The notes under the pieces were generated by a model, which saw only the letters and a program-made list of their open reading frames with translations, made no database searches and was not told the origin of the DNA. The position numbers and the translations under genes are program-made. 64,000 bases of DNA from Bacteroidales bacterium (GTDB lineage Bacteria; Bacteroidota; Bacteroidia; Bacteroidales; UBA932): assembly GCA_017938925.1 (NCBI GenBank), contig JAGBAO010000009.1:1-64000 (forward strand), given 5' to 3'. This document shows positions 1 through 64,000 of the stretch, one piece after another (the stretch's first letter is position 1; every line of letters begins with the position of its first letter).

Positions 1-1431
1 CGCCAGGTACTGAAGTTCCATGCGGGTGGAGATGGTCGGGGTCCATTTGTACAGCAGGTCAGCTACCACAATGTGGGACAGACCGATGTAAAGACCGTTG
101 TTCTCGTGGTGCTTGTTATATTCCTGCACCGAGTACAAAAGCACGGACTTGAATTTCTTTGTCCATTGCTTCTCCACATCGAAACTGAAGTCACGGAAGA
201 GGAACCCACCGTCCTTTGTGCCTCCGGCTTCATTAAGACCGTAATAAGTCGAGAAGTTGGCGTGCACCTTCATTCCACGCTTTCCTCCTATCGCGGTTCC
301 ACGTCTGAAATTGTAGAACACATCGACCTGACCACCTATCTCCCCGGCCCTTATGACCTTGTCGCCGACCTCCGGATTGTAAGGATTGAGATTGGTGAGC
401 ATGTAGGTGTACTGGGTGCACATTGCAGGACGATAAGAAAGCATGTTAGCTGCAGAGTCAAAGCCGTATTCCCTGCCGGAATAGACATATATCTTCTGAT
501 TCATGCGGTCCATTCGGCGTCCTGTCACCGACACGCCAAGTCCACGGCCGTTATATCCAAATTCAAGGAGCTGTGCATTTCCATGCTCCTGTCTTCCGTT
601 CATTGCAGCTCCCACCGGAAGCCTGCCTGCATCCACATATTCTCCCTTGGCAAAGAATCCGTCCATGTCAAAATTGAGACGGCCGGACCAGCCGACAGTG
701 TTCTCCCTGCATCCCAATGCCACCAGAGCAGCATCGACCGACTCATGCCTGTTCATCACGGAGCCTTCGAGAGACAGTGAGAAATCATTCGTTCCCAAGA
801 GGTTTGAAAGAGAGAGGCTCAGATCCGCTGCTGCGACATTCACCTTGGTGAGACCAAGACCGAAGAACTTTCCATCATAGCCCATGAATGCGACATTATC
901 GGCAACCTTGCCCAGACGAGGGATGCCCCAGAATGCTCTAACCGAGATCTTGTCCTCCCAGTTGTATGTCGCTCTCGCTCCTAAAAGGGCATTGTTAAGT
1001 CCCAGCATCCTGTCCTCCCAGCTTCTGAAAAGCAGACCGCTTCCAAGCTGCTCGTAGAAAGTTCCGGCTGTCACCGAATATGACTTGTCCCTCCATGAAA
1101 CGTAGAGATTGCTCAAAGACATCGCGTTCTCTGAAATCGGAAAACCGACCAGTGTCGGGAAATAACCCTCCAGCTGCAGTCCGGCAGAAAGGCGTCCCTT
1201 GTAGTAGTCGAGCTTCAGATAATCGTTGGAAGCGAAGATATTGCCCTCCTTGAGCTGCGGCTGCATGGACGGATAGAAGTTGTTAGCAACATCTTCCACA
1301 TAGAAATGATTTGTGGATTCAAGACTTCCGGTCAGGTATCCCCAATCCTTCTTTTCCGCCTTGTCACCTCCTGCAAAAGCAAAAGGGACTGCCATCAGAC
1401 AAAGCAGCAACGATATGATAGTTCTTTTCAT
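1..1431 (-). CDS. DUF6029-family outer-membrane protein, 3' end beyond window
   Basis: Open on the minus strand from ATG at 1431 to the window edge without a stop, 477 codons, so the C-terminus lies outside. The protein begins with a signal peptide (MKRTIISLLLCLMAVPFAFA) and continues as alternating aromatic and polar strands typical of an outer-membrane beta-barrel or surface protein (for example NFYPSMQPQL, SLSNLYVSWRDK, YLKLDYYKGR). I recognise it as the Bacteroidota family DUF6029, whose biochemical role is unknown. It lies 17 bp after the TlpA-like thioredoxin gene on the same strand, and the two are probably co-transcribed. No catalytic motif is visible. The family call rests on overall resemblance; the reading frame is certain. 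Confidence 0.8.
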   Translation of the reverse strand, partial: MKRTIISLLLCLMAVPFAFAGGDKAEKKDWGYLTGSLESTNHFYVEDVANNFYPSMQPQLKEGNIFASNDYLKLDYYKGRLSAGLQLEGYFPTLVGFPISENAMSLSNLYVSWRDKSYSVTAGTFYEQLGSGLLFRSWEDRMLGLNNALLGARATYNWEDKISVRAFWGIPRLGKVADNVAFMGYDGKFFGLGLTKVNVAAADLSLSLSNLLGTNDFSLSLEGSVMNRHESVDAALVALGCRENTVGWSGRLNFDMDGFFAKGEYVDAGRLPVGAAMNGRQEHGNAQLLEFGYNGRGLGVSVTGRRMDRMNQKIYVYSGREYGFDSAANMLSYRPAMCTQYTYMLTNLNPYNPEVGDKVIRAGEIGGQVDVFYNFRRGTAIGGKRGMKVHANFSTYYGLNEAGGTKDGGFLFRDFSFDVEKQWTKKFKSVLLYSVQEYNKHHENNGLYIGLSHIVVADLLYKWTPTISTRMELQYLA

Positions 1432-1448
1432 CGGTTGTCGGTTAAAGA

Positions 1449-1934
1449 CTACTTCTGAGACTTCTTGATGGCCTCAAAGAGTTCCAGCTCATTGCCTGGA
1501 ACATACGAAGTGTGCGAATAGACGATCTTGCCCTTTCCGTCCACCACAAAGACATGAGGCACCACAGAGACGTTCATAGCCCTCATGAAGTCCTGATTCT
1601 TGTCGAAGAGCAGCACATAGTCCTCTCCCCAGCCACGTCCCTCGGCAAAGGACTTCGCCTTGGCAAGAAGGCGGCTGTCATCGGTCGATACGGCAACGAC
1701 GCGGAACTTCGCCTCATCCTGCCAGTCAGGGAGGGCGTCATAGATCGCATCAAGTTCACGGATGCAAGGCTTGCATGATGTAGACCAGAAGGAGACGATC
1801 ATCGGAGTTCCCTCTTCAAGAAGGGATGACGTGTCGAAGGACTCGCCCTTTACATTTTCAACGGTAACTGAAGGCACTTGTGCCGCTGCCAGTGCAGAGA
1901 CACAGAGCGCAATGCTCAAAAGAATCTTTCTCAT
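1449..1934 (-). CDS. TlpA-family thioredoxin-like protein, periplasmic
   Basis: 161 residues with a signal peptide (residues 1-19, cleaving after ALAAA). The mature part is a single TlpA/AhpC-TSA thioredoxin fold: active-site CKPC at 54-57 in the context WSTSCKPC, and a cis-proline region (VVPHVFVVDGKG) near 110. Such proteins reduce or oxidise periplasmic thiols, often for cytochrome maturation or folding of exported proteins. It lacks the long N-terminal domain of many Bacteroidetes TlpA proteins. It precedes the DUF6029 gene, a pairing that suggests the thioredoxin serves that protein or its export. Substrate unknown. Confidence 0.88.
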   Translation of the reverse strand: MRKILLSIALCVSALAAAQVPSVTVENVKGESFDTSSLLEEGTPMIVSFWSTSCKPCIRELDAIYDALPDWQDEAKFRVVAVSTDDSRLLAKAKSFAEGRGWGEDYVLLFDKNQDFMRAMNVSVVPHVFVVDGKGKIVYSHTSYVPGNELELFEAIKKSQK

Positions 1935-1957
1935 TTTCTGTTCCGGTTATTTACAAA

Positions 1958-1974
1958 GCCCTGTAAAGCAGGGC
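1958..1974 (-). terminator. Small GC-rich hairpin between folP and the TlpA gene
   Basis: GCCCTG, a 5-nt loop, then CAGGGC; on the minus strand it is followed by TTTGTAAATAA. It may end the folP operon, but a promoter-like box lies just upstream, so it may instead be the first structure of the TlpA leader. Confidence 0.45.
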
Positions 1975-1983
1975 AATAATTGG

Positions 1984-2014
1984 CAAAATTATGTAATATT
2001 ATTGGTTCCGCCAA
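1984..2014 (-). promoter_or_regulatory. Putative promoter for the TlpA-DUF6029 pair
   Basis: On the minus strand TAATTTTG (1991-1984) fits the Bacteroidota -7 consensus TAnnTTTG, with TTG (2014-2012) 20 bp upstream as a -33 box. It lies about 50 bp before the TlpA start at 1934. Confidence 0.45.
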
Positions 2015-2056
2015 GAATTTTCCGATAAAATTGAAAGCACTGATTATATTTTAAGG

Positions 2057-2878
2057 CTATCCCAGTTCCCGATACAGTTCCACAGTACGTTTCGCCTCCG
2101 CCACATCGTGAACCCTGAGAATGTCAGTTCCTTTTTGCAGAGCCCTGTAATGCAGGACCTGGGTCGCCGGCAGAGACTCCTCCGGAGTGATTGAGAAACG
2201 CCTATAAATCATGCTTTTACGGGAGAGTCCTATCAGGATGCGGGGTATTGTCCCGTCTGCACATGTGATGGTTCGCATCTGTTCCAGTTCACTCAGCAGA
2301 GTGTAGTTCTGATCCAGAGTCTTTGCAAAGCCGAAACCTGGATCCAGGATCCATCTGAAGATTCCATTTTCTGCGGCTTTTTGAGAAAAAGACTTAAAAT
2401 ATGAAACCACGTCCCCGGTAACGGACTTATAATTTGTAAGCATCTGCATATTCTCCGGCATTCCCCTCATATGCATTGCTACATAGGAAAGTCCTGATTC
2501 TCCGACAATCCGGAGCATTGCAGGATCCGCCTCTCCTGCCGATATGTCATTGACAATAAAGTCACCTATCAAATCGTAAGTCTTTTTTACTACTGAAGAC
2601 CAGTAGGTATCGACAGACATGACCGCGTTCGGGAAAGAAACAGCAACCTCCCGCAGCACCGGCTCGAGACGGTTCCATTCCACATCTTCTCCTACCTGTT
2701 CCGATCCCGGTCTTGTCGAGCATGCACCTATGTCTATTATATCGGCTCCTTCCGAAAGAAGGGTTTCAATACGCCGCAAAGCGGCTTTCACCGACGGGCA
2801 ACGGCTTTGGGCAAAATAGGAATCGTCAGTAAGATTGACGATTCCCATAACCTGTATGTTTCTGTTCCTGTCCGTCAT
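2057..2878 (-). CDS. folP: Dihydropteroate synthase
   Basis: 273 residues, joining 4-aminobenzoate to the pterin pyrophosphate in folate synthesis. Visible hallmarks: the N-terminal loop MGIVNLTDDSYF (residues 11-22), DIIDIGACSTRPGSE, VNDISAGE, the DPGFGFAKT motif, IGLSRKSM and C-terminal RVHDV. A longer in-frame start at 3025 exists, but its extra 49 residues are low-complexity and overlap the preceding gene; ATG 2878 gives the normal family length and an ATGA overlap with the DoxX-like stop. It is the last gene of a five-gene minus-strand operon that also carries tmk, so two steps of thymidylate/folate metabolism are together. Confidence 0.95.
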   Translation of the reverse strand: MTDRNRNIQVMGIVNLTDDSYFAQSRCPSVKAALRRIETLLSEGADIIDIGACSTRPGSEQVGEDVEWNRLEPVLREVAVSFPNAVMSVDTYWSSVVKKTYDLIGDFIVNDISAGEADPAMLRIVGESGLSYVAMHMRGMPENMQMLTNYKSVTGDVVSYFKSFSQKAAENGIFRWILDPGFGFAKTLDQNYTLLSELEQMRTITCADGTIPRILIGLSRKSMIYRRFSITPEESLPATQVLHYRALQKGTDILRVHDVAEAKRTVELYRELG

Positions 2879-4089
2879 AGAAGCAGCATAACAGCAAAAA
2901 CATAGAGCAGGAAGGCCTGGAATGCCAGGTCGGCAGACGTATCGTTGCCTATGATCAGTTCCGTATCGTCCCCCGAATGAAGCTCTTCGAGTTCCGTCAC
3001 ATCCGGAAGGGCCCTTCCAGCCCATTTGCAGACAAGATATCCGTCACTGAAATATGTGACTCCCGCATTCGACCTGTTCATCGTGATCAGGGTCTTTCTG
3101 TCAGAATAATAAAGATTGTCTTCTATGATGACAGAGGTCTTCGCAGGAAGTCCTGCAAGAATCTCCGACATATGCTGAGGAGTGGAAGCCACCAGCAGCA
3201 GCGGCCTGAAACCGGTTCGTGCGGCCTCCTGAAGGAAGTCGGCCACCTCCACCCATCGTGAAGACTTCATGCCTGCATCATATACAGACATGACCATGAC
3301 CTTTCCCCGCACAGCAAGCGTGTCCCGGTATTCCCCGTCATCATCAGAAAATGACAGGCTTACTACTGACTCTTCAAAACCCCTCTTCATCACAGTCTTT
3401 GTCTCCACAAAGTCCCATGTGGAATCAGGAAGATGTCCAAGGTCATATTCCTGAATCTGCCCGTCCTTCTCATAGACGAAGACGGTTTCAAACATATCCT
3501 CATATGCCGTTTCAAAAGCATGTCCAGCCTGAAGGGCAACGGCCGGCTTGAAGGCAGTATAGTCCACCAGAGGAATCCTCAGCCAGGAATACACTCCGAA
3601 AGCAAAGACAGAAACCGTCACGATTGCGAATGAGGCATACTTATGTTTCTTCGGACCACCAAGATGCCTGAGCGGGAAAGCAAAGACAAGAAGCATGGCC
3701 AGCAGGACAAGATTCTTCAGGAAGGTCTGCATATGGGTCAGATGGATAGCCTCACCGAAGCATCCGCAATCCATCTGAGGGTTGAAGATGACCAGCATCA
3801 GGGTAAGCAGGGTGAAAAGGACCTGGAATGCAAGTGCCACGAACACTGTCACCTTCCGCCACACTCCTGTGACCAGGGCTGTGCCGACTGTAGTCTCCAC
3901 AAATGCGAACAGCACTCCCGCCGGCTTTGCGACAGGGGCAAGAAAATCCAAATGCAGGAAATTGAAATATTCCTGCATTATAAGTCCTGTTCCGACAGGG
4001 TCCAGAAGTTTGAATATGCCGGCTATGAAGAAGACAAATCCCGCGAGAAACCCGCAAAATCTCTTCAGCCTGAAAAGAATGTATTTCAT
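2875..4089 (-). CDS. DoxX/MauE-like membrane protein with extracytoplasmic domain
   Basis: 404 residues. The first ~150 contain four to five membrane helices (GFLAGFVFFIAGIFKLLDP, GVLFAFVETTVGTALVTGV, VALAFQVLFTLLTLMLVIF, NLVLLAMLLVFAFPL) of the DoxX/MauE type, including DCGCFG between helices, a dithiol seen in MauE/VKOR-like redox partners. The C-terminal half is soluble and probably periplasmic, followed by a last hydrophobic segment (AFLLYVFAVMLLL). It starts 1 bp after the tmk stop and overlaps folP by four bases. A role in thiol/quinone redox is inferred from the family and from the CxxC-bearing Omp28-like protein two genes upstream. Confidence 0.75.
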   Translation of the reverse strand: MKYILFRLKRFCGFLAGFVFFIAGIFKLLDPVGTGLIMQEYFNFLHLDFLAPVAKPAGVLFAFVETTVGTALVTGVWRKVTVFVALAFQVLFTLLTLMLVIFNPQMDCGCFGEAIHLTHMQTFLKNLVLLAMLLVFAFPLRHLGGPKKHKYASFAIVTVSVFAFGVYSWLRIPLVDYTAFKPAVALQAGHAFETAYEDMFETVFVYEKDGQIQEYDLGHLPDSTWDFVETKTVMKRGFEESVVSLSFSDDDGEYRDTLAVRGKVMVMSVYDAGMKSSRWVEVADFLQEAARTGFRPLLLVASTPQHMSEILAGLPAKTSVIIEDNLYYSDRKTLITMNRSNAGVTYFSDGYLVCKWAGRALPDVTELEELHSGDDTELIIGNDTSADLAFQAFLLYVFAVMLLL

Positions 4090-4090
4090 A

Positions 4091-4771
4091 TCAACCTATA
4101 GCTTTGTCAACTACGGCCTTCACTTTCTCAAAAATTGCACCCGGAGGCAGCATCTGGCCGTATTCATCCGAGCAGTCGATCCTGATGAACTTCGGATCCA
4201 GTTCGCACTGACGTCTGTACATCGTCCTGACCCGTTTCTGGAATTCGATGTCCGCTTCATGGATATCCTGGCTGCCCTCCAGATAATCCCTGTCCTGGCC
4301 GGCTCTGTCTGACTTCAGTTTGGATTCCACAAAGCTGATCGGAACATCAAGGAAGATGTTCAGGTCCGGCTTGGGAAGTTCGAAGTCTCCGTATTCGGTG
4401 TTGAACACCCAGTCACGCAGCTTTTCCGCCTCAACCGGGTCATTCAGTTTCGCACACTGATATGCGATGTTCGAATAGACATATCTGTCCAGCAGGATAT
4501 GCCCTCCTGCAGCGAGAGTCTTTCTCATCTGAGGAGCTGCCCCATGGCGGTCCTCCGCAAAAAGAAGAGCCACCAGCTGAGGGTGCACAGCCTCGTTGGA
4601 GCCGAAGTCTCCGCGAAGGAAACGGCTGATCAGGTCTCCATATACTGGAGCGTCATAACGTGGAAAATGGACATATTCCAGAGAGCCGAAAAGGCTCTCA
4701 AGATATGTCCTTAACTTCTTTACCTGAGTGGACTTGCCTGCCCCGTCCAGGCCTTCAAGAACCACAAGCAT
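4091..4771 (-). CDS. tmk: Thymidylate kinase
   Basis: 226 residues, phosphorylating dTMP to dTDP. The P-loop is GLDGAGKST (7-15), with the DR(Y/H) motif in LLDRYVYSNIAYQ and a LID-type segment around KSDRAGQDRDYLEG. Length is slightly above the usual 205-215. Its start codon shares one base with the stop of the Omp28-like gene (TAATG), implying translational coupling. The combination of dTMP kinase with exported redox lipoproteins is odd by function but the overlaps leave little doubt of co-transcription. Confidence 0.96.
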   Translation of the reverse strand: MLVVLEGLDGAGKSTQVKKLRTYLESLFGSLEYVHFPRYDAPVYGDLISRFLRGDFGSNEAVHPQLVALLFAEDRHGAAPQMRKTLAAGGHILLDRYVYSNIAYQCAKLNDPVEAEKLRDWVFNTEYGDFELPKPDLNIFLDVPISFVESKLKSDRAGQDRDYLEGSQDIHEADIEFQKRVRTMYRRQCELDPKFIRIDCSDEYGQMLPPGAIFEKVKAVVDKAIG

Positions 4772-5880
4772 TATTTCTCGTATTCAAATGGTGTAGGTGC
4801 GTCGACAGGAGCATCCACTGCATTGCAGACGGTGTACATCACCTTTGAACCGTCAGCCACACCGTAAGACACGAAAACTGCAAGATGAAGGTTTTCTGTC
4901 TTCCAGCTGCCCTTGAGATCCATCACGAATGTCTTCTCAGCAGTCTCACCGGTAGTAAGAGTTCCGAGTTCGTGACCGAACCATGTTCCTGAATACTTGG
5001 AATCAGCAATACGCACGCAATTTTCGTGAATGTCGAAAGAATCGTCACCGACATTGTCATAGTCGCTCTGCTGTCCATATATTTCATCTTCGAGCAGCCA
5101 TGCCCCCACGTTGAAGATGCCGTCGACTGCTGCCTTTACCGTGACCTTTGCTATAAGTGTTCCTTCCTTTTCATACAAGGCCGGTGTAACTGATATTCCA
5201 GCCTTTGCAGGACCGGCAGACATCTCATTGATCATTCCCTTCAAGGTTTCAGCACCTGAACTGTGAGAGAATCCCTGAACCTGATCAATGGTAAGATATG
5301 GATAATTGGATGTTCTCGGAGCAGAGATGAACGCAGGGTCATCTGATCCGTAAGAGTGGACTGCCGCCAGAACCGCCTTATCTGGGATGATGTTCTCAGC
5401 CATAAGCTCCTTGAGGATCTTGATCATATAAGGACAGAATCCGCAACCTGTGCCCGTGTACTGGGTAAGGAACGAGCGGTGCACGAACGAAGTGCTTTCC
5501 GGAGTCGGATCTGCGACCGCCTCAGGCACCGGCACATTGATCGCCTTTACGACAAACAGTCCGTTTCCGTCCACAGACTTATTGAAAGTAGACAGGGTTC
5601 CGTAATTAGCATAGAAGCTGTATTCTCCCACCTTTGTCGCTGTGAACTTTCCGTCAACAAGGGTCACAGGCTCATCATTTTCGTCATAAATTGAAGCAGA
5701 AGCAGTTACATCCTTAGTTCCAAGCATTACCTTCAAGGTAGCGGCATCCTGGCCATTTGCCTGAATGACATCCTTGTCCGAAACAATCCTGAGGTCTGCG
5801 CCTTCAGTACCGTCCTTTTCGCAGGAGAAAAGCATCACTGCTGCTGCAAGCAGTGATGCGATCTTGAATATATTTCTCAT
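4771..5880 (-). CDS. Omp28-related outer-membrane lipoprotein with CxxC
   Basis: 369 residues. Signal peptide with lipobox (AAAVMLFSC, Cys20). An N-terminal Ig-like domain (about 30-115) precedes a thioredoxin-like Omp28 domain with a CGFC active-site motif at 146-149 (GTGCGFCPYM), then a beta-sandwich C-terminus. Omp28 of Porphyromonas is a surface lipoprotein of unclear role; the CGFC suggests thiol exchange at the envelope. It overlaps the upstream 889-residue lipoprotein gene and the downstream tmk by one base each (TAATG). Family assignment is firm; the redox role is inference. Confidence 0.87.
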   Translation of the reverse strand: MRNIFKIASLLAAAVMLFSCEKDGTEGADLRIVSDKDVIQANGQDAATLKVMLGTKDVTASASIYDENDEPVTLVDGKFTATKVGEYSFYANYGTLSTFNKSVDGNGLFVVKAINVPVPEAVADPTPESTSFVHRSFLTQYTGTGCGFCPYMIKILKELMAENIIPDKAVLAAVHSYGSDDPAFISAPRTSNYPYLTIDQVQGFSHSSGAETLKGMINEMSAGPAKAGISVTPALYEKEGTLIAKVTVKAAVDGIFNVGAWLLEDEIYGQQSDYDNVGDDSFDIHENCVRIADSKYSGTWFGHELGTLTTGETAEKTFVMDLKGSWKTENLHLAVFVSYGVADGSKVMYTVCNAVDAPVDAPTPFEYEK

Positions 5881-8549
5881 TATCTTGACTGATTAAAATA
5901 TCTTTTGATGTACTTGTCAGCTCTTTCCTTGATTTCTTCCGAAGAAACAAGTCTGTACTCCATCTCCTTGAGTTCAACCGGAGCCTTGAGTCTTGTCCTC
6001 TCCTTATAGACTGTCTTAGGGAATTCTCCATTGACCTGAACATTGCCTGCTGACGGGCGAAGCGAACTCTGCTCCTTCTCAGGCTCGGTCCATCCTCTTG
6101 TAAGAACAACTTCCGAAACCACCGGGTTCTCAAGAATTGTTCCGCCAAGCTGCATGTCGATCCCCACAACATTCGGATAATATTCCACATCCTGGTATAC
6201 AACAGGCTTGATGGTAAGCTTGTCATTCTCCGAATCATACTCTACCGGGAATGCAAGAGTTCCTTCCTGGGCATAAGTCATTGTATAGTAATTCTTCGGC
6301 TCCATTGCAGAAAGATAGAACGGCACTGACCAGTTCGCTGTCGGAGGAAGAGTGTTCATATCGACAGGAGCAATAAGAGAAACATTACCATTCTTGTCCG
6401 CCACTGCCTCAATATACCATTTTGGACCGAAGTCGTTATAGATTGAAGACACGTCCACAGAACTGTACTTCTTGTCAACAAACAGATCATATGGAGACTT
6501 TGCGTCAAGACGTCCGAAGGAGTCATCATCAAGCCATCCAAGGCAGAGGAGCCTGTTCTGGTTCATAAGGCGGTTTGTAGTAAACGTCTTCGCAAGCTGT
6601 TCAAACTCAGTCCAATATGCATCAACATCCTCCTTATCCATGTCTGCAACCTCATCATAGATCTTGTAGACCTCATTCGGGAGTGAGGACGGATAGTCAT
6701 AGAGATTTCTCGAGATTGTGATCTTTGACTGATGCTGATATATCTTCTTGGCATTTGTTCCTGACTGCAGGATAGCTGTCGCTGTCCAGTCTCCCACAAG
6801 ATTCGCATAGTACTTAGGATCCACAGGTATCTTCTTTTCTGTCCATGGAGTGGTTACATCAGCGATCGAAGGACATTTTCCCTTCTCGATATCTTCCTTT
6901 GAGAAGCTTGTGACATCGTTCGGTGTATACTCCGTATTGTATCCGAGGACCGCAAGTCTGGTGGTTTCACCATCAACCGAACTGAAGGAAATGGTATATC
7001 CCTTCTCCGAGTTGATTGCAGAAAGTTCCTCTGCACTGAAGGCATTGTTGCCGTTAAGAATGCTGAAATAAGTCTTTCCGCCATTTGTAGCAAGTTTCCA
7101 ATCCCTTGTGTAGTTGGCTGCATAATAAGCCTCCATGAGAGGATTGTCCTTATATGTCGTGCACTTGATGTTGAAGGTCGCCTTGAAAGGAGTGGTCTCA
7201 CTCTCGACTGCAGTAACTTCAATGACAGGAGCGTCAAGCACCTTCTTAGTCGTTTCAAACTCAAAAGTCTGGAAGCTCTGTGAAGTTCCGCTGGAGTTAC
7301 CCATAGCGGTAACAAAGACAATATACTTGGTCTCCGGTTGGATCGCACTCTGATAGTACATGGAAGTAAGGTCCACCTGCACAGCACCTGATGCCACCCT
7401 TGTACCAAAGGTATATGCTGAAAAATATGAAGTCACAGCCCACTGCATGAAATCAGGATTTCCGTTCAGAAGCGGAAGCACCTGATCATTATATGTAACT
7501 TCATCGAAGATTCCGAATGCATACTGATCCACGCCTTCTTCAGGATAGAATTCGAGGGTTGCGTTCACCGGGGTCACCTTTGCAAGCTTGATTTCCACAC
7601 CCGCATCAAGCAGGTCCGGCTCCTTGATACGGAAATGCTTGCGCTGGAATGCACCTGTCCAGTATGCATCAAGAGGATGGGTGTAGTCCCAATCGATCAC
7701 TCCCATACTGCTCTGGGACTTCTTGTCCGTCTTGTAATAATCAGTGTTGATCATCGGCAGGTAATAGCCATTATCCCATCCTGAAGGAAATGCGAAAAAC
7801 TCATTTTCATATTCCTTGGTATCCTCCATCCATGAGAACTCACCTGCTACAAATACGACTGGCTCTCCCGGCGAGATTGGATTGTACCAGGTCTCCCAGT
7901 CAGCCTCTCCGTCACCGTCAGAGTCTGTATCTGTCTGATACCAGTTGTTTTCTGCCGAATAGACAAGAGTTGTGTCGTTCACTGCATACGCACCTGCATT
8001 GTAGAGCAACGAGAAATAATCGTCATTGCTTCCCTTCATGTAGTTGTACATCATGATGCAGCACTGGTTGTAGCGGATGGCATTCTTCCTGTCCTTAGTC
8101 TCCTTTGGAACAGTAAGACGCAGCTTATATCCGTCATAATACTGATCCACAACGGTTACAAGTTCCGAAAGATTGTACTCGGTCGTTGTGAACGGAAGTG
8201 TTATGATTTCCGAGAACTCGGTCTCGTTCAACGCCGCACAAGCATAGAGATAGTACTGGGTCTTTTCCTTGAGTCCGAGGGAAATCCTGATGACTTCACC
8301 TCCCTTGACTGTCACCTCAGTACCCTTCTTGAAGAGCTGCTGAGGGTTGTTCATGAGCTGTTCCTTGTCGTCTACGATATAAGCCATACGGATGACATCA
8401 CCACCATTGACATTAATCTCAACGTATTCAGGTCCGACTTCCTTCACTGAGACAGAGAAGCCCTTGTGCCTTTTTCCGTCGCAACCGGAAGCAGCTACCA
8501 TGACAGCTGCGAGTACAAAGACTGTCAGTTTGGATAAGATTTTTTTCAT
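5880..8549 (-). CDS. Large lipoprotein of unknown function
   Basis: 889 residues, first gene of the operon. Lipobox at Cys23 (VAASGCDG). The first 120 residues resemble a fibronectin-III-type domain (VSVKEVGPEYVEINVNGG, TQYYLYACAAL), and a second such segment appears near 325-440. The remainder is rich in aromatic residues and acidic loops. No catalytic motif is recognisable. Similar modular lipoproteins occur widely in Bacteroidales and are usually surface-exposed. Its stop shares a base with the start of the Omp28-like gene, so the two may act together at the outer membrane. Confidence 0.8.
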   Translation of the reverse strand: MKKILSKLTVFVLAAVMVAASGCDGKRHKGFSVSVKEVGPEYVEINVNGGDVIRMAYIVDDKEQLMNNPQQLFKKGTEVTVKGGEVIRISLGLKEKTQYYLYACAALNETEFSEIITLPFTTTEYNLSELVTVVDQYYDGYKLRLTVPKETKDRKNAIRYNQCCIMMYNYMKGSNDDYFSLLYNAGAYAVNDTTLVYSAENNWYQTDTDSDGDGEADWETWYNPISPGEPVVFVAGEFSWMEDTKEYENEFFAFPSGWDNGYYLPMINTDYYKTDKKSQSSMGVIDWDYTHPLDAYWTGAFQRKHFRIKEPDLLDAGVEIKLAKVTPVNATLEFYPEEGVDQYAFGIFDEVTYNDQVLPLLNGNPDFMQWAVTSYFSAYTFGTRVASGAVQVDLTSMYYQSAIQPETKYIVFVTAMGNSSGTSQSFQTFEFETTKKVLDAPVIEVTAVESETTPFKATFNIKCTTYKDNPLMEAYYAANYTRDWKLATNGGKTYFSILNGNNAFSAEELSAINSEKGYTISFSSVDGETTRLAVLGYNTEYTPNDVTSFSKEDIEKGKCPSIADVTTPWTEKKIPVDPKYYANLVGDWTATAILQSGTNAKKIYQHQSKITISRNLYDYPSSLPNEVYKIYDEVADMDKEDVDAYWTEFEQLAKTFTTNRLMNQNRLLCLGWLDDDSFGRLDAKSPYDLFVDKKYSSVDVSSIYNDFGPKWYIEAVADKNGNVSLIAPVDMNTLPPTANWSVPFYLSAMEPKNYYTMTYAQEGTLAFPVEYDSENDKLTIKPVVYQDVEYYPNVVGIDMQLGGTILENPVVSEVVLTRGWTEPEKEQSSLRPSAGNVQVNGEFPKTVYKERTRLKAPVELKEMEYRLVSSEEIKERADKYIKRYFNQSR

Positions 8550-8583
8550 TGTATTTATTTTTGGTTATTTACATCAAATCGTG

Positions 8584-8613
8584 CAAAGATAATTAATTTT
8601 CAGAATATCACAA
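8584..8613 (-). promoter_or_regulatory. Promoter of the lipoprotein-Omp28-tmk-DoxX-folP operon
   Basis: Minus-strand TATCTTTG (8591-8584), a perfect TAnnTTTG box, with TTG (8613-8611) 19 bp upstream. The expected start point leaves a leader of about 30 nt before ATG 8549. Confidence 0.7.
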
Positions 8614-8628
8614 TATTGGAAATCTTTG

Positions 8629-8636
8629 TATCTTTG
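8629..8636 (+). promoter_or_regulatory. -7 box of the purB promoter
   Basis: TATCTTTG, perfect match to TAnnTTTG, 26 bp before the purB ATG at 8662. No clear -33 box. It is divergent from the lipoprotein-operon promoter, the two -7 boxes being only 37 bp apart. Confidence 0.65.
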
Positions 8637-8661
8637 CAGCCCTGAAACAAATAGAGAAAAC

Positions 8662-10002
8662 ATGAGCAACCATTCACTTCTGGCGGTTTCGCCTATCGAC
8701 GGACGCTACTCGCGTCAGACTGAACCTTTGAGAGAGTATTTCAGCGAATATGCACTTATCAAGTATCGCGTACGCGTGGAAATCGAGTACTTCATCGCAC
8801 TCTGCGAGATTCCCCTCCCCCAGCTTGCAGATTTCGATCGTTCGAAGTTCGAGGCATTGAGGGACATCTACAGGAACATGACCCCTGAGGATGCTGCAAA
8901 GGTGAAGGACATCGAGAAGGTGACCAACCACGATGTGAAGGCTGTGGAGTATTTCATCAAGGACCGTTTCAAGGAGATGGACATAATGAAGTGGGGAGAG
9001 TTCGTGCATTTCGGACTCACATCCCAGGACATCAACAACACCTCCGTGCCTCTTTCATTCAAGGAAGCGCTTCAGGAGTGTTTCATGCCGGTTCTGGACG
9101 AGGTGCTCGGACTGATCAAGGGCATGGCATCCGACTGGGCCGAAATCCCTATGCTCGCGAAGACTCACGGCCAGCCGGCCTCCCCTACCCGTGTAGGCAA
9201 GGAATTCGGGGTGTTCGCCGCACGTCTTGAGGAGCAGATCCGCCAGTTCTCGCTTCTGACCTATCCGGCAAAGTTCGGCGGAGCGACAGGAAACATGAAC
9301 GCGCACAAGGTGGCATATCCTGCCATCGACTGGATCGGCTTCGGCGACAGATTTGTGGGTTCTCTGGGCCTGAAGAGGTCGTTCCCGACCACTCAGATCG
9401 AGCACTATGACAATCTTGCATCTCTGTTCGACTGCCTGCGCCGCATCAATACGATACTGATCGATTTTGCACGCGACATCTGGACATATATTTCAATGGA
9501 GTATTTCCGTCAGAAGGTGAAGGCCGGCGAGGTGGGCTCATCCGCGATGCCGCACAAGGTGAATCCTATCGACTTCGAGAACGCCGAGGGCAACTTCGGA
9601 GTGGCAAACGCCCTCTACACCCACCTCTCGATGAAGCTTCCGATCTCGCGTCTGCAGCGTGACCTGACAGACTCGACAGTTCTGCGCAACATCGGAATGC
9701 CGCTTGCACACTCCCTCATATCCCTCAACTCTCTGAAGAAGGGACTCGGAAAGCTCATCCTCAACGAGGACGCAATCCGCGCAGATCTTGAAAGGAACTG
9801 GGCTGTGGTCGCCGAGGCCATCCAGACCATCCTCCGCCGTGAGAACTACCCTAACCCATATGAGACACTCAAGGCCCTCACACGCACCGGAGCCGGCATC
9901 AACCATGAAATAATCGCCGACTTCATAGAGACTCTCGAAGTCAGCGAGTCAGTGAAGGAGGAGCTCAGGGCCATCACTCCTTGGACATATACGGGATTTT
10001 AA
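8662..10002 (+). CDS. purB: Adenylosuccinate lyase
   Basis: 446 residues; cleaves SAICAR and adenylosuccinate in purine synthesis. The N-terminus LLAVSPIDGRYSRQ is the typical PurB start; family motifs are TSQDINNT (120-127), THGQPA (168-173) with the catalytic His, and the flexible-loop signature SSAMPHKVNP (293-302). An upstream in-frame ATG at 8626 is inside the promoter and was not used. The stop overlaps the stop of the convergent DivIC-like gene by four bases. It is of the long, E. coli-like PurB type. Confidence 0.97.
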   Translation: MSNHSLLAVSPIDGRYSRQTEPLREYFSEYALIKYRVRVEIEYFIALCEIPLPQLADFDRSKFEALRDIYRNMTPEDAAKVKDIEKVTNHDVKAVEYFIKDRFKEMDIMKWGEFVHFGLTSQDINNTSVPLSFKEALQECFMPVLDEVLGLIKGMASDWAEIPMLAKTHGQPASPTRVGKEFGVFAARLEEQIRQFSLLTYPAKFGGATGNMNAHKVAYPAIDWIGFGDRFVGSLGLKRSFPTTQIEHYDNLASLFDCLRRINTILIDFARDIWTYISMEYFRQKVKAGEVGSSAMPHKVNPIDFENAEGNFGVANALYTHLSMKLPISRLQRDLTDSTVLRNIGMPLAHSLISLNSLKKGLGKLILNEDAIRADLERNWAVVAEAIQTILRRENYPNPYETLKALTRTGAGINHEIIADFIETLEVSESVKEELRAITPWTYTGF

Positions 10003-10322
10003 TCTTCTATGATATACACATCTTCGCCAGGGACAGCAAAATTGAACTGCTCTCTGGCGAATTTTTCTAATGTATCCTTGTCATTACGGAGCATCTTCAG
10101 ACGGACCTCCATCTCGGCATTCTGAGCCTCATACTGTTCTATGAGTCTTTCCTGCTGCCTTGTTTCGATTCCAGCCTTGACCCAATGTATGATGGTGTTG
10201 CCCGGGCCGACGATCCAGACAAAGAGGAAAACTGCTGTGGAAAGGGTCACAAACCACACGAATTTGCGTCTCGGGCCGCGATAAGCCTCCTTGATTTTTC
10301 CGGTGATATCAGACATTTTCAT
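9999..10322 (-). CDS. DivIC/FtsB-like septum formation initiator
   Basis: 107 residues: short cytoplasmic tail, one transmembrane helix (about 22-42, FVWFVTLSTAVFLFVWIVG), then a coiled coil (about 52-90, rich in Gln/Glu/Leu) and a short C-terminal end (REQFNFAVPGEDVYIIED) typical of FtsB/DivIC proteins that connect to FtsL and FtsQ in the divisome. A second start two codons inside (MSDIT) is possible. Convergent with purB, stops overlapping. Confidence 0.85.
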   Translation of the reverse strand: MKMSDITGKIKEAYRGPRRKFVWFVTLSTAVFLFVWIVGPGNTIIHWVKAGIETRQQERLIEQYEAQNAEMEVRLKMLRNDKDTLEKFAREQFNFAVPGEDVYIIED

Positions 10323-10354
10323 AAACTTTCGGTTTCATAGGGTCAATGTATCGA

Positions 10355-10362
10355 CAAAAATA
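10355..10362 (-). promoter_or_regulatory. -7 box upstream of the DivIC-like gene
   Basis: Minus-strand TATTTTTG matches TAnnTTTG, 32 bp before the ATG at 10322. Confidence 0.5.
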
Positions 10363-10423
10363 GTTAATTTTGAAAGATTTTTGAAATCAGCGACAATAAT
10401 TATAAATCTAAAATATTTAAAGC

Positions 10424-11359
10424 ATGAAACCTACACTTTTGGTACTCGCTGCCGGTATGGGCAGCCGTTATGGCGGACTCAAGCAGATGGATGGACTCGG
10501 TCCAAGCGGAGAGACCATCATTGACTACTCTATCTACGACGCGGTAGAGGCTGGATTCGGAAAGGTCGTATATGTTGTACGTGAGTATTTCAGGGAGCAG
10601 ATGGAGCAGGTGGTGAAGGAGAAGTACAGCAACGTGAAATGCGTGGACGGCGAGCCTCTCGAATTCCAGTTCGTGACTCAGGAGCTCAACAAGATTCCTG
10701 CTCAGTTCACCCTCAATCCTGAGCGTGAGAAGCCATGGGGAACAGCTCATGCAGTGCTCATGGGCAAGGGCGTGGTCAACGAGCCTTTCGCTGTCATCAA
10801 CGGTGACGACTACTACGGCAAGGAATCATTCCGCATCCTCGGAGACTGGCTCAGGGCTCACGAAGGCAAGACAGGAGAGTATGCTCTTGTAGGCTTCGAG
10901 CTTGACAACACCCTTTCTGAATCAGGCGGAGTGTCACGCGGAATCGGAACTGCAGATCAGACCGGCTTCCTCACAGACGTGGTCGAGCATCACAAGATCG
11001 CAATGGCCGAGGATGGCAAGATCTACGGAGAGAACAACGTGACTGGAGAGACTGTCGAGCTGGCACCTAAGTCACTCTGCTCGATGAACATGTGGGGATT
11101 CACACCGGACTATTTCGAAAAGAGCGAGGAGATCTTCACAAAGTTCCTTGAAAAGAACGTGAACGAACTCAAGGCAGAGTTCTACATCCCATACGCCATC
11201 GACTGCATGATCAAGGAGGGCACAGGAAGAACCGAACTCCTCTCCACCCCGTCACGCTGGTTCGGAGTCACCTTCAAGGAGGACAGACCGGGCGTAGTCG
11301 CAAAATTCCAGGAATTCGCAGACAAGGGCATCTACCCTACTCCTTTATATAATAAGTAA
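10424..11359 (+). CDS. Sugar-phosphate nucleotidyltransferase family protein
   Basis: 311 residues of the NTP_transferase fold. The nucleotide-binding signature LAAGMGSRYGGLKQ is at 8-21; FAVINGDDYYG carries the metal-binding aspartates. It converts a sugar 1-phosphate and an NTP into a nucleotide sugar, but the substrate is not clear: the sequence does not match RmlA, GalU or GlmU closely. Bacteroidota commonly carry such a stand-alone protein. Its stop lies two bases before the start of the CPBP protease gene, so they form an operon. Confidence 0.85.
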   Translation: MKPTLLVLAAGMGSRYGGLKQMDGLGPSGETIIDYSIYDAVEAGFGKVVYVVREYFREQMEQVVKEKYSNVKCVDGEPLEFQFVTQELNKIPAQFTLNPEREKPWGTAHAVLMGKGVVNEPFAVINGDDYYGKESFRILGDWLRAHEGKTGEYALVGFELDNTLSESGGVSRGIGTADQTGFLTDVVEHHKIAMAEDGKIYGENNVTGETVELAPKSLCSMNMWGFTPDYFEKSEEIFTKFLEKNVNELKAEFYIPYAIDCMIKEGTGRTELLSTPSRWFGVTFKEDRPGVVAKFQEFADKGIYPTPLYNK

Positions 11360-11361
11360 GG

Positions 11362-12261
11362 ATGAAACATTTTTTCAAAAGACATCAGGGAAGAGGTTCA
11401 TACGACCTCTTCTCTACTTATAGCCACTACCTTCCGGGAATCGGAGGCATGTTCATGCTGCTGGCCATGTTCTTTGTTGGAGCGTTGCTCGGGAATGTGC
11501 TGGTGCTCCTGCTCCAGGCCGGATTCTCGGCAGAGTTCGCACAGGAATACGGTACGGTGATTTCGTATCCGGTGATGTTCATTCCTCCTATGCTCTATGC
11601 TTCATTCCAGAGCAGGAAAAACGAGTTCCTGCCATGGGGAGAGGACGGAAATCCACCTGTTGGAGTTCCGTTGGACACCAATAATTTCGGACGTCTTGGA
11701 GGAGGCTGGCTTTCCCTGGTCGTGTCCATCGCCACCATGGCGGCATCCTTTGTTGCTGAGCCTGTGAACACCATGCTTCCTGAAATGCCTGAACTCCTGA
11801 AACAGGCTCTGGAGCAGCTGACAGAAGGTCCTATATGGATCTCACTCCTGTCTGTCTCCATCTTCGCACCTTTCTTCGAGGAATGGCTCTGCAGGGGTAT
11901 AGTTCTCAGAGGACTTCTCAAGAAGATGAAACCGGGCTGGGCAATTGCCGTGTCTGCATTGTTCTTTGCCGTGCTGCACATGAATCCATGGCAGGCAATC
12001 CCGGCATTCATCCTGGGACTTCTCTTCGGATATGTGTATTACAAGACTGGCTCACTCAAGCTGACCATGCTCATGCACTGCGTGAACAACACCCTTGCAG
12101 TGATATGCAGCCATATTCCGTCCCTTGCTGAGGCGGAGACGTTCATGGATGTTATGAGCCCGTGGGCATATGCCTGCATCTATGCAGCGTGCATATTCTT
12201 CCTGACTGCTGCGGTGATCACTCTCCGCGGCATCCAGCCGGCAAGGCCCCGCGAAATCTAG
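11362..12261 (+). CDS. CPBP-family intramembrane metalloprotease
   Basis: 299 residues with about eight membrane helices. Conserved motifs of the CPBP (Rce1-like, formerly abortive-infection) family: EEWLCRG at 173-179 (two Glu), HMNPWQ with His206, and HCVNN with His239 and Asn242. The family cleaves membrane-associated substrates, known mainly for CAAX processing and bacteriocin immunity. The substrate here is unknown. Stop overlaps the convergent YccF gene stop by four bases. Confidence 0.88.
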   Translation: MKHFFKRHQGRGSYDLFSTYSHYLPGIGGMFMLLAMFFVGALLGNVLVLLLQAGFSAEFAQEYGTVISYPVMFIPPMLYASFQSRKNEFLPWGEDGNPPVGVPLDTNNFGRLGGGWLSLVVSIATMAASFVAEPVNTMLPEMPELLKQALEQLTEGPIWISLLSVSIFAPFFEEWLCRGIVLRGLLKKMKPGWAIAVSALFFAVLHMNPWQAIPAFILGLLFGYVYYKTGSLKLTMLMHCVNNTLAVICSHIPSLAEAETFMDVMSPWAYACIYAACIFFLTAAVITLRGIQPARPREI

Positions 12262-12626
12262 ACTATGGTCTTTCCGAAAGGGACCAGGGCAAGAAGGGCC
12301 ATCTTGAAATGCTGAAGGCCGAACGGAATGCCGATGATCGTCACACAGAACACGACTCCCAGTCCCAGATGGGTGAGGGCTATCTCGATTCCGCCGAAGA
12401 TGATCCATATGATATTCATGCACACAGACAGACATCCGCTGTCCTGAGGACCGGCCTGCACCTCATGCCCGAAAGGCCAGAGGGCGAATCCGGCAATCTT
12501 CATCAGCTGAAGACCGAAAGGAATACCAACCACTGTCAGGCAGAGCAGGAGCCCGAACAAGAAATAGTAGAGTGCGATAAAAAGTCCTCCAAAAAGGATC
12601 CAGATAATGTTTCCAATCAGTTTCAT
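12258..12626 (-). CDS. yccF: YccF domain inner-membrane protein
   Basis: 122 residues with four hydrophobic segments in two repeated halves: NIIWILFGGLFIALYYFLFG and NIIWIIFGGIEIALTHLGLG, each followed by a VVGIPFGLQ/IIGIPFGLQ motif. This internal duplication is diagnostic of YccF. Function in the cell is unknown. ATG 12626 shares a base with the stop of the MurU-like gene (TAATG); a TTG three codons upstream is rejected. Being coupled to the MurU-like gene ties it to the amino-sugar cluster by position only. Confidence 0.9.
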   Translation of the reverse strand: MKLIGNIIWILFGGLFIALYYFLFGLLLCLTVVGIPFGLQLMKIAGFALWPFGHEVQAGPQDSGCLSVCMNIIWIIFGGIEIALTHLGLGVVFCVTIIGIPFGLQHFKMALLALVPFGKTIV

Positions 12627-13483
12627 TATTTCCAAGAGTATTTGTTCATGAATTTTTCTGCAATTTCAAGGGTGTCCAGTTTACCAACATCCAGGAAGTC
12701 AAGATTCTGTGCAACGACTCCATAGATCGGCATACGGGAGGAAGCCCACATATAGAAGTTCATTATAGGGAATCTCGTTCCGACAACATCGTCGGCCGGG
12801 AGTCCCTTTTCCTTTATATATGCATCCATCAGACCGAACACCTTGTCGGACATGATGTGGATTCCGGAGAAACCATATGCAAGACAATCCTCTATATTAA
12901 GAGAAGAATCTGCCAGATGGTAGTCTCCGGTATTCGTGTTATGCCAGCCGACCAGGCTCATGTCCTCAGGACGGAATAGCAGGAAACGAGAAGTTTCACG
13001 TTCGCTCACAAGAAGGGTGGCAAGCGACTCCGGATGCACCTGCGAGGCCAGCCAACCGAGGTCCGCATTGGAGAAGATGTCCACATTGTGAATCAGGAAA
13101 TGGCCGCAGCCTTCAAGAAAGCGGCGTGCATGAAGGACTGCTCCTCCGGTTTCAAGGAGCATGGCGGATTCATCGGAGATATCGACCGGGAGATGTCTTG
13201 ACGTCCTCCCGTCGCCAGGCATGAAAGGGAGGGTGGAGTCGTCCGAGAGGGCGGCATGGCGATATCCATCCAGCCACGTGACTATCTTTGGAGCGAAATG
13301 GTGGACATTGACCACCACTCCCTCTATCAAAGGGTTCCCCTCCGCATCCTCGACCGCTGACAGTTTGTTCAGAACGTGCTCCAGCAGGGGTTTGCCTCCG
13401 ACAGGCACAAGAGCCTTCGGGAGAGTGTCCGTAATCGGTTTCAGGCGGGTTCCGAGACCTGCCGCAAAAATCATTGCTTTCAT
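12626..13483 (-). CDS. MurU-like sugar-1-phosphate uridylyltransferase
   Basis: 285 residues. N-terminal signature MIFAAGLGTRLKPITDTLPKAL with Lys for the phosphate, VGGKPLLEH, and HNVDIFSN holding the metal-binding Asp. This pattern is that of MurU, which makes UDP-MurNAc from MurNAc-alpha-1-phosphate and UTP, and of related NDP-sugar pyrophosphorylases. The next gene upstream on the same strand is an AmgK-like kinase, which would supply the substrate; this context raises MurU over RmlA-type or HddC-type activity. A 110-bp gap with a palindromic repeat separates the two. Confidence 0.8.
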   Translation of the reverse strand: MKAMIFAAGLGTRLKPITDTLPKALVPVGGKPLLEHVLNKLSAVEDAEGNPLIEGVVVNVHHFAPKIVTWLDGYRHAALSDDSTLPFMPGDGRTSRHLPVDISDESAMLLETGGAVLHARRFLEGCGHFLIHNVDIFSNADLGWLASQVHPESLATLLVSERETSRFLLFRPEDMSLVGWHNTNTGDYHLADSSLNIEDCLAYGFSGIHIMSDKVFGLMDAYIKEKGLPADDVVGTRFPIMNFYMWASSRMPIYGVVAQNLDFLDVGKLDTLEIAEKFMNKYSWK

Positions 13484-13507
13484 ACCGTATATCTCAATCT
13501 ACTGTAA

Positions 13508-13584
13508 ACCAACAACTTAAGCTTTTGTCCTGCATGGCGCGGAAGGCAGGACAACCGGGTATAATGCTAATTATCAACCACTTA
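13508..13584. repeat. Intergenic palindromic repeat, copy 1
   Basis: Stem TTGTCCTGC (13525-13533) and GCAGGACAA (13546-13554) around a 12-nt loop, flanked by CAACAACTTAAGC on the left and TCAACCACTTA (13574-13584) on the right. A related element at 38376-38437 shares the 14-mer GGAAGGCAGGACAA and the 11-mer TCAACCACTTA. Confidence 0.65.
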
Positions 13585-13593
13585 AGCCGCACG

Positions 13594-15015
13594 CTATTCC
13601 TGCTCTCTATGGCGAAGGGAGACGCGGACAGAAGGAAATTTCTGTGCCAGATGGGCTGCGAGGTGCTCGGCGCAGTAGACCGAACGGTGCTGTCCCCCCG
13701 TGCAGCCGAAACTCACCATCAGGCTGGTGAAACCCCGGCGTGAATACGTCTCGACATGAGGGTCAACTACCCCATAAACGTGCTCCAGGAAACTGAACAC
13801 CTCTCCATCCTCCTCAAGGAAACGGATCACAGGCTCGTCACGGCCTGTCAGTTTCTTATAGGGCTCGTACCTGCCCGGATTGTGGATGGAACGGCAGTCG
13901 AACACATAGCCTCCACCGTTTCCAGACAGATCGACGGGAAGTCCCTTCTTATATGAAAAGCTGCACACCTTCACATGCAGAATCCCGTCCGAAGCATCCT
14001 GTTCCTTGAACCGTGGCATTTCCGTCAGTTTGCCGAGAAGTCCGGTCAGATATGGATATGGCCAGTCACGCACAGCAAGCTGGCTGCGAAGAAGGTTCAT
14101 GGCACGAGGGATGCTGACCAAAAAAGGAGCCTTGTTTTCGACCAGTCCGCGGAAACCGTAAGCACCGAGGAGCTGCAGGATCCTGAACAGGATGAACAGA
14201 CCGAGGTTCCTCTCGAACTCATTCCTGTCCACGGTCATATACTCCCCTGCCGCGTCCAGATAAGTGTCAACCAGTCTACGTCTCAGATCCTCGGGATAGG
14301 CCGCACGCGGCTGCCACACGAAGGAGGCGAGGTCGTAATATACCGGTCCCCTGCGTCCTCCCTGGAAATCGATAAAATACGGCTGGCCGTCACGGAGCAT
14401 GACATTACGGGACTGAAAGTCCCTATATAAAAACGTATCTTCCTTGTACTCATCGACATCCGGCCCACCTAAAAGGTCATCTGCCAGCTTTTCGAACTCG
14501 TCCTGAAGACGCATCTCATGGAATTCCAGTCCGGATGGTTTCAGAAAACAGTACTTGAAATAGTTCAGGTCGAACATCACCATCCTCCTGCTGAACGACG
14601 GCTCCGGGTACCCGACCGAATAATCAAGGCCTCGTCCGCCCTCAAACTGCATCTTCGGCAGAAGGGCTATGGTGCGGCACAACAGTTCCTCTGCCTCCTC
14701 CAGCCTGCCGGCCTCGAAATCGTCGCACACCTTGTCATACAGCACAACGTCACCCATATCCTCCTGGATATATGTCATCCCGTCCTCACCCACGGCATAG
14801 ACTTCAGGTACAGGCAGACCTCTTGACCTGAAATGCGAGGCCATGGTGACAAAGGCATCATTCTCCTCCGGCACCAGTCCTATCACCCCCACACAGGAGC
14901 GCTCCCCGTCAGAAAGGCGGTAATACTGTCTGTTGCTTGCAGAAGGAGTCAGGGGCACGGTTTCAGATGGCGGGCATCCGTAATATTCCGAATATAATGT
15001 CTGTAGTCTCTTCAT
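13594..15015 (-). CDS. AmgK-like amino-sugar kinase fused to RapZ C-terminal domain
   Basis: 473 residues. The N-terminal ~330 are an aminoglycoside-phosphotransferase fold kinase: SNRQYYRL, YIQEDMGD hinge, catalytic loop YRDFQSRN (197-204) and metal-binding FIDFQ (Asp216), as in AmgK, which phosphorylates MurNAc/GlcNAc at the anomeric carbon. The C-terminal ~125 are the RapZ C-terminal domain: FDCRSIHNPGR (372-382) and GCTGGQHRSVY (437-447). In E. coli that domain binds glucosamine-6-phosphate and controls GlmS through small RNAs. The RapZ N-terminal P-loop domain is absent. ATG 15030 is an alternative start five codons upstream. Next to a MurU-like gene and divergent from a GlcNAc-kinase-like gene. 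Confidence 0.85.
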   Translation of the reverse strand: MKRLQTLYSEYYGCPPSETVPLTPSASNRQYYRLSDGERSCVGVIGLVPEENDAFVTMASHFRSRGLPVPEVYAVGEDGMTYIQEDMGDVVLYDKVCDDFEAGRLEEAEELLCRTIALLPKMQFEGGRGLDYSVGYPEPSFSRRMVMFDLNYFKYCFLKPSGLEFHEMRLQDEFEKLADDLLGGPDVDEYKEDTFLYRDFQSRNVMLRDGQPYFIDFQGGRRGPVYYDLASFVWQPRAAYPEDLRRRLVDTYLDAAGEYMTVDRNEFERNLGLFILFRILQLLGAYGFRGLVENKAPFLVSIPRAMNLLRSQLAVRDWPYPYLTGLLGKLTEMPRFKEQDASDGILHVKVCSFSYKKGLPVDLSGNGGGYVFDCRSIHNPGRYEPYKKLTGRDEPVIRFLEEDGEVFSFLEHVYGVVDPHVETYSRRGFTSLMVSFGCTGGQHRSVYCAEHLAAHLAQKFPSVRVSLRHREQE

Positions 15016-15075
15016 AATCGATACAATCATGCGAATTTACGAAATTTATGGATTCCATATGTCATAATTGTCTTA

Positions 15076-15083
15076 TATATTTG
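15076..15083 (+). promoter_or_regulatory. -7 box upstream of the GlcNAc-kinase-like gene
   Basis: TATATTTG matches TAnnTTTG, 31 bp before ATG 15115. No convincing -33 box. Confidence 0.5.
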
Positions 15084-15114
15084 CAGAAGAAACGGATAGG
15101 AAGATAATACTGAT

Positions 15115-15960
15115 ATGGATATGAAGAGAATGCTGATATGCGAGTCCGGAGCCACAAAGGCTGACTGGAGAGTGGTCGAGAACGGCCGACAGACCGCAAG
15201 AGTGCTGTCGGAAGGGATAAACGTCTCCACCATGCCGATGGATGCCGTGGAATCCAGGATCAGGAAAGCCGCTCTGGAGCTGCCGGAGGCTGAATATGAC
15301 GAGATACATTTCTATATGGCGGGCGTCGCAACACCTCCGATCAGATCCGCCATCGAGAATATTCTGAAGAGGGATTTCAAAGTCTCGGAAGTTGAAGTGC
15401 AGAACGACCTGACGGGAGCCGCACGTGCCGCCTGCGGACATGAGCCGGGGATCGTGGCCATAATGGGCACAGGATCCAACTCCTGCTACTGGGACGGTCA
15501 GAAGATAGCTCTGCATGTAAAATCCGGAGGCTTCATCCTCGGAGACGACGGGTCTGCCTCCGTTCTCGGCAGGATCTTCATTTCAGACTTCATCAAAGGT
15601 CTGGTGCCGGCAGAGATTGCAGAGGAATACTCAAAGAGGTTTCCTTCCGGCTACCCTGAAATCGTGGAGCTGGTCTATCACAACTCCGACCCTTCCGCAT
15701 GGCTCGGCAGCCTGTGTCCGTTCATCCTTTCATTTTATGAGCATCCTTACATCAAGAAGCTGGTGGACAGCCACATCCAGGCCTTCGTGGACAGAAGTCT
15801 GAAACAGTACGACATCGCCAAGTACCCAGTCGGAATCATCGGAGGCTTCGGAAATGCGCTGAAGGACATCATTCGTCCGATATTCGAAGACAGCGGAATC
15901 CGCATCCGGGCGTTCATCCCTGATCCGATCGAGGAACTCATCAGATATCACAGCAGGTAA
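15115..15960 (+). CDS. BadF/BadG-type ATPase, probable N-acetylglucosamine kinase
   Basis: 281 residues, ASKHA fold. PHOSPHATE-1 motif ESGATKADW near the N-terminus, PHOSPHATE-2 IVAIMGTGSNSCYWDG, then SGGFILGDDGSAS, and a late adenosine segment IIGGFGNAL. These match the BadF/BadG/BcrA/BcrD family that includes GlcNAc kinase and the MurK kinases for MurNAc/GlcNAc. The benzoyl-CoA reductase activator role is excluded by lack of the cysteines and context. Starts at codons 3 or 6 are also possible. It is divergent from the AmgK-RapZ fusion, consistent with amino-sugar recycling. Confidence 0.8.
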   Translation: MDMKRMLICESGATKADWRVVENGRQTARVLSEGINVSTMPMDAVESRIRKAALELPEAEYDEIHFYMAGVATPPIRSAIENILKRDFKVSEVEVQNDLTGAARAACGHEPGIVAIMGTGSNSCYWDGQKIALHVKSGGFILGDDGSASVLGRIFISDFIKGLVPAEIAEEYSKRFPSGYPEIVELVYHNSDPSAWLGSLCPFILSFYEHPYIKKLVDSHIQAFVDRSLKQYDIAKYPVGIIGGFGNALKDIIRPIFEDSGIRIRAFIPDPIEELIRYHSR

Positions 15961-16033
15961 GAGGCCGACCTGCTCCCATGGCCGCAGGTCTGCATTTATT
16001 TGAATTTCCGTGAACATTTTGAACAAAATTCAT

Positions 16034-16041
16034 TAAATTTG
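16034..16041 (+). promoter_or_regulatory. -7 box of the pncB-pncA operon
   Basis: TAAATTTG matches TAnnTTTG, 23 bp before ATG 16065. Confidence 0.5.
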
Positions 16042-16064
16042 GCGGATTTAAATAAGGAAACGCT

Positions 16065-17552
16065 ATGCTGAATCATGCATATTGTTCGGACAAGTACCAG
16101 TACACGATGGGAAAGTCCTTCTATGACAGCGGAATGAAGGATCAGCACGCTGTCTTCAACATGTTCTACAGGAAGGCTCCTGAAAACAACAACTGGGCTG
16201 TGGTGAGCGGAACAGATGAGGTCATCGAGATGATAGGACACCTCGGAAACATGGAGCCGTCATTCTTCGAGAAATTCCTTCCCGGAGAAGAGTACGCCGA
16301 ATTCCGCGGCTATCTTTCCGCAATGAAGTTCACCGGAACCGTATATGCAATGCGCGAAGGCGAAATCGTATTCCCTAACCAGCCTATAATCATAGTGGAA
16401 GGTCCTCTGATCGAGGCCCAGGTGCTTGAAACCCCTATTCTATGCATCATGAACCACCAGATGGCGGTGGCGACAAAGGCATCGAGGGTGTGCCGGGCTA
16501 CGAACCGCCCTGTCAGCGAATTCGGTTCGCGAAGGGCTCACGGCCCATGGGCTGCGACATACGGAGCCAAGGCTGCGGTAATCGCAGGCTGCGCAAGCAC
16601 ATCCAACATCCTTGCAGGAGCAATGTTCGACTACGGTTCGACGGGAACCATGGCCCACAGTTTCGTGACTGCCTTCGGAAGCAGCGTCGAGGGAGAGCAC
16701 AAGGCGTTCGACACCTATATCAAGACACACAGGAACGAAGGCATCATCCTTCTTATCGACACCTACGACACCCTGAAGTGCGGCATCCTTAACGCAATGA
16801 GGGCATTCAGGGAGAACGGCATAGACGATGGATATGCTCCAGGATATGGAGTCCGGCTCGACAGCGGTGACCTTGCCTATCTTTCAAGCGAGTGCCGCAG
16901 GATCCTGGACGAGAACGGATTCAAGGCATGCAAGATATTCGCAACCAATTCCCTGGACGAGTATCTGATCACGGATCTTGAGCGCCAGGGCGCATGCATA
17001 GATTCATACGGAGTGGGTGACGCCATTGCGACCAGCAAGGCGAATCCTTGCTTCGGAAACGTCTATAAGCTTGTGGAAATTAACGGAGAGGCCGTGCTGA
17101 AACGCTCCGAAGACAAGATCAAGCTCATCAACCCGGGCTGCCAGATCACATACAGGATCATGATCGACGACCCGTCAAAGGGAGAAATATACAAGGTGGA
17201 CGTGACCTGCCTCAGAGGCGACAGCCTGAGCAGGAAGATAGAGGCCGGCGAGACATTCACAGTCTGCGACGAATACGACCGCTATAAGAGCAAGACCTTC
17301 GAGGCGGGAGAATACACCGCCCTCATCATGCAGCACAAGGTCATCGAAAACGGCGAGAGATGCGCTCCGGAACACACGCTTGCTGAAAAGAAGGAATACT
17401 ACAACACGGTCCTCAGGCATTTCAGCCCGAGCGAAAGGCGTCTTATCAACCCTCATTATTATAAGGTGGACATCTCTGACGACCTGTACAACCTCAAGAT
17501 GGGAATCATCAACCGCCTGGTTTCAGAAATCAAACAGTTCAGACATGAATAA
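16065..17552 (+). CDS. pncB: Nicotinate phosphoribosyltransferase
   Basis: 495 residues. Converts nicotinate and PRPP to nicotinate mononucleotide in NAD salvage. Features of the family: N-terminal YCSDKYQYTMGKSFYDSG, the active-site EFGSRRAHGPWAATYGAKAA (phosphorylated-His region), VRLDSGDLAYLS, and IFATNSLDEY/GVGDAIATS that binds phosphate. It belongs to the longer subgroup of NaPRTases. Its last eight bases overlap the start of pncA, so the two consecutive salvage steps are translationally linked. Confidence 0.95.
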   Translation: MLNHAYCSDKYQYTMGKSFYDSGMKDQHAVFNMFYRKAPENNNWAVVSGTDEVIEMIGHLGNMEPSFFEKFLPGEEYAEFRGYLSAMKFTGTVYAMREGEIVFPNQPIIIVEGPLIEAQVLETPILCIMNHQMAVATKASRVCRATNRPVSEFGSRRAHGPWAATYGAKAAVIAGCASTSNILAGAMFDYGSTGTMAHSFVTAFGSSVEGEHKAFDTYIKTHRNEGIILLIDTYDTLKCGILNAMRAFRENGIDDGYAPGYGVRLDSGDLAYLSSECRRILDENGFKACKIFATNSLDEYLITDLERQGACIDSYGVGDAIATSKANPCFGNVYKLVEINGEAVLKRSEDKIKLINPGCQITYRIMIDDPSKGEIYKVDVTCLRGDSLSRKIEAGETFTVCDEYDRYKSKTFEAGEYTALIMQHKVIENGERCAPEHTLAEKKEYYNTVLRHFSPSERRLINPHYYKVDISDDLYNLKMGIINRLVSEIKQFRHE

Positions 17553-18132
17553 TCACGCATTAGTGGTAGTTGACATGCTCTATGACTTCATAGACGGAAG
17601 CCTTGCATGTCAGAATGCGGAGAGTGCAGTTGCACAGACCGTTAAGTATATCGCCAGACAGACAAAAGGCATGGGAGGCGAGGAGCATGAGATCCTCGAC
17701 ACCTTCCCTATCCTCTTCATCCGTGACCATCATCCGGCCGACCATTCATCCTTCAAGGAGCAGGGTGGCATATGGCCGCCGCACTGTGTGGCCGGCACTC
17801 ACGGCGGGGAAATCCACGAGGACCTTCTGCCTTATGTAAACGAGGAGCTCACCTTTGACAAGGGTTGCGACAAGACTGTGGAGCAGTACTCCGGATTCGA
17901 AGGAGTCAACGAGGCCGGCCAGTCGCTGGGCGAGATTCTGGAACTGCTGGACACGACTGACGTATATGTCTGCGGCATCGCGACCGAATATTGCGTAAGG
18001 AACACGTGCGAGGACCTGCTCAAGGCGGGATTCAAGGTTCATCTTCTGAAGGACTGCATCGCCTATGTCGATCATGACGGCCACCTCAAGGCCCTTAAGG
18101 AGATGGAAGAGCAAGGCATACATATTGAATAA
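17545..18132 (+). CDS. pncA: Nicotinamidase
   Basis: 195 residues of the isochorismatase-like hydrolase fold; deamidates nicotinamide to nicotinate, the substrate of PncB next door. Catalytic triad is visible: Asp in VVDMLYDF (Asp10), Lys in FDKGCDKTVEQYSGF, and Cys in GIATEYCVRNTCEDLL. The metal-binding DHHPADHSSF and PPHCVAGTHG are present. ATG 17545 is inside the end of pncB; the longer frame upstream is only a shadow of pncB. Confidence 0.94.
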   Translation: MNNHALVVVDMLYDFIDGSLACQNAESAVAQTVKYIARQTKGMGGEEHEILDTFPILFIRDHHPADHSSFKEQGGIWPPHCVAGTHGGEIHEDLLPYVNEELTFDKGCDKTVEQYSGFEGVNEAGQSLGEILELLDTTDVYVCGIATEYCVRNTCEDLLKAGFKVHLLKDCIAYVDHDGHLKALKEMEEQGIHIE

Positions 18133-18135
18133 CAC

Positions 18136-18189
18136 CAGCCTTCGGGCTGACATTCAACGGGTTAATCGGGAGGCTTCGGCTTCCCGATT
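18136..18189 (+). terminator. Tandem UUCG hairpins after pncA
   Basis: First hairpin CAGCC-TTCG-GGCTG (18136-18149). Second, stronger: an 11-bp stem from AATCGGGAGGC with a TTCG tetraloop to GCTTCCCGATT (18164-18189), one G-U pair. The run of T is short. The second stem ends on the -33 box of the next promoter. Confidence 0.7.
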
Positions 18190-18219
18190 TGCGTAATTGA
18201 GAGAATAGTCGTATCTTTG
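18188..18219 (+). promoter_or_regulatory. Consensus promoter for the porin-mltF operon
   Basis: TTTG (18188-18191), 20-bp spacer, TATCTTTG (18212-18219): a full match to the Bacteroidota -33/-7 consensus. Leader of about 50 nt before ATG 18276. Confidence 0.8.
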
Positions 18220-18275
18220 CAGGCTTGTGCCAAAGTTTCATCCACATGAAACAACCGGGCAGAACGATTTGAAAG

Positions 18276-21089
18276 ATGAAACGTCTTATAGCAAAAATAT
18301 GGGTTCCCGCCCTGCTGGTTCTGGTGGCTGCCGTGCAGTCATTCGGCATTGACGCAGCCAGGGCAATCAGCTTCCGCAAGCTGGCGGACTCATTGATCCT
18401 CACCAGGTTGGACGACACTGTCGCCGCAGCCGGAATCGCTATAGACAGCATGAGTGCCGGAGTGCCGGACAGCCTTGTCCGCGATTCCCTTCTCACAGCG
18501 GATTCCCTCCATGTCGCCGACTCGCTGCTGCCTGACTCTTTGGCACTGGCTGATTCGGCAGCCATAGACACTCTTGTACTTTCTCCGAGAGACACCATCG
18601 TGGTTCCCGATTCCCTCAGGGAGACCGATCCTTTCAAGTTCAAGTACTACATCGCCATCAAGGATTCACTGACAAGGATGGAGGTGCGCGACTCCCTCAT
18701 CCAGGCCGGTGACACGCTTGAGCTCCAGAAGCTGGACTCCTTATACATAAAGGACTCGACAGAAGTTGCCGTCGCGAAATTCAACGCATGGTATGCCTCT
18801 CTCAGCAGAAAGGAGAGAAAGAAATATGACGCGGAGCAGGCGCTTCCGGGACTTATCGCAGCTGCAACCCGCAAGATGGAGATCAAGGACAGCATCAGAG
18901 CCCGCAAAGACAGCATAATCGAGGCGACTCCGAGAATCCTTGAGACATTTGCCCTACCGGACTCCATGAAATACAAGAGGATAGTGACCTGGACCATAGA
19001 TCCGAGATTCCAGAATCTGGACAACCTCCGCGAACAGGTGTCGGACACTTCATACAACAACAACTTCTACGACTATCCGTTCATGAAGGACGACATCAAT
19101 GCCTCATGGCTCGGTGTGGCCGGTTCTCCTGTCCAGATGTACGATTATTTCAAGAGAGAGGAGGAGGATAACGCAATTTTCTACACTCCATATAAATCCT
19201 GGTCGTTCAGTCATGAGACTCTTCCTCAGTTCAACACTAAGACGCCATACACTGAACTCTGCTACTGGGGAACACTGTTCGCAAACCAGGATAAGGAAGA
19301 AGGCAACATCAAGATCCTTACGACCCAGAACATTACTCCGAAGCTGAACATAATGCTGCAATACAACAGCTTCAAGGGCAACGGAATGCTCAGAAGGGAA
19401 GACACAGGAAACAGAACAGCAGTCGCTGCCGCAAACTACATGGGAGAGAAATATCTCATGCACGCAGGCTACATATATAACAGGATCATCAGGAGTGAAA
19501 ACGGCGGAGTGACCGAGACTTCATGGATCCGGGATACGACAGTCGATGCCCGCGAGATCGAGGTTAATCTGAAAGACGCCTCCAATCAGCTCCGCAAGAA
19601 CACCGTCTATCTGGACCAGACCTACAGAATTCCGTTCACTTTCCTTGACAAGGAGGTAAGAGCAGAAAAGAAGAGGCAGAAGAGAGAGATGGAAGTCCGC
19701 GACAGCATCATGGCCAGCGGAGACTCCACTGCAATAGCTGCATACCTTGAAAAGGAGACTGCTCAGGCAAAACCGGAAACCGAGGTCGCTGCGGACACGC
19801 TCATAACAGATGTAACCACAGCCTTCATAGGCCACAGCAGCGAATATTCCGTATTCAGAAAGACCTACACCGACAAGATTTCAGACGAAGCCGGCAAGGC
19901 CTTCTACCATGACAGATTCTACCTCAATCCGACCACGAGCATGGACTCCCTGAGGGTCATGCGTCTGGACAACAAGGTGTTCCTCAGACTTCAGCCTTGG
20001 ACTGATGACGCCATTGTCTCAAAGATAGATGTGGGAATCGGAGACAAACTCGTCAACCACTATGCATTCAGTCCTGTAAGCTACCTGACAGGACCGGTGA
20101 ATGTGCTCCAGAACTCCGTGTATCTTTATGCCGGAGCAAACGGAAGGTACAGGAACTACTTCACCTGGAATGCAAACGGTGACTACACATTCGCCGGACA
20201 CGAAATCAACGACTTCGGAATCGAAGGTAACATAAAGGCCAACTTCTACCCTTTCAGAAGGGACAGGAAGAGCCCGCTCACGATAGACGGCCACTTCGAG
20301 ACAAGCCTCAGGGAGCCTGACTACTACGAGCAGCACCTTTATACAAACCATTTCAAGTGGGACAACAACTTCAGCAAGATATCCCGGACAAAGGTAGAGG
20401 CTGCGGTGTCCGTGCCTAAGTGGAAACTGGCCGCATCGTTCGGATATGCATTGCTGAACAACAACATATACTACGATACCCTAGGTATCGTCAGACAGAA
20501 CACAAAACCGATGAGCGTCCTCACTGCGGAACTCCGGAAGGACTTCAAGTTAGGTCCGGTGCACCTTGACCACAAGGCCATGTTCCAGCTGTCCTCCAAT
20601 GAGGAGGTCATGCCGCTGCCGATGCTCGCACTCAATTTCAGGTACTACCTGCAGTTCGATGTCGTGAAGAACGTCATGCAGATGCAGATCGGTGCCAATG
20701 CTCTTTACACGACGAGATGGTATGCTCCCGCATACAACCCGGTTCTCGGAGTGTTTTATAACCAGACACAGGAAAAATTCGGAAACTGCCCTTATATAGA
20801 TGTCTTCGTGAACATCCAATGGAAGAGGGTGAGTCTGTTCGTCAAGGGAGTCAACATCAACATGGGATGGCCGAACAAATCGGCAGACTACTTCACGGCA
20901 GACGGATACATTGCCTCTCAGAGAGCTATAAAACTGGGTATTTCCTGGCCGTTCTGGACCCTACCGGGTAAGAACAAGTCAACTGGCACTTCAGGAGCCT
21001 CCGGGTCGGGAGGTAACAGAGGCGGCTCCGGTCTGCCTGGCGGCATGTCCGCCGGGGGCGGCAGACAGAGTGCCACAAATTTACGATGA
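18276..21089 (+). CDS. Putative porin, large outer-membrane beta-barrel
   Basis: 937 residues. A signal peptide (1-24) is followed by a segment (about 30-140) made of recurring Asp-Ser-Leu triplets, then by the body of the Bacteroidota putative-porin family (YDYPFMKDDINASWLG, SPVQMYDYFKR, TPYTELCYWGTLFANQ) with long alternating beta strands to the end (KLGISWPFWTLPGK). The last ~35 residues are Gly/Ser-rich, after the barrel. This family is thought to form outer-membrane barrels; no cargo is known. The stop overlaps mltF by four bases. Confidence 0.82.
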   Translation: MKRLIAKIWVPALLVLVAAVQSFGIDAARAISFRKLADSLILTRLDDTVAAAGIAIDSMSAGVPDSLVRDSLLTADSLHVADSLLPDSLALADSAAIDTLVLSPRDTIVVPDSLRETDPFKFKYYIAIKDSLTRMEVRDSLIQAGDTLELQKLDSLYIKDSTEVAVAKFNAWYASLSRKERKKYDAEQALPGLIAAATRKMEIKDSIRARKDSIIEATPRILETFALPDSMKYKRIVTWTIDPRFQNLDNLREQVSDTSYNNNFYDYPFMKDDINASWLGVAGSPVQMYDYFKREEEDNAIFYTPYKSWSFSHETLPQFNTKTPYTELCYWGTLFANQDKEEGNIKILTTQNITPKLNIMLQYNSFKGNGMLRREDTGNRTAVAAANYMGEKYLMHAGYIYNRIIRSENGGVTETSWIRDTTVDAREIEVNLKDASNQLRKNTVYLDQTYRIPFTFLDKEVRAEKKRQKREMEVRDSIMASGDSTAIAAYLEKETAQAKPETEVAADTLITDVTTAFIGHSSEYSVFRKTYTDKISDEAGKAFYHDRFYLNPTTSMDSLRVMRLDNKVFLRLQPWTDDAIVSKIDVGIGDKLVNHYAFSPVSYLTGPVNVLQNSVYLYAGANGRYRNYFTWNANGDYTFAGHEINDFGIEGNIKANFYPFRRDRKSPLTIDGHFETSLREPDYYEQHLYTNHFKWDNNFSKISRTKVEAAVSVPKWKLAASFGYALLNNNIYYDTLGIVRQNTKPMSVLTAELRKDFKLGPVHLDHKAMFQLSSNEEVMPLPMLALNFRYYLQFDVVKNVMQMQIGANALYTTRWYAPAYNPVLGVFYNQTQEKFGNCPYIDVFVNIQWKRVSLFVKGVNINMGWPNKSADYFTADGYIASQRAIKLGISWPFWTLPGKNKSTGTSGASGSGGNRGGSGLPGGMSAGGGRQSATNLR

Positions 21090-22162
21090 TGAATTTTAGT
21101 GGAAAGCAAACAAGAAGATTAAGAAACGTAGTAGTGACATTGATGGTCATATGTATGACCCCCCTTTGTGAAAAGGGACGAATGCTCAGCGGAGCCCGCT
21201 CCGTAAACACACTTGCAGGCAAGGAGCTTGTATGCGCCATAGACCTCGGAAACGACATGTATGGCAATCATGGCCTTGAGACAGGCCTCAACTACGAATT
21301 GATGAGCAGACTTGCTCAGGACAACCACTGCGACGTGCGCATTGTCGCAGCCGGAAGAAACGACAACTATATCGACTCTCTGCGACAGGGTAAGGTGGAC
21401 ATAGTCATCACACATGACACCACACTCGCAGACCACGGGATCAACACCCTCAGACAGCTCACGGGATGCTCCATTTGGGCGACCGGATCTACTGACGAAG
21501 AAACGCTCCGGCAGTTTGACAGATGGATCAGCCACATGAAGGGATCTGAAGAATTTTCGCGCCTGGAATCCAGATTCTCAGCGACCTACAATCCGCACAA
21601 GCTTGTGGAGCGGGGAGCGAAGACCGGAACGATCAGTCCTTACGATGAGATCATACGCAAATATGCCGCGACTCTTGGCTGGGACTGGAGGATGCTTGCC
21701 TCTGTCCTGTATCAGGAATCAAGATTTGCAATAGGCTCAGCCTCATTCAGAGGAGCACAGGGTCTGATGCAGGTGATGCCTTCGACAGCGACATATTACG
21801 ATGTGGAGAACCTCCTCGATCCGGAGCAGAACATCATAGCTGGCACAAAGCACCTGAGAAGGCTTCAGAACATGTTCAGAAAGGACGGCCTTGAGGGTGA
21901 GGAACTCATAAAGTTCACCCTTGCGGCATATAATGCGGGAGAAGGCAGGATCATAGACTGCCGTAATCTTGCTGCAAGCCGCCAGATCGACAACACCGTA
22001 TGGGATGAGGTCGTGAAGGTGATCCCGCTCATGAGGGAAGACTCGATTCTTGAAGAAGAGTCAGTGAGACTTGGAAAGTTCCAGGGACATGAGACCATCG
22101 CATATGTGGACCAGGTGTTCTCACATTATGATGCGTTCTGCACCATATGTCCTTCTATCTGA
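21086..22162 (+). CDS. MltF-like lytic transglycosylase
   Basis: 358 residues. Hydrophobic N-terminus (about 13-28, with Cys24/28), a shortened periplasmic-binding-type domain (LVCAIDLGNDMYG to WISHMKGSEEF, about 48-158), then a family-1 SLT domain: catalytic Glu211 in LYQESRF, GAQGLMQVMPSTA, DPEQNIIAGTKHLRRL, LAAYNAGEGRI. MltF cleaves peptidoglycan to anhydro-muropeptides. It overlaps the porin gene (ATGA). Its muropeptide products are the type of substrate for the amino-sugar genes 6 kb upstream, but there is no direct link. Confidence 0.88.
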   Translation: MMNFSGKQTRRLRNVVVTLMVICMTPLCEKGRMLSGARSVNTLAGKELVCAIDLGNDMYGNHGLETGLNYELMSRLAQDNHCDVRIVAAGRNDNYIDSLRQGKVDIVITHDTTLADHGINTLRQLTGCSIWATGSTDEETLRQFDRWISHMKGSEEFSRLESRFSATYNPHKLVERGAKTGTISPYDEIIRKYAATLGWDWRMLASVLYQESRFAIGSASFRGAQGLMQVMPSTATYYDVENLLDPEQNIIAGTKHLRRLQNMFRKDGLEGEELIKFTLAAYNAGEGRIIDCRNLAASRQIDNTVWDEVVKVIPLMREDSILEEESVRLGKFQGHETIAYVDQVFSHYDAFCTICPSI

Positions 22163-23339
22163 CCCTCACGGTGTCTGCCGGATCGACTTTCGAGATGAAC
22201 AGACAAGGGATCAGCAACAGCAGCATTATGACTGCAAACGAAACCATGTCAGCCGTCAGAATCAGCCCCAGATCCAGATGGACAGGAACAAAAGAAACGA
22301 AGTAATTCTCGGGGTTCAGTTTGAGAAGATGTGTGGAAGACTGCACCACACAGAAGATAATGGCCAGGGCATTGCCTATGGCCATTCCTTTTATCATAAG
22401 TACAGCCGAACTTGACAGGAAGACCTTCGCAATGGACCTGTCTGTCATTCCCAGGGTCTTCAACAGACCGATGGTTGAAATGTTCTCAAACAGCATTATC
22501 AGAAGGCCGGAAATCATGTTGAAGCCGGCAACCACCGTCATCAGCAGAAGAATGAAAAGGACATTGAAGTCCAGAAGATTCAGCCAGTCAAAGATCTGAG
22601 GATATCTCGACACTGAGGAAGAAGCCACAACCGTGGTTTCATCCTCTGCTGTATAGGCATAGGCAAGATATCCGGCCTCCTCAGTCAGTTCACTTATCCT
22701 GTCTTCCTCCCGGGAATCTTCATCCAGCATGATTTCAATAGCGGAAACCTGGCCTTCATTCCAGCCGTTAAGACGCTGAATATCTGCAAGAGAGGCATAA
22801 ACTATAAGTCCTGCCTCCGTCTCCACCATTGCATCATACACAGAAACGACGTTGAACTGACGGGCACGAACCTTGTCGCCGACAAAATATGTGAGCATCC
22901 TGTCGCCTTCTCCTATTCCTGCCTGTTCAGCCAGACGGGATGGTATGGCAACCGCGAGGAGCACCGAGTCCGAATTTTCAAAAGGAAGAAATCCGTCAGG
23001 AAGTCCTTTGACAAGAATTCCGTGAATATCAGTTTCATTCTTGACGATTCCTGCACGGTAGATGACCGGTATCACTTCCGAAACGCCTTCCATCTGCCTT
23101 ATATGAGGGATATACGAAGCGTCTTTTCCCACTGGAGAGGCTGAGTCCAGAAGGTTCATGTTCAGCGGCTGAAGCTGTATATCTCCGGACACTGATGAGA
23201 TTCCGCCGCGGATCTCGTTTCTGAATCCGGAAGAGACCGCCACAGCAATGATCATCACAAGGAAACTTATCGCGATCGAAGCCATCGCTATATTTCCCTT
23301 GAATCTCAGTCTGCGTGATATGAACAATGATGCATCCAT
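22155..23339 (-). CDS. FtsX/LolE-type ABC permease
   Basis: 394 residues with four membrane helices in the MacB/FtsX topology: one near residues 18-40 (ASIAISFLVMIIAVAVSSGF), a long periplasmic domain, and three at the end (LNVLFILLLMTVVAGFNMIS, VLMIKGMAIGNALAIIFCVV, LTADMVSFAVIMLLLLIPCL). N-terminal FISRRLRFKGN is typical of LolC/E-like lipoprotein-release permeases in Bacteroidota. No partner ATPase is next to it. Start at 23339 sits 1 bp after the TPR gene stop; upstream in-frame extensions overlap that gene. Its stop overlaps mltF convergently by eight bases. Confidence 0.87.
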   Translation of the reverse strand: MDASLFISRRLRFKGNIAMASIAISFLVMIIAVAVSSGFRNEIRGGISSVSGDIQLQPLNMNLLDSASPVGKDASYIPHIRQMEGVSEVIPVIYRAGIVKNETDIHGILVKGLPDGFLPFENSDSVLLAVAIPSRLAEQAGIGEGDRMLTYFVGDKVRARQFNVVSVYDAMVETEAGLIVYASLADIQRLNGWNEGQVSAIEIMLDEDSREEDRISELTEEAGYLAYAYTAEDETTVVASSSVSRYPQIFDWLNLLDFNVLFILLLMTVVAGFNMISGLLIMLFENISTIGLLKTLGMTDRSIAKVFLSSSAVLMIKGMAIGNALAIIFCVVQSSTHLLKLNPENYFVSFVPVHLDLGLILTADMVSFAVIMLLLLIPCLFISKVDPADTVRVR

Positions 23340-23340
23340 T

Positions 23341-24264
23341 CTATTTCTTCTTGGTCTCCAGAGCTTTAAGGCGATGCTGAGCAGCTGCCTGTTCCTCCTC
23401 CGGTCCATGCTCGGCCAGCAATGCAAGATATTTCTTTTCGAGTTTCACATTACCCATCTGCCTTGCCGCCAGAGAACTGTTCTTGATTGCGATATAGTCG
23501 TGAGGCTTCTTCTTGAGCACTTTGGAATACACTTTCAGAGCTGCCTTATAATCCTTTTCTGCGATCATGTGATATGACCCGATGTTATTCATGAACTCAA
23601 CATTGTCGGGATAGAGGGCAAGCATCTTTTCAGACAGTGCCCTGAATGCCTTCATGGAAGCAGGCGAACCTATCGAATAGAAACTGTAGCAGTACTCCTG
23701 CATGGCATCCGCAAAGAATGCATCGTCCACCATTTCAAGTTCATACACCCACTGTCTTCCTGCTCTCCTGACATTCGCATCGGCCAGATCCATCAGGTAC
23801 GCCAGAGCCATGTCAGGACTGTCCTTTTCATATGCTATGTAGGCATTCGCCTTGACGCAGCGGAAGTCCAGCCTGTCCGGATGATGAACGATGGCCCTGT
23901 CCAACGTCTTGATCGCCAGGCCATAAAGTTCGTCATCAAAGTCGTTGACCTGATAATAGTGCGCATCATTCCCAAGACTGTCCTTGAGTGACAGAAGCGG
24001 TTCCATTCCCAGATATTTCTTTTCCGGCCTCACCACAACAGACGTTGTCTGAGCCTTCGTGAACAGGAAACGGAAACGGGCAAACAGCATCTTCGCATTT
24101 GTGGAATCCACCTCAGCCCATCTGTCCAGTACGGTCTCCACTCCCACACCGGCAGGGCCGAACTGGGACACAAGCAGGTCATAGCGCTGCTCATAACGCT
24201 CTGCAGTCTGTGCCGACATACCCACCGTCCAGAAAGCTGCAAGCAGAATAATAATTCGTTTCAT
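23341..24264 (-). CDS. Exported tetratricopeptide-repeat protein
   Basis: 307 residues with a signal peptide (MKRIIILLAAFWTVGMSAQ). TPR-like helical pairs run through residues 90-290, clearest at ALYPDNVEFMNNIGSYHMIAEKDYKAALKVYSKVLKKKPHD-type segments around 225-270. No enzymatic motif. It overlaps the rsmF-like gene by four bases and precedes the permease gene by one base. Probably a periplasmic scaffold; partner unknown. Confidence 0.82.
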   Translation of the reverse strand: MKRIIILLAAFWTVGMSAQTAERYEQRYDLLVSQFGPAGVGVETVLDRWAEVDSTNAKMLFARFRFLFTKAQTTSVVVRPEKKYLGMEPLLSLKDSLGNDAHYYQVNDFDDELYGLAIKTLDRAIVHHPDRLDFRCVKANAYIAYEKDSPDMALAYLMDLADANVRRAGRQWVYELEMVDDAFFADAMQEYCYSFYSIGSPASMKAFRALSEKMLALYPDNVEFMNNIGSYHMIAEKDYKAALKVYSKVLKKKPHDYIAIKNSSLAARQMGNVKLEKKYLALLAEHGPEEEQAAAQHRLKALETKKK

Positions 24265-25637
24265 ATATTCATTCTGATTCTACGGCTCTGAGGGTGCAGA
24301 CTGTTACACCTGTTGCCGAGGTTCTTGACGAATCCCAGCGGCAGTCCCTCATGCCTGATCAATACATATCCCTTTTCCGTTCCGGCTGGAAGCGTTATCG
24401 CATCCCTGTGCAGATAGGCTAACGCCGTCTGCCTGTCCACTTCCACCGAGAGGAACGCCTTTTCATTCAAAAGCAGCGACAGAGCCAGGTCAGCATCCGG
24501 AACCAGAATGTTTCCCTTCACTGTTCCCACTGCACAACCTGCCGCAATAACATGCAGGTTCTGCTCCAATGCTGCCACATACGAAGCGAGATCCGAAGGG
24601 ACGGCCGTCAGAGTGTCACCCTTCATTCTGAAATGCACCTGTCTGTTCAGAAGTTCCCCGGCACCCTTCGGGACGGCTACCTCCCGACCGCCCCTGCCAG
24701 GGCGGCTCTGACGAGGCTTCACCTCCACATATTCCGCTTCGGAAGTCTTTCTGAGAGCACTGCAATATTGTCCTTCCCCCTTGACAAGACCTGGGACAAG
24801 GCTATAGCCCAGCGCTGTCTTCAGGACTCCGTCGGATCCACCGGCCACGTCCTCCCTCAACAGGCATTCCGCACCAAGCTCCCCTGATATCCACTCCACG
24901 TTTCCGTCATTTTCACGGACATTGAACGTACAGGTGGAATATATGAACAGGCCGCCCGTGGCAAGTGACGGCCAGACATCAGCCACTATCCTTCGCTGCC
25001 GCGCCTCGCACAAGGCGACATTGTCCTCAGACCACTGGTCCTGCGCCTCCTCGTCCTTTCGGAACATTCCTTCTCCGGAGCAAGGCACATCAGCTACTAT
25101 AATGTCGAAGAAACCTGTCAGGGAAGCGAATGCACGAGGATCATCAGAGGTGACAACGACATTCGGGTCACCCCACAGGGCGACATTGTCTGCCAGAATC
25201 CCCGCTCTCTGCTTCATGACCTCATTGGAGACAAGCAGGAAGTCATCCCCGAACATCTCCCTCAGAGAGGCTGCCAGATCCGTAGTCTTTCCCCCAGGCG
25301 CGGCACAGAGATCAAGCACCCTCACCGGACGGTTCTTCGGCACAGAAGCCTGTTTCATGAGAGTTCTGAAGACGTGCCCCACAAACATGGAGGACGAATC
25401 CTGGACATAATATGCCCCACCATGGAAATGAGGATCCAAGGTGAATGACGGACGCTCCGCAAGCAGACGTCCATGTCTGCACCAGGCCACTTCGCACCCT
25501 TGAGGTACCACCCCCTTCTTGAACGGATTTGCCCTGACTGCGACAGAAGCCGGCTCATCAAATGCAGAAAAAGCGACAAGGGCATTCTTGCTCCCTATCG
25601 CCTCTTCCAGATATCTTCTGAAACTGTCCTTTATCAT
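24261..25637 (-). CDS. RsmF/NOL1-type rRNA cytosine-C5 methyltransferase
   Basis: 458 residues. SAM-binding motif I DLCAAPGGKTT (109-119), motif IV DVPCSGEGMF with Cys186, motif VI YSTCTFN with catalytic Cys236: the two-cysteine RNA m5C mechanism. The N-terminal PUA-less RsmF fold and the C-terminal region (RQVHFRMKGDTLTAVP, LPLGFVKNLGNR) match RsmF/YebU rather than RsmB. Target is likely a 16S or 23S cytosine. It overlaps both neighbours by four bases (ATGA). Confidence 0.9.
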   Translation of the reverse strand: MIKDSFRRYLEEAIGSKNALVAFSAFDEPASVAVRANPFKKGVVPQGCEVAWCRHGRLLAERPSFTLDPHFHGGAYYVQDSSSMFVGHVFRTLMKQASVPKNRPVRVLDLCAAPGGKTTDLAASLREMFGDDFLLVSNEVMKQRAGILADNVALWGDPNVVVTSDDPRAFASLTGFFDIIVADVPCSGEGMFRKDEEAQDQWSEDNVALCEARQRRIVADVWPSLATGGLFIYSTCTFNVRENDGNVEWISGELGAECLLREDVAGGSDGVLKTALGYSLVPGLVKGEGQYCSALRKTSEAEYVEVKPRQSRPGRGGREVAVPKGAGELLNRQVHFRMKGDTLTAVPSDLASYVAALEQNLHVIAAGCAVGTVKGNILVPDADLALSLLLNEKAFLSVEVDRQTALAYLHRDAITLPAGTEKGYVLIRHEGLPLGFVKNLGNRCNSLHPQSRRIRMNI

Positions 25638-26071
25638 AATTTGGAAAGATCGACTCCCTCGGGCACACGTCCTTCGGAAACATCGACCAGCGAATCCACG
25701 ACCTTGTCCAGAGCCCCCTGGATCTTCGAGCCCAGAAGAGTCTTCATCATGAAGTTCAGATCGGCATCCAGCTCGATCTGGAAATCCGTCTTGTATGGGT
25801 CGGCTGCCGGATTGAAATGCATCTGAAGCGCGAACTTGAAGGGAGCCCCGTCATCGGCAAACGCGATCCTGGAATACGGCACCCTGTCAGTCACCCTGAC
25901 TCCGATGTTGAATCCCTGCACAGACGCATGGATCGAATCGTAATCAGCAGTCACATCGGCCTTCTTATCTTCCGGAAGGAACTGGATGAAGTTACGCATG
26001 TCCACGAAGGCCATATACAGCTCATACGGTGCCTTCGAAACGACAGCTTTCTTGCTCTTGTAGTTCACCAT
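25634..26071 (-). CDS. SRPBCC-family protein
   Basis: 145 residues with a START/SRPBCC-like helix-grip pattern (VNYKSKKAVVSKAPYELYMAF at the start, a central beta sheet, long C-terminal helix NFMMKTLLGSKIQGALDKVVDSL). Such proteins bind hydrophobic ligands; the ligand here is unknown. It sits between pyrE (4-bp gap) and the rRNA methyltransferase (4-bp overlap), an arrangement I believe is common in Bacteroidales. Confidence 0.8.
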   Translation of the reverse strand: MVNYKSKKAVVSKAPYELYMAFVDMRNFIQFLPEDKKADVTADYDSIHASVQGFNIGVRVTDRVPYSRIAFADDGAPFKFALQMHFNPAADPYKTDFQIELDADLNFMMKTLLGSKIQGALDKVVDSLVDVSEGRVPEGVDLSKL

Positions 26072-26075
26072 GCGG

Positions 26076-26708
26076 CTATTTCCCCCAGGTTGAAGGTGAG
26101 ACTCTCCACTCCTTGAGGACGGCTATCTCCGATTCCTTTACATAGCCGGTCTCATGAGCGACCTCGATGAGGGTGTCATAGTTCGACAGTGTGGTAAGTT
26201 CCACATTTGCATCCTCGAAGGCCTTGCGCGCCTGGTTGAAGTTGTATGAGAATATGGCAACCATTCCCATCACGTCCGCACCGGCATTCACGAGGGCGTT
26301 CTTTGCAGCAAGACTGCTCATTCCTGTCGAGATGAGGTCTTCCACAATGACCACCTTTGCACCTGTCTCCAGGATACCCTCGATCTGAGAGCCTGTGCCA
26401 TGATCCTTCGGCTTCGGTCTGACATAGCAGAAAGGCTTTCCAAGCATATGTGCCACGAGATATCCATGCGCGATCGCACCTGTAGCCACACCTGCTATGA
26501 CCTCCACATCAGGATACTGCTTCCGGATGATGTCAGCCATCCAGCTGCAGACCTTCTCACGGATCTCAGGATAGGAAAGAATCCTGCGGTTGTCACAATA
26601 TATAGGTGAATTCCAGCCGGACGCCCATGTGAACGGCGTCTCCGGCCTCAACATTACGGCCTTGATGTCCATGAGGGACTTGGCCACTGCTTTCTCAACA
26701 GATTCCAT
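26076..26708 (-). CDS. pyrE: Orotate phosphoribosyltransferase
   Basis: 210 residues; makes orotidine monophosphate from orotate and PRPP. PRPP-binding motif VVIVEDLISTGMSS is clear, with the catalytic-loop KPKDHGTGSQIEG and N-terminal FTWASGWNSPIYCDNR. First gene of a five-gene minus-strand operon. Confidence 0.96.
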   Translation of the reverse strand: MESVEKAVAKSLMDIKAVMLRPETPFTWASGWNSPIYCDNRRILSYPEIREKVCSWMADIIRKQYPDVEVIAGVATGAIAHGYLVAHMLGKPFCYVRPKPKDHGTGSQIEGILETGAKVVIVEDLISTGMSSLAAKNALVNAGADVMGMVAIFSYNFNQARKAFEDANVELTTLSNYDTLIEVAHETGYVKESEIAVLKEWRVSPSTWGK

Positions 26709-26759
26709 ATCTTATTCAATTAATATTTCAAAGCGGTTTTCACTTTCAGGCAGTTTGCC

Positions 26760-26767
26760 TATCTTTG
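26760..26767 (+). promoter_or_regulatory. -7 box upstream of the Nudix gene
   Basis: TATCTTTG matches TAnnTTTG; 58 bp before ATG 26826. Confidence 0.5.
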
Positions 26768-26801
26768 CAACGGTTCTGCACAGGCAGAGACACATATCGT
26801 G

Positions 26802-26809
26802 CAAATATA
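26802..26809 (-). promoter_or_regulatory. -7 box of the pyrE operon
   Basis: Minus-strand TATATTTG; a TTG lies 21 bp upstream. Gives a leader of about 90 nt before pyrE. It faces the Nudix promoter, so the two transcripts overlap at their 5' ends. Confidence 0.5.
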
Positions 26810-26825
26810 ACCAAAACAATTCAAA

Positions 26826-27437
26826 ATGCACAAGATATATTTCGAAAAGAGAGCCATTATAATATGCAGGCCTGACGACCAGGCCCTGTCGGATCCGAAC
26901 GCCATACTGTTCCGTCCCGGGAAAAGCCTGGACTTTCACTCTCTGGTAGGGATGATGGAATCCTCAGACTCGCTTCACAGGATATGCATTCCTTCCGACG
27001 ACGTCGGCCAGACATACAAAGAGATCTGTGCGGAATTCCTGGAAGTGAATGCCGGAGGCGGGCTGGTCTCCAACCGCCGCGGAGACTACCTTCTTATCAG
27101 CAGAAACGGACTCTGGGATCTGCCCAAAGGGCATCAGGACCCCGGAGAGGACATAGAGACCACAGCTCTGAGGGAAGTACAGGAGGAGACCGGAATCGAA
27201 GACCTCGTGCTGCGGGGACTGATCTGCGTGACAGACCATTGCTACAAGAGAAACGGCATCTGGCACCTCAAGCACACCTGGTGGTACGACATGCTCTACA
27301 CCGACCCGACAGACCTCACCCCTCAGCGGGAAGAGGACATCGCTAAGGCCGCATGGGTTGCCAAATCAAGCCTTCCTCCTTTCCTGACCAACACCTATCC
27401 TTCCATTCTTGAAGTGTTCCGTGAGGCAAAAGTGTGA
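26826..27437 (+). CDS. Nudix hydrolase
   Basis: 203 residues. A complete Nudix box is visible: GHQDPGED...ALREVQEETGI, giving the G-x5-E-x7-REUxEExGU pattern at about 100-122. The first ~70 residues form an extra domain not seen in MutT. Hydrolyses a nucleoside diphosphate linked to another moiety; substrate unknown. Single gene with its own promoter. Confidence 0.9.
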   Translation: MHKIYFEKRAIIICRPDDQALSDPNAILFRPGKSLDFHSLVGMMESSDSLHRICIPSDDVGQTYKEICAEFLEVNAGGGLVSNRRGDYLLISRNGLWDLPKGHQDPGEDIETTALREVQEETGIEDLVLRGLICVTDHCYKRNGIWHLKHTWWYDMLYTDPTDLTPQREEDIAKAAWVAKSSLPPFLTNTYPSILEVFREAKV

Positions 27438-27450
27438 TTTTTTCAAGAAT

Positions 27451-27466
27451 TTCACTTCCAAGTGAA
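27451..27466 (+). terminator. Weak hairpin after the Nudix gene
   Basis: TTCACTT-CC-AAGTGAA inverted repeat followed by ACAAAAG; no T-run, so termination is uncertain. Confidence 0.3.
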
Positions 27467-27533
27467 ACAAAAGTCCCGAAAAACCGTATAATGTTATGTA
27501 TTTTGCAGTATATAACAAGAGGTAACTATATTT

Positions 27534-28583
27534 ATGAAACTTTCACAATTCCAGTTCAATCTCCCTGCTGACAGAATCGCCTCAGAGCCACCAAGATGGC
27601 GCGACGAGTGCAAGCTCATGGTTCTCGACAGGAAGACAGGAGAGATCGAGCACAAGCTGTTCAAGGACATCCTTGACTATTTCGGAAAAGGGGACACATT
27701 CGTCCTGAACGACACAAAGGTATTTCCTGCAAGACTTTACGGAAACAAGGAGAAGACGGGGGCGGACATCGAGGTGTTCCTTCTGAGGGAACTCAACCGC
27801 GAGCAGAGGCTCTGGGATGTCATCGTCGATCCTGCCAGGAAGATCCGTATCGGAAACAAGCTCTACTTCGGTGACGACGACAGTCTCGTAGCTGAGGTAA
27901 TCGACAACACCACATCAAGAGGACGTACGCTCCGTTTCCTCTACGACGGAAGCTATGAGGACTTCAAGGAGACTCTGTTCGGACTCGGCCAGACTCCGGT
28001 TCCTGACTGGGTGAAGAAGGAGGTGACTCCTGAGGACGCAGAGAACTATCAGACCATCTTCGCTCAGCACGAAGGTGCTGTGTCAGCACCTGCCGCCGGT
28101 CTGCATTTCAGCCGCGAGCTGTTCAACAGGATGATCCTCAAGGACATCAACAAGGCGTTCATAACCCTTCACATGGGTATCGGACATTTCCGTGAAGTCG
28201 ATGTAGAGGATCTTTCGAAGCACAAGATGGACTCCGAAAGGCTCATCATCACTCCTGAGACCGCCGAGCTCATCAACAGGACAAAGAAGTCTGGCCACAA
28301 GGTGCTTGCAGTAGGAATCACCACAATCAGAGGCCTCGAGACCTACACCACCACAAACGATGAGGTGAACGCATACGACGGATGGACCAACAAGTTCATT
28401 TTCCCGCCATACAGGTTTGCAATCCCTAACGCCATCGTCTCCAACTTCCATCGTCCGGGCTCGACCATGCTCATGTCGGTGGCGGCATTCGGAGGATACG
28501 AAAACGTGATGAAGGCTTATAAGACTGCTCTTGAGATGGACTACAAGTTCGGTCCGTACGGCGATGCCCTCCTGATCATCTGA
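27534..28583 (+). CDS. queA: tRNA preQ1(34) S-adenosylmethionine ribosyltransferase-isomerase
   Basis: 349 residues of normal length. Starts [20 protein letters not shown] and contains the QueA landmarks [30 protein letters not shown]-type segment ([11 protein letters not shown]), [12 protein letters not shown] and [12 protein letters not shown]. It transfers the ribosyl part of SAM to preQ1 in the wobble position of queuosine tRNAs. No other queuosine gene is in the window. Confidence 0.96.
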
Positions 28584-28677
28584 TGATTTTCGTCACATTT
28601 TTCCTGTGACGAAAGGAATTTTGAATAAAAAAGATTCAACGATTTTAAAAAAGAGAAAAATCTTGAATAAAAAAAAG

Positions 28678-28716
28678 AAAAACCGGCCTACGGAGTGCAT
28701 CTGGAGGCCGGTTTTT
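28678..28716. terminator. Strong bidirectional terminator after queA
   Basis: 12-bp perfect stem AAAAACCGGCCT / AGGCCGGTTTTT with a 15-nt loop, T-run on the plus side and A-run on the other. Confidence 0.85.
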
Positions 28717-28720
28717 CCTT

Positions 28721-28728
28721 TACTTTTG
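28721..28728 (+). promoter_or_regulatory. -7 box touching the dprA start
   Basis: TACTTTTG, only 5 bp before the dprA ATG at 28734, implying a leader of 0-3 nt. No -33 box seen. Confidence 0.45.
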
Positions 28729-28733
28729 CCTTC

Positions 28734-29912
28734 ATGGAAATTACACATGAAAAGGCATGTCTCTGCGCCCTCAACAAGATTTTCGGCTTCGAGCCCAAGA
28801 TCGCGCTGGCTCTCATCTCACACCTCGGAAGCGCAGCCGGGGTCTTTGAACTTAAGGCAAAAGAGGTCGATCAGATGCTGGGGCCACACTCAAAATATCG
28901 CGGCTGCATTTCGGGCGGGTCCGTGGAGCAGGCACACGCGGAGCTGGAATCGCTTTCCGGCAGGGGGATCCGTTTCTGCGGCTGGGGCGAGGACTCATAT
29001 CCTCCCCTTCTGAAAGAATGTGAAGACGCCCCGGTCGGGCTGTATGTCCGTAGCGGCAGTGACCCGGGAGAGCTTTGGAAAAGGCGACGGTTCATTGCCG
29101 TTGTCGGTACCAGAGACATATCCCCATACGGCAGGGAATGGTGCGAAAGGCTGGTCAGGAGGCTTTCCGAAGTGCCGATGAAGGACAGGCCGGTGATCGT
29201 AAGCGGCCTTGCATTGGGCACCGACATATGTGCCCACCGCACGGCACTTTCATGCGGCCTGCCGACAATAGCCGTCATGGCGACCGGGCCGGACGACATC
29301 TATCCGTCCCGGCACAGAGGTGCCGCAGCTGAAATATGCCGGTCGGAAGGGTCGGCCCTCGTCACCGACTATCCTCCCGGGACCGCCCCGCTGGCCATAC
29401 ATTTCCTGCGTCGCAACCGCATCATAGCGGGTCTGTCGGAAGCCACCGTCCTCATCGAGTCCAAGATCAAGGGCGGAGGTATGATGACCGCACGTCTGGC
29501 GGATTCATATAACCGGGAGGTGTTCGCCCTTCCCGGGCGGATAGACGACCTGCGTTCGCAGGGATGCAATTACCTTATACGCAACAAGACCGCAGTTTCC
29601 ATTTCCTCCGTCGATGATTTTCTGAAAGAGCTGGGGATATCACGCAGGACAGGCTCTGCAGGGAGGGAAACAGACGAGCAGAAACTCAAGAGGCTCTATG
29701 CCGGAACCGCAGAAGAAGACAGGATATCCATGATGAGCCGCGTCCTGCTGGCCATACGTAACGACAAGGGCATCACAGTCGAGGAGGTGGCGGCTGCCGT
29801 CGGCCTGGAATACAGCACGACCGCACAGATCATCAACCTGTTGGAAACCGACGGGCTCATCATCACCGACCTTCTGCAGAGATGTTTCATAAACTTGAAT
29901 TACAGGCCGTAA
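28734..29912 (+). CDS. dprA: DNA-processing protein DprA
   Basis: 392 residues. N-terminal helix-hairpin-helix-like region (FGFEPKIALALISHLGSA), central Rossmann fold (VVGTRDISPYG, VSGLALGTDICAH, GPDDIYPSRH, FLRRNRIIAGLSEATV, GGGMMTARLA, LPGRIDDLRSQGCN) and a C-terminal winged helix (GITVEEVAAAVGLEYSTTAQIINLLETDG-type, about 345-385). DprA loads RecA on incoming single-stranded DNA in transformation. The upstream in-frame ATG at 28695 lies in the terminator loop and was rejected. Confidence 0.95.
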   Translation: MEITHEKACLCALNKIFGFEPKIALALISHLGSAAGVFELKAKEVDQMLGPHSKYRGCISGGSVEQAHAELESLSGRGIRFCGWGEDSYPPLLKECEDAPVGLYVRSGSDPGELWKRRRFIAVVGTRDISPYGREWCERLVRRLSEVPMKDRPVIVSGLALGTDICAHRTALSCGLPTIAVMATGPDDIYPSRHRGAAAEICRSEGSALVTDYPPGTAPLAIHFLRRNRIIAGLSEATVLIESKIKGGGMMTARLADSYNREVFALPGRIDDLRSQGCNYLIRNKTAVSISSVDDFLKELGISRRTGSAGRETDEQKLKRLYAGTAEEDRISMMSRVLLAIRNDKGITVEEVAAAVGLEYSTTAQIINLLETDGLIITDLLQRCFINLNYRP

Positions 29913-29940
29913 AACCATATGAATGTTCCGATAAATTGCT

Positions 29941-29948
29941 TATATTTG
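29941..29948 (+). promoter_or_regulatory. -7 box at the start of tatD
   Basis: TATATTTG, 6 bp before an in-frame ATG at 29955 and 21 bp before the preferred ATG at 29970. No -33 box seen. Confidence 0.45.
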
Positions 29949-29969
29949 CGGGATATGCAAGATTCGGAA

Positions 29970-30737
29970 ATGGAATTCATAGACACACACTCCCATCTCT
30001 ATGACGAAGCCTTTGCAGGCGACGAGGATGCGGCCGTTGCACGTGCCGTGGAAGCAGGGGTGGCAAAAATAATATTCCCGGACATCGACTCTCAGAGCAG
30101 AGAAGCCATGTTCTCCTTTGCAGACAGGCATCCGGGAGTCATATTTCCATGTCTGGGACTGCATCCCACATCCGTCGACAGCGGATGGCAGGAGGAACTT
30201 TCCCGGATGGAGGCATATATGTCACGTAAGATATGGGCCATCGGAGAAATCGGCATGGACTGCTACTGGTCCAAGGAATTCATCAAGGAGCAGCAGGAAG
30301 TCATGAGAATCCAGCTTGAAATGGCCTCCAGAGCAGGTCTTCCGGTAATCATCCACTCGCGTGAATCCACTGAACTCATAATCAACATCCTCAAGGAATG
30401 TCGTCATCTCGGCCTCAGAGGAGTCTTCCATGCATTCAGCGGAAGCTATGAGACCTTCCGGGAACTGCAAGGGCTCGGAGACTGGTACATAGGCATAGGA
30501 GGGGTACTCACCTACAAGAAGGCCTCCATCGCAGAAACCGTCCGCAGGATTCCTCTCGGGAGGATTTTGCTCGAAACCGACTCCCCATACCTGACTCCTG
30601 TCCCGTTCAGGGGCAAAAGAAACGAGAGCAGTTACATCCCGCACATAGCGGCAAGGCTCGCCGGGCTGACGGAGACAGACATCGCTGAAGTGGCGGCCAT
30701 CACTACGGACAACGCACGAAAACTATTCGGAATATGA
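29970..30737 (+). CDS. tatD: TatD-family metal-dependent hydrolase
   Basis: 255 residues from ATG 29970, which gives the classic MEFIDTHSHLYDEAF start with the HxH metal site. Other metal ligands: GEIGMDCYW, VIIHSRES, GVFHAFSGS and LLETDSPYL. TIM-barrel deoxyribonuclease family. In-frame ATG at 29955 is an alternative. The stop overlaps the asparaginase start by four bases. Confidence 0.93.
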   Translation: MEFIDTHSHLYDEAFAGDEDAAVARAVEAGVAKIIFPDIDSQSREAMFSFADRHPGVIFPCLGLHPTSVDSGWQEELSRMEAYMSRKIWAIGEIGMDCYWSKEFIKEQQEVMRIQLEMASRAGLPVIIHSRESTELIINILKECRHLGLRGVFHAFSGSYETFRELQGLGDWYIGIGGVLTYKKASIAETVRRIPLGRILLETDSPYLTPVPFRGKRNESSYIPHIAARLAGLTETDIAEVAAITTDNARKLFGI

Positions 30738-31789
30738 TAGCAGAAACCCTCAGAAAGGACAAGTCCTCGATCCTCCTGATCTACACAGGAGGCACGATAG
30801 GCATGAAGGAAGATCCTGAAATCCAGGCATTGAGGCCATTCGATTTCAGTCAGATACTTGGAGAAGTCCCCGAACTGGCCAAGTTTGCATACAAGATAGA
30901 CTCCTACACCTTCGACCCGCTGATCGATTCATCGGATGTCGAGCCTTCACTATGGGTCTCGCTGGCGAAGCTGATCGAATCCAGATATGAGGATTACGAC
31001 GGTTTCGTCATCCTGCACGGCACCGACACCATGGCATATTCAGCCTCGGTGCTGAGCTTCATGCTTGAGGGCCTGACAAAGCCCGTGATATTCACGGGAA
31101 GCCAGCTGCCGATAGGGGTACCGAGGACTGACGGCAAGGAAAACCTCATTTCCTCCGTTGAGATCGCCGCAGCCAAGGACACGGAAGGACATGCCATAGT
31201 TCCGGAAGTCTGCATCTACTTCGACAATGTGCTGATCCGCGGAAACAGGTCCACCAAAATAAACTCCGACAACTTCAGGGCCTTCAGGTCCGAGAATCTG
31301 GCACCTCTGGCCGAGGCGGGAATAAACATCCGATACAACACCCAGCTTATCCGGAAACCGGATTCCTGGCAGCTGAACCCGACATTTCACAAGCATCTGG
31401 ACACCCGGGTTTCAATCCTCAAGATGCACCCGGGCATCACACCCGATGTGGTCAAGCACATCCTGTGCAGTCCCCAGACAAGGGCCGTGATAATCGAGAC
31501 CTACGGAGCCGGCAACGCACCTTCGAAGGAGTGGTTCCTATCCATCGTCAAGGAGGCGGTGGCAATGGGAAAGATCCTCATGAACGTCACCCAATGCATA
31601 GCCGGAAGCGTGAACATGGACATCTATGCCACAGGAAAGACACTCAAGGAGGCCGGCGTGCTCAACGGCTATGACAGCACCACAGAGGCAGCTCTCGGAA
31701 AGCTTTTCTATCTCATGGGACTTTTCCAGGACAACCTCCTTGTGAAGTCCATGATGGAGCTTGATCTGAGGGGTGAAATATCAAAATAA
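30734..31789 (+). CDS. ansA: Type I (cytoplasmic) L-asparaginase
   Basis: 351 residues without a signal peptide. Catalytic threonines in IYTGGTIG (Thr18) and HGTDTMAYSAS. Hydrolyses asparagine to aspartate and ammonia. Follows tatD with a four-base overlap; followed by a 130-bp gap before exbB. Confidence 0.93.
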   Translation: MIAETLRKDKSSILLIYTGGTIGMKEDPEIQALRPFDFSQILGEVPELAKFAYKIDSYTFDPLIDSSDVEPSLWVSLAKLIESRYEDYDGFVILHGTDTMAYSASVLSFMLEGLTKPVIFTGSQLPIGVPRTDGKENLISSVEIAAAKDTEGHAIVPEVCIYFDNVLIRGNRSTKINSDNFRAFRSENLAPLAEAGINIRYNTQLIRKPDSWQLNPTFHKHLDTRVSILKMHPGITPDVVKHILCSPQTRAVIIETYGAGNAPSKEWFLSIVKEAVAMGKILMNVTQCIAGSVNMDIYATGKTLKEAGVLNGYDSTTEAALGKLFYLMGLFQDNLLVKSMMELDLRGEISK

Positions 31790-31922
31790 TTATTGCTGAT
31801 TGAAAATTAATTGCTAAATTGCACCGATTTTACTGCGGTGTGCTGTGCCGCGATTAGAACAAACGATATTAACTAATACAAAATCAATAACTTTAATTAA
31901 TCAAAAACACACAAAAACAATT

Positions 31923-32705
31923 ATGAAAAAAATTTTCATGTTTTTGGCAGTTATGGGCGTAATGGCCTTTTCTGCACAGAATGCAGCAGCTCAGGATGCA
32001 GTTGCTGACACAACAGCGACTGAAGTAGCGGCTCCAGCTGCTGAGACTCTCGACGGACCTGAGGAAGTGCCTATGCACCAGGCCCTCAAGACAAAGTTCA
32101 TCGAAGGTGGTGCAGGCTTCATGGCACTCGTTATCGCCTGCCTTATCCTCGGTCTCGCTCTCTGTATCGAGCGTATCCTTTACCTCTCACTCTCAAAGAC
32201 CAATTCAAAGAAGCTTCTCGCAAAGATCGAGGATGCTCTCCAGAACGGTGGCGTAGCTGCTGCAACTGACGTTTGCCGCAACACCCGTGGTCCTATCGCT
32301 TCTATCTTCACTCAGGCATTCCTCCGTCTCGCTGACGGTCAGACACTTGACGAAGTCGAGAAGTCAGTCGTTTCTTACGGTGGTGTAGAGGCAAGCAAGA
32401 TGGAGCAGAACCTCTCATGGATCTCTCTCTTCATCGCCATCGCTCCATCCCTCGGATTCTTGGGAACAGTTATCGGTATGATCCAGGCATTCGACGCCAT
32501 CATGGTTGCAGGTGACATGTCTCCAGCAGTCGTAGCAGGTGGTATGAAGGTGGCCCTCATCACTACTGTCGGTGGTTTGATCGTTGCCGTTATCCTTCAG
32601 ATCTTCTACAACTATATCCTTTCACAGGTTGAGTCTCTCACTATCGACATGGAGGACGCTTCAATCTCACTGATGGACATTTTGGTTAAGTATCAGGACA
32701 AATAA
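31923..32705 (+). CDS. exbB: ExbB/TolQ-type proton channel with N-terminal extension
   Basis: 260 residues. A signal-peptide-like N-terminus (MKKIFMFLAVMGVMAFSAQNAAAQ) and a short Ala/Glu-rich linker precede the three-helix MotA/TolQ/ExbB domain: ALVIACLILGLALCIERIL, SLFIAIAPSLGFLGTVIGMIQAF, MKVALITTVGGLIVAVILQ. This is the usual form in Bacteroidota. It energises TonB-dependent transport with the two ExbD proteins downstream. An upstream in-frame start at 31845 lies in the leader and was rejected. Confidence 0.93.
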   Translation: MKKIFMFLAVMGVMAFSAQNAAAQDAVADTTATEVAAPAAETLDGPEEVPMHQALKTKFIEGGAGFMALVIACLILGLALCIERILYLSLSKTNSKKLLAKIEDALQNGGVAAATDVCRNTRGPIASIFTQAFLRLADGQTLDEVEKSVVSYGGVEASKMEQNLSWISLFIAIAPSLGFLGTVIGMIQAFDAIMVAGDMSPAVVAGGMKVALITTVGGLIVAVILQIFYNYILSQVESLTIDMEDASISLMDILVKYQDK

Positions 32706-32721
32706 TTGAACATTCCATAAA

Positions 32722-33153
32722 ATGAAATACGAAAAGATCATTAAATGGATCCTGGTGGCACTGTTCGTCGTGGGCGTCGTTTTCAGCTTCTACGGTTTCG
32801 CTGTAGGATTTGAATCAAACGGCAACGCTCCCGTTGACAACATCCTCTACTGCGCATATGCATTTGCTGCCGTAGCCATTCTTGCCGTTCTGTTCGGCGT
32901 GATTGTAATCGGTGGCATGAACAACCCTAAGAGCCTTCTCAAGCTCTTCATCGGTCTTGTTGCATGTGCTGTGATCGTAGCAGGAGCCTACCTTCTTGCC
33001 CCAGGAACTCCAGCCGTGGGATACCTCGGTGAGCCTGTGTCAGACGGCACACTCAAACTTACAGACACAATCCTTAATCTTACATACCTCCTCTTCGGAG
33101 GTGCGATCCTGTCTCTTGTTGCAGGATGGATTATAGGTGCAACTCGTAAATAA
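32722..33153 (+). CDS. Small four-helix membrane protein within the exb cluster
   Basis: 143 residues with four hydrophobic helices (about 10-28, 43-62, 74-92, 114-136: ILVALFVVGVVFSFYGFAVGF, AYAFAAVAILAVLFGVIVIGG, LFIGLVACAVIVAGAYLLAP, LTYLLFGGAILSLVAGWIIG). No recognised domain. Located 16 bp after exbB and 8 bp before the first exbD. I recall an equivalent unnamed gene in this position in other Bacteroidales, suggesting an accessory subunit of the motor. Function unknown. Confidence 0.85.
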   Translation: MKYEKIIKWILVALFVVGVVFSFYGFAVGFESNGNAPVDNILYCAYAFAAVAILAVLFGVIVIGGMNNPKSLLKLFIGLVACAVIVAGAYLLAPGTPAVGYLGEPVSDGTLKLTDTILNLTYLLFGGAILSLVAGWIIGATRK

Positions 33154-33161
33154 TTGACACC

Positions 33162-33737
33162 ATGGGTAAGAAAACACCAGAAATCAATTCAAGTTCAACG
33201 GCCGACATGGCGTTCCTCCTGCTCTGCTTCTTCATGATGACTACCACCATGGATCAGGACAAGGGTCTGCAGCGCCGACTTCCGCCTATGCCTGACCCTA
33301 ATCAGAAGGTGGAGGATCAGAAGGTTAATCGCCGCAACATCATCGTTGTGAAGATTAACTCTGCCGACAGACTTCTTGCTGGTTCAGAGCCTATGCACGT
33401 CAGCCAACTCAAAGACAAGATCAAGGAATTCCTTTCGAACCCTGCTGATGATCCGAACCTGCCGGAAAAGGCTGAGATCGAGATCGAAGGATACGGTCCA
33501 TGCATGGTTTCAAAGGGTGTCATCTCACTCCAGAACGACCGCGGTACCAGCTACCAGGCTTATATCGCAGTTCAGAATGAGCTCGTGAAGGCAGTGAACG
33601 AACTCCGTGACGAGTTTGCAATCGCCAACTACGGAAAGCTCTACATGAAACTGGATGAGGACCAGCAGGAGATTGTCAGAAAGGCAGTTCCTCAGAACAT
33701 TTCTGAGGCAGAGCCTAAGGATGTTTCTAAGAAATAA
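33162..33737 (+). CDS. exbD: ExbD/TolR-family protein, first copy
   Basis: 191 residues. The single membrane helix is near residues 10-28 in SSSTADMAFLLLCFFMMTTTMD, with Asp13 as the expected proton-carrying residue, followed by a periplasmic ExbD domain with a ~60-residue insertion relative to E. coli ExbD. Confidence 0.92.
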   Translation: MGKKTPEINSSSTADMAFLLLCFFMMTTTMDQDKGLQRRLPPMPDPNQKVEDQKVNRRNIIVVKINSADRLLAGSEPMHVSQLKDKIKEFLSNPADDPNLPEKAEIEIEGYGPCMVSKGVISLQNDRGTSYQAYIAVQNELVKAVNELRDEFAIANYGKLYMKLDEDQQEIVRKAVPQNISEAEPKDVSKK

Positions 33738-33751
33738 AGGAGAACAGCAAT

Positions 33752-34219
33752 ATGTCAAAGTTTAAACAGAAAGAGAAAAGGACAGTGCCACAGCCACCTT
33801 CAGGCTCACTTTCCGACATCGTGTTCATGCTGTTGTTCTTCTTCATGGTGACAACTACAATGCGTGAGACAGAGAGCAAGGTGGTCGTAAGACTTCCTGA
33901 GGCATCGGAGATCGCAAAGCTTGAGAGAAAGGACCTCGCATCATACATCAATATCGGTGCACCTATCCGTTCGCTCCAGGCTCAGTACGGTAACGACGCC
34001 CGTATCCAGCTCAACGACTCATTCAAGACTGTCGATGAGATCCGTGACTTCATCGCTGCAGAGCGTGACGCCCTCTCAGAGGCAGACAGGTCATTCATGA
34101 CAGTTGCCATCAAGGCAGACGAGAACACCCGCATGGGTATCGTGACTGACGTCAAGCAGGAGCTCAGAAAGTGCTCTGCGCTTAAGATCATCTACACAGC
34201 AAGAAAACCGGCTGAATAA
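33752..34219 (+). CDS. exbD: ExbD/TolR-family protein, second copy
   Basis: 155 residues. Helix at SGSLSDIVFMLLFFFMVTTTMRE with Asp19 in the proton-carrier position; periplasmic domain ending KCSALKIIYTARKPAE. Diverged from the first copy, so the motor probably has a mixed ExbD dimer. Confidence 0.92.
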   Translation: MSKFKQKEKRTVPQPPSGSLSDIVFMLLFFFMVTTTMRETESKVVVRLPEASEIAKLERKDLASYINIGAPIRSLQAQYGNDARIQLNDSFKTVDEIRDFIAAERDALSEADRSFMTVAIKADENTRMGIVTDVKQELRKCSALKIIYTARKPAE

Positions 34220-34241
34220 TCAGCTTACATACTTTTTAAGA

Positions 34242-34269
34242 AAGCAGCTCATTACGGGCTGCTTTTTTT
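34242..34269 (+). terminator. Terminator of the exb operon
   Basis: AAGCAGCTC, loop ATTAC, GGGCTGCTT (nine pairs with one G-U), followed by TTTTTA. Confidence 0.88.
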
Positions 34270-34270
34270 A

Positions 34271-34278
34271 TATATTTG
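34271..34278 (+). promoter_or_regulatory. -7 box of the alkaline phosphatase gene
   Basis: TATATTTG immediately after the exb terminator, 25 bp before ATG 34303. Confidence 0.55.
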
Positions 34279-34302
34279 CATGATATTTAAAGCTGTCATC
34301 AA

Positions 34303-35523
34303 ATGAAGTCACTCATTAGAACAATTGCAGCAGTCACCCTTGCCGGGGTGCTGCTGAGCGGATGCGGGGGCAACAGGTCAGAAGACCCAAAGGCGAAATA
34401 TATATTCCTCTTCATAGGAGATGGAATGGGAGTATCACAGGTGAGCCTGACCGAATCATATATGGCTTACAAAAAGGGGAATCTTGGAGGAGAGCGACTC
34501 ACATTCAGCAGTTTCCCATATTTTGGAATGGCCAGCACATATTCCGCCAACAGAGTCATAACCTGTTCATCAGCTGCAGGAACTGCCATTTCATGCGGTG
34601 CAAAGGCAAATAACGAAAGCCTCGGAATCAGCCCGGACGGAGAAAAGCTCAAAAGCATAACCTATCATCTGAAGGAGGATGGATACAGGATAGGAATCAT
34701 ATCGAATGCTCCTGTAAACCATGCAACCCCGGCTGCCTTCTATGCCAACTCTGCAAGCAGATATGACTACTACGAACTGACTCGCACCATACCGTCCACC
34801 GGCTTTGAATTCTTTGCCGGTTCCGGTTTCTCTGCATACTATGGAAACGAAGGAAAGGACGAAGACAGCGAATCATATCTGGAGAGGAACGGATACCAGG
34901 TGTGCTTCGGCGAGGAGGAATACCTCAACCGACCGGCAGACTGCAGGAATCTGGTTCTCTGCCAGAAACATCATAAAGGGCAGAATGCCAAGGACTACCT
35001 CATCGACGGAATGAAGAAGGAGGGAGTATATTCGCTGCCTGAACTGCTGGAACGAGGTATGGAATTCATCGGAGATTCCGAGCCTTTCTTCATAATGTGC
35101 GAGGGAGGGACAATAGACTGGGCCGCCCATGAGAACAAGACTATGCCGCTGATCAACCTTATAAGGGAATTCGATGCTGCTGTGGCTATGGCATATGAAT
35201 TCTATCTGTCTCATCCGGACGAGACTCTCATTGTGGTGACTGCTGACCATGACACAGGCGGCGTATCCCTCGGACAAGGCATCGAATGGCTTGACGACAG
35301 GCTGGAGTGGCATAAGATAGACAGCGCATGGACTGCCGCAGGAGGAGCGAACACTCTCGGATATGAAGAGAACAAGGCCCTCAACGATGCCGCATTCATC
35401 GGATGGACCACAAAGCAGCACACTGGAAACGACGTTCCGGTCTATGCGATAGGTAAGGGAGCGGAGCGTTTCTGCGGAAAGATGGATAACACTGAAATCA
35501 AGGGTAAAATTTTAGGCGAATAG
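34303..35523 (+). CDS. Alkaline phosphatase, lipoprotein
   Basis: 406 residues. Lipobox VLLSGCGG (Cys21) places it on the outer leaflet or in the periplasm. Metal-binding FIGDGMG (37-43), phosphorylated serine in TCSSAAGTA (Ser90), EGGTIDWAAHEN, TADHDTGG and C-terminal QHTGNDVPV. This is the PhoA superfamily. Serine in place of the usual Asp before the nucleophile resembles other Bacteroidota members. No pho-box-like sequence is recognisable. Confidence 0.92.
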   Translation: MKSLIRTIAAVTLAGVLLSGCGGNRSEDPKAKYIFLFIGDGMGVSQVSLTESYMAYKKGNLGGERLTFSSFPYFGMASTYSANRVITCSSAAGTAISCGAKANNESLGISPDGEKLKSITYHLKEDGYRIGIISNAPVNHATPAAFYANSASRYDYYELTRTIPSTGFEFFAGSGFSAYYGNEGKDEDSESYLERNGYQVCFGEEEYLNRPADCRNLVLCQKHHKGQNAKDYLIDGMKKEGVYSLPELLERGMEFIGDSEPFFIMCEGGTIDWAAHENKTMPLINLIREFDAAVAMAYEFYLSHPDETLIVVTADHDTGGVSLGQGIEWLDDRLEWHKIDSAWTAAGGANTLGYEENKALNDAAFIGWTTKQHTGNDVPVYAIGKGAERFCGKMDNTEIKGKILGE

Positions 35524-35535
35524 CTAGAAATCAAT

Positions 35536-35543
35536 TATCTTTG
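35536..35543 (+). promoter_or_regulatory. -7 box of asnS
   Basis: TATCTTTG, 28 bp before ATG 35572. Confidence 0.6.
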
Positions 35544-35571
35544 CAAAGTTTGAGTAAATCGTAATATAACA

Positions 35572-36966
35572 ATGGAAACAGTCATCAGAACCAAGGTAAA
35601 GGACCTGCTCAAGAGCGAGCCGGGTCAGGAAGTTCTTGCAAAAGGTTGGGTAAGGACAAAGAGAGGAAACAAGAATGTGGCATTCATCGCCCTTAACGAC
35701 GGTTCGACAATAAATAATATCCAGATAGTAGTTGACAAGACCCCTGAAAACGAGGCTGTTCTTGCGAAGGTTACGACCGGAGCATGCATAGCAGTGAAGG
35801 GACAGCTCGTGGAGTCAATGGGAGGAGGTCAGGCAACTGAGATCCAGGCTACGGAAATAGAGATCTACGGAGAGTGCGACCCTGTCCGCTACCCTCTTCA
35901 GAAGAAGGACACCTCTTTCGAGTTCCTCAGGACGGTGGCTCACCTTCGCCCGAGGACAAATACCTTCGGAGCGATCTACCGCGTGCGCAGCAAGATGGCA
36001 TATGCAATCCACAAGTTCTTCAACGAGAAGGGCTTCGTGTATGTGCACACACCGCTCATCACAGCTTCTGACTGCGAGGGTGCCGGTCAGATGTTCCGCG
36101 TTACCACTCTCGACATGGAGAACCTGCCACGCAACAAGAAGGGCGGAATCGACTACACCAAGGACTTCTTCGGAAAGGAGACAAGCCTCACGGTGAGCGG
36201 CCAGCTTGAGGGTGAGCTCGGAGCAATGGCACTGGGTGACATCTACACTTTCGGACCTACATTCCGTGCGGAGAACTCCAACACTCCTCGCCACCTTGCA
36301 GAGTTCTGGATGATCGAGCCTGAGATGGCCTTCTACGACATCAAGGACAACATGGACCTTGCCGAGGAGTTCATCAAGTATCTCGTGAAGTATGCCCTCG
36401 ACAACTGCTACGACGATATCAAGTTCCTTAACGACAGATATGACAACGAACTAATCGCACGCCTTGAAGGCGTAGCCGACACAGAGTTCGTGCGCCTGAC
36501 ATACACAGAGGGCATCAAGATTCTTGAGGCTGCCGGAGTGGAGTGGGAGTACCCTGTAAGCTGGGGAACCGACCTCCAGAGCGAGCATGAGAGATACCTC
36601 GTGGAGAAACACTTCCAGAAGCCTGTGATCCTGACAGACTATCCTAAGGACATCAAGGCCTTCTACATGAAGCAGAACGAGGACGGCAAGACAGTTCGTG
36701 CAATGGACGTGCTCTTCCCTAAGATCGGTGAGATCATCGGAGGTTCTGAGCGCGAGTCTTCGCTCCAGAAGCTGGAAGCACGTATCGACGAGCTCGGAAT
36801 GAGCCGCAAGGGACTCGAGTGGTACCTCGACACACGCCGCTACGGATCGGCTCCTCACAGCGGATTCGGTCTCGGATTCGAGAGACTCCTTCTCTTCGTG
36901 ACAGGAATGAGCAACATCCGCGACGTGATTCCTTTCCCACGTACCCCGAAGAACGCAGAGTATTAA
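35572..36966 (+). CDS. asnS: Asparaginyl-tRNA synthetase
   Basis: 464 residues. N-terminal OB-fold anticodon-binding domain (about 18-110) and class II catalytic core: motif 2 [24 protein letters not shown] and motif 3 [15 protein letters not shown]. The C-terminus PRTPKNAEY is typical of AsnRS. A dedicated AsnRS is present, so Asn-tRNA is charged directly. Followed 23 bp later by udk. Confidence 0.97.
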
Positions 36967-36989
36967 ACGATAGACAATAGAATATCACC

Positions 36990-37607
36990 ATGTTGATTAT
37001 AGGAATAGCCGGAGGATCCGGATCAGGCAAGACCACAGTGGTCAAGGCCATCACGGACCAGCTCAAGGACAAGGTAGTCGTCATCCCTCAGGATTCGTAC
37101 TACAAGGACCTCAGCCACGCGACCGAGGAAGAGAAACGTGTCCACAACTTCGACCATCCGGACTCGATCGACTTCGAACTCCTCAGACACCAGCTCAAGG
37201 AACTCAGAGAAGGCAAGACTGTCCAGCAGCCGATATATTCCTATATCACCTGCGGACGCTCGAAGACAGAGACCCTGAAAGTGGATCCTGCAGAAGTGAT
37301 CATCGTCGAGGGCATCCTCATCTTCACGGATCCGAAACTCCGTAAGCTCATGGATATCAAAATCTTCGTCGATGCCGACGACGATGACAGGCTTATGAGG
37401 GTGATGTCACGCGACATCGTGGAAAGGGGCAAGACCGTCGACTGGGTGATCGAAAGATACTCGAACACCGTCAAGCCGATGTACCTCCAGTTCATCGAGC
37501 CGAGCAAGCGTTATGCAGACGTGATCGTTCCTCAGGGAGGGCACAACAAGGTGGCCATTGAAATGATATCCGCAAGAATCGAGAAGGACCTCAGCAAACA
37601 GAAATAG
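36990..37607 (+). CDS. udk: Uridine kinase
   Basis: 205 residues. P-loop GGSGSGKTT (8-16), IPQDSYYKDLS, NFDHPDSIDFELL and VEGILIF, all typical of uridine/cytidine kinase in pyrimidine salvage. Its TAG stop shares a base with the GTG start of the TonB-like gene (TAGTG). Confidence 0.95.
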   Translation: MLIIGIAGGSGSGKTTVVKAITDQLKDKVVVIPQDSYYKDLSHATEEEKRVHNFDHPDSIDFELLRHQLKELREGKTVQQPIYSYITCGRSKTETLKVDPAEVIIVEGILIFTDPKLRKLMDIKIFVDADDDDRLMRVMSRDIVERGKTVDWVIERYSNTVKPMYLQFIEPSKRYADVIVPQGGHNKVAIEMISARIEKDLSKQK

Positions 37608-38356
37608 TGGATTTCAAGAAGGCAATAAACGACCTGCTCTCCAGATTAAGGTCTGAAGACAAGGCAGGATTATATATCACCGTGATATTCCATCTCACGG
37701 TGATTATTGTCTTATTGGCATATGGCATCGACTCCACTCTGAAAAGGGAGGAGAGTTTCGTTCTGGACTTCTCCAGGCAGGAGGAAATCGAGAGAGTTCA
37801 GAAGGAGAGGGCTTTCAAGGAGGACATCAGCAAGAAGCTGGACCAGCTGATCGAGATGTCCCGTCAGTCATCCGAGCCGATCAGGAACATCGCAGTCGAT
37901 GCCGGCTCAGCACTAAAGGATGACAGAGGCACAGACGCAGAAGAGCTCTACAAGGAAGCTGAGAGACTGGCTCAGGAGCTGAAGAACGGCCAGCAGCTGG
38001 AAGATGCTACCGAGGAAACGGTTGAGCTTGAGCCGCAGAAGAAGCCGGAAAAGAAAGAGGAGAAGAAGGAATACAGTGGTCCATCCGTGGTGTCATACAA
38101 TCTTGAAGGCAGGAAGGCAAGTACACTGAAAATCCCCGCATACCGCTGTTACGGAAGCGGGGACGTCACAGTCATAATCACAGTCGACAATTCCGGAAGA
38201 GTGGTCGGAGCAAAGGTCATGGAGGAGATTTCCTCAGACGACTCCTGCCTGCGCAGTTTCGCCATCCGTGCAGCCCGCCTCTCACGCTTTTCCGCCTCCA
38301 GCACAGCTCCCCCGCGCCAGACCGGCGAAATCCTCTACCGCTTTATCGCACAGTAA
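37607..38356 (+). CDS. TonB-like energy transducer, GTG start
   Basis: 249 residues. One membrane helix near 22-41 (GLYITVIFHLTVIIVLLAYG), a charged, helical linker with Glu/Lys-rich stretch around 140-160 rather than the usual Pro-rich one, and a C-terminal TonB-like domain (GDVTVIITVDNSGRVVGAKV to ILYRFIAQ). The GTG start overlaps the udk stop, and no ATG is near. Distant from the exb cluster by 3.4 kb. The linker differs from classical TonB, so the partner could be Tol-like. Confidence 0.78.
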   Translation: MDFKKAINDLLSRLRSEDKAGLYITVIFHLTVIIVLLAYGIDSTLKREESFVLDFSRQEEIERVQKERAFKEDISKKLDQLIEMSRQSSEPIRNIAVDAGSALKDDRGTDAEELYKEAERLAQELKNGQQLEDATEETVELEPQKKPEKKEEKKEYSGPSVVSYNLEGRKASTLKIPAYRCYGSGDVTVIITVDNSGRVVGAKVMEEISSDDSCLRSFAIRAARLSRFSASSTAPPRQTGEILYRFIAQ

Positions 38357-38375
38357 GCCTCACAGACAATAACAC

Positions 38376-38437
38376 TCAACCACTTACAGCTGAGAGAGTT
38401 ACACAATTGTCCCGCCTTCCAAGGAAGGCAGGACAAT
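38376..38437. repeat. Intergenic palindromic repeat, copy 2
   Basis: TCAACCACTTA (38376-38386), then a near-perfect palindrome ATTGTCC-C-GCCTTCC / GGAAGGC-A-GGACAAT (38406-38437). It shares the 14-mer GGAAGGCAGGACAA with the copy at 13541. It lies between convergent genes and may also terminate transcription. Confidence 0.65.
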
Positions 38438-38479
38438 CATTTAATACACTGTGTATCAGCTAATAAAGTGATAACTCCT

Positions 38480-40048
38480 TTACTGCTGATGCTTCAGGGC
38501 AGTCTGGATGTTGTCGTCTATAGGGATATAGAAGCGATGGAAGGCCTCGTCGCTCAGTTTCGAATAGCGTCCTACAAGGGCATTGATCTGAGGCATCATA
38601 TAGACGCGGGACTCTGCCCATTCTCCCTTGGCCGGTCTGATTCCGTCCACCTTGTCGGCAAATTCCAGGAACTGGGAATCAAGATCTATGCTTTCCAGAT
38701 ATGCGGTCAGCTTGTCGAAATCTTCGATCTCAGCGAGCTCTCTCTTGTATTTATCAAACATTGCCGATGCAAAACGGACTGTCGTAGCCTTCTTGTTGCA
38801 GTTGATGAAGAACCTGGTCGCCTTGGTGGTGTCGATAGGGACAAAGACATCCGGGATGATTCCTCCGCCGCCGTAGACACGACGGCCCTTGACGGTGTAA
38901 TATACCGCTGAAGTGTCCACCTTCATGCTGTCAGCGGAAGTCATCTCACCGTGGGCATAGCGCTCATATATGTCATATGCGTAATCCTTGTCGTACGGCT
39001 TCTGGATGCATCGGCCTGAAGGTGTGTAGAAACGCGACACGGTAAGACGGATTCCTGATCCGTCGGTGAAGTTGATCGGCTCCTGGACCAGACCCTTTCC
39101 GAAGGAACGGCGACCGAAGATCACTCCCCTGTCGTTGTCCTGGATGGCTCCGGAGAAGATTTCGCTGGAGGACGCCGTGCCTTCATCGATCAGTACGGAA
39201 AGACGGATATCTTTCAGTGATCCCCTTCCGTCTGCATCAAATTCCTGACGAGGCCTCTCACGGCCCTCCATATACACAATCTGCTCCCCTTTCTGCAGGA
39301 ACTCGTTGGAGAGCATCAAAGCCTGGTCGAAATATCCTCCGGTATTGTTTCTCAGGTCAAAGATCAGATGTTCCATCCCGGCATCCAGAAGTTTTGCAGA
39401 AGCCTCACGGAACTCCTTGTATGTAGTCCTTGAAAACTTGGAAAGTTTGATATATCCGGTCGTGTCATCTATCATGAATGCTGCATCCACACAATGCACA
39501 GGTATCTTATCACGCACGATTTCAAAAGGAATGAGGGCACCGTCACGATTCACCGTAATCTTCACCTTTGTGCCGGAAGGGCCCTTCATGAGCCTTATCA
39601 TGCTGTCCTGCGGGGTCTTCATGCCTGCGATGACCTTCTCGTCCACCTTTATGATACGGTCTCCCTGCATCAGACCGGCCTTTTCAGATGGACCGCCGGG
39701 AATCGCACTCAGGACGATGGCTGTGTCGTTCGGTACATTGAATGTGATTCCGATTCCTTCGAAATTACCGGCGAGTTCCACCTCCGATTCGGTAAGTTCC
39801 ACAGGTGGAAGATAGACTGAGTGTGGATCGAGTTCGGCAAGAGCAGCAGAGACCGCAGCATCAGTCATCGCGACCATGTCGATGGTATCCACATAGTTCT
39901 TCTGAACCTCCTGAAGAATGAGGTTCAGCTTGCGCCAACGGTTGTAGTCTCCGTCAAACTTCCTGTCCGGAAGCATCTTCATCACGACCAGAGTCAGAAG
40001 CACTCCGAGGATTACTCCCAGGAGTGCGGTGATAACATTCCTATTCAT
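38480..40048 (-). CDS. S41-family C-terminal processing peptidase
   Basis: 522 residues from ATG 40048. N-terminal membrane anchor (6-26), PDZ domain (about 85-180, VLSAIPGGPSEKAGLMQGDRI), and protease core with catalytic Ser in GTASSSEIFSGA (about 293-295) and Lys318 in GRRSFGKG. Trims exported proteins in the periplasm. A TTG start five codons upstream is rejected. Start overlaps the dCMP deaminase end by eight bases. Confidence 0.93.
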   Translation of the reverse strand: MNRNVITALLGVILGVLLTLVVMKMLPDRKFDGDYNRWRKLNLILQEVQKNYVDTIDMVAMTDAAVSAALAELDPHSVYLPPVELTESEVELAGNFEGIGITFNVPNDTAIVLSAIPGGPSEKAGLMQGDRIIKVDEKVIAGMKTPQDSMIRLMKGPSGTKVKITVNRDGALIPFEIVRDKIPVHCVDAAFMIDDTTGYIKLSKFSRTTYKEFREASAKLLDAGMEHLIFDLRNNTGGYFDQALMLSNEFLQKGEQIVYMEGRERPRQEFDADGRGSLKDIRLSVLIDEGTASSSEIFSGAIQDNDRGVIFGRRSFGKGLVQEPINFTDGSGIRLTVSRFYTPSGRCIQKPYDKDYAYDIYERYAHGEMTSADSMKVDTSAVYYTVKGRRVYGGGGIIPDVFVPIDTTKATRFFINCNKKATTVRFASAMFDKYKRELAEIEDFDKLTAYLESIDLDSQFLEFADKVDGIRPAKGEWAESRVYMMPQINALVGRYSKLSDEAFHRFYIPIDDNIQTALKHQQ

Positions 40049-40451
40049 AGTCCACCTGCTCAACCTCTATTCCTGCACGACGCAGAAGATCTATTCCATC
40101 AGTCAGACGATATGCATCACGATATACGACACGTTTAATGCCTGACTGGATTATAAGTTTGGCACATTCAACACACGGCGATGCGGTCACATAGAGAGTC
40201 GAGTCCTTGCTGCTGTTTCCGGACTGAGCCACCTTTGTAATTGCGTTGGCCTCTGCATGAAGGACATACGGCTTGGTCACACCATTTTCATCCTCGCAGA
40301 TGTTCTCAAACCCGGACGGGGTACCGTTGTACCCGTCCGAGATGATCATCCTGTCCTTGACAATCAAGGCTCCTACCTGGCGGCGCTTGCAGTATGAGTT
40401 TCTGGCCCACACGCCCGCCATCTCTATATAACTTTGATCGAATTTTTCCAT
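40041..40451 (-). CDS. dCMP deaminase family protein
   Basis: 136 residues. Zinc motifs HAEANAI and PCVECAK; N-terminal KRRQVGALIVKD and YNGTPSGF. Converts dCMP to dUMP, feeding thymidylate synthesis; ComEB-type. It may be co-transcribed with the S41 protease gene it overlaps. Confidence 0.93.
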   Translation of the reverse strand: MEKFDQSYIEMAGVWARNSYCKRRQVGALIVKDRMIISDGYNGTPSGFENICEDENGVTKPYVLHAEANAITKVAQSGNSSKDSTLYVTASPCVECAKLIIQSGIKRVVYRDAYRLTDGIDLLRRAGIEVEQVDYE

Positions 40452-40464
40452 ATCTTTTGTATTA

Positions 40465-40491
40465 GATCCTTCGCTTTGCTCAGGATGACAG
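40465..40491. repeat. Short dispersed-type intergenic motif
   Basis: GATCCTTCGCTTTGCTCAGG followed by ATGACAG; an ATCCT/AGGAT hairpin around a 11-nt loop. This string is a familiar intergenic word in many bacterial genomes; only one copy is in the window. Confidence 0.4.
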
Positions 40492-40494
40492 AGA

Positions 40495-42153
40495 CTACGA
40501 TCTCTGATAGAGGTAACGCTTGATGCTCTTCTTCGGAGTCCTTTCGAAATCCTCAGACATCACCTCGATCTTCTTAAGTTTTGCGTAGTTAGGAAGTTCC
40601 TTATTCAACTCCGTCAGCACACCGTCAAAATATGCCTGGAAATCACGCTGCCTGATTCCATCCTTCGATCCCTGGAAGAAGTCAGGATAAATGAGAGCCG
40701 TCAGGCCGCCGTTATCCTCGATCACGAGAGAATCGACCACATAAGGCTGGCTGTTGATCACGGTCTCCACCTCCTCAGGATAGATGTTCTGACCGCTTGG
40801 ACCGAGAATCATGCACTTTGCACGGCCCTTGATGAAGAGGCAGCCGTCTGTATCAAGAACTCCCATGTCACCTGTGCGGAACCAGCCGTCCTGAGTGAAC
40901 ACCTCAGCCGTGGCCTCGTCGTTCTTGTAATATCCCATGAAGACGTTGTCTCCCTTGACAAGGATCTCACCCGGAATATTATGCGGATCGGCAGAATTGA
41001 TCTTCACCTGCATGTTAGGGGCAGCCTTTCCGCATGAGTAAAGCTTCTCCTCCTGCCAGTCGTCGTAAGTGATGATAGGAGCGCACTCCGTCATTCCATA
41101 ACCCACCGTGAACGGGAAGCTCATCTTCTTGAAGAAAGCCTCCACCTCTGTGTTGAATGCAGCGCCACCGATGATGACTTCATAGAACTCTCCTCCGAAT
41201 GCATTGACAAGTTCCGCCTTTACCTTGTTGAGCACCAGCTGTTTGAGGCCTGGCATCTTCATGGCGAACTTGATTCCTTCCTTTTCAAGCACAGGCTTCA
41301 CCTTGCTCTTGTAGATCTTCTCTATCACCAGAGGAACGGCGATGATCACATATGGCTTCACCTCTGCCAGAGCCTGCATGATGATCTTCGGGCTCGGAAC
41401 GCGAGAGAGAAAATGTACATGGGCACCCACGCTGAGCTCATAGAGGAGCTCGAACATAAGGCCGTACATATGCGCACAAGGAAGCATCGACACCACACTC
41501 TTGGTATTGTCCAGACCAGGAAGAACCTTGGAGGCGAATTCCATATTGGACCTGATGGCACGGTATGGAATCATTACTCCCTTTGAGAATCCAGAAGTTC
41601 CCGATGTGTAGTTGATCACTGCAAGTTCGTCTGCAGAATCCTCGTAATAGTTGAGTGCATCAGGCGTGAAGGCCATTGGATACTTCCTTCCGAACAGTTC
41701 GTTCAGATGCTCGCGTGCCTGAACTATATTCTCGTCAGCAGCAAAGAGCAGCTTGAAGGTGTTCACCTGGATGATCGCCTGAAGGTCAGGCATCTCGCTT
41801 TCTGAAAGTCCCTCCCAGATAACGTCGTCCACAAAGAGGATCTTTGCCTGCGAGTGGTTCACAAGATGGTGTATGTTGCTTGACTTGAACTCGTGAAGAA
41901 GCGGCACCGGAACTGCTCCGTATGTCATGGTCGCGAGGAAAGCGACAGCCCAGTTCGCCTGGTTTCTTGAACACAGAGCGACCTTGTCTCCCTTCTGCAA
42001 TCCGCACTCCTCGAACATGATGTGAAGTTTCTCCATTCGTCTGGCCACGTCTCCGAACTTCAGGGTGACTCCCTGGTAGTTCGAGATCGCGGGGCGTTCC
42101 CAATTCTTCTTGAAGGCCTGTTCAAAGACCTTGTTTACTGATGTGAATTCCAT
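40495..42153 (-). CDS. Long-chain acyl-CoA synthetase (AMP-forming)
   Basis: 552 residues. ANL superfamily: AMP motif INYTSGTSGFSKGV, VGYGMTECAP, GWFRTGDMG, and C-terminal KSIKRYLYQR with the catalytic Lys. Membership in the FadD/long-chain group is likely from size and sequence. Activates fatty acids for lipid use. Close to the 704-residue gene (26 bp). Confidence 0.9.
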   Translation of the reverse strand: MEFTSVNKVFEQAFKKNWERPAISNYQGVTLKFGDVARRMEKLHIMFEECGLQKGDKVALCSRNQANWAVAFLATMTYGAVPVPLLHEFKSSNIHHLVNHSQAKILFVDDVIWEGLSESEMPDLQAIIQVNTFKLLFAADENIVQAREHLNELFGRKYPMAFTPDALNYYEDSADELAVINYTSGTSGFSKGVMIPYRAIRSNMEFASKVLPGLDNTKSVVSMLPCAHMYGLMFELLYELSVGAHVHFLSRVPSPKIIMQALAEVKPYVIIAVPLVIEKIYKSKVKPVLEKEGIKFAMKMPGLKQLVLNKVKAELVNAFGGEFYEVIIGGAAFNTEVEAFFKKMSFPFTVGYGMTECAPIITYDDWQEEKLYSCGKAAPNMQVKINSADPHNIPGEILVKGDNVFMGYYKNDEATAEVFTQDGWFRTGDMGVLDTDGCLFIKGRAKCMILGPSGQNIYPEEVETVINSQPYVVDSLVIEDNGGLTALIYPDFFQGSKDGIRQRDFQAYFDGVLTELNKELPNYAKLKKIEVMSEDFERTPKKSIKRYLYQRS

Positions 42154-42179
42154 AAATATTTAGTTAAAGTACGTCATCA

Positions 42180-44294
42180 TTATTTTAAGGCGGCCGTCCT
42201 CACCTTGCCGTCATAGCAGGTGAATTCCACGGTCGTCCCGTCCACTGCCCTGACCTGGCTGTCCGGACGGATCATCTGATTGCCGGTAAATGCCGTAAGC
42301 GGTTCCCCTCCATAGAAAGGATATATCAGAGTCTGGATAGACGTCCTGACAACCCAGAAGGTGCTTCCTCCCACGACAAGCCTTTCCGGCAGGTTCTTTA
42401 TGGTCTCGGCCGCAGTGATTCCTTTCCACGAAGCCGGCTTCTGACCCTTGAGGTTATACATCTGGACGGTGTTGTCCTTGTGAAGGACCATCACGTTATA
42501 TTTCCTTGTTCCATTGAAATCATAGATATCCGGTCCGAGCAGGACTTCCTTGTCCAATGTGAGCGGGAATCCTTTCACATAGCGTCCAAGGCGGTCAATC
42601 AGATAGAGCTTGTCACCTGCACAGAACAGGATCTGAAGCTTTCCGTTGGCAAAGAAGTCCACTGTTCCTGCACGTCCGCAGAGAGGCTTGTCGAAAGACA
42701 CTCCCCAGAGATCCTTGCCCTCCTGGCTGAGGCATAGCGAGTTATGCGAATTCTGATAGAACCTGTTCATCTTGCCGGTTCCGGAGTTCTTCACCTCGAA
42801 AGGTCCCTTCGGCACAACGACCACAGTATCCCTTTCAAACGCAGGAGCCTTTGTCTTCCTGAGGGTGAGTCTGAACATGTCGATATTCACAGACGGAGTC
42901 TTCTTTCCTGGCGCAACCGAAAGGACAAACGGACAATATTCCGCATCAGCACACTCTTCCCTGAGATCCGAGAGCATGGTCTTTTTGAATATGGACTGGA
43001 GCCCGGCCCTGTCCTCGGTGAATGAGAAATAAGCTACAAAAGAAGACGGACGCCCTGCCAGAAGATCACTCTCCCCTGCATCCTTCATATACTGCTCAAG
43101 CCTGTATTCCAGAGCCCTGCCGGAAGAATATTCCTCCACAGCAGTCTGGCTTCCAGTTACCACCCAGCCATCAACATACGTGAAGCATGTCTCATCCTTT
43201 CGCGCAAAAAAGTCACCGAATACAGAAGCCAGCAAGGACGGCCAGGCCCACCGGTGCACCTGCGGCACATAATCCTTCAACGAAGATACTTCTGTTCCGG
43301 CGAAAAGGGTACCGGCATCCGGTGCATCCACATGCATCAGGTTCACCGTCTCGACCGCGCTTCCTGACTTGAATGAAGCAACTCCGACCTCTGTCACCTC
43401 CCACTTGAGAAGCATATCTACAGGAGAACCTGAGGCTCCGACCTTGTTCTGCTCAGAGAGATAAACCTGCAGCTTCTGCCTGCTGTCAAGATAAGACTTA
43501 TATGCATTTACATATGCCGTGATATCCTTCATCGGCAGAGAAGCGGCAAACAGAGTGTATGACGGAAGTATCTCTGATATTCTGCTGACCGCCGGCTTAA
43601 TGTTCTCCAGCACGGTCGCGAACTCGGAAGGATCAGAATCGTGCAACAGACTGCCTGCCAACGATGTACACTCCTGCGAGTTTTCTATTTCAAAGACACT
43701 CCAGTCAGCCAGACGCTCCATGAATCCGGAATATCCGGAATACGGTCTCGGCATCAGGACCGGCAGAAGACGGTCCATATAACCGTTTGAAATATAAAGG
43801 ACATCGTCACCCTTGACTGTTCCGGCCGCCTCCCGGAATCCCGATGCATCAAGGATGGATATACCCTTGGATATATGTCTCTGAGACGATTTCAGAAGGG
43901 TCTCTGAATCAGACATGAGCACCAGTCCTCCCTCCAGAGCTGTATAAAGGCCCTTCTCGGAAGCTGATGAAAGCACCAGGTCAGTCTGTTCCTGCTTTTC
44001 CGGCTCCTCCATGACATGGAGTCTGTTAAGTTTTCCGGAATAATAGTGCAGCGACATCACGCCCCTGGTCCTGCCGACAGCAGGCAGAAGATCACTCTCG
44101 GAATATGAGACAACAAGCACCGCGTCTGACGGCACGGCAGCAAGCAGAAGGCCACATTCAGAATCTGCGGCCTTCACCTTTGCATCCTTTCCGGAGGATC
44201 CTGTTCCCGAATACAGGACCGCCACGGCGATTCCGATTCCAAGGACCATGACCGCAAGTGCGGAAAGGCATAATATCAACGATTTTCTGCTCAT
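42180..44294 (-). CDS. Membrane-anchored protein of unknown function, 704 residues
   Basis: One N-terminal membrane helix (about 7-30, LCLSALAVMVLGIGIAVAVLY) then a large extracytoplasmic part. The central region has alternating helix and strand with motifs such as AAVPSDAVLVVSYSESDLL; the last ~170 residues have short repeated strands (GKLQILFCAGDKLYLIDRLGRY, YNVMVLHKDNTVQMYNLKG) resembling beta-propeller blades. I do not recognise a named family with certainty; it may be related to DUF3352-like exported proteins. It directly follows ridA (adjacent stop/start), so likely in one operon with ridA and the acyl-CoA synthetase. Confidence 0.75.
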   Translation of the reverse strand: MSRKSLILCLSALAVMVLGIGIAVAVLYSGTGSSGKDAKVKAADSECGLLLAAVPSDAVLVVSYSESDLLPAVGRTRGVMSLHYYSGKLNRLHVMEEPEKQEQTDLVLSSASEKGLYTALEGGLVLMSDSETLLKSSQRHISKGISILDASGFREAAGTVKGDDVLYISNGYMDRLLPVLMPRPYSGYSGFMERLADWSVFEIENSQECTSLAGSLLHDSDPSEFATVLENIKPAVSRISEILPSYTLFAASLPMKDITAYVNAYKSYLDSRQKLQVYLSEQNKVGASGSPVDMLLKWEVTEVGVASFKSGSAVETVNLMHVDAPDAGTLFAGTEVSSLKDYVPQVHRWAWPSLLASVFGDFFARKDETCFTYVDGWVVTGSQTAVEEYSSGRALEYRLEQYMKDAGESDLLAGRPSSFVAYFSFTEDRAGLQSIFKKTMLSDLREECADAEYCPFVLSVAPGKKTPSVNIDMFRLTLRKTKAPAFERDTVVVVPKGPFEVKNSGTGKMNRFYQNSHNSLCLSQEGKDLWGVSFDKPLCGRAGTVDFFANGKLQILFCAGDKLYLIDRLGRYVKGFPLTLDKEVLLGPDIYDFNGTRKYNVMVLHKDNTVQMYNLKGQKPASWKGITAAETIKNLPERLVVGGSTFWVVRTSIQTLIYPFYGGEPLTAFTGNQMIRPDSQVRAVDGTTVEFTCYDGKVRTAALK

Positions 44295-44669
44295 TTATTT
44301 CACGGCAATTGCCTCGATTTCCACCTTGACACCAAGAGGAAGGGCAGCAGCCTGATAGCATGCTCTTGCAGGCTTGTCACCTGTGAAATACTCTGCATAC
44401 ACCTCATTTACAGCCTTGAAGTCTGCGATGTCAGCAAGAAGGACGGTGGTCTTCACCACATTGTCGTAGGTCATTCCGGCTTCCTTGAGGATGGCTCCGA
44501 TGTTCTTGAGGGACTGATGAGCTGCAGCCACGATATCCTCCTGAACCTTGCCGTCTGCAGGATTCACAGGAATCTGACCTGAAATATAGAGGGTTCCGTT
44601 CACTTCAATGGCCTGTGAATATGGGCCCACCGCCTTCGGTGCATCTGGGGTTGCGATTACTCTTTTCAT
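44295..44669 (-). CDS. ridA: RidA-family reactive-intermediate deaminase
   Basis: 124 residues, full length. Typical start KRVIATPDAPKAVGPYSQAI, YISGQIPVNPADG, VVKTTVLLADIADF, and Arg-containing KPARACYQAAALPLG. Hydrolyses 2-aminoacrylate-type enamines from PLP enzymes in the cytosol. Confidence 0.95.
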   Translation of the reverse strand: MKRVIATPDAPKAVGPYSQAIEVNGTLYISGQIPVNPADGKVQEDIVAAAHQSLKNIGAILKEAGMTYDNVVKTTVLLADIADFKAVNEVYAEYFTGDKPARACYQAAALPLGVKVEIEAIAVK

Positions 44670-44709
44670 AGTTCCGATATTTTATATGTCAATATTCTGT
44701 ATAAACACG

Positions 44710-44717
44710 CAAATTTA
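44710..44717 (-). promoter_or_regulatory. -7 box upstream of ridA
   Basis: Minus-strand TAAATTTG, 41 bp before ATG 44669. Confidence 0.5.
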
Positions 44718-44785
44718 ATAAAATTTGATAAAACTTCATATCACACACCAGACTGTTTGCAAGGACTTATGCCGCAGAGTGCACC

Positions 44786-44821
44786 AAAAAAGGGAGTCAC
44801 TGTCACCAGTAACTCCCTTTT
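44786..44821 (-). terminator. Terminator of the YceD-rpmF-tRNA-Arg unit
   Basis: GGGAGT-C-ACTG, TCAC loop, CAGT-A-ACTCCC with one internal mismatch, followed by a six-T run on the minus strand. Confidence 0.85.
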
Positions 44822-44822
44822 G

Positions 44823-44894
44823 TAGCCCCGAGCAGAATCGAACTGCTATCTAAAGTTTAGGAAACTTCCATTCTATCCGTTGAACTACAGGGCC
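44823..44894 (-). tRNA. tRNA-Arg (CCT anticodon)
   Basis: Cloverleaf on the minus strand: acceptor GGCCCTG with CGGGGCT, D arm GTTC...GAAT, anticodon loop TTCCTAA giving anticodon CCT for AGG codons, T arm AGCAG-TTCGATT-CTGCT. CCA is not encoded. The end base pair is G-U, as in tRNA-Glu below. It lies 10 bp after rpmF and is closed by a terminator. Confidence 0.95.
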
Positions 44895-44904
44895 GTAAAC
44901 CATA

Positions 44905-45087
44905 CTACTCAGCCTTCTTCTCGATGATCTGACGACCTCTGTAGTAGCCGCACTCTGGGCATACTCTGTGGTACATGATTGTTGCACCGCAGTTTGAACA
45001 TGTAGCGAGTGTAGGAACCACTGCCACGTCGTGTGTTCTTCTCTTGTCTCGTCTCTGCTTAGAGACCCTGTGTTTTGGATGTGCCAT
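44905..45087 (-). CDS. rpmF: 50S ribosomal protein L32
   Basis: 60 residues. MAHPKHRVSKQRRDKRR start and a zinc ribbon with CSNCG and CPECG, so the zinc-binding form. Follows YceD, the conserved pairing across bacteria. Confidence 0.97.
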   Translation of the reverse strand: MAHPKHRVSKQRRDKRRTHDVAVVPTLATCSNCGATIMYHRVCPECGYYRGRQIIEKKAE

Positions 45088-45148
45088 TGTTCTATATTTT
45101 TTAATTATTAATAATCATTCAAAATTCCCCGACCTGCCGGCATTACGC

Positions 45149-45673
45149 TTACCGGAACATATCCTTCAGGGCTGCAAAAGGATTCATCTCGCCTTCTTCA
45201 TTGAAGTAGTCGTGACCCTCAGGGGCGCTGTAGTACTTCATCGCATCCGGATTGCAGCCACCAGTACCGTGCGTGCGCTGCATCGGCAAGGACAGACATA
45301 CGTAATCGTATATGATCTGGCTCATGTCCAGTTCCGCACTGTCCTCCGGTATGAAGACTATCTCCCTCTCTCCTTCCTGATGCTCCTGCTGACTCTCCTC
45401 ATCTCCGTACTTGACACTCATGGCGATGTGGGTTTCCACCGGCATGTCAAGTTCGTCCAGACACCTGTCGCACTCCACCGTAACCTCTCCTGAAATCTCG
45501 CAATCCACTCCGAGATAACGTCCTGACTTCTCCACTCTGACCTCTATATCCAAGTCAGCATCAAGGATTTCCGCATTTTCAAAGCTATCGAAGAACTCCT
45601 TTGCGGCATGCCAGGAAAATCTGCTTTCCCCGGATGCCAATCCATTTAAAGGTATTATAAAATTATCGTTCAT
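45149..45673 (-). CDS. yceD: YceD/DUF177 protein, 23S rRNA accumulation factor
   Basis: 174 residues from ATG 45673 (an upstream TTG-started extension was rejected because it covers the promoter). Contains the DUF177 core VTVECDRCLDELDMPVE with its two cysteines. Required for 23S rRNA accumulation in plants and E. coli homologues. Location before rpmF supports the call. Confidence 0.9.
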   Translation of the reverse strand: MNDNFIIPLNGLASGESRFSWHAAKEFFDSFENAEILDADLDIEVRVEKSGRYLGVDCEISGEVTVECDRCLDELDMPVETHIAMSVKYGDEESQQEHQEGEREIVFIPEDSAELDMSQIIYDYVCLSLPMQRTHGTGGCNPDAMKYYSAPEGHDYFNEEGEMNPFAALKDMFR

Positions 45674-45700
45674 TACGACCCGTAAATAGATTTGAGCCCG

Positions 45701-45731
45701 CAAAGGTAAGAAAAACTTTTATTATTAGCAA
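45701..45731 (-). promoter_or_regulatory. Promoter of YceD-rpmF-tRNA-Arg
   Basis: Minus-strand TACCTTTG (45708-45701) and TTG (45731-45729) with a 20-bp spacer; it overlaps the end of typA. Leader about 24 nt. Confidence 0.6.
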
Positions 45732-47530
45732 TTTATATCTGAACTTTTTCTTTTGCGCTCTATCTCGTTCAGGATAATCTTTCTCAGCCTCATGGACTTC
45801 GGTGTCACCTCCACAAGCTCGTCCTCCTGGATGTACTCCAGCGCTTCTTCAAGGGAGAATACCACCGGCGGCGGAAGCATGACCTTGTCGTCGCTTCCGG
45901 AAGCACGCATGTTGGTGAGCTTCTTGGTCTTGCAGATATTGATGTTCAGATCCCTCTCACGCGTGTGCTCTCCCACTACCTGACCTTCATAGATCTCTAC
46001 TCCCGGCTCGATGAAGAACCGGCCGCGGTCCTGAAGCTTGTCCATTGAATACGCCACCGACAGACCGGTTTCAAGAGACACCAGCGAACCGTTTGTACGG
46101 CGCTCGATGTCGCCCTTGTAAGGTTCATAGCCCTTAAGACGGTGTGCCACTACAGCCTCGCCCTGGGTTGCGGTGAGCAGGTTGCTCCTGAGTCCCATGA
46201 GTCCGCGTGACGGGATATCGAATTCGAGATGGGTCCTGTCTCCCCTTCCCTCCATCTGGATGAGGGCACCCTTGCGGCGGGTCACCATCTCGATGGCTCT
46301 TCCCACGAACTCCTCAGGAAGGTCTATGGTGAGATTCTCTATAGGTTCGCAGCGCTGTCCTCCGATCACCTTGTCCAGCACCTTAGGCTGTCCCACCTGG
46401 AGCTCGAAGCCCTCGCGACGCATGGTCTCGATGAGGACAGAAAGATGGAGCACGCCTCGGCCATAGACTATGAAGGAGTCCGCATTCGGACCCGGCTTGA
46501 CGCGAAGAGCAAGGTTCTTCTCAAGTTCCTTCTCAAGACGCTCCTTGAGGTGACGCGAGGTCACGAACTTGCCTTCCTTGCCGAAGAAAGGAGAGTTGTT
46601 GATGCAGAAGAGCATGCTCATTGTTGGTTCGTCCACCTCTATAGGAGGAAGAGCCTCAGGATTCTCGAAATCAGCTATCGTATCTCCGATCTCAAAGCCC
46701 TCAAGACCCACCACAGCACAGATGTCTCCGCACTGCACCTGGTCCACCTTGGACTTTCCGAGTCCGTCAAAGACCATGAGTTCCTTGATCTTCTGCTTCT
46801 GCTGTATGTCATACCTCTTGCAGAGGGTTATGTTCATTCCTGCCTGGAGGGTTCCTCGCGTTACTCTTCCCACTGCGATACGTCCCACATACGGAGAATA
46901 TTCAAGCGACGAAATCAGCATCTGAGGGGTTCCGTCCACCATTTCCGGAGACGGGATGACCTCAAGGATGGTATCCAGCAGAGCGGTGATGTCATTGGCC
47001 GGCTGCTTCCAGTCGTGAGACATCCATCCCTGCTTTGCACTACCGTAAACCGTGCGGAAATCAAGCTGATCCTCAGTAGCTCCGAGGGCGAACATAAGGT
47101 CGAACACCTCTTCCTGCACCTCATCCGGGCGACAGTTGAGCTTATCAACCTTGTTTATCACAAGCACCGGCTTCTTGCCCATCTCGATGGCCTTCTGGAG
47201 AACGAACCTTGTCTGAGGCATACAGCCCTCGAAGGCATCCACGAGAAGGATCACTCCGTCCGCCATGTTCAGCACTCGCTCCACCTCACCTCCGAAGTCG
47301 CTATGGCCAGGCGTGTCGATGACATTTATCTTTACACCTTTATATATTACGGACACATTCTTGGCAAGAATGGTGATACCCCTTTCCCTTTCAAGGTCGT
47401 TGTTGTCCAGGATCAGCTCTCCCAGCTTCTCCTGCTCGCGCTGCTGACGCGCCTGATATATCATCCTGTCCACAAGCGTCGTCTTGCCGTGGTCCACATG
47501 AGCGATGATAGCAATGTTCCTTATATCCAT
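45725..47530 (-). CDS. typA: Ribosome-associated GTPase TypA/BipA
   Basis: 601 residues. G1 [10 protein letters not shown] (about 10-19), switch [28 protein letters not shown]-like domains III and V, and the BipA-specific C-terminal domain. Acts on the ribosome, mainly in large-subunit assembly and stress. Divergent from guaA. Confidence 0.97.
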
Positions 47531-47600
47531 AATCCGCTAATATTTAGCTCATTAAGAGCGCAATAACACTCGACCGGTTTTTCCGGCCGAAAAAGATTTG

Positions 47601-47608
47601 CAAAAGTA
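47601..47608 (-). promoter_or_regulatory. -7 box of typA
   Basis: Minus-strand TACTTTTG, 71 bp before ATG 47530. Confidence 0.5.
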
Positions 47609-47641
47609 GATATTTTTATAAAATATTTTCCAATCTTTTTC

Positions 47642-47649
47642 TATTTTTG
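47642..47649 (+). promoter_or_regulatory. -7 box possibly serving guaA
   Basis: TATTTTTG, 165 bp before ATG 47814. The intervening leader contains the hairpin element below. Confidence 0.4.
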
Positions 47650-47659
47650 CGCCCGAAAA

Positions 47660-47735
47660 AATTCATTTCATTTCGGAGCGAAGCGACAAAGTCCCTTCCC
47701 CGAGGGAAGGGATTTAGGGAAGGGGCAACGATGAC
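47660..47735. repeat. Structured intergenic element in the guaA leader
   Basis: GGAGCGAAGCGAC followed by a perfect 8-bp hairpin CCCTTCCC-CGA-GGGAAGGG (47693-47711) and a second AGGGAAGGGG. Looks like a small dispersed intergenic element rather than a gene. No open frame and no recognised riboswitch fold. Confidence 0.45.
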
Positions 47736-47813
47736 ATAGTTTCATATTCATGCACATCGTGGAAAGAAGGGATGAGTTATTTTATGTTGAGCCAAATTAT
47801 AATATTAGAAAAT

Positions 47814-49121
47814 ATGAAACAGGACATGATTGTAATTCTGGATCTCGGAAGTCACGAGAACACAGTGGTTGCCAGAGCCATCCGTGCGCTGGGAGTTTAC
47901 AGCGAAATCTATCCGCATGACATTACGGCTGCGGAACTGAAGGCACTTCCTAATGTAAAGGGAATAATCATCAACGGAGGTCCCAACAATGTGATTGACG
48001 GAGTTGCAATCGACGTTCTTCCGGAAATCTACGAGGCCGGATATCCTGTGATGGCGGCAGGTCATGACAAGGCACTATGCGAAGTGAAGCTTCCTCAGTT
48101 TGCAAATGACGAAGAGGCCATCAAGGAGGCTGTGAAGCCTTTCGTATTCGACACATGCAAGGCGGAGGCGAACTGGAACATGAAGAACTTCGTGGCTGAC
48201 CAGGTGGAGCTCGTGCGCAGGCAGGTGGGAGACCGCAAGGTGCTTCTCGCACTCTCAGGCGGCGTGGACAGCTCGGTGGTTGCAGCGCTCCTGCTCAAGG
48301 CCATCGGAGACAACCTCGTGTGCGTGCATGTGAACCACGGACTCATGAGAAAGGGCGAGAGCGAGAATGTTGTGGAGGTGTTCCGCAACCAGCTCTGCGC
48401 AAACCTTATATATGTAGATGCAACAGACCGTTTCCTCGGCCTTCTCGAAGGAGTTGCAGATCCTGAGCAGAAGAGAAAGATCATCGGTGGAGAGTTCATC
48501 CGCGTGTTCGAGGAGGAGGCGCGCAAGCTCGACGGAATCGACTTCCTCGGCCAGGGAACAATCTACCCTGACATCGTGGAGAGCGGCACCAAGACAGCCA
48601 AGATGGTGAAGTCTCACCACAATGTGGGCGGTCTTCCAGAGGATCTCAAGTTCGAGCTCGTCGAGCCGCTCAAGCAGCTCTTCAAGGACGAGGTCCGTGC
48701 ATGCGGAGTGGAACTCGGACTTCCATATGAAATGGTGTACCGCCAGCCGTTCCCGGGACCGGGTCTCGGAGTACGCTGCCTCGGAGCCATCACCCGCGAC
48801 CGTCTTGAGGCGCTTCGTGAGGCTGACGCTATCCTCCGCGAGGAGTTCGCAAAGGCAGGTCTTGACAAGAAGGTATGGCAGTACTTCACAGTGGTTCCGG
48901 ACTTCAAGTCTGTGGGAGTGCGCAACAACGCCCGTTCATACGACTGGCCGGTGATCATCCGTGCCGTGAACACCATCGACGCGATGACAGCCAGCATCGA
49001 GCAGATCGACTGGCCTATTCTGATGAAGATCACAGACAGGATCCTTGCAGAGGTTCCAGGCGTGAACCGCGTCTGCTACGACCTCTCACCGAAGCCGTCT
49101 GCTACCATCGAGTGGGAATAG
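47814..49121 (+). CDS. guaA: GMP synthase with truncated, catalytically dead glutaminase domain
   Basis: 435 residues from ATG 47814; usual GuaA is about 510-525. The ATP-pyrophosphatase domain is intact: P-loop LSGGVDSS (147-154), HVNHGLMRKGE, GQGTIYPD, and the C-terminal dimerisation domain PFPGPGLGVR through SATIEWE. The N-terminal class I glutaminase is reduced to ~120 residues: it begins normally (VILDLGSHENTVVARAIRALG, GIIINGGPNN) but the nucleophile elbow GxCxG is replaced by MAAGHDKAL (80-88), and the region with catalytic His and Glu is missing, rejoining at PFVFDTCKAEANWNMKNF. It would need free ammonia or a separate glutaminase. Longer starts upstream are unlikely. Confidence 0.92.
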   Translation: MKQDMIVILDLGSHENTVVARAIRALGVYSEIYPHDITAAELKALPNVKGIIINGGPNNVIDGVAIDVLPEIYEAGYPVMAAGHDKALCEVKLPQFANDEEAIKEAVKPFVFDTCKAEANWNMKNFVADQVELVRRQVGDRKVLLALSGGVDSSVVAALLLKAIGDNLVCVHVNHGLMRKGESENVVEVFRNQLCANLIYVDATDRFLGLLEGVADPEQKRKIIGGEFIRVFEEEARKLDGIDFLGQGTIYPDIVESGTKTAKMVKSHHNVGGLPEDLKFELVEPLKQLFKDEVRACGVELGLPYEMVYRQPFPGPGLGVRCLGAITRDRLEALREADAILREEFAKAGLDKKVWQYFTVVPDFKSVGVRNNARSYDWPVIIRAVNTIDAMTASIEQIDWPILMKITDRILAEVPGVNRVCYDLSPKPSATIEWE

Positions 49122-49180
49122 GGTGGTAACCCCGGTTCATATCCTCAAAAAGAGGCAATATCGAGGATTTGACAGATGAC

Positions 49181-49221
49181 AAACAATAAACCGGCCGCAA
49201 ATCACGGCTGGTTTATTGTTT
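49181..49221. terminator. Bidirectional terminator between guaA and the hexomutase gene
   Basis: 17-19 bp stem AAACAATAAACCGGCCG / CGGCTGGTTTATTGTTT with a 7-nt loop. The right arm reaches into the stop codon of the convergent gene. Confidence 0.9.
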
Positions 49222-50569
49222 ATTTATACTGTTCTATGATCTCGCGGACCTTGGCGACCTTCTCGTCGAGGAGCTGCTTTGAGGTGGCCTCGCAGAGGAA
49301 GCGCAGATAAGGTTCGGTGTTGGAAGGACGGATGTTGAACCACCAGTCAGGGAATTCCACACGGTAGCCGTCGAAGTCCATATAGGCAGTCGCCTTTTCC
49401 TGAGCCATAAAATAGTCACGCACGGCGTCCATCGCCTCCTTCTTGCGGTCCAGCTTGAAGTTGATCTCTCCGGAGTTCTGATATTTCTCGATGCGGCAGA
49501 TGAGCTGGCTGAGAGAAATGCCCCGGGCCTTCATCTTCGCCACCACGTTCAGGATGAGGATGGCTGCGAGGAGTCCGCTGTCGGAGTAGAAGAAGTCACG
49601 GAAGTAATAGTGGCCGGCGAGTTCGCCTCCGAAGACTCCGTCAAGCTCGCGGAGCTTCAGGGCCGCATAAGCACGTCCCACACGCCAGGTGTTCATCACT
49701 CCACCCATAGGAGCGAGGTACTCTCCCACTGCCTTCGAACTTCTGATGTCCTGATGGATATATCCCTTCTCTCCCCTCTCCTCAAGGAAATAATGTCCGA
49801 GCACGGCGATCATCAGGTCGGGCGAAATGAATCGGCTGTTCTCGTCCACGAACATGACGCGGTCCGCATCACCATCGAAGATCACACCTATATCGGCCTT
49901 TACCTGAGCCACGAGTTTCTTCAGATCTTCGACATTCTCCTGAACCAGAGGGTTAGGCTCATGGTTAGGGAAACGTCCGTCCATATCGTCGTAGATATAT
50001 GCAGGCTGGTCGCCGAAGATATCACGGACAAAGAGTGAGGCCATGCCGTTGGACACATCCATTGCGATCTTCAGTCCCGACCAGTCTTCCTTATATTTAA
50101 GAAGGAAATCCAGATAGTCCTTGCGGATCTGAGGCATCTGATGCACCTGACCCCTGACAGCAGCAGGAGTGCACTGGCGGCCCTCATCGATCCAGTCGCG
50201 GATCTGTCCCAGTCCTGTGTCCAGACCCACCGGAAGGGCATTCTCACGGGACACCTTCATTCCGTTGTACTGCGCAGGATTGTGCGATGCCGTGATCTGC
50301 ACAGAAGCCTTGAATCCGTAAAACGCCGTTCCGAAATACACCATCGGAGTGGTGCACAGGCCTGCGTCATATACGTCGGCACCGGCATCGGTGATTCCCT
50401 TCAGAAGATATTCATGAATCTCTGGGGAAGAGACCCTTGCATCCCTTCCGACCAGTACCTTGTCGGCAGAAAGAAGTTCAGGCAGGAAATAGCCCACCTT
50501 GTAGGCCACGTCCTTGTCGAAATCCACATTGTAGATTCCTCTGATGTCGTAAGCGTGAAATGCTCCCAT
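49220..50569 (-). CDS. Phosphomannomutase/phosphoglucomutase
   Basis: 449 residues. Alpha-D-phosphohexomutase family: catalytic-serine loop ITASHNPAQYNGMK, metal site FDGDADRVMF, sugar-binding GGELAGHYYF, phosphate-binding RPSNTEPYLR. The enzyme moves phosphate between C6 and C1 of mannose or glucose; ManB/AlgC-type is likely. Two bases after def. Confidence 0.93.
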   Translation of the reverse strand: MGAFHAYDIRGIYNVDFDKDVAYKVGYFLPELLSADKVLVGRDARVSSPEIHEYLLKGITDAGADVYDAGLCTTPMVYFGTAFYGFKASVQITASHNPAQYNGMKVSRENALPVGLDTGLGQIRDWIDEGRQCTPAAVRGQVHQMPQIRKDYLDFLLKYKEDWSGLKIAMDVSNGMASLFVRDIFGDQPAYIYDDMDGRFPNHEPNPLVQENVEDLKKLVAQVKADIGVIFDGDADRVMFVDENSRFISPDLMIAVLGHYFLEERGEKGYIHQDIRSSKAVGEYLAPMGGVMNTWRVGRAYAALKLRELDGVFGGELAGHYYFRDFFYSDSGLLAAILILNVVAKMKARGISLSQLICRIEKYQNSGEINFKLDRKKEAMDAVRDYFMAQEKATAYMDFDGYRVEFPDWWFNIRPSNTEPYLRFLCEATSKQLLDEKVAKVREIIEQYK

Positions 50570-50571
50570 AA

Positions 50572-51123
50572 CTATCTCTTTGATTTATATCGTGTCTGCA
50601 CCGAACCTTTGGAGATGGCCAGCAGCTTGCGGGCGATCATCTTGCGGCGGATCGGCGAAACGTTATCTACAAAAAGGTTGCCTTCCAGATGAGAAAGCTC
50701 GTGCTGGACCATACGGCAGGCGAAACGGTCGAACTCCTCGACCACCTTCTCGAAGTTCTCGTTATAGTACTCCACCTTTATCTTTGAAGGGCGTGTCACC
50801 TCTGCATATACGCCAGGTACGCTCAGACAACCTTCCGAATACTCGCAGGTCTCCTTGCTCTCCTCCAGCACGACAGGGTTGATCATCACACGGAAGAAAT
50901 CGTGAAGATAGTCGTATGTGTCGGACAGGTCTCGTCCGTCCACGATCACTATCCTCTTGTTCACACCCACCTGAGGTGCAGCCAGGCCACAGCCGTCAGC
51001 CACCTTGAGGGTGTCCTTCATGTCTTCTATGAGTTTCGTAATGCCTTCACGGTCATTCAGGTCGGCTTCCGCATTCTCGTTTCTGAGAACTTCCGAGCCG
51101 TATAAATAAATCGGTAGTATCAT
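50572..51123 (-). CDS. def: Peptide deformylase
   Basis: 183 residues. Motifs GCGLAAPQ (44-51), EGCLSVP (97-103) with the metal Cys, and HELSH (141-145). Removes the N-formyl group from nascent proteins. Middle gene of the ruvX-def-hexomutase operon. Confidence 0.96.
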   Translation of the reverse strand: MILPIYLYGSEVLRNENAEADLNDREGITKLIEDMKDTLKVADGCGLAAPQVGVNKRIVIVDGRDLSDTYDYLHDFFRVMINPVVLEESKETCEYSEGCLSVPGVYAEVTRPSKIKVEYYNENFEKVVEEFDRFACRMVQHELSHLEGNLFVDNVSPIRRKMIARKLLAISKGSVQTRYKSKR

Positions 51124-51131
51124 ATATATGC

Positions 51132-51545
51132 TTATTTCTTTTTATCAAGGTAACTCTGCAGGATGATGGCTGCGCTGATCTTGTCCACAGACTCCTTCTT
51201 CATGCGGTCCTGCTTCTTCATGCCTCCGTCAATCATCGCCCTGTGCGCAAGAACCGACGTAAACCTCTCGTCTTCGAGGGTCACAGGGATTTCAGGGAAG
51301 GCTTTGGCAAGGTGTTTCAGAAAGACATCCACATCCTTGGCCGCCTCGGAAGGCCTGCCGTCCGTGTTCATCGGATAGCCCACCACAAAGCGGACCACAG
51401 TCTCATTTTCAGCGTATTTTTTGAGATATTCTATTATCTTTGCAGAATGTATCGTATCTAATGCAGACGCAAAGATTCCGAGCGGATCGCTGACCGCGAC
51501 GCCCACACGTTTTCTGCCGTAATCTATGCCTATAATCCTGTCCAT
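51132..51545 (-). CDS. ruvX: Putative pre-16S rRNA nuclease/Holliday resolvase YqgF
   Basis: 137 residues from ATG 51545. RNase H-like fold starting RIIGIDYGRKRVGVAVSD with the metal Asp, then VVGYPMNTDG and DERFTSVLA. A TTG codon one position upstream is not needed. Divergent from the M23 gene by 25 bp. Confidence 0.95.
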   Translation of the reverse strand: MDRIIGIDYGRKRVGVAVSDPLGIFASALDTIHSAKIIEYLKKYAENETVVRFVVGYPMNTDGRPSEAAKDVDVFLKHLAKAFPEIPVTLEDERFTSVLAHRAMIDGGMKKQDRMKKESVDKISAAIILQSYLDKKK

Positions 51546-51570
51546 CAAGATACAAAGTTACTATTTTTTT

Positions 51571-52422
51571 ATGGCACAGCAAAACAAGGTAAAGAAAACC
51601 AGAAATTTCCGTCTGACTCTGGTTGACGACAAGACACACAAGCATCTGTGGAGCGCACATTTCACCAAGGTGGGTTTCATAGTCGCGATAATCAGTGCCC
51701 TGGTAATGCTCAGCGCAGCAGTATTCTGCGTGGTTGCATATACACCGGTGCGCACTTTCATTCCCGGATATCCTGACGCCCATTCCAAGAGAGCTGCCAT
51801 TCAGAACGCCATCAGAATAGACTCCCTGGAGAACGTGATCTACAGATGGGAACTCTACTCCGAGAATCTCAGAAGGGTCGTCGAGGGACAGGAGCCTCTG
51901 AAGATCGACAGCCTCATCAACGCCGCACAGGCAAGCAGGACTGCAACAGCCGACGCGGCAGACCTTCTCAGCAAGGACTCTCTCCTGAGGGAGGTCGTCC
52001 GCGAGGAAGAAGAGTTCGGAATATCCGCCAGGAACAAGAGGGACCTCCCTATCGAGGGCCTGCATTTCTTCACCCCGCTCAAAGGCGTCGTTTCCCAGGG
52101 ATATGATGCGAACATCCACCCTTATATAGACATCACGGCTCCGGCAGGTTCCGTCGTAAAAGCCACTCTGGACGGCACCGTGATATTCTCCGGATGGAGC
52201 GAAGAAGCCGGCAACACAATCCAGATACAGCACGAGAGCGACATAGTATCGATATACAAGCACAATGAGAAGCTGCTCAAGAAGGTCGGGGAGAAGGTCA
52301 CTGCCGGTGCCCCTATAGCCCTGGTCGGCAACACCGGAGACATCAGCACCGGGACCCACCTCCACTTCGAGCTCTGGCATAAGGGCGAGACGGTGGACCC
52401 TACCCTCTACATTAAATTCTAG
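51571..52422 (+). CDS. Membrane-anchored M23 peptidase
   Basis: 283 residues. One helix (34-57), a coiled linker, then a LytM domain (165-283): zinc ligands H183 and D187 in IHPYID, H231 in YKHNEK, and H263/H265 in HLHFELW, so the active site looks complete. Acts on peptidoglycan in the periplasm, or as a regulator of amidases. Three bases before dxr, first gene of an envelope operon. Confidence 0.92.
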   Translation: MAQQNKVKKTRNFRLTLVDDKTHKHLWSAHFTKVGFIVAIISALVMLSAAVFCVVAYTPVRTFIPGYPDAHSKRAAIQNAIRIDSLENVIYRWELYSENLRRVVEGQEPLKIDSLINAAQASRTATADAADLLSKDSLLREVVREEEEFGISARNKRDLPIEGLHFFTPLKGVVSQGYDANIHPYIDITAPAGSVVKATLDGTVIFSGWSEEAGNTIQIQHESDIVSIYKHNEKLLKKVGEKVTAGAPIALVGNTGDISTGTHLHFELWHKGETVDPTLYIKF

Positions 52423-52425
52423 GAG

Positions 52426-53604
52426 ATGGAAAAGAGAAGAATCGCCATACTGGGATCCACCGGATCCATCGGACGACAGGCCCTGGACGTCATCAGCCAG
52501 CACAGGGACCTCTTCGAAGTGGAACTGCTCACAGCCAACAACAGTTCCGACCTGCTCATCAGCCAGGCAATCGAATTCGACGCCAATGCCGTGGTCATCT
52601 GCAATGAAGACAAGTATGAGGAAGTTTCCGAGGCATTGAAGCCCCATTATATAAAGGTGTTCGCCGGCATGCAGTCGGTCTGCGACCTGGTCACAGGAGA
52701 CAACATAGACATAGTCCTGACATCCATGGTGGGATTCAGCGGTCTTGCTTCGACCGTTGCAGCAGTCAAGGCTGGAAAGACCATAGCACTGGCCAACAAG
52801 GAGACCCTTGTGGCGGCGGGAGCCATAGTCATGGACCTGGCCGCAAAGCATGGAGCACGCATCCTTCCTGTCGACTCCGAGCACTCTGCCATCTTCCAGT
52901 GTCTGATGGGCTCGGCAGGGGCAGACATCGAGAAGATACACCTCACAGCCTCCGGTGGTCCTTTCCGCACATGGAGCCGTGAAGACATAGCCAGTGCGAC
53001 AAGGGCCCAGGCCCTCAACCATCCTAACTGGAGCATGGGCAGCAAGATCACCATCGACTCGGCCACGATGATGAACAAGGGCCTGGAAATCATCGAAGCC
53101 CGCTGGCTGTTCGGCACACCGGGCGAAAAGATCCAGGTCGTCATCCATCCCGAATCCATAATCCATTCGATGGTGGAATATGCTGACGGTTCCGTAATCG
53201 CCCAGATGGGACACCCCGACATGAGGGAGGCCATCCAGTTCGCCTTCAGTTTCCCTCAAAGACTCACTCTCGACAACAGGAAGCTGAATTTTGCGGAACT
53301 TGGCAGCATGTCGTTCTTCGCTCCCGACCAGGAGAAGTTCCCTGCCTTGAAGCTTGCATACGAGGCCTTGGACAAGGGCGGAAACATGCCGTGCATCATG
53401 AATGCGGCCAACGAGGCAGCAGTTGCAGCCTTCCTTCAGGAAAGGATCGGATTCTACGACATCACGGATATTGTCCAGGACTGCATGGCTGGTGCAGATT
53501 TTGCAGCGTCGCCCGACCTTGATGCAATATTCCGGACCAATGAGGAGACCCTTGCGAAGGCCGAGGAAAAGATCACCCGTCTGGCCGGAAAGAAATCATT
53601 TTAA
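52426..53604 (+). CDS. dxr: 1-deoxy-D-xylulose 5-phosphate reductoisomerase
   Basis: 392 residues. NADPH motif GSTGSIG (10-16), LANKETLV, metal and substrate sites DSEHSA, TASGGPF and NWSMGSKITIDSATM. Second step of the MEP isoprenoid pathway, here grouped with envelope genes as in many bacteria. Confidence 0.97.
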   Translation: MEKRRIAILGSTGSIGRQALDVISQHRDLFEVELLTANNSSDLLISQAIEFDANAVVICNEDKYEEVSEALKPHYIKVFAGMQSVCDLVTGDNIDIVLTSMVGFSGLASTVAAVKAGKTIALANKETLVAAGAIVMDLAAKHGARILPVDSEHSAIFQCLMGSAGADIEKIHLTASGGPFRTWSREDIASATRAQALNHPNWSMGSKITIDSATMMNKGLEIIEARWLFGTPGEKIQVVIHPESIIHSMVEYADGSVIAQMGHPDMREAIQFAFSFPQRLTLDNRKLNFAELGSMSFFAPDQEKFPALKLAYEALDKGGNMPCIMNAANEAAVAAFLQERIGFYDITDIVQDCMAGADFAASPDLDAIFRTNEETLAKAEEKITRLAGKKSF

Positions 53605-53613
53605 ACGACACAG

Positions 53614-54948
53614 ATGATAGCTCTTATAAAGACACTTCAGGTCATTCTTGCACTTGGAATACTTATTCTCGTGCATGAATTCGGCCATTTCTTCTTTGCC
53701 AAACTGTTCAGAATCAGGGTGGACAAGTTCTTCCTGTTCTTTGACGCAGGCGGATTCAAGCTGCTCAGCACAAAGACGGGATGGTTTGCCAGACTGTTCC
53801 CCAAAGCGACACAGTGGGAAACCGAATATGGAATCGGATGGCTCCCCCTGGGAGGCTACTGCAAGATCGCAGGCATGATAGACGAATCCATGGACACGGA
53901 GCATCTGAAGACAGAGCCGCAGCCTTGGGAGTTCAGGACAAAGCCGGCATGGCAGAGGCTGCTGGTGATGGCAGGAGGAGTCCTGTTCAACTTCATCTTC
54001 GCCGTAATGACATATTCCACAATTCTGGGAATATGGGGAGAGGCATATATAAAGAATGACGGAAACGGCATATATGTGAACGAACTCGCATACGAGATGG
54101 GCTTCCGCAACGGTGACCGTATCCTCGCCTTCGACGACTACATCCCCGAAGACTTCAGCATGCTTCAGGCCGACCTGGTCAGGGAGAACACCCACAGGGT
54201 CACAGTCCTCAGACAGGGAGACACACTTAATATATATATAGACCAGAACATGATCGGAGAGGTGCTCCAGAACCCCGGCATGTTCTCTCTTGCCCATCCT
54301 TTCATAGTAAGTTCTGTTGCAGAGAACTCACTCAACAAGGAAGCTGACCTGCAGAGCGGAGACCGGATCATCGCAATAGACAGCATGCGGACGGAATTCG
54401 TGCAGGACGCCTGGAAGATTCTTGGAGAGAAGAAGGGAGGGCAGGTGCTGGCGACAATAACAAGACAGGCTGACACACTCACAAGGACAATGCAGGTGGA
54501 TACCTCCGGAATGCTGGGAGTCTATCTCCAGTCTCCCGAGGTACAGACAAGGGAATACACCTTCCTTTCGGCAATCCCTGCCGGCTTCACAAAGACCTTC
54601 TCCACCATCGGAGGATACCTCAAGGACCTCAAGCTCGTCTTCACACCGAAGACCGAAGCATACAAGTCAGTCGGAAGCTTCATAGCCATCGGGCAGATCT
54701 TCCCGTCCGCATGGGACTGGCACGCCTTCCTGAGCATCATCGCCCTGCTGTCCATAATGCTGGCGGTGATGAACCTTCTGCCCATCCCGGCCCTTGACGG
54801 AGGTCACATAGTCTTTACCCTCTACGAGATGATCACAGGCAGGAAGCCTGATGACAGATTCCTGATGGTGACCCAGATGATAGGAATGATACTGATTCTC
54901 GGACTTATGTTCCTGGCAATCGGAAACGACATATTGAGATTCTTCTGA
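53614..54948 (+). CDS. rseP: Site-2 (RIP) zinc metalloprotease RseP
   Basis: 444 residues. Zinc motif HEFGH (21-25) in the first membrane helix, two PDZ-like domains between helices, and the third metal ligand in NLLPIPALDGGH near the C-terminus. Cleaves membrane proteins such as anti-sigma factors and leader remnants. Nine bases after dxr. Confidence 0.96.
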   Translation: MIALIKTLQVILALGILILVHEFGHFFFAKLFRIRVDKFFLFFDAGGFKLLSTKTGWFARLFPKATQWETEYGIGWLPLGGYCKIAGMIDESMDTEHLKTEPQPWEFRTKPAWQRLLVMAGGVLFNFIFAVMTYSTILGIWGEAYIKNDGNGIYVNELAYEMGFRNGDRILAFDDYIPEDFSMLQADLVRENTHRVTVLRQGDTLNIYIDQNMIGEVLQNPGMFSLAHPFIVSSVAENSLNKEADLQSGDRIIAIDSMRTEFVQDAWKILGEKKGGQVLATITRQADTLTRTMQVDTSGMLGVYLQSPEVQTREYTFLSAIPAGFTKTFSTIGGYLKDLKLVFTPKTEAYKSVGSFIAIGQIFPSAWDWHAFLSIIALLSIMLAVMNLLPIPALDGGHIVFTLYEMITGRKPDDRFLMVTQMIGMILILGLMFLAIGNDILRFF

Positions 54949-54966
54949 TAACAAACACACATCCAT

Positions 54967-55980
54967 ATGAAACGCATAGCAAAATACATCGCAGTCGTTC
55001 TCGCAGCCCTTGCTGCCATCTCATGCAACGAACAGACAAAAAAGAAGGTCCTCCTTCCGAACATCAGCGGAAAGGCAGGCGAGGTCATCGTAGTCATCGG
55101 CAAGGCAGACTGGGAAGGACTGGTCGGCAACACACTTCGCGACACTCTGGCCTGCGAATGCCCTTACCTTCCACAGCGTGAGCCCCTCTACACCTTGGTG
55201 AACGTGGCTCCAGCGGGCTTCACAAGCCTGTTCCAGGTGCACCGCAACATAATAGTGATGGACATCAGCAACACCGTGACAGAGCCTGGTGTAGTGTTCA
55301 AGAAAGACGTCTGGGCGGCACCCCAGTGTGTGATCTATGTGAATGCAATCAATGCCGAATCTGCGGCACAGCTCATCATGGACTACAGCGCCAAGATCAA
55401 GGCCACTCTCGAGCAGGCTGAAAGAGACCGCGTGATCGCCAATGCCACCAGATACGAGGAACTCAAGCTGCGCCCTATAGTCACAAAGCTCTTCGGAGGC
55501 ACTCCGCACTTCCCTTCAGGCTACCAGCTCAAGAAGAAGACGGACGACTTCGTATGGATCACATACGACACGCAGTTCACGATGCAGGGCATACTCATGT
55601 TCAAATATCCTGTAGTTGAAGGCGAGAACATGATGGATCTGGACAACATCATCAGGAACACCAACACCGTGCTCAAGGACAATGTTCCGGGAATGTTCGA
55701 GAACACACATATGACCATCACAGACTTCGCACGTCCATCCCTGGAGTACATGAGATACAAGGGCCGCGATTTCGCTCAGATGAGAGGATTCTGGGAGGTG
55801 CACAACGATTACATGGGCGGTCCGTTCGTCTCACACATATTCTACTCCCCTGACGGCAAGGAGATGATCGAGATCTTCGGATTCGTGTATGCACCTAAGT
55901 ATGACAAGAGACATTACCTCAGGCAGGTGGAGTCGATCATATATTCATTCGAGTGGGCAAAGCCGGAAGAGAAGAAATAG
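54967..55980 (+). CDS. DUF4837 lipoprotein
   Basis: 337 residues. Lipobox AAISCNEQ (Cys20), then the DUF4837 domain starting SGKAGEVIVVIGKADWEG. The family is confined to Bacteroidota and lies downstream of rseP here as in relatives; function unknown. 18 bp after rseP, so the same operon is likely. Confidence 0.92.
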   Translation: MKRIAKYIAVVLAALAAISCNEQTKKKVLLPNISGKAGEVIVVIGKADWEGLVGNTLRDTLACECPYLPQREPLYTLVNVAPAGFTSLFQVHRNIIVMDISNTVTEPGVVFKKDVWAAPQCVIYVNAINAESAAQLIMDYSAKIKATLEQAERDRVIANATRYEELKLRPIVTKLFGGTPHFPSGYQLKKKTDDFVWITYDTQFTMQGILMFKYPVVEGENMMDLDNIIRNTNTVLKDNVPGMFENTHMTITDFARPSLEYMRYKGRDFAQMRGFWEVHNDYMGGPFVSHIFYSPDGKEMIEIFGFVYAPKYDKRHYLRQVESIIYSFEWAKPEEKK

Positions 55981-56008
55981 CATTTTCCGGAGAAAAAGGT
56001 AAAAATAT

Positions 56009-56039
56009 TTTGTCAGTTTAAAAAGATTTTTTACCTTTG
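56009..56039 (+). promoter_or_regulatory. Consensus promoter of tRNA-Glu and rpsT
   Basis: TTTG (56009-56012), 19-bp spacer, TACCTTTG (56032-56039). Both boxes are perfect matches; the best promoter in the window. Confidence 0.85.
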
Positions 56040-56067
56040 CAGTCCATTTGTGAAAAATGGTAAGTTT

Positions 56068-56139
56068 GGTCGGTTCGTCTATCGGTTAGGACTCAAGATT
56101 TTCATTCTTGCAAGAGGGGTTCGATTCCCCTACCGACTA
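56068..56139 (+). tRNA. tRNA-Glu (TTC anticodon)
   Basis: Acceptor GGTCGGT with ACCGACT, D arm GTCT..., anticodon stem CAAGA-TTTTCAT-TCTTG giving TTC, T arm GAGGGG/CCCCT. No encoded CCA. G-U first pair. Confidence 0.96.
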
Positions 56140-56163
56140 CGAAAAATATAAAAAATAAGAACA

Positions 56164-56418
56164 ATGGCAAACCACGCTTCAGCAGACAAGCGCTATCGCC
56201 AGAGCGAGAGGCGCAGATTGCATAATAAGTATTATGCAAAGACAACAAGGAACGCAATCCGTGCGATCCGTAACACAAACGACAAGGCAGCAGCCGAGGC
56301 AAACGCACCTAAGGTGTATGCAATGATCGACAAGCTCGCTAAGATCGGTGTTATCCACAAGAACAAGGCAGCGAACCTCAAGAGCGGTATCGCAGTCTAT
56401 ATCAACAAACTCTCATAA
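56164..56418 (+). CDS. rpsT: 30S ribosomal protein S20
   Basis: 84 residues, Lys/Arg/Ala-rich helices: [18 protein letters not shown] start and C-terminal [19 protein letters not shown]. Binds 16S rRNA. Co-transcribed with tRNA-Glu 24 bp upstream. Confidence 0.97.
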
Positions 56419-56453
56419 AGAAAGTTTCCCTTTTAAGGGTTTTCTTATAGCTG

Positions 56454-56487
56454 GAAAGTGGCGGTCCAACGACGGATTGCCACTTTC
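56454..56487 (+). terminator. Hairpin after rpsT
   Basis: GAAAGTGGC / GCCACTTTC with an inner GGTCC/GGATT extension, 14 pairs in total. No strong T-run; may be a processing site ahead of tRNA-Pro or a weak terminator. Confidence 0.55.
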
Positions 56488-56497
56488 TAATTAAAAT

Positions 56498-56573
56498 CGA
56501 GATGTAGCGCAGTTGGTAGCGCACTACGTTCGGGACGTAGGGGTCGCGTGTTCGAGTCACGTCATCTCGACCA
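56498..56573 (+). tRNA. tRNA-Pro (CGG anticodon)
   Basis: Acceptor CGAGATG with CATCTCG, anticodon stem CTACG-TTCGGGA-CGTAG giving CGG for CCG codons, T arm GCGTG/CACGT. CCA appears directly after the discriminator A. Confidence 0.95.
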
Positions 56574-56584
56574 TTACAAAGGGT

Positions 56585-56616
56585 AGAGGTCGGTTCCTTC
56601 ACAGGGACCGGCCTCT
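56585..56616 (+). terminator. Terminator after tRNA-Pro
   Basis: AGAGGTCGGTTCC-TTCACA-GGGACCGGCCTCT, 13 pairs including two G-U. Confidence 0.8.
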
Positions 56617-56648
56617 CGTCAATATTTATGTAAATAACCAGAAGGTGC

Positions 56649-57578
56649 TTAGAATGAATAGCCGAGGGAGAGAGCCAGCGTATTTGACATTGGAGACTTT
56701 CCTGTCGGGATCACATACGCAAGGTCAAGGGTGACTCCGAAGAAGCGGCATCCCACTCCTACCGACGCATATGAAGGAAGGACAGAAGTTCCTCCGTATC
56801 TGTACCCGGCCTTGACAGAAACCATCTCATCATATATGTATTCCGCTCCTAAAGAAGCGGCGAATGCCCCTGCAAAGTAATAATCCGCTTCCGCTGACAC
56901 ATCGATGCCATGGACATCGGCGAAGACCTTTTCGTATCCTGCTCCAAGGGTCAGGGCAGAGGGCAGCGCATATTTCAGACCGGTGGCAGAAGTGACTGCG
57001 GTACCGAGATCAGAAACGCCAAGAGCAACCTTGACATCGCTGAACTTCGACATCAGGAAGATGTCTGTCATGAAGGCTCCATAGGACACTCCCTCAGCAA
57101 GAGAACTTGAAGCATAGCCAAGGTTGACTCCAGCAGAGAGGAAAGGCAGGAAGCGCCAGGCAAAGCCGGCTTTAATCTGAAGATCTGACGGGCTGAATGT
57201 GCCCTTTGATGTTCCTTGATCGCTGAAGATTTCATATCCCGGATGCATACCGTAAGTTACGCCCAGGGCAACACCTATCTTCTGTCTTATATTGTAAGAT
57301 CCCCCCAGGACCAGAACATTTGTCTTCGCAGACGACGGCTGCCAAAGCGAATAGCCTGCAGCAAAGTCCCCCTGAAGACCGGAATAAGGCACAGCCGCAA
57401 CATTCCCGAAAGCTGAGAAGGCTGTCGAAGAAGTCTCCACTGCTGAAGTTCCAGCTTTTGCAAGAGCAGCAGCGGAAAAATCAGCGGCAGCAAAAGGCAG
57501 AGCCTGAGCTGAAGCCACCAGGGGCAGCAACAGGAACAATATATATATGAATATTCGTTTCATGCTTGCAGGGGACAT
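56649..57578 (-). CDS. PorV/PorQ-like outer-membrane beta-barrel protein
   Basis: 309 residues. Signal peptide MKRIFIYILFLLLPLVASAQ after five extra residues; start 57578 gives a TAATG overlap with the peptidase stop, 57563 is the alternative. Body of regular amphipathic strands (GVALGVTYGMHPG, AGVNLGYASSSLAEG, SVGVGCRFFGVTLDLAYVIPTG) ending in LALSLGYSF, an outer-membrane C-terminal signature with terminal Phe. It resembles PorV/PorQ of the type IX secretion system. Placed after a T9SS-cargo peptidase, which supports a role in export or anchoring. Confidence 0.72.
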   Translation of the reverse strand: MSPASMKRIFIYILFLLLPLVASAQALPFAAADFSAAALAKAGTSAVETSSTAFSAFGNVAAVPYSGLQGDFAAGYSLWQPSSAKTNVLVLGGSYNIRQKIGVALGVTYGMHPGYEIFSDQGTSKGTFSPSDLQIKAGFAWRFLPFLSAGVNLGYASSSLAEGVSYGAFMTDIFLMSKFSDVKVALGVSDLGTAVTSATGLKYALPSALTLGAGYEKVFADVHGIDVSAEADYYFAGAFAASLGAEYIYDEMVSVKAGYRYGGTSVLPSYASVGVGCRFFGVTLDLAYVIPTGKSPMSNTLALSLGYSF

Positions 57579-60175
57579 TAAAGTTTCACGATTGTGCGGC
57601 GGTACTCATTTCCGGAGAATGATACGCTAAGGTTGTACACTCCTGGGGCAAACTGGCTCATATCTATCCGTGCAGGCTCGACCGCACCGACATCCATCGT
57701 CGCCTCATAGACCGTTCGTCCGGTTGATGACAGGATGCTTATCCTGGTAGGCTCCACATCGAGGGTGCTGATGTTCAGCCAGTCAACCACAGGATTCGGA
57801 TACACTTCAAGCGGTTTCTCAGGATCCTTGACAACCACCTTGAACGGCAGGGTGCATGTAAGGCCACGGGAATCCTTGGCCACAATTGTCACATCTGTCG
57901 TGCCGAACATGAGAGTAGTTGCATGCAGGACATTATCTGCCTGATTGATATGAAGAATGCTCTTGTTGGTCATCCTGATCTCGAACGCAAGCTGCTCTCC
58001 GTCCGGATCATCAAGATAGTCCGACATGTCAAGAGAGAATCTGAGGCCTTCCTGATCGAAGAAGAAATCCTCAACATCCTTGACTATTACAGGAGCATGA
58101 TTTTCCAATATTTCATATTCAATATCATGAGTATAAGACAGTCCATAGCTGTCCGTCACCTTGATGGTTGCCTTGTATTCTCCCGGCTCGTCTGCATTTC
58201 CCGTCACTTTAAATACATACCTGCCGTCATTCGCAAGCTTCAGTGAGTCAGCCTTGCTTCCCGGCTCATACTCGTATGTGATCTTATGGCCGTCAGGATC
58301 AGCAATGACATAGGCCACTTCCAGAACCTCATGAGACTTCACCTTGAAGTCACCGTCATAGTCTGTCGTCACCTCAGGAGGGTTATTGCCTTCCGTGGTC
58401 ACCGTGTACACCGGAGACAGAGCGGAATAGTTACGTCTGTAATCGAACGCAGCCACAGCCACATGATATTCCGTCTCGAATTCAAGTTCCGGGACTGTTC
58501 CGGTCATATCATCCCCGACCTTCAGAGAGCCCGTAAGCACATCGGCATATTTCATATCAGACGGCACTGACGCTGGATTCAAAGCGGCAAAAGCATCTTT
58601 ATTCCTGGAAGCGATCACCCTATATCCCCAAGCCTTGTTGTCATCGGGATCGGAGGTCACCTTCCACTTGAGATTGACATTGTTGGAAAGCACAGAAGCG
58701 ACCGCCTCGGCGACCATCACCGGAGGCGTCTTCCCTCCGTAGGTCATGGCACCCATCGCATCCACAAGAGGACCTATCTTGGCATTCTTGGACATCACTG
58801 ACGAATTCGCTCCCTTGATCAGCTTTTCCCTGAGTTTTGCCGGTGTGAAACCCGGACCTCCGTGGTGCGAAACGACCAGAGCCGCGACACCGGAGACATG
58901 AGGACATGCCATTGAAGTTCCCTGCATATATCCGTATCCGTTGTCAGGGATAGTACTGAGAATCTCTCCTTGAGCATAATCAACCGATCCACCAGGCGCT
59001 GCGATGTCCACCCAGTCACCATAATTGGAATAGGAAGCCCTCGTGAAGTTAGGCGCTATCGAACCGACTGCAAGAACCGGTTCGTATTCACAGATCGGAT
59101 CATTCGGCCAGCCGCTGTTACCTGCAGCAAAGATGACAATTCCCCCCGCCATCGGACCCGTCTGATTCCCATTTGCATCCTTTCCCGCATTTGCTATGAA
59201 ATAATCGATGGCAGCAGCCAGGGCCGTGCCCTCGATACTGGCCTTCTTCGCATCCTCTGCCGTTTCATAGACATAGCCCCAGCTGTTCTGGGATATGACA
59301 GCCCCATTGTCGGCTCCCCACACTATGGCATCTGCACCATCGCCTCCGAAATCCTTCTGAGGATCGTCCGGATTAGGAGCAAAAATCTGACAAGACAGAA
59401 GCTTCACACCCTGAACCTTGGCAGCAGCGTCACCTCCGGCAAGTCCTGAGACTCCAATTCCATTGTTGTTCACAGCGGCAATCGTTCCGGCCACATGAGT
59501 TCCATGAGAGTGCGGAACCACTTTGGACTGCTTATCCACAAAGCTTTTACCCTTAAGATAGTTTGCCTTGAGGTCCTCATGCTCATAGTCAATTCCGCCA
59601 TCCACAACGGCCACGATCACCTCCGGCTTTCCGGTCGTATAGTTTTCCCATACAGACTTGACGTTGACATCCGCTCCTGCCTTATGAGAGGCGTCCAGTG
59701 AACCGTCGTTGATATAATGCCACTGATATTTGAGGCGAGGGTCATTGAATGTGGAGGTGCGACGGATGTTCCTCACAGGCTCAACGCTTATGATTCCAGG
59801 GACAGAGCCCAGATCGGAAGAGGCCTTCGTGACCGGAACCTCGGGATCGAAAGTAAGCTTATACCATCTGTGAAGTCCGAAAGCCCTGCGTCTTGCTTCG
59901 AATTCGCCGCCATGTGAAAAGACCCTTTCCATTGAACTGATGCCGAGCATCTCCTTCATGGAATTGAGTTCAGAAGACTTTGTCACCAGACTGCCGCTCT
60001 GGAGATCCGCCTCAATAAGTTCTATCATCGAGTCATCGAACTGCACGACAGCCTGTCCGGGCACTATCGCCTGGACTTTTTCCTGCTGCTCCTCCTGCTC
60101 AGATTCAGGCAGGGGTTCCCTGGTACAGCCTATGGCCAGAAGGGCCATGAGCACAAATGATATATATCTTTCCAT
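57578..60175 (-). CDS. Subtilisin-like S8 peptidase with T9SS C-terminal domain
   Basis: 865 residues. N-terminal lipobox LLAIGC (Cys17), an I9-like propeptide (about 35-140), then the S8 domain with catalytic Asp192 (VVDGGID), His224 (HGTH), Asn353 (AAGN) and Ser421 (GTSMACPH). It continues with Fn3-like and cadherin-like Ig domains (about 480-780) and ends with a type IX sorting domain (EVYPNPVVDWLNIS to EYRRTIVKL). A lipobox and a T9SS domain together are unexpected. It likely acts on extracellular protein that feeds the SusD-type importer upstream in the operon. Confidence 0.9.
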   Translation of the reverse strand: MERYISFVLMALLAIGCTREPLPESEQEEQQEKVQAIVPGQAVVQFDDSMIELIEADLQSGSLVTKSSELNSMKEMLGISSMERVFSHGGEFEARRRAFGLHRWYKLTFDPEVPVTKASSDLGSVPGIISVEPVRNIRRTSTFNDPRLKYQWHYINDGSLDASHKAGADVNVKSVWENYTTGKPEVIVAVVDGGIDYEHEDLKANYLKGKSFVDKQSKVVPHSHGTHVAGTIAAVNNNGIGVSGLAGGDAAAKVQGVKLLSCQIFAPNPDDPQKDFGGDGADAIVWGADNGAVISQNSWGYVYETAEDAKKASIEGTALAAAIDYFIANAGKDANGNQTGPMAGGIVIFAAGNSGWPNDPICEYEPVLAVGSIAPNFTRASYSNYGDWVDIAAPGGSVDYAQGEILSTIPDNGYGYMQGTSMACPHVSGVAALVVSHHGGPGFTPAKLREKLIKGANSSVMSKNAKIGPLVDAMGAMTYGGKTPPVMVAEAVASVLSNNVNLKWKVTSDPDDNKAWGYRVIASRNKDAFAALNPASVPSDMKYADVLTGSLKVGDDMTGTVPELEFETEYHVAVAAFDYRRNYSALSPVYTVTTEGNNPPEVTTDYDGDFKVKSHEVLEVAYVIADPDGHKITYEYEPGSKADSLKLANDGRYVFKVTGNADEPGEYKATIKVTDSYGLSYTHDIEYEILENHAPVIVKDVEDFFFDQEGLRFSLDMSDYLDDPDGEQLAFEIRMTNKSILHINQADNVLHATTLMFGTTDVTIVAKDSRGLTCTLPFKVVVKDPEKPLEVYPNPVVDWLNISTLDVEPTRISILSSTGRTVYEATMDVGAVEPARIDMSQFAPGVYNLSVSFSGNEYRRTIVKL

Positions 60176-60861
60176 TACTTTCCGAGATTATCTGCAATGA
60201 AATCAAGAACCTTGAGATTATCCTGAGGATTCTTGAACTTGATCTTGTTTCCCTTCAGGAATGCGCTGAGAGCATCCTTGTCGATTCCGTCAATCTGCAT
60301 CACATCCTTCTTTGCCGCATAGATTACGCGACCAGGCAGGACAAGATACCTCCTGACGGTGACCGGTAGAATGCTGCCGTCGTGCTTGGAGTTCTTGAGC
60401 TCCATATGATTCATATTGGATCTTGTGCCGCCGAGTCCTTCGATAGAACTGAGGGCCTGAGTGGCAATGGAGTTGGAAGATGAACCGTAAGCGCCGCCTG
60501 TGGTGTTGAGTCTGGCTACATCCACCAGCATTTCCTCAGCGATGAATCCATTGTCTGAGCTTGCCAGTACCTTCATCATGCGGCCTCCGACATTGGCATA
60601 GTAATCATTTCCGATCTTCACGGAAAAGACTTCTGTCGCAAGAGCCTCGCGAATGAGTTCCCCTTCGATGAAATGAAGGCGGCTCTCCATGATATGGATA
60701 TTGAAAAGTCCCGACACAGGGGCACCAGAGTGTTTCTTGAGCTCCCCTGTCTGAAAATCAGAATACAGATACGGCCACGTGGTGGTGGGCTCGTTTGTCT
60801 GGGCGGAGATCCTGCCAAAGGATATGATCAACGCCAATGCAATCAAGATATAGCGTCTCAT
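60175..60861 (-). CDS. Exported protein of unknown function
   Basis: 228 residues with a signal peptide (MRRYILIALALIISFGRISAQ). Central beta-rich part (FSVKIGNDYYANVGGRMMKVL), C-terminal helices (KDALSAFLKGNKIKFKNPQDN). No family recognised. The start overlaps nothing upstream; its stop shares a base with the peptidase ATG (TAATG), so it may assist that protease, for instance as chaperone or inhibitor. Inference only. Confidence 0.75.
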   Translation of the reverse strand: MRRYILIALALIISFGRISAQTNEPTTTWPYLYSDFQTGELKKHSGAPVSGLFNIHIMESRLHFIEGELIREALATEVFSVKIGNDYYANVGGRMMKVLASSDNGFIAEEMLVDVARLNTTGGAYGSSSNSIATQALSSIEGLGGTRSNMNHMELKNSKHDGSILPVTVRRYLVLPGRVIYAAKKDVMQIDGIDKDALSAFLKGNKIKFKNPQDNLKVLDFIADNLGK

Positions 60862-60935
60862 GACTTTCTGGTTATTGTTTTATTGGAAAGGGAGGGGCGT
60901 TTCACCGCCCGTCCCTTTGATATAAATTATCCTAT

Positions 60936-62630
60936 CTAGAGAATGTTCTTCTTAGCGATTTTCTTTACTGACAATGTCGTGGTTTCTTCCCCACCTTCTT
61001 CATCAGCAGGCTCTGTGCCCTTTTCTGCGCTGAATGCGACAAACAAATCGATATAATTGTACAATTCATCCTGATAGTAATCAGCGATACCGAAAAGTCC
61101 ATCTGCGGTCTGAGTCTGATATTTAAGAATACCTGCCTCAGGCATATTCATAACAAGCGGGTCACCTGAATATGTTTCAAACTTGAGAGTAACAGGTATC
61201 AGGAGATACTCTTCGTTTTCATCTTTTACAGGATAGCCATCCGCACCATAGACATAATCAAAATCATCGGCAAAATACTGACCACTCGGAATTGTAAGTG
61301 TTCCTGATGCTGCATCAAAGGTAGCAACGATAGGGGTTTTACAAGAATAACCATAGAACTCCACAATCTTTACATTTCCCTTCTCGCTGTCAGGAAGCGC
61401 TTCAATCTTCATTGATGTACTCTCCCATCCATAGGCTTCACCATAGAAATTACTAAAATACTCTACATTATAGTATCCTACAACAGTATCAATTGTATAG
61501 TCATATGCATAAAGAGTAGCATACTCAGCAGCCTTTGTAGGATTGCCCCAGATATCCTGGAATGAATCCTGAGGATAAGAGAATACAAGTGTAGTACCGA
61601 ATGCCGGTTCTTCAGGACAAACCATCCATACGCCGCTCTTACCCTCGCTGTTTACACCAAATCCATAAGTCTTGTCTTTGGTCAGATCGATTGTAAGAAC
61701 CTTTCCTGGAGTCACATAGTTGACAACTGGCTTCGCCTTACCTGTTGTTGCAAAGGTTGAGTCCACAGCCGTTCCCACAGAGAACATTGCAGTCTGCCAG
61801 TCATTGAACATCTGCTGCTCCTCAGGGAAAGCATCCTCAAGAGCGAACGCGACTGTGTCCTTTCTTGACCACACGCCTACCTGTACATCTTTACCGCTTT
61901 CATCTTTAGCCCACTGTCCTGCCACGAGTGCCTTCACCTTGTTCTTCGCACTGTCGGTGAAAGTTCCTTCAGGCCATGCTATCGACCAGTCTGCACCATG
62001 TGGAAGACCGGCGAACTGCACTGTAACGGTGTTGCCCTCCACAAGGACTGAATCTGCGACAGCCTCTACAGTACCCATCTCCTTATATTCAAGGTTACGA
62101 GCATAGTATGTGGCAGTAACCTTGCCTTCTCCAAGGTACACCTTCTCCGAGAATGTCAGGACAATCGTACTGTCAGACACAGTATCATCATAGTCAACCA
62201 GCTTAACGGTGATGCCGTCAGTAGTAACGACTTCCTTCACAGCAATGCTTCCTGCAATGCCCATAGGGCTTCCCGCAACAGCATAGATGGTGTACGGAGT
62301 GTTAGGAGCAAGTTCTCCGACAGCAAGATGTGCCACAGAATCCTCAGCAGCCTTGAAAGTACCCTTGATCAGACCATCGAGTTTGCACTGATATACAGCC
62401 GCTGAATCAACTGCCTGAGCAGGACCTGCAGCCACAAAATATGAGTAGTACGCAGCATCACCGACTGGTGAGAGGGTGAATGCCAATGTATCATCACCGA
62501 GAGTATCGATCTGAATCTCTACGCTTCCGGCCTTGTCGGGAGCGACCGGTGTCTCCACCGGGCCGTACATGTCATCACATGCTACGGCCACGAGTGCAGC
62601 CACTGCTAAATATGTAAATATCTTTTTCAT
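60936..62630 (-). CDS. SusE/SusF-like surface lipoprotein, 564 residues
   Basis: Lipobox LVAVACDD (Cys18). A first Ig/Fn3 domain (about 35-135), further domains with strand patterns to residue 540, and an acidic tail EPADEEGGEETTT. No enzyme motif. Third position after SusD, as for SusE/F binding lipoproteins. Ligand unknown; the protease neighbour suggests peptides rather than glycans. Confidence 0.72.
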   Translation of the reverse strand: MKKIFTYLAVAALVAVACDDMYGPVETPVAPDKAGSVEIQIDTLGDDTLAFTLSPVGDAAYYSYFVAAGPAQAVDSAAVYQCKLDGLIKGTFKAAEDSVAHLAVGELAPNTPYTIYAVAGSPMGIAGSIAVKEVVTTDGITVKLVDYDDTVSDSTIVLTFSEKVYLGEGKVTATYYARNLEYKEMGTVEAVADSVLVEGNTVTVQFAGLPHGADWSIAWPEGTFTDSAKNKVKALVAGQWAKDESGKDVQVGVWSRKDTVAFALEDAFPEEQQMFNDWQTAMFSVGTAVDSTFATTGKAKPVVNYVTPGKVLTIDLTKDKTYGFGVNSEGKSGVWMVCPEEPAFGTTLVFSYPQDSFQDIWGNPTKAAEYATLYAYDYTIDTVVGYYNVEYFSNFYGEAYGWESTSMKIEALPDSEKGNVKIVEFYGYSCKTPIVATFDAASGTLTIPSGQYFADDFDYVYGADGYPVKDENEEYLLIPVTLKFETYSGDPLVMNMPEAGILKYQTQTADGLFGIADYYQDELYNYIDLFVAFSAEKGTEPADEEGGEETTTLSVKKIAKKNIL

Positions 62631-62641
62631 GATGTTTCAGA

Positions 62642-63568
62642 TTATTGTTTAGTCAAAGTCATTGTTCCCTTGGTCATCACTCCCTGAGCAGCAAGATAGC
62701 TGCCACTTGGAGTCCATACAGCAGGAGCATCCTCTGTCCTCCAGACTCCGTCTGCGCCCATAGTGAAGGTCACGACTCCTGAATCCACGAGGTCAAGATA
62801 TCCACCACCAAGATCAACCCATGTACCGAAAGAGAACGTATCGGAAAGATCGTCATGCCAAGCCGGTTCCTCAGAATTCACACCGCAGGTCTGACCGCAA
62901 GGAATGGTGATTGTCTTCAGGTCCTCGGAAACGTTTCCGTAAACTGCCCATCCGCCCCATGTTGAAGCCAGAGATGTAAGGTACACCGGTTTGTCAATCC
63001 AAACTACAGTGACATCGTCAGGATCATTGGTGAATGACAGTGTCCACTCAGCAGGAGAGCCAGTGTAGAACTGTGCTGAAACCTTGTAATCTCCAAGAAT
63101 TGCTGCCAGAGGATGGTCAAGGTCAACGATCTTCACAGTACAAGTCTTGTTATATCCCAGATCCAGGTCACCGGCACTTTCGAGAGTCACAGTAAAGAGG
63201 AGGTCACCTGTGTAACCGCTCTTCTCAGCTGTTGTCGCGATGTTCACGATATTAAGAACGATGTTCTGAGTACGTGTTTCCCCGTCATAAACGAGAACAG
63301 CCGCCTCATCTGCAAGAGTATAGTTCGTACCCTTCTTAGCTGTGCTGTCAGCAACCGAATAAGCCACTGTCACCTTCACAGGATCCAGTGAAGCCACAGT
63401 CACAGGGATAACCAGTGAATCTGCATCCTCATTCACAGTATATGATGTCTGAGCAAATCCCACGAATGACTTGCCGTCCTCGAACACAGGAGTCTCATTG
63501 AGCTTGCTGCATGAAAGTGCAGCTGTAAGCGCCAGAGCGCAAGCCGTAAATCTATATATGTTTTTCAT
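62642..63568 (-). CDS. SusE-like lipoprotein with Calx-beta-like domain
   Basis: 308 residues from ATG 63568 (63574 also in frame). Lipobox AALSCSK (Cys20), then a Calx-beta/BACON-like domain (about 28-145: VGFAQTSYTVNEDADSLVIPV, TYTGDLLFTVTLESAG) and a C-terminal binding domain. Follows SusD by 19 bp. Likely surface ligand-binding protein. Confidence 0.78.
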   Translation of the reverse strand: MKNIYRFTACALALTAALSCSKLNETPVFEDGKSFVGFAQTSYTVNEDADSLVIPVTVASLDPVKVTVAYSVADSTAKKGTNYTLADEAAVLVYDGETRTQNIVLNIVNIATTAEKSGYTGDLLFTVTLESAGDLDLGYNKTCTVKIVDLDHPLAAILGDYKVSAQFYTGSPAEWTLSFTNDPDDVTVVWIDKPVYLTSLASTWGGWAVYGNVSEDLKTITIPCGQTCGVNSEEPAWHDDLSDTFSFGTWVDLGGGYLDLVDSGVVTFTMGADGVWRTEDAPAVWTPSGSYLAAQGVMTKGTMTLTKQ

Positions 63569-63587
63569 AAACATTTCCTCCTATTCA

Positions 63588-64000
63588 TTAATAACCTACA
63601 TTCTGAACGAGATTGCCGTTGGCACCGATCTCCCTGAGAGGTATAGGCATAGCCCACTTGTGCTGTCCCCATGCGAGATCCTTTGCTGTTGCATCACCGA
63701 CAAAGTCAGTTCTGGTCATGTTTCTCTTAGTACGACCGAGGTCGAACCAGTAGTGTGCCTCCCATGCGAGTTCCTTCTGCCTCTCGAGCCATACACCTTC
63801 GAGTGTGGCATTCTGAGCTGTCGCACCTCTCTGTGCAGCGAGGTCAGCAAGAGCCTGAGGAGCGTTGTAGCCCTGAGCACCTCTTACCACAGCCTCAGCA
63901 AGGTTGAGATACATCTCTGAAAGACGGAGAACAATCACGTTTGTGAGGTCCGGCTTTGCAAGGCCCTTACCTATGTACTTAGCTGTCCAGAGGACACCGT
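63588..64000 (-). CDS. RagB/SusD-family protein, C-terminal part
   Basis: The last 137 codons are in the window; the 5' end and presumably the SusC partner lie beyond. Typical SusD C-terminus: VIVLRLSEMYLNLAEA, then LEGVWLERQKELAWEAHYWFDLGRTKRN and WAMPIPLREIGANGNLVQNVGY. SusD lids the SusC transporter and captures ligand at the surface. Confidence 0.95.
   Translation of the reverse strand, partial: GVLWTAKYIGKGLAKPDLTNVIVLRLSEMYLNLAEAVVRGAQGYNAPQALADLAAQRGATAQNATLEGVWLERQKELAWEAHYWFDLGRTKRNMTRTDFVGDATAKDLAWGQHKWAMPIPLREIGANGNLVQNVGY

Follow-up and report, generated by a model that had tools for sequence, protein, structure and literature searches.

According to PMC10526850, the glutaminase of GuaA works with a Cys-His-Glu triad, and its helix a1 forms the interface to helices a11 and a12. 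The ATP pyrophosphatase (ATPPase) part is described there as functioning independently of the glutaminase and as being able to use external ammonia; the lid, DxxES, KD(D/E)V(K/R) and C-terminal motifs are needed for its function. All studied GMP synthetases covered by that article prefer glutamine, and the Km for ammonium is high, up to 174 mM (PMC10526850). For Bacteroides thetaiotaomicron, PMC4380924 reports that mutants of BT_4265, a GMP synthase, are underrepresented.

The window, a stretch of 64,000 nucleotides from a Bacteroidales contig, carries a guaA gene with only half a glutaminase. The gene (47814..49121, + strand) is an intact ORF which begins with the ATG at 47814 and codes for 435 aa plus the stop. 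An alternative in-frame ATG at 47772 would lead to a product of 449 aa; sequence comparison makes the ATG at 47814 the preferred start, as the initial MKQDM is conserved there in 92 of 95 copies. The ATP pyrophosphatase and dimerisation part is complete (residues 124-435; 48183..49118, + strand). It gives a full match to TIGR00884 (guaA_Cterm; 457 bits, cut-off 338.75) and includes the GMP synthase C-terminal domain PF00958 at full length (residues 343-434; 48840..49115, + strand; 127.9 bits, cut-off 27). SGGVDS, DIVES, VKSHHN, KDEVR and the C-terminal loop are all present; the lid motif IK(T/S)HHN opens with V, not I, in the window protein, and the dimerisation domain has its XMP loop.

Of the class I glutaminase fold, the first half has been kept (residues 1-85; 47814..48068, + strand). 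TIGR00888 (guaA_Nterm) is matched at model positions 1-74 of 188 alone, with 50 bits (cut-off 172.15). When the window protein is aligned to E. coli GuaA (1gpm), its residues 5-84 correspond to 9-87 and residues 94-435 to 182-525. The stretch after 87 to about 181 is missing, and the window protein is shorter by about 90 residues. At the deletion site (about residues 84-94; 48063..48095, + strand) the halves are joined by a short new segment. The linker and the helix preceding the synthetase (residues 86-123; 48069..48182, + strand) are the least conserved part of the protein. By the triad residue numbers of E. coli GuaA, the position of the catalytic Cys is occupied by G83, within AAGH, and the stretch bearing the catalytic His and Glu is deleted. 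The window protein thus has no class I glutaminase with a Cys-His-Glu triad.

We scanned for motifs in 95 loci of this half form, a few of which duplicate others in the set. SGGVDS, the lid KSHHN, DxxES, KD(D/E)V(K/R) and the C-terminal loop occur in all 95 copies (88 distinct), and PFPGPGLGVR in 94. Neither the GxC(Y/F)G elbow nor the FHPE motif was found in any of the 95. The half-domain has near-constant segments of its own, MKQDM (92 of 95) and AGHxxAxC (93 of 95). The a1 interface motif (K/R)(K/R)xRE is absent from all 95 copies, although helix a1 lies in the kept half; the corresponding segment is RA(I/V)R(A/S)-like in 93 copies and AREIR in the two Bacillota-type ones.

Fifteen aligned copies show no length difference and have common deletion boundaries, and 69% of the columns are invariant in residues 1-85, compared to 75% in the synthetase. 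Among 17 sequences, pN/pS is 0.095 for residues 1-85, 0.164 for the linker and 0.109 for the synthetase. Purifying selection acts on the kept half-domain as strongly as on the synthetase, and since half of the fold has been kept in this way, this GuaA is a conserved kind of protein and has not simply lost a domain. A decaying pseudogene is ruled out by pN/pS and by the equal length of the copies, an assembly artefact by the presence of the half form in independent assemblies, including isolates. The first-pass annotation had already read the gene as having lost its glutaminase active site while retaining intact synthetase and dimerisation domains, and had argued that it is no fresh pseudogene; these points hold. 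What it had missed is that strong selection maintains half of the fold, and that the form reaches as far as a Bacillota-labelled contig.

In an AlphaFold2 model of the window protein (pLDDT 87, pTM 0.86), the block means for residues 1-90 lie at 77-95, and b1-a1-b2-a2-b3-a-b4 is formed. The best PDB matches of the model are full GMP synthetases (7sbc, TMq 0.82), compared to a TMq of 0.60-0.64 for archaeal synthetase-only chains, and thus the half-domain aligns too; rows of full-length GuaA were part of the AlphaFold2 input alignment and may bias the model towards this pose.

The half form was found in 7 of 101 genomes of a genus sample, in 9 of 149 of a family sample and, among the matches listed, in 5 of 198 of an order sample, with the window's own genome counted in each. 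When repeats are removed, these are 19 genomes. No GuaA match at the thresholds used was obtained for 12, 13 and 8 genomes of the three samples, respectively (for the order sample, among the matches listed). A scan of named contigs with the first 122 residues gave at least 562 related stretches, a count which, with the truncated part as the query, is silent on how often a full GuaA occupies the locus. The best 80 of these at least 562 were inspected and have the same deletion boundaries. Seventy-three are complete and stop-ended, with 435-436 aa (the match to one of them begins at its third residue); the other 7 are cut by the end of their contig. Three isolates, Bacteroides fluxus, B. clarus and B. 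cutis, are among the best 80, and 59 of the 80 titles name the cecum, colon or rectum of goat, sheep, deer, cattle, water buffalo or yak. The same truncated enzyme is conserved in many gut Bacteroidales.

When plasmid-labelled records were searched by tblastn, all 435 positions were matched in B. finegoldii and in Parabacteroides distasonis (89% each) as well as on a 215-kb contig labelled Subdoligranulum variabile (Bacillota; 75%). The half form of that contig has 429 aa and is preceded by a full GuaA of 513-525 aa. Taking the label itself as given, this contig is probably chromosomal, because elongation factor genes are found on it. Two contigs from viral collections hold 429-aa copies, one of which is 99-100% identical to that of the S. 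variabile-labelled contig, and on one of the two an integrase adjoins. A phage origin was considered and rejected: of 12 and 27 pattern-matching viral-contig stretches, the same two contigs alone carry the half form. Among phage records, 17 match the window protein, none of them at 60% identity or more. A literature search, mainly of titles and abstracts and with subscription journals largely outside its reach, yielded no description of a glutaminase-less bacterial GMP synthase or of the Bacteroides gene pair discussed below. The half form is a real, conserved GMP synthase variant for which we found no published description.

The window gene is flanked by a divergently oriented TypA-like GTPase gene (45725..47530, - strand) and a convergent phosphomannomutase-like gene (49220..50569, - strand), both names being putative. 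Across the 95 loci, the TypA-like neighbour is common to 34 and the phosphomannomutase-like neighbour to 21. A TypA-like match at locus L324 is a tet(W) gene and was left out of the 34. Integrase genes occur downstream of guaA in several records, at L320 (2106-3179), L324 (10413-11489, with tet(W) beyond it) and L329 (2147-3023); the 3' end of guaA may serve as an integration site. No RNA element scoring near its gathering score was found upstream of the window gene. At 10 of the 95 loci, all labelled Alistipes or Rikenellaceae, guaB is located upstream on the same strand, with gaps of 34, 81 and 507 nt in the three cases measured. The product of guaB makes XMP.

The window gene is the sole GuaA found in its own assembly (2.67 Mb in 34 contigs, 91.9% complete), a case which the first-pass annotation had considered. 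Two further weak GuaA matches (E 0.02 and 0.15) cover the P-loop region alone. Besides the window gene there is no TIGR00888 match in this assembly and no PF00117 match above cut-off; a weaker PF00117 match of 14.1 bits lies within a 1259-codon frame. As the genome is 91.9% complete, a partner or a second guaA could sit in the missing part. The half form is the sole GuaA match in 14 of the 19 sampled genomes (13 of 18 besides the window's own), at the thresholds used and among the matches listed. Of the other five, G007 and G055 owe their extra GuaA matches to fragments of the same type, and G333, G348 and G418 have a full GuaA beside the half form. Among 10 genomes of named records, 6 have the half form alone, with G254 appearing to repeat G185, and 4 also have a full GuaA.

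A separate glutaminase was searched for in 44 genomes with TIGR00888 (19 half-form genomes, 8 and 13 with the two synthetase-only forms described below, and 4 full-GuaA controls). No match above cut-off was obtained in any of the 40 genomes without a full GuaA. All 4 full-GuaA genomes passed, and all 14 named control genomes, archaea included, were matched. Weaker matches in the scanned genomes have frame lengths mostly of other amidotransferases. The suggestion that the window protein might belong to a split GuaA of the archaeal type is thus not supported, either by its own genome or by the 40. The half-domain might instead be an adaptor that recruits an ammonia-producing enzyme from outside the GuaA glutaminase family, which would amount to a new split amidotransferase. 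The strong selection on the half-domain, with MKQDM and AGHxxAxC near-constant, would fit this, as would the several genomes that encode a full GuaA directly in front. However, no partner candidate turned up, the window's own genome has no other PF00117 protein above cut-off, and related synthetase-only forms without any half-domain are also the sole GuaA found in some genomes. We consider such an adaptor unlikely.

A full gene in the same orientation immediately precedes the half form in B. fluxus, B. clarus, B. cutis, P. distasonis, G333, G348, G418 and the S. variabile-labelled contig; in G249 the two genes are on different contigs. Between Bacteroidales lineages that have the two genes, identity is 0.91-0.94 for the truncated copy and 0.71-0.77 for the full copy. 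When compared with the Bacillota-labelled contig, the values are 0.75-0.77 for the truncated and 0.50-0.54 for the full copy. In close Bacteroides pairs both are alike (0.94-0.96 truncated, 0.92-0.95 full). A truncated copy that regulates the full GuaA or forms mixed dimers with it, genomes with a sole copy being derived losses that live on the truncated copy or on guanine salvage, would be consistent with the tandem order, seen both in Bacteroidales and on the Bacillota-labelled contig (38-148 nt between the two genes in five measured pairs), and with the truncated copy being usually the more conserved of the two. Against this, the half form is alone in those 14 of 19 sampled genomes, where selection and the active-site motifs are kept too, and the reverse case exists in G348 with P. 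distasonis, where the full copy is the more conserved one (0.97 compared to 0.94). Such a regulator is quite improbable. A second copy with another role, which the first-pass annotation had also raised, fits the relatives with a tandem copy but not the window genome.

A tree built from 141 synthetase domains groups the half form (32 rows, SH-aLRT 96) with a synthetase-only form of about 327 aa (38 rows, 89); their common branch (99) is separate from normal Bacteroidales GuaA. A second tree of 76 rows, with other phyla added, has the half form and the 327-aa form as one long-stemmed clade (100/100), which is sister to Latilactobacillus GuaA (100/98). Both half forms of the Bacillota type group with the 327-aa form (100/99), and this suggests that the glutaminase may have been lost in the order full, half, none. 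Another synthetase-only form, mostly of 319 aa, is a single group (99/87) that sits on the side of the Bacteroidales GuaA. From this position, the glutaminase was lost at least twice, with synthetase-only forms arising from the half-form lineage and, separately, from normal Bacteroidales GuaA. The synthetase-only forms occur in the window's family and order (about 327 aa: L263-L269, L283; mostly 319 aa: L271-L282), and several of their loci adjoin a guaB-like gene. Two genomes of the window's family have a GuaA (L053, which sits in a 551-codon open frame, and L054) that groups with Bacillota, apart from normal Bacteroidales GuaA. The outgroup is not one clade, some branches are long and Bacillota rows are few, so that donor and direction are tentative. 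A recent transfer into the window species was rejected, the third codon positions of the gene being just 0.32-0.64 identical to those of 16 other copies. The tree tentatively suggests an older transfer from a Bacillota-like source.

The long-stemmed clade of its own (100/100), together with the coexistence with a full GuaA in several genomes, might also be taken to indicate a neofunctionalised pyrophosphatase which aminates or activates a substrate other than XMP. The XMP-loop and lid motifs are nevertheless kept in 94-95 of 95 copies, guaB is found upstream at the 10 loci mentioned, and the half form is the sole GuaA in many genomes. We regard a change of substrate as highly improbable.

We consider it likely that the window protein is a GMP synthase which depends on ammonia and in which the remaining half of the glutaminase serves as a docking or structural module, and an ammonia-only enzyme, one of the options raised in the first-pass annotation, is the likeliest reading. 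The intact pyrophosphatase domain would activate XMP with ATP, and cytosolic NH3 would then attack the adenyl-XMP to form GMP, so that the use of glutamine would be given up. The kept half carries helix a1, the helix that packs on lid helices a11 and a12 in ordinary GMP synthetases; the half-domain probably still docks on these helices in a non-catalytic, structural role. The loss of (K/R)(K/R)xRE in a1 weakens the docking idea, and a passive lid would not require segments as constant as MKQDM and AGHxxAxC. Ammonia as the donor has to be weighed against the preference for glutamine and the high ammonium Km of the enzymes described in PMC10526850.

The nucleotide enzymes of the same genomes show a related pattern. 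CTP synthase (PF06418) was surveyed in the window's own genome and 64 relatives, picked by GuaA form, which was assigned from the match range and the length of the open frame. Of the 26 genomes with a full GuaA, 24 have it and 2 lack it; of the 39 genomes without one, 12 have it (one match being a fragment) and 27 lack it. For genomes with a known completeness of at least 90%, it is present in 20 of 22 and 6 of 15, respectively (Fisher p = 6e-7 for all and 0.002 for this subset, kinship being ignored). The window's own genome has no match to CTP synthase (PF06418) or CarA (PF00988), and CTP synthase is also missing from a 99% complete genome without a full GuaA. Nucleotide enzymes that use glutamine may have been lost more broadly, or the pattern may reflect shared ancestry and incomplete assemblies. 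It is possible, though rather doubtful, that the half form stands for a new, widespread class of GMP synthases in gut anaerobes, with the half glutaminase as a non-catalytic module, an ammonia-delivery adaptor or a regulator, within a wider retreat from glutamine in nucleotide synthesis.

If the ammonia-dependent reading is correct, many gut Bacteroidales would depend directly on free ammonia for an essential step in making purines, and GMP synthesis in these organisms should resist glutamine-analogue inhibitors. The series of full, half and no glutaminase represents domain loss in steps, at least twice, and with natural half-domain enzymes the role of a glutaminase half in the synthetase cycle becomes measurable. 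In RefSeq, the half forms of P. distasonis (WP_022191716.1) and B. finegoldii (WP_055279793.1) are named 'glutamine-hydrolyzing GMP synthase'. To judge from their sequences this name does not fit, and metabolic models that trust it would assign the wrong nitrogen donor.

Compared to known systems, the half form resembles the two-domain bacterial GuaA (EC 6.3.5.2; 1gpm, 7sbc) in its complete synthetase and dimerisation parts, in motifs and in fold. It differs in having half a glutaminase without the triad, in being about 90 residues shorter, and in its separate clade, which it shares with synthetase-only forms. With the archaeal two-subunit GMP synthetase (6jp9, 2dpl; glutaminase 1wl8) it has in common a synthetase whose chain carries no working glutaminase, but half a glutaminase is attached in the half form and a separate GuaA-type glutaminase was found in none of the 40 genomes. 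The synthetase-only GuaA of about 327 and mostly 319 aa are equally devoid of the glutaminase active site, and no GuaA-type glutaminase was found elsewhere in the 21 genomes tested (8 and 13). They lack the half-domain; the 327-aa form is in one clade with the window protein, and the 319-aa form is placed on the side of normal Bacteroidales GuaA. Ammonia-dependent NAD synthetase (NadE) differs from the half form in its substrate and family and is not known to have a half-domain. In the ammonia-dependent reading the two are nevertheless alike, as NadE belongs to a PP-loop synthetase family which, according to PMC3376133, has both glutamine-using and ammonia-using members.
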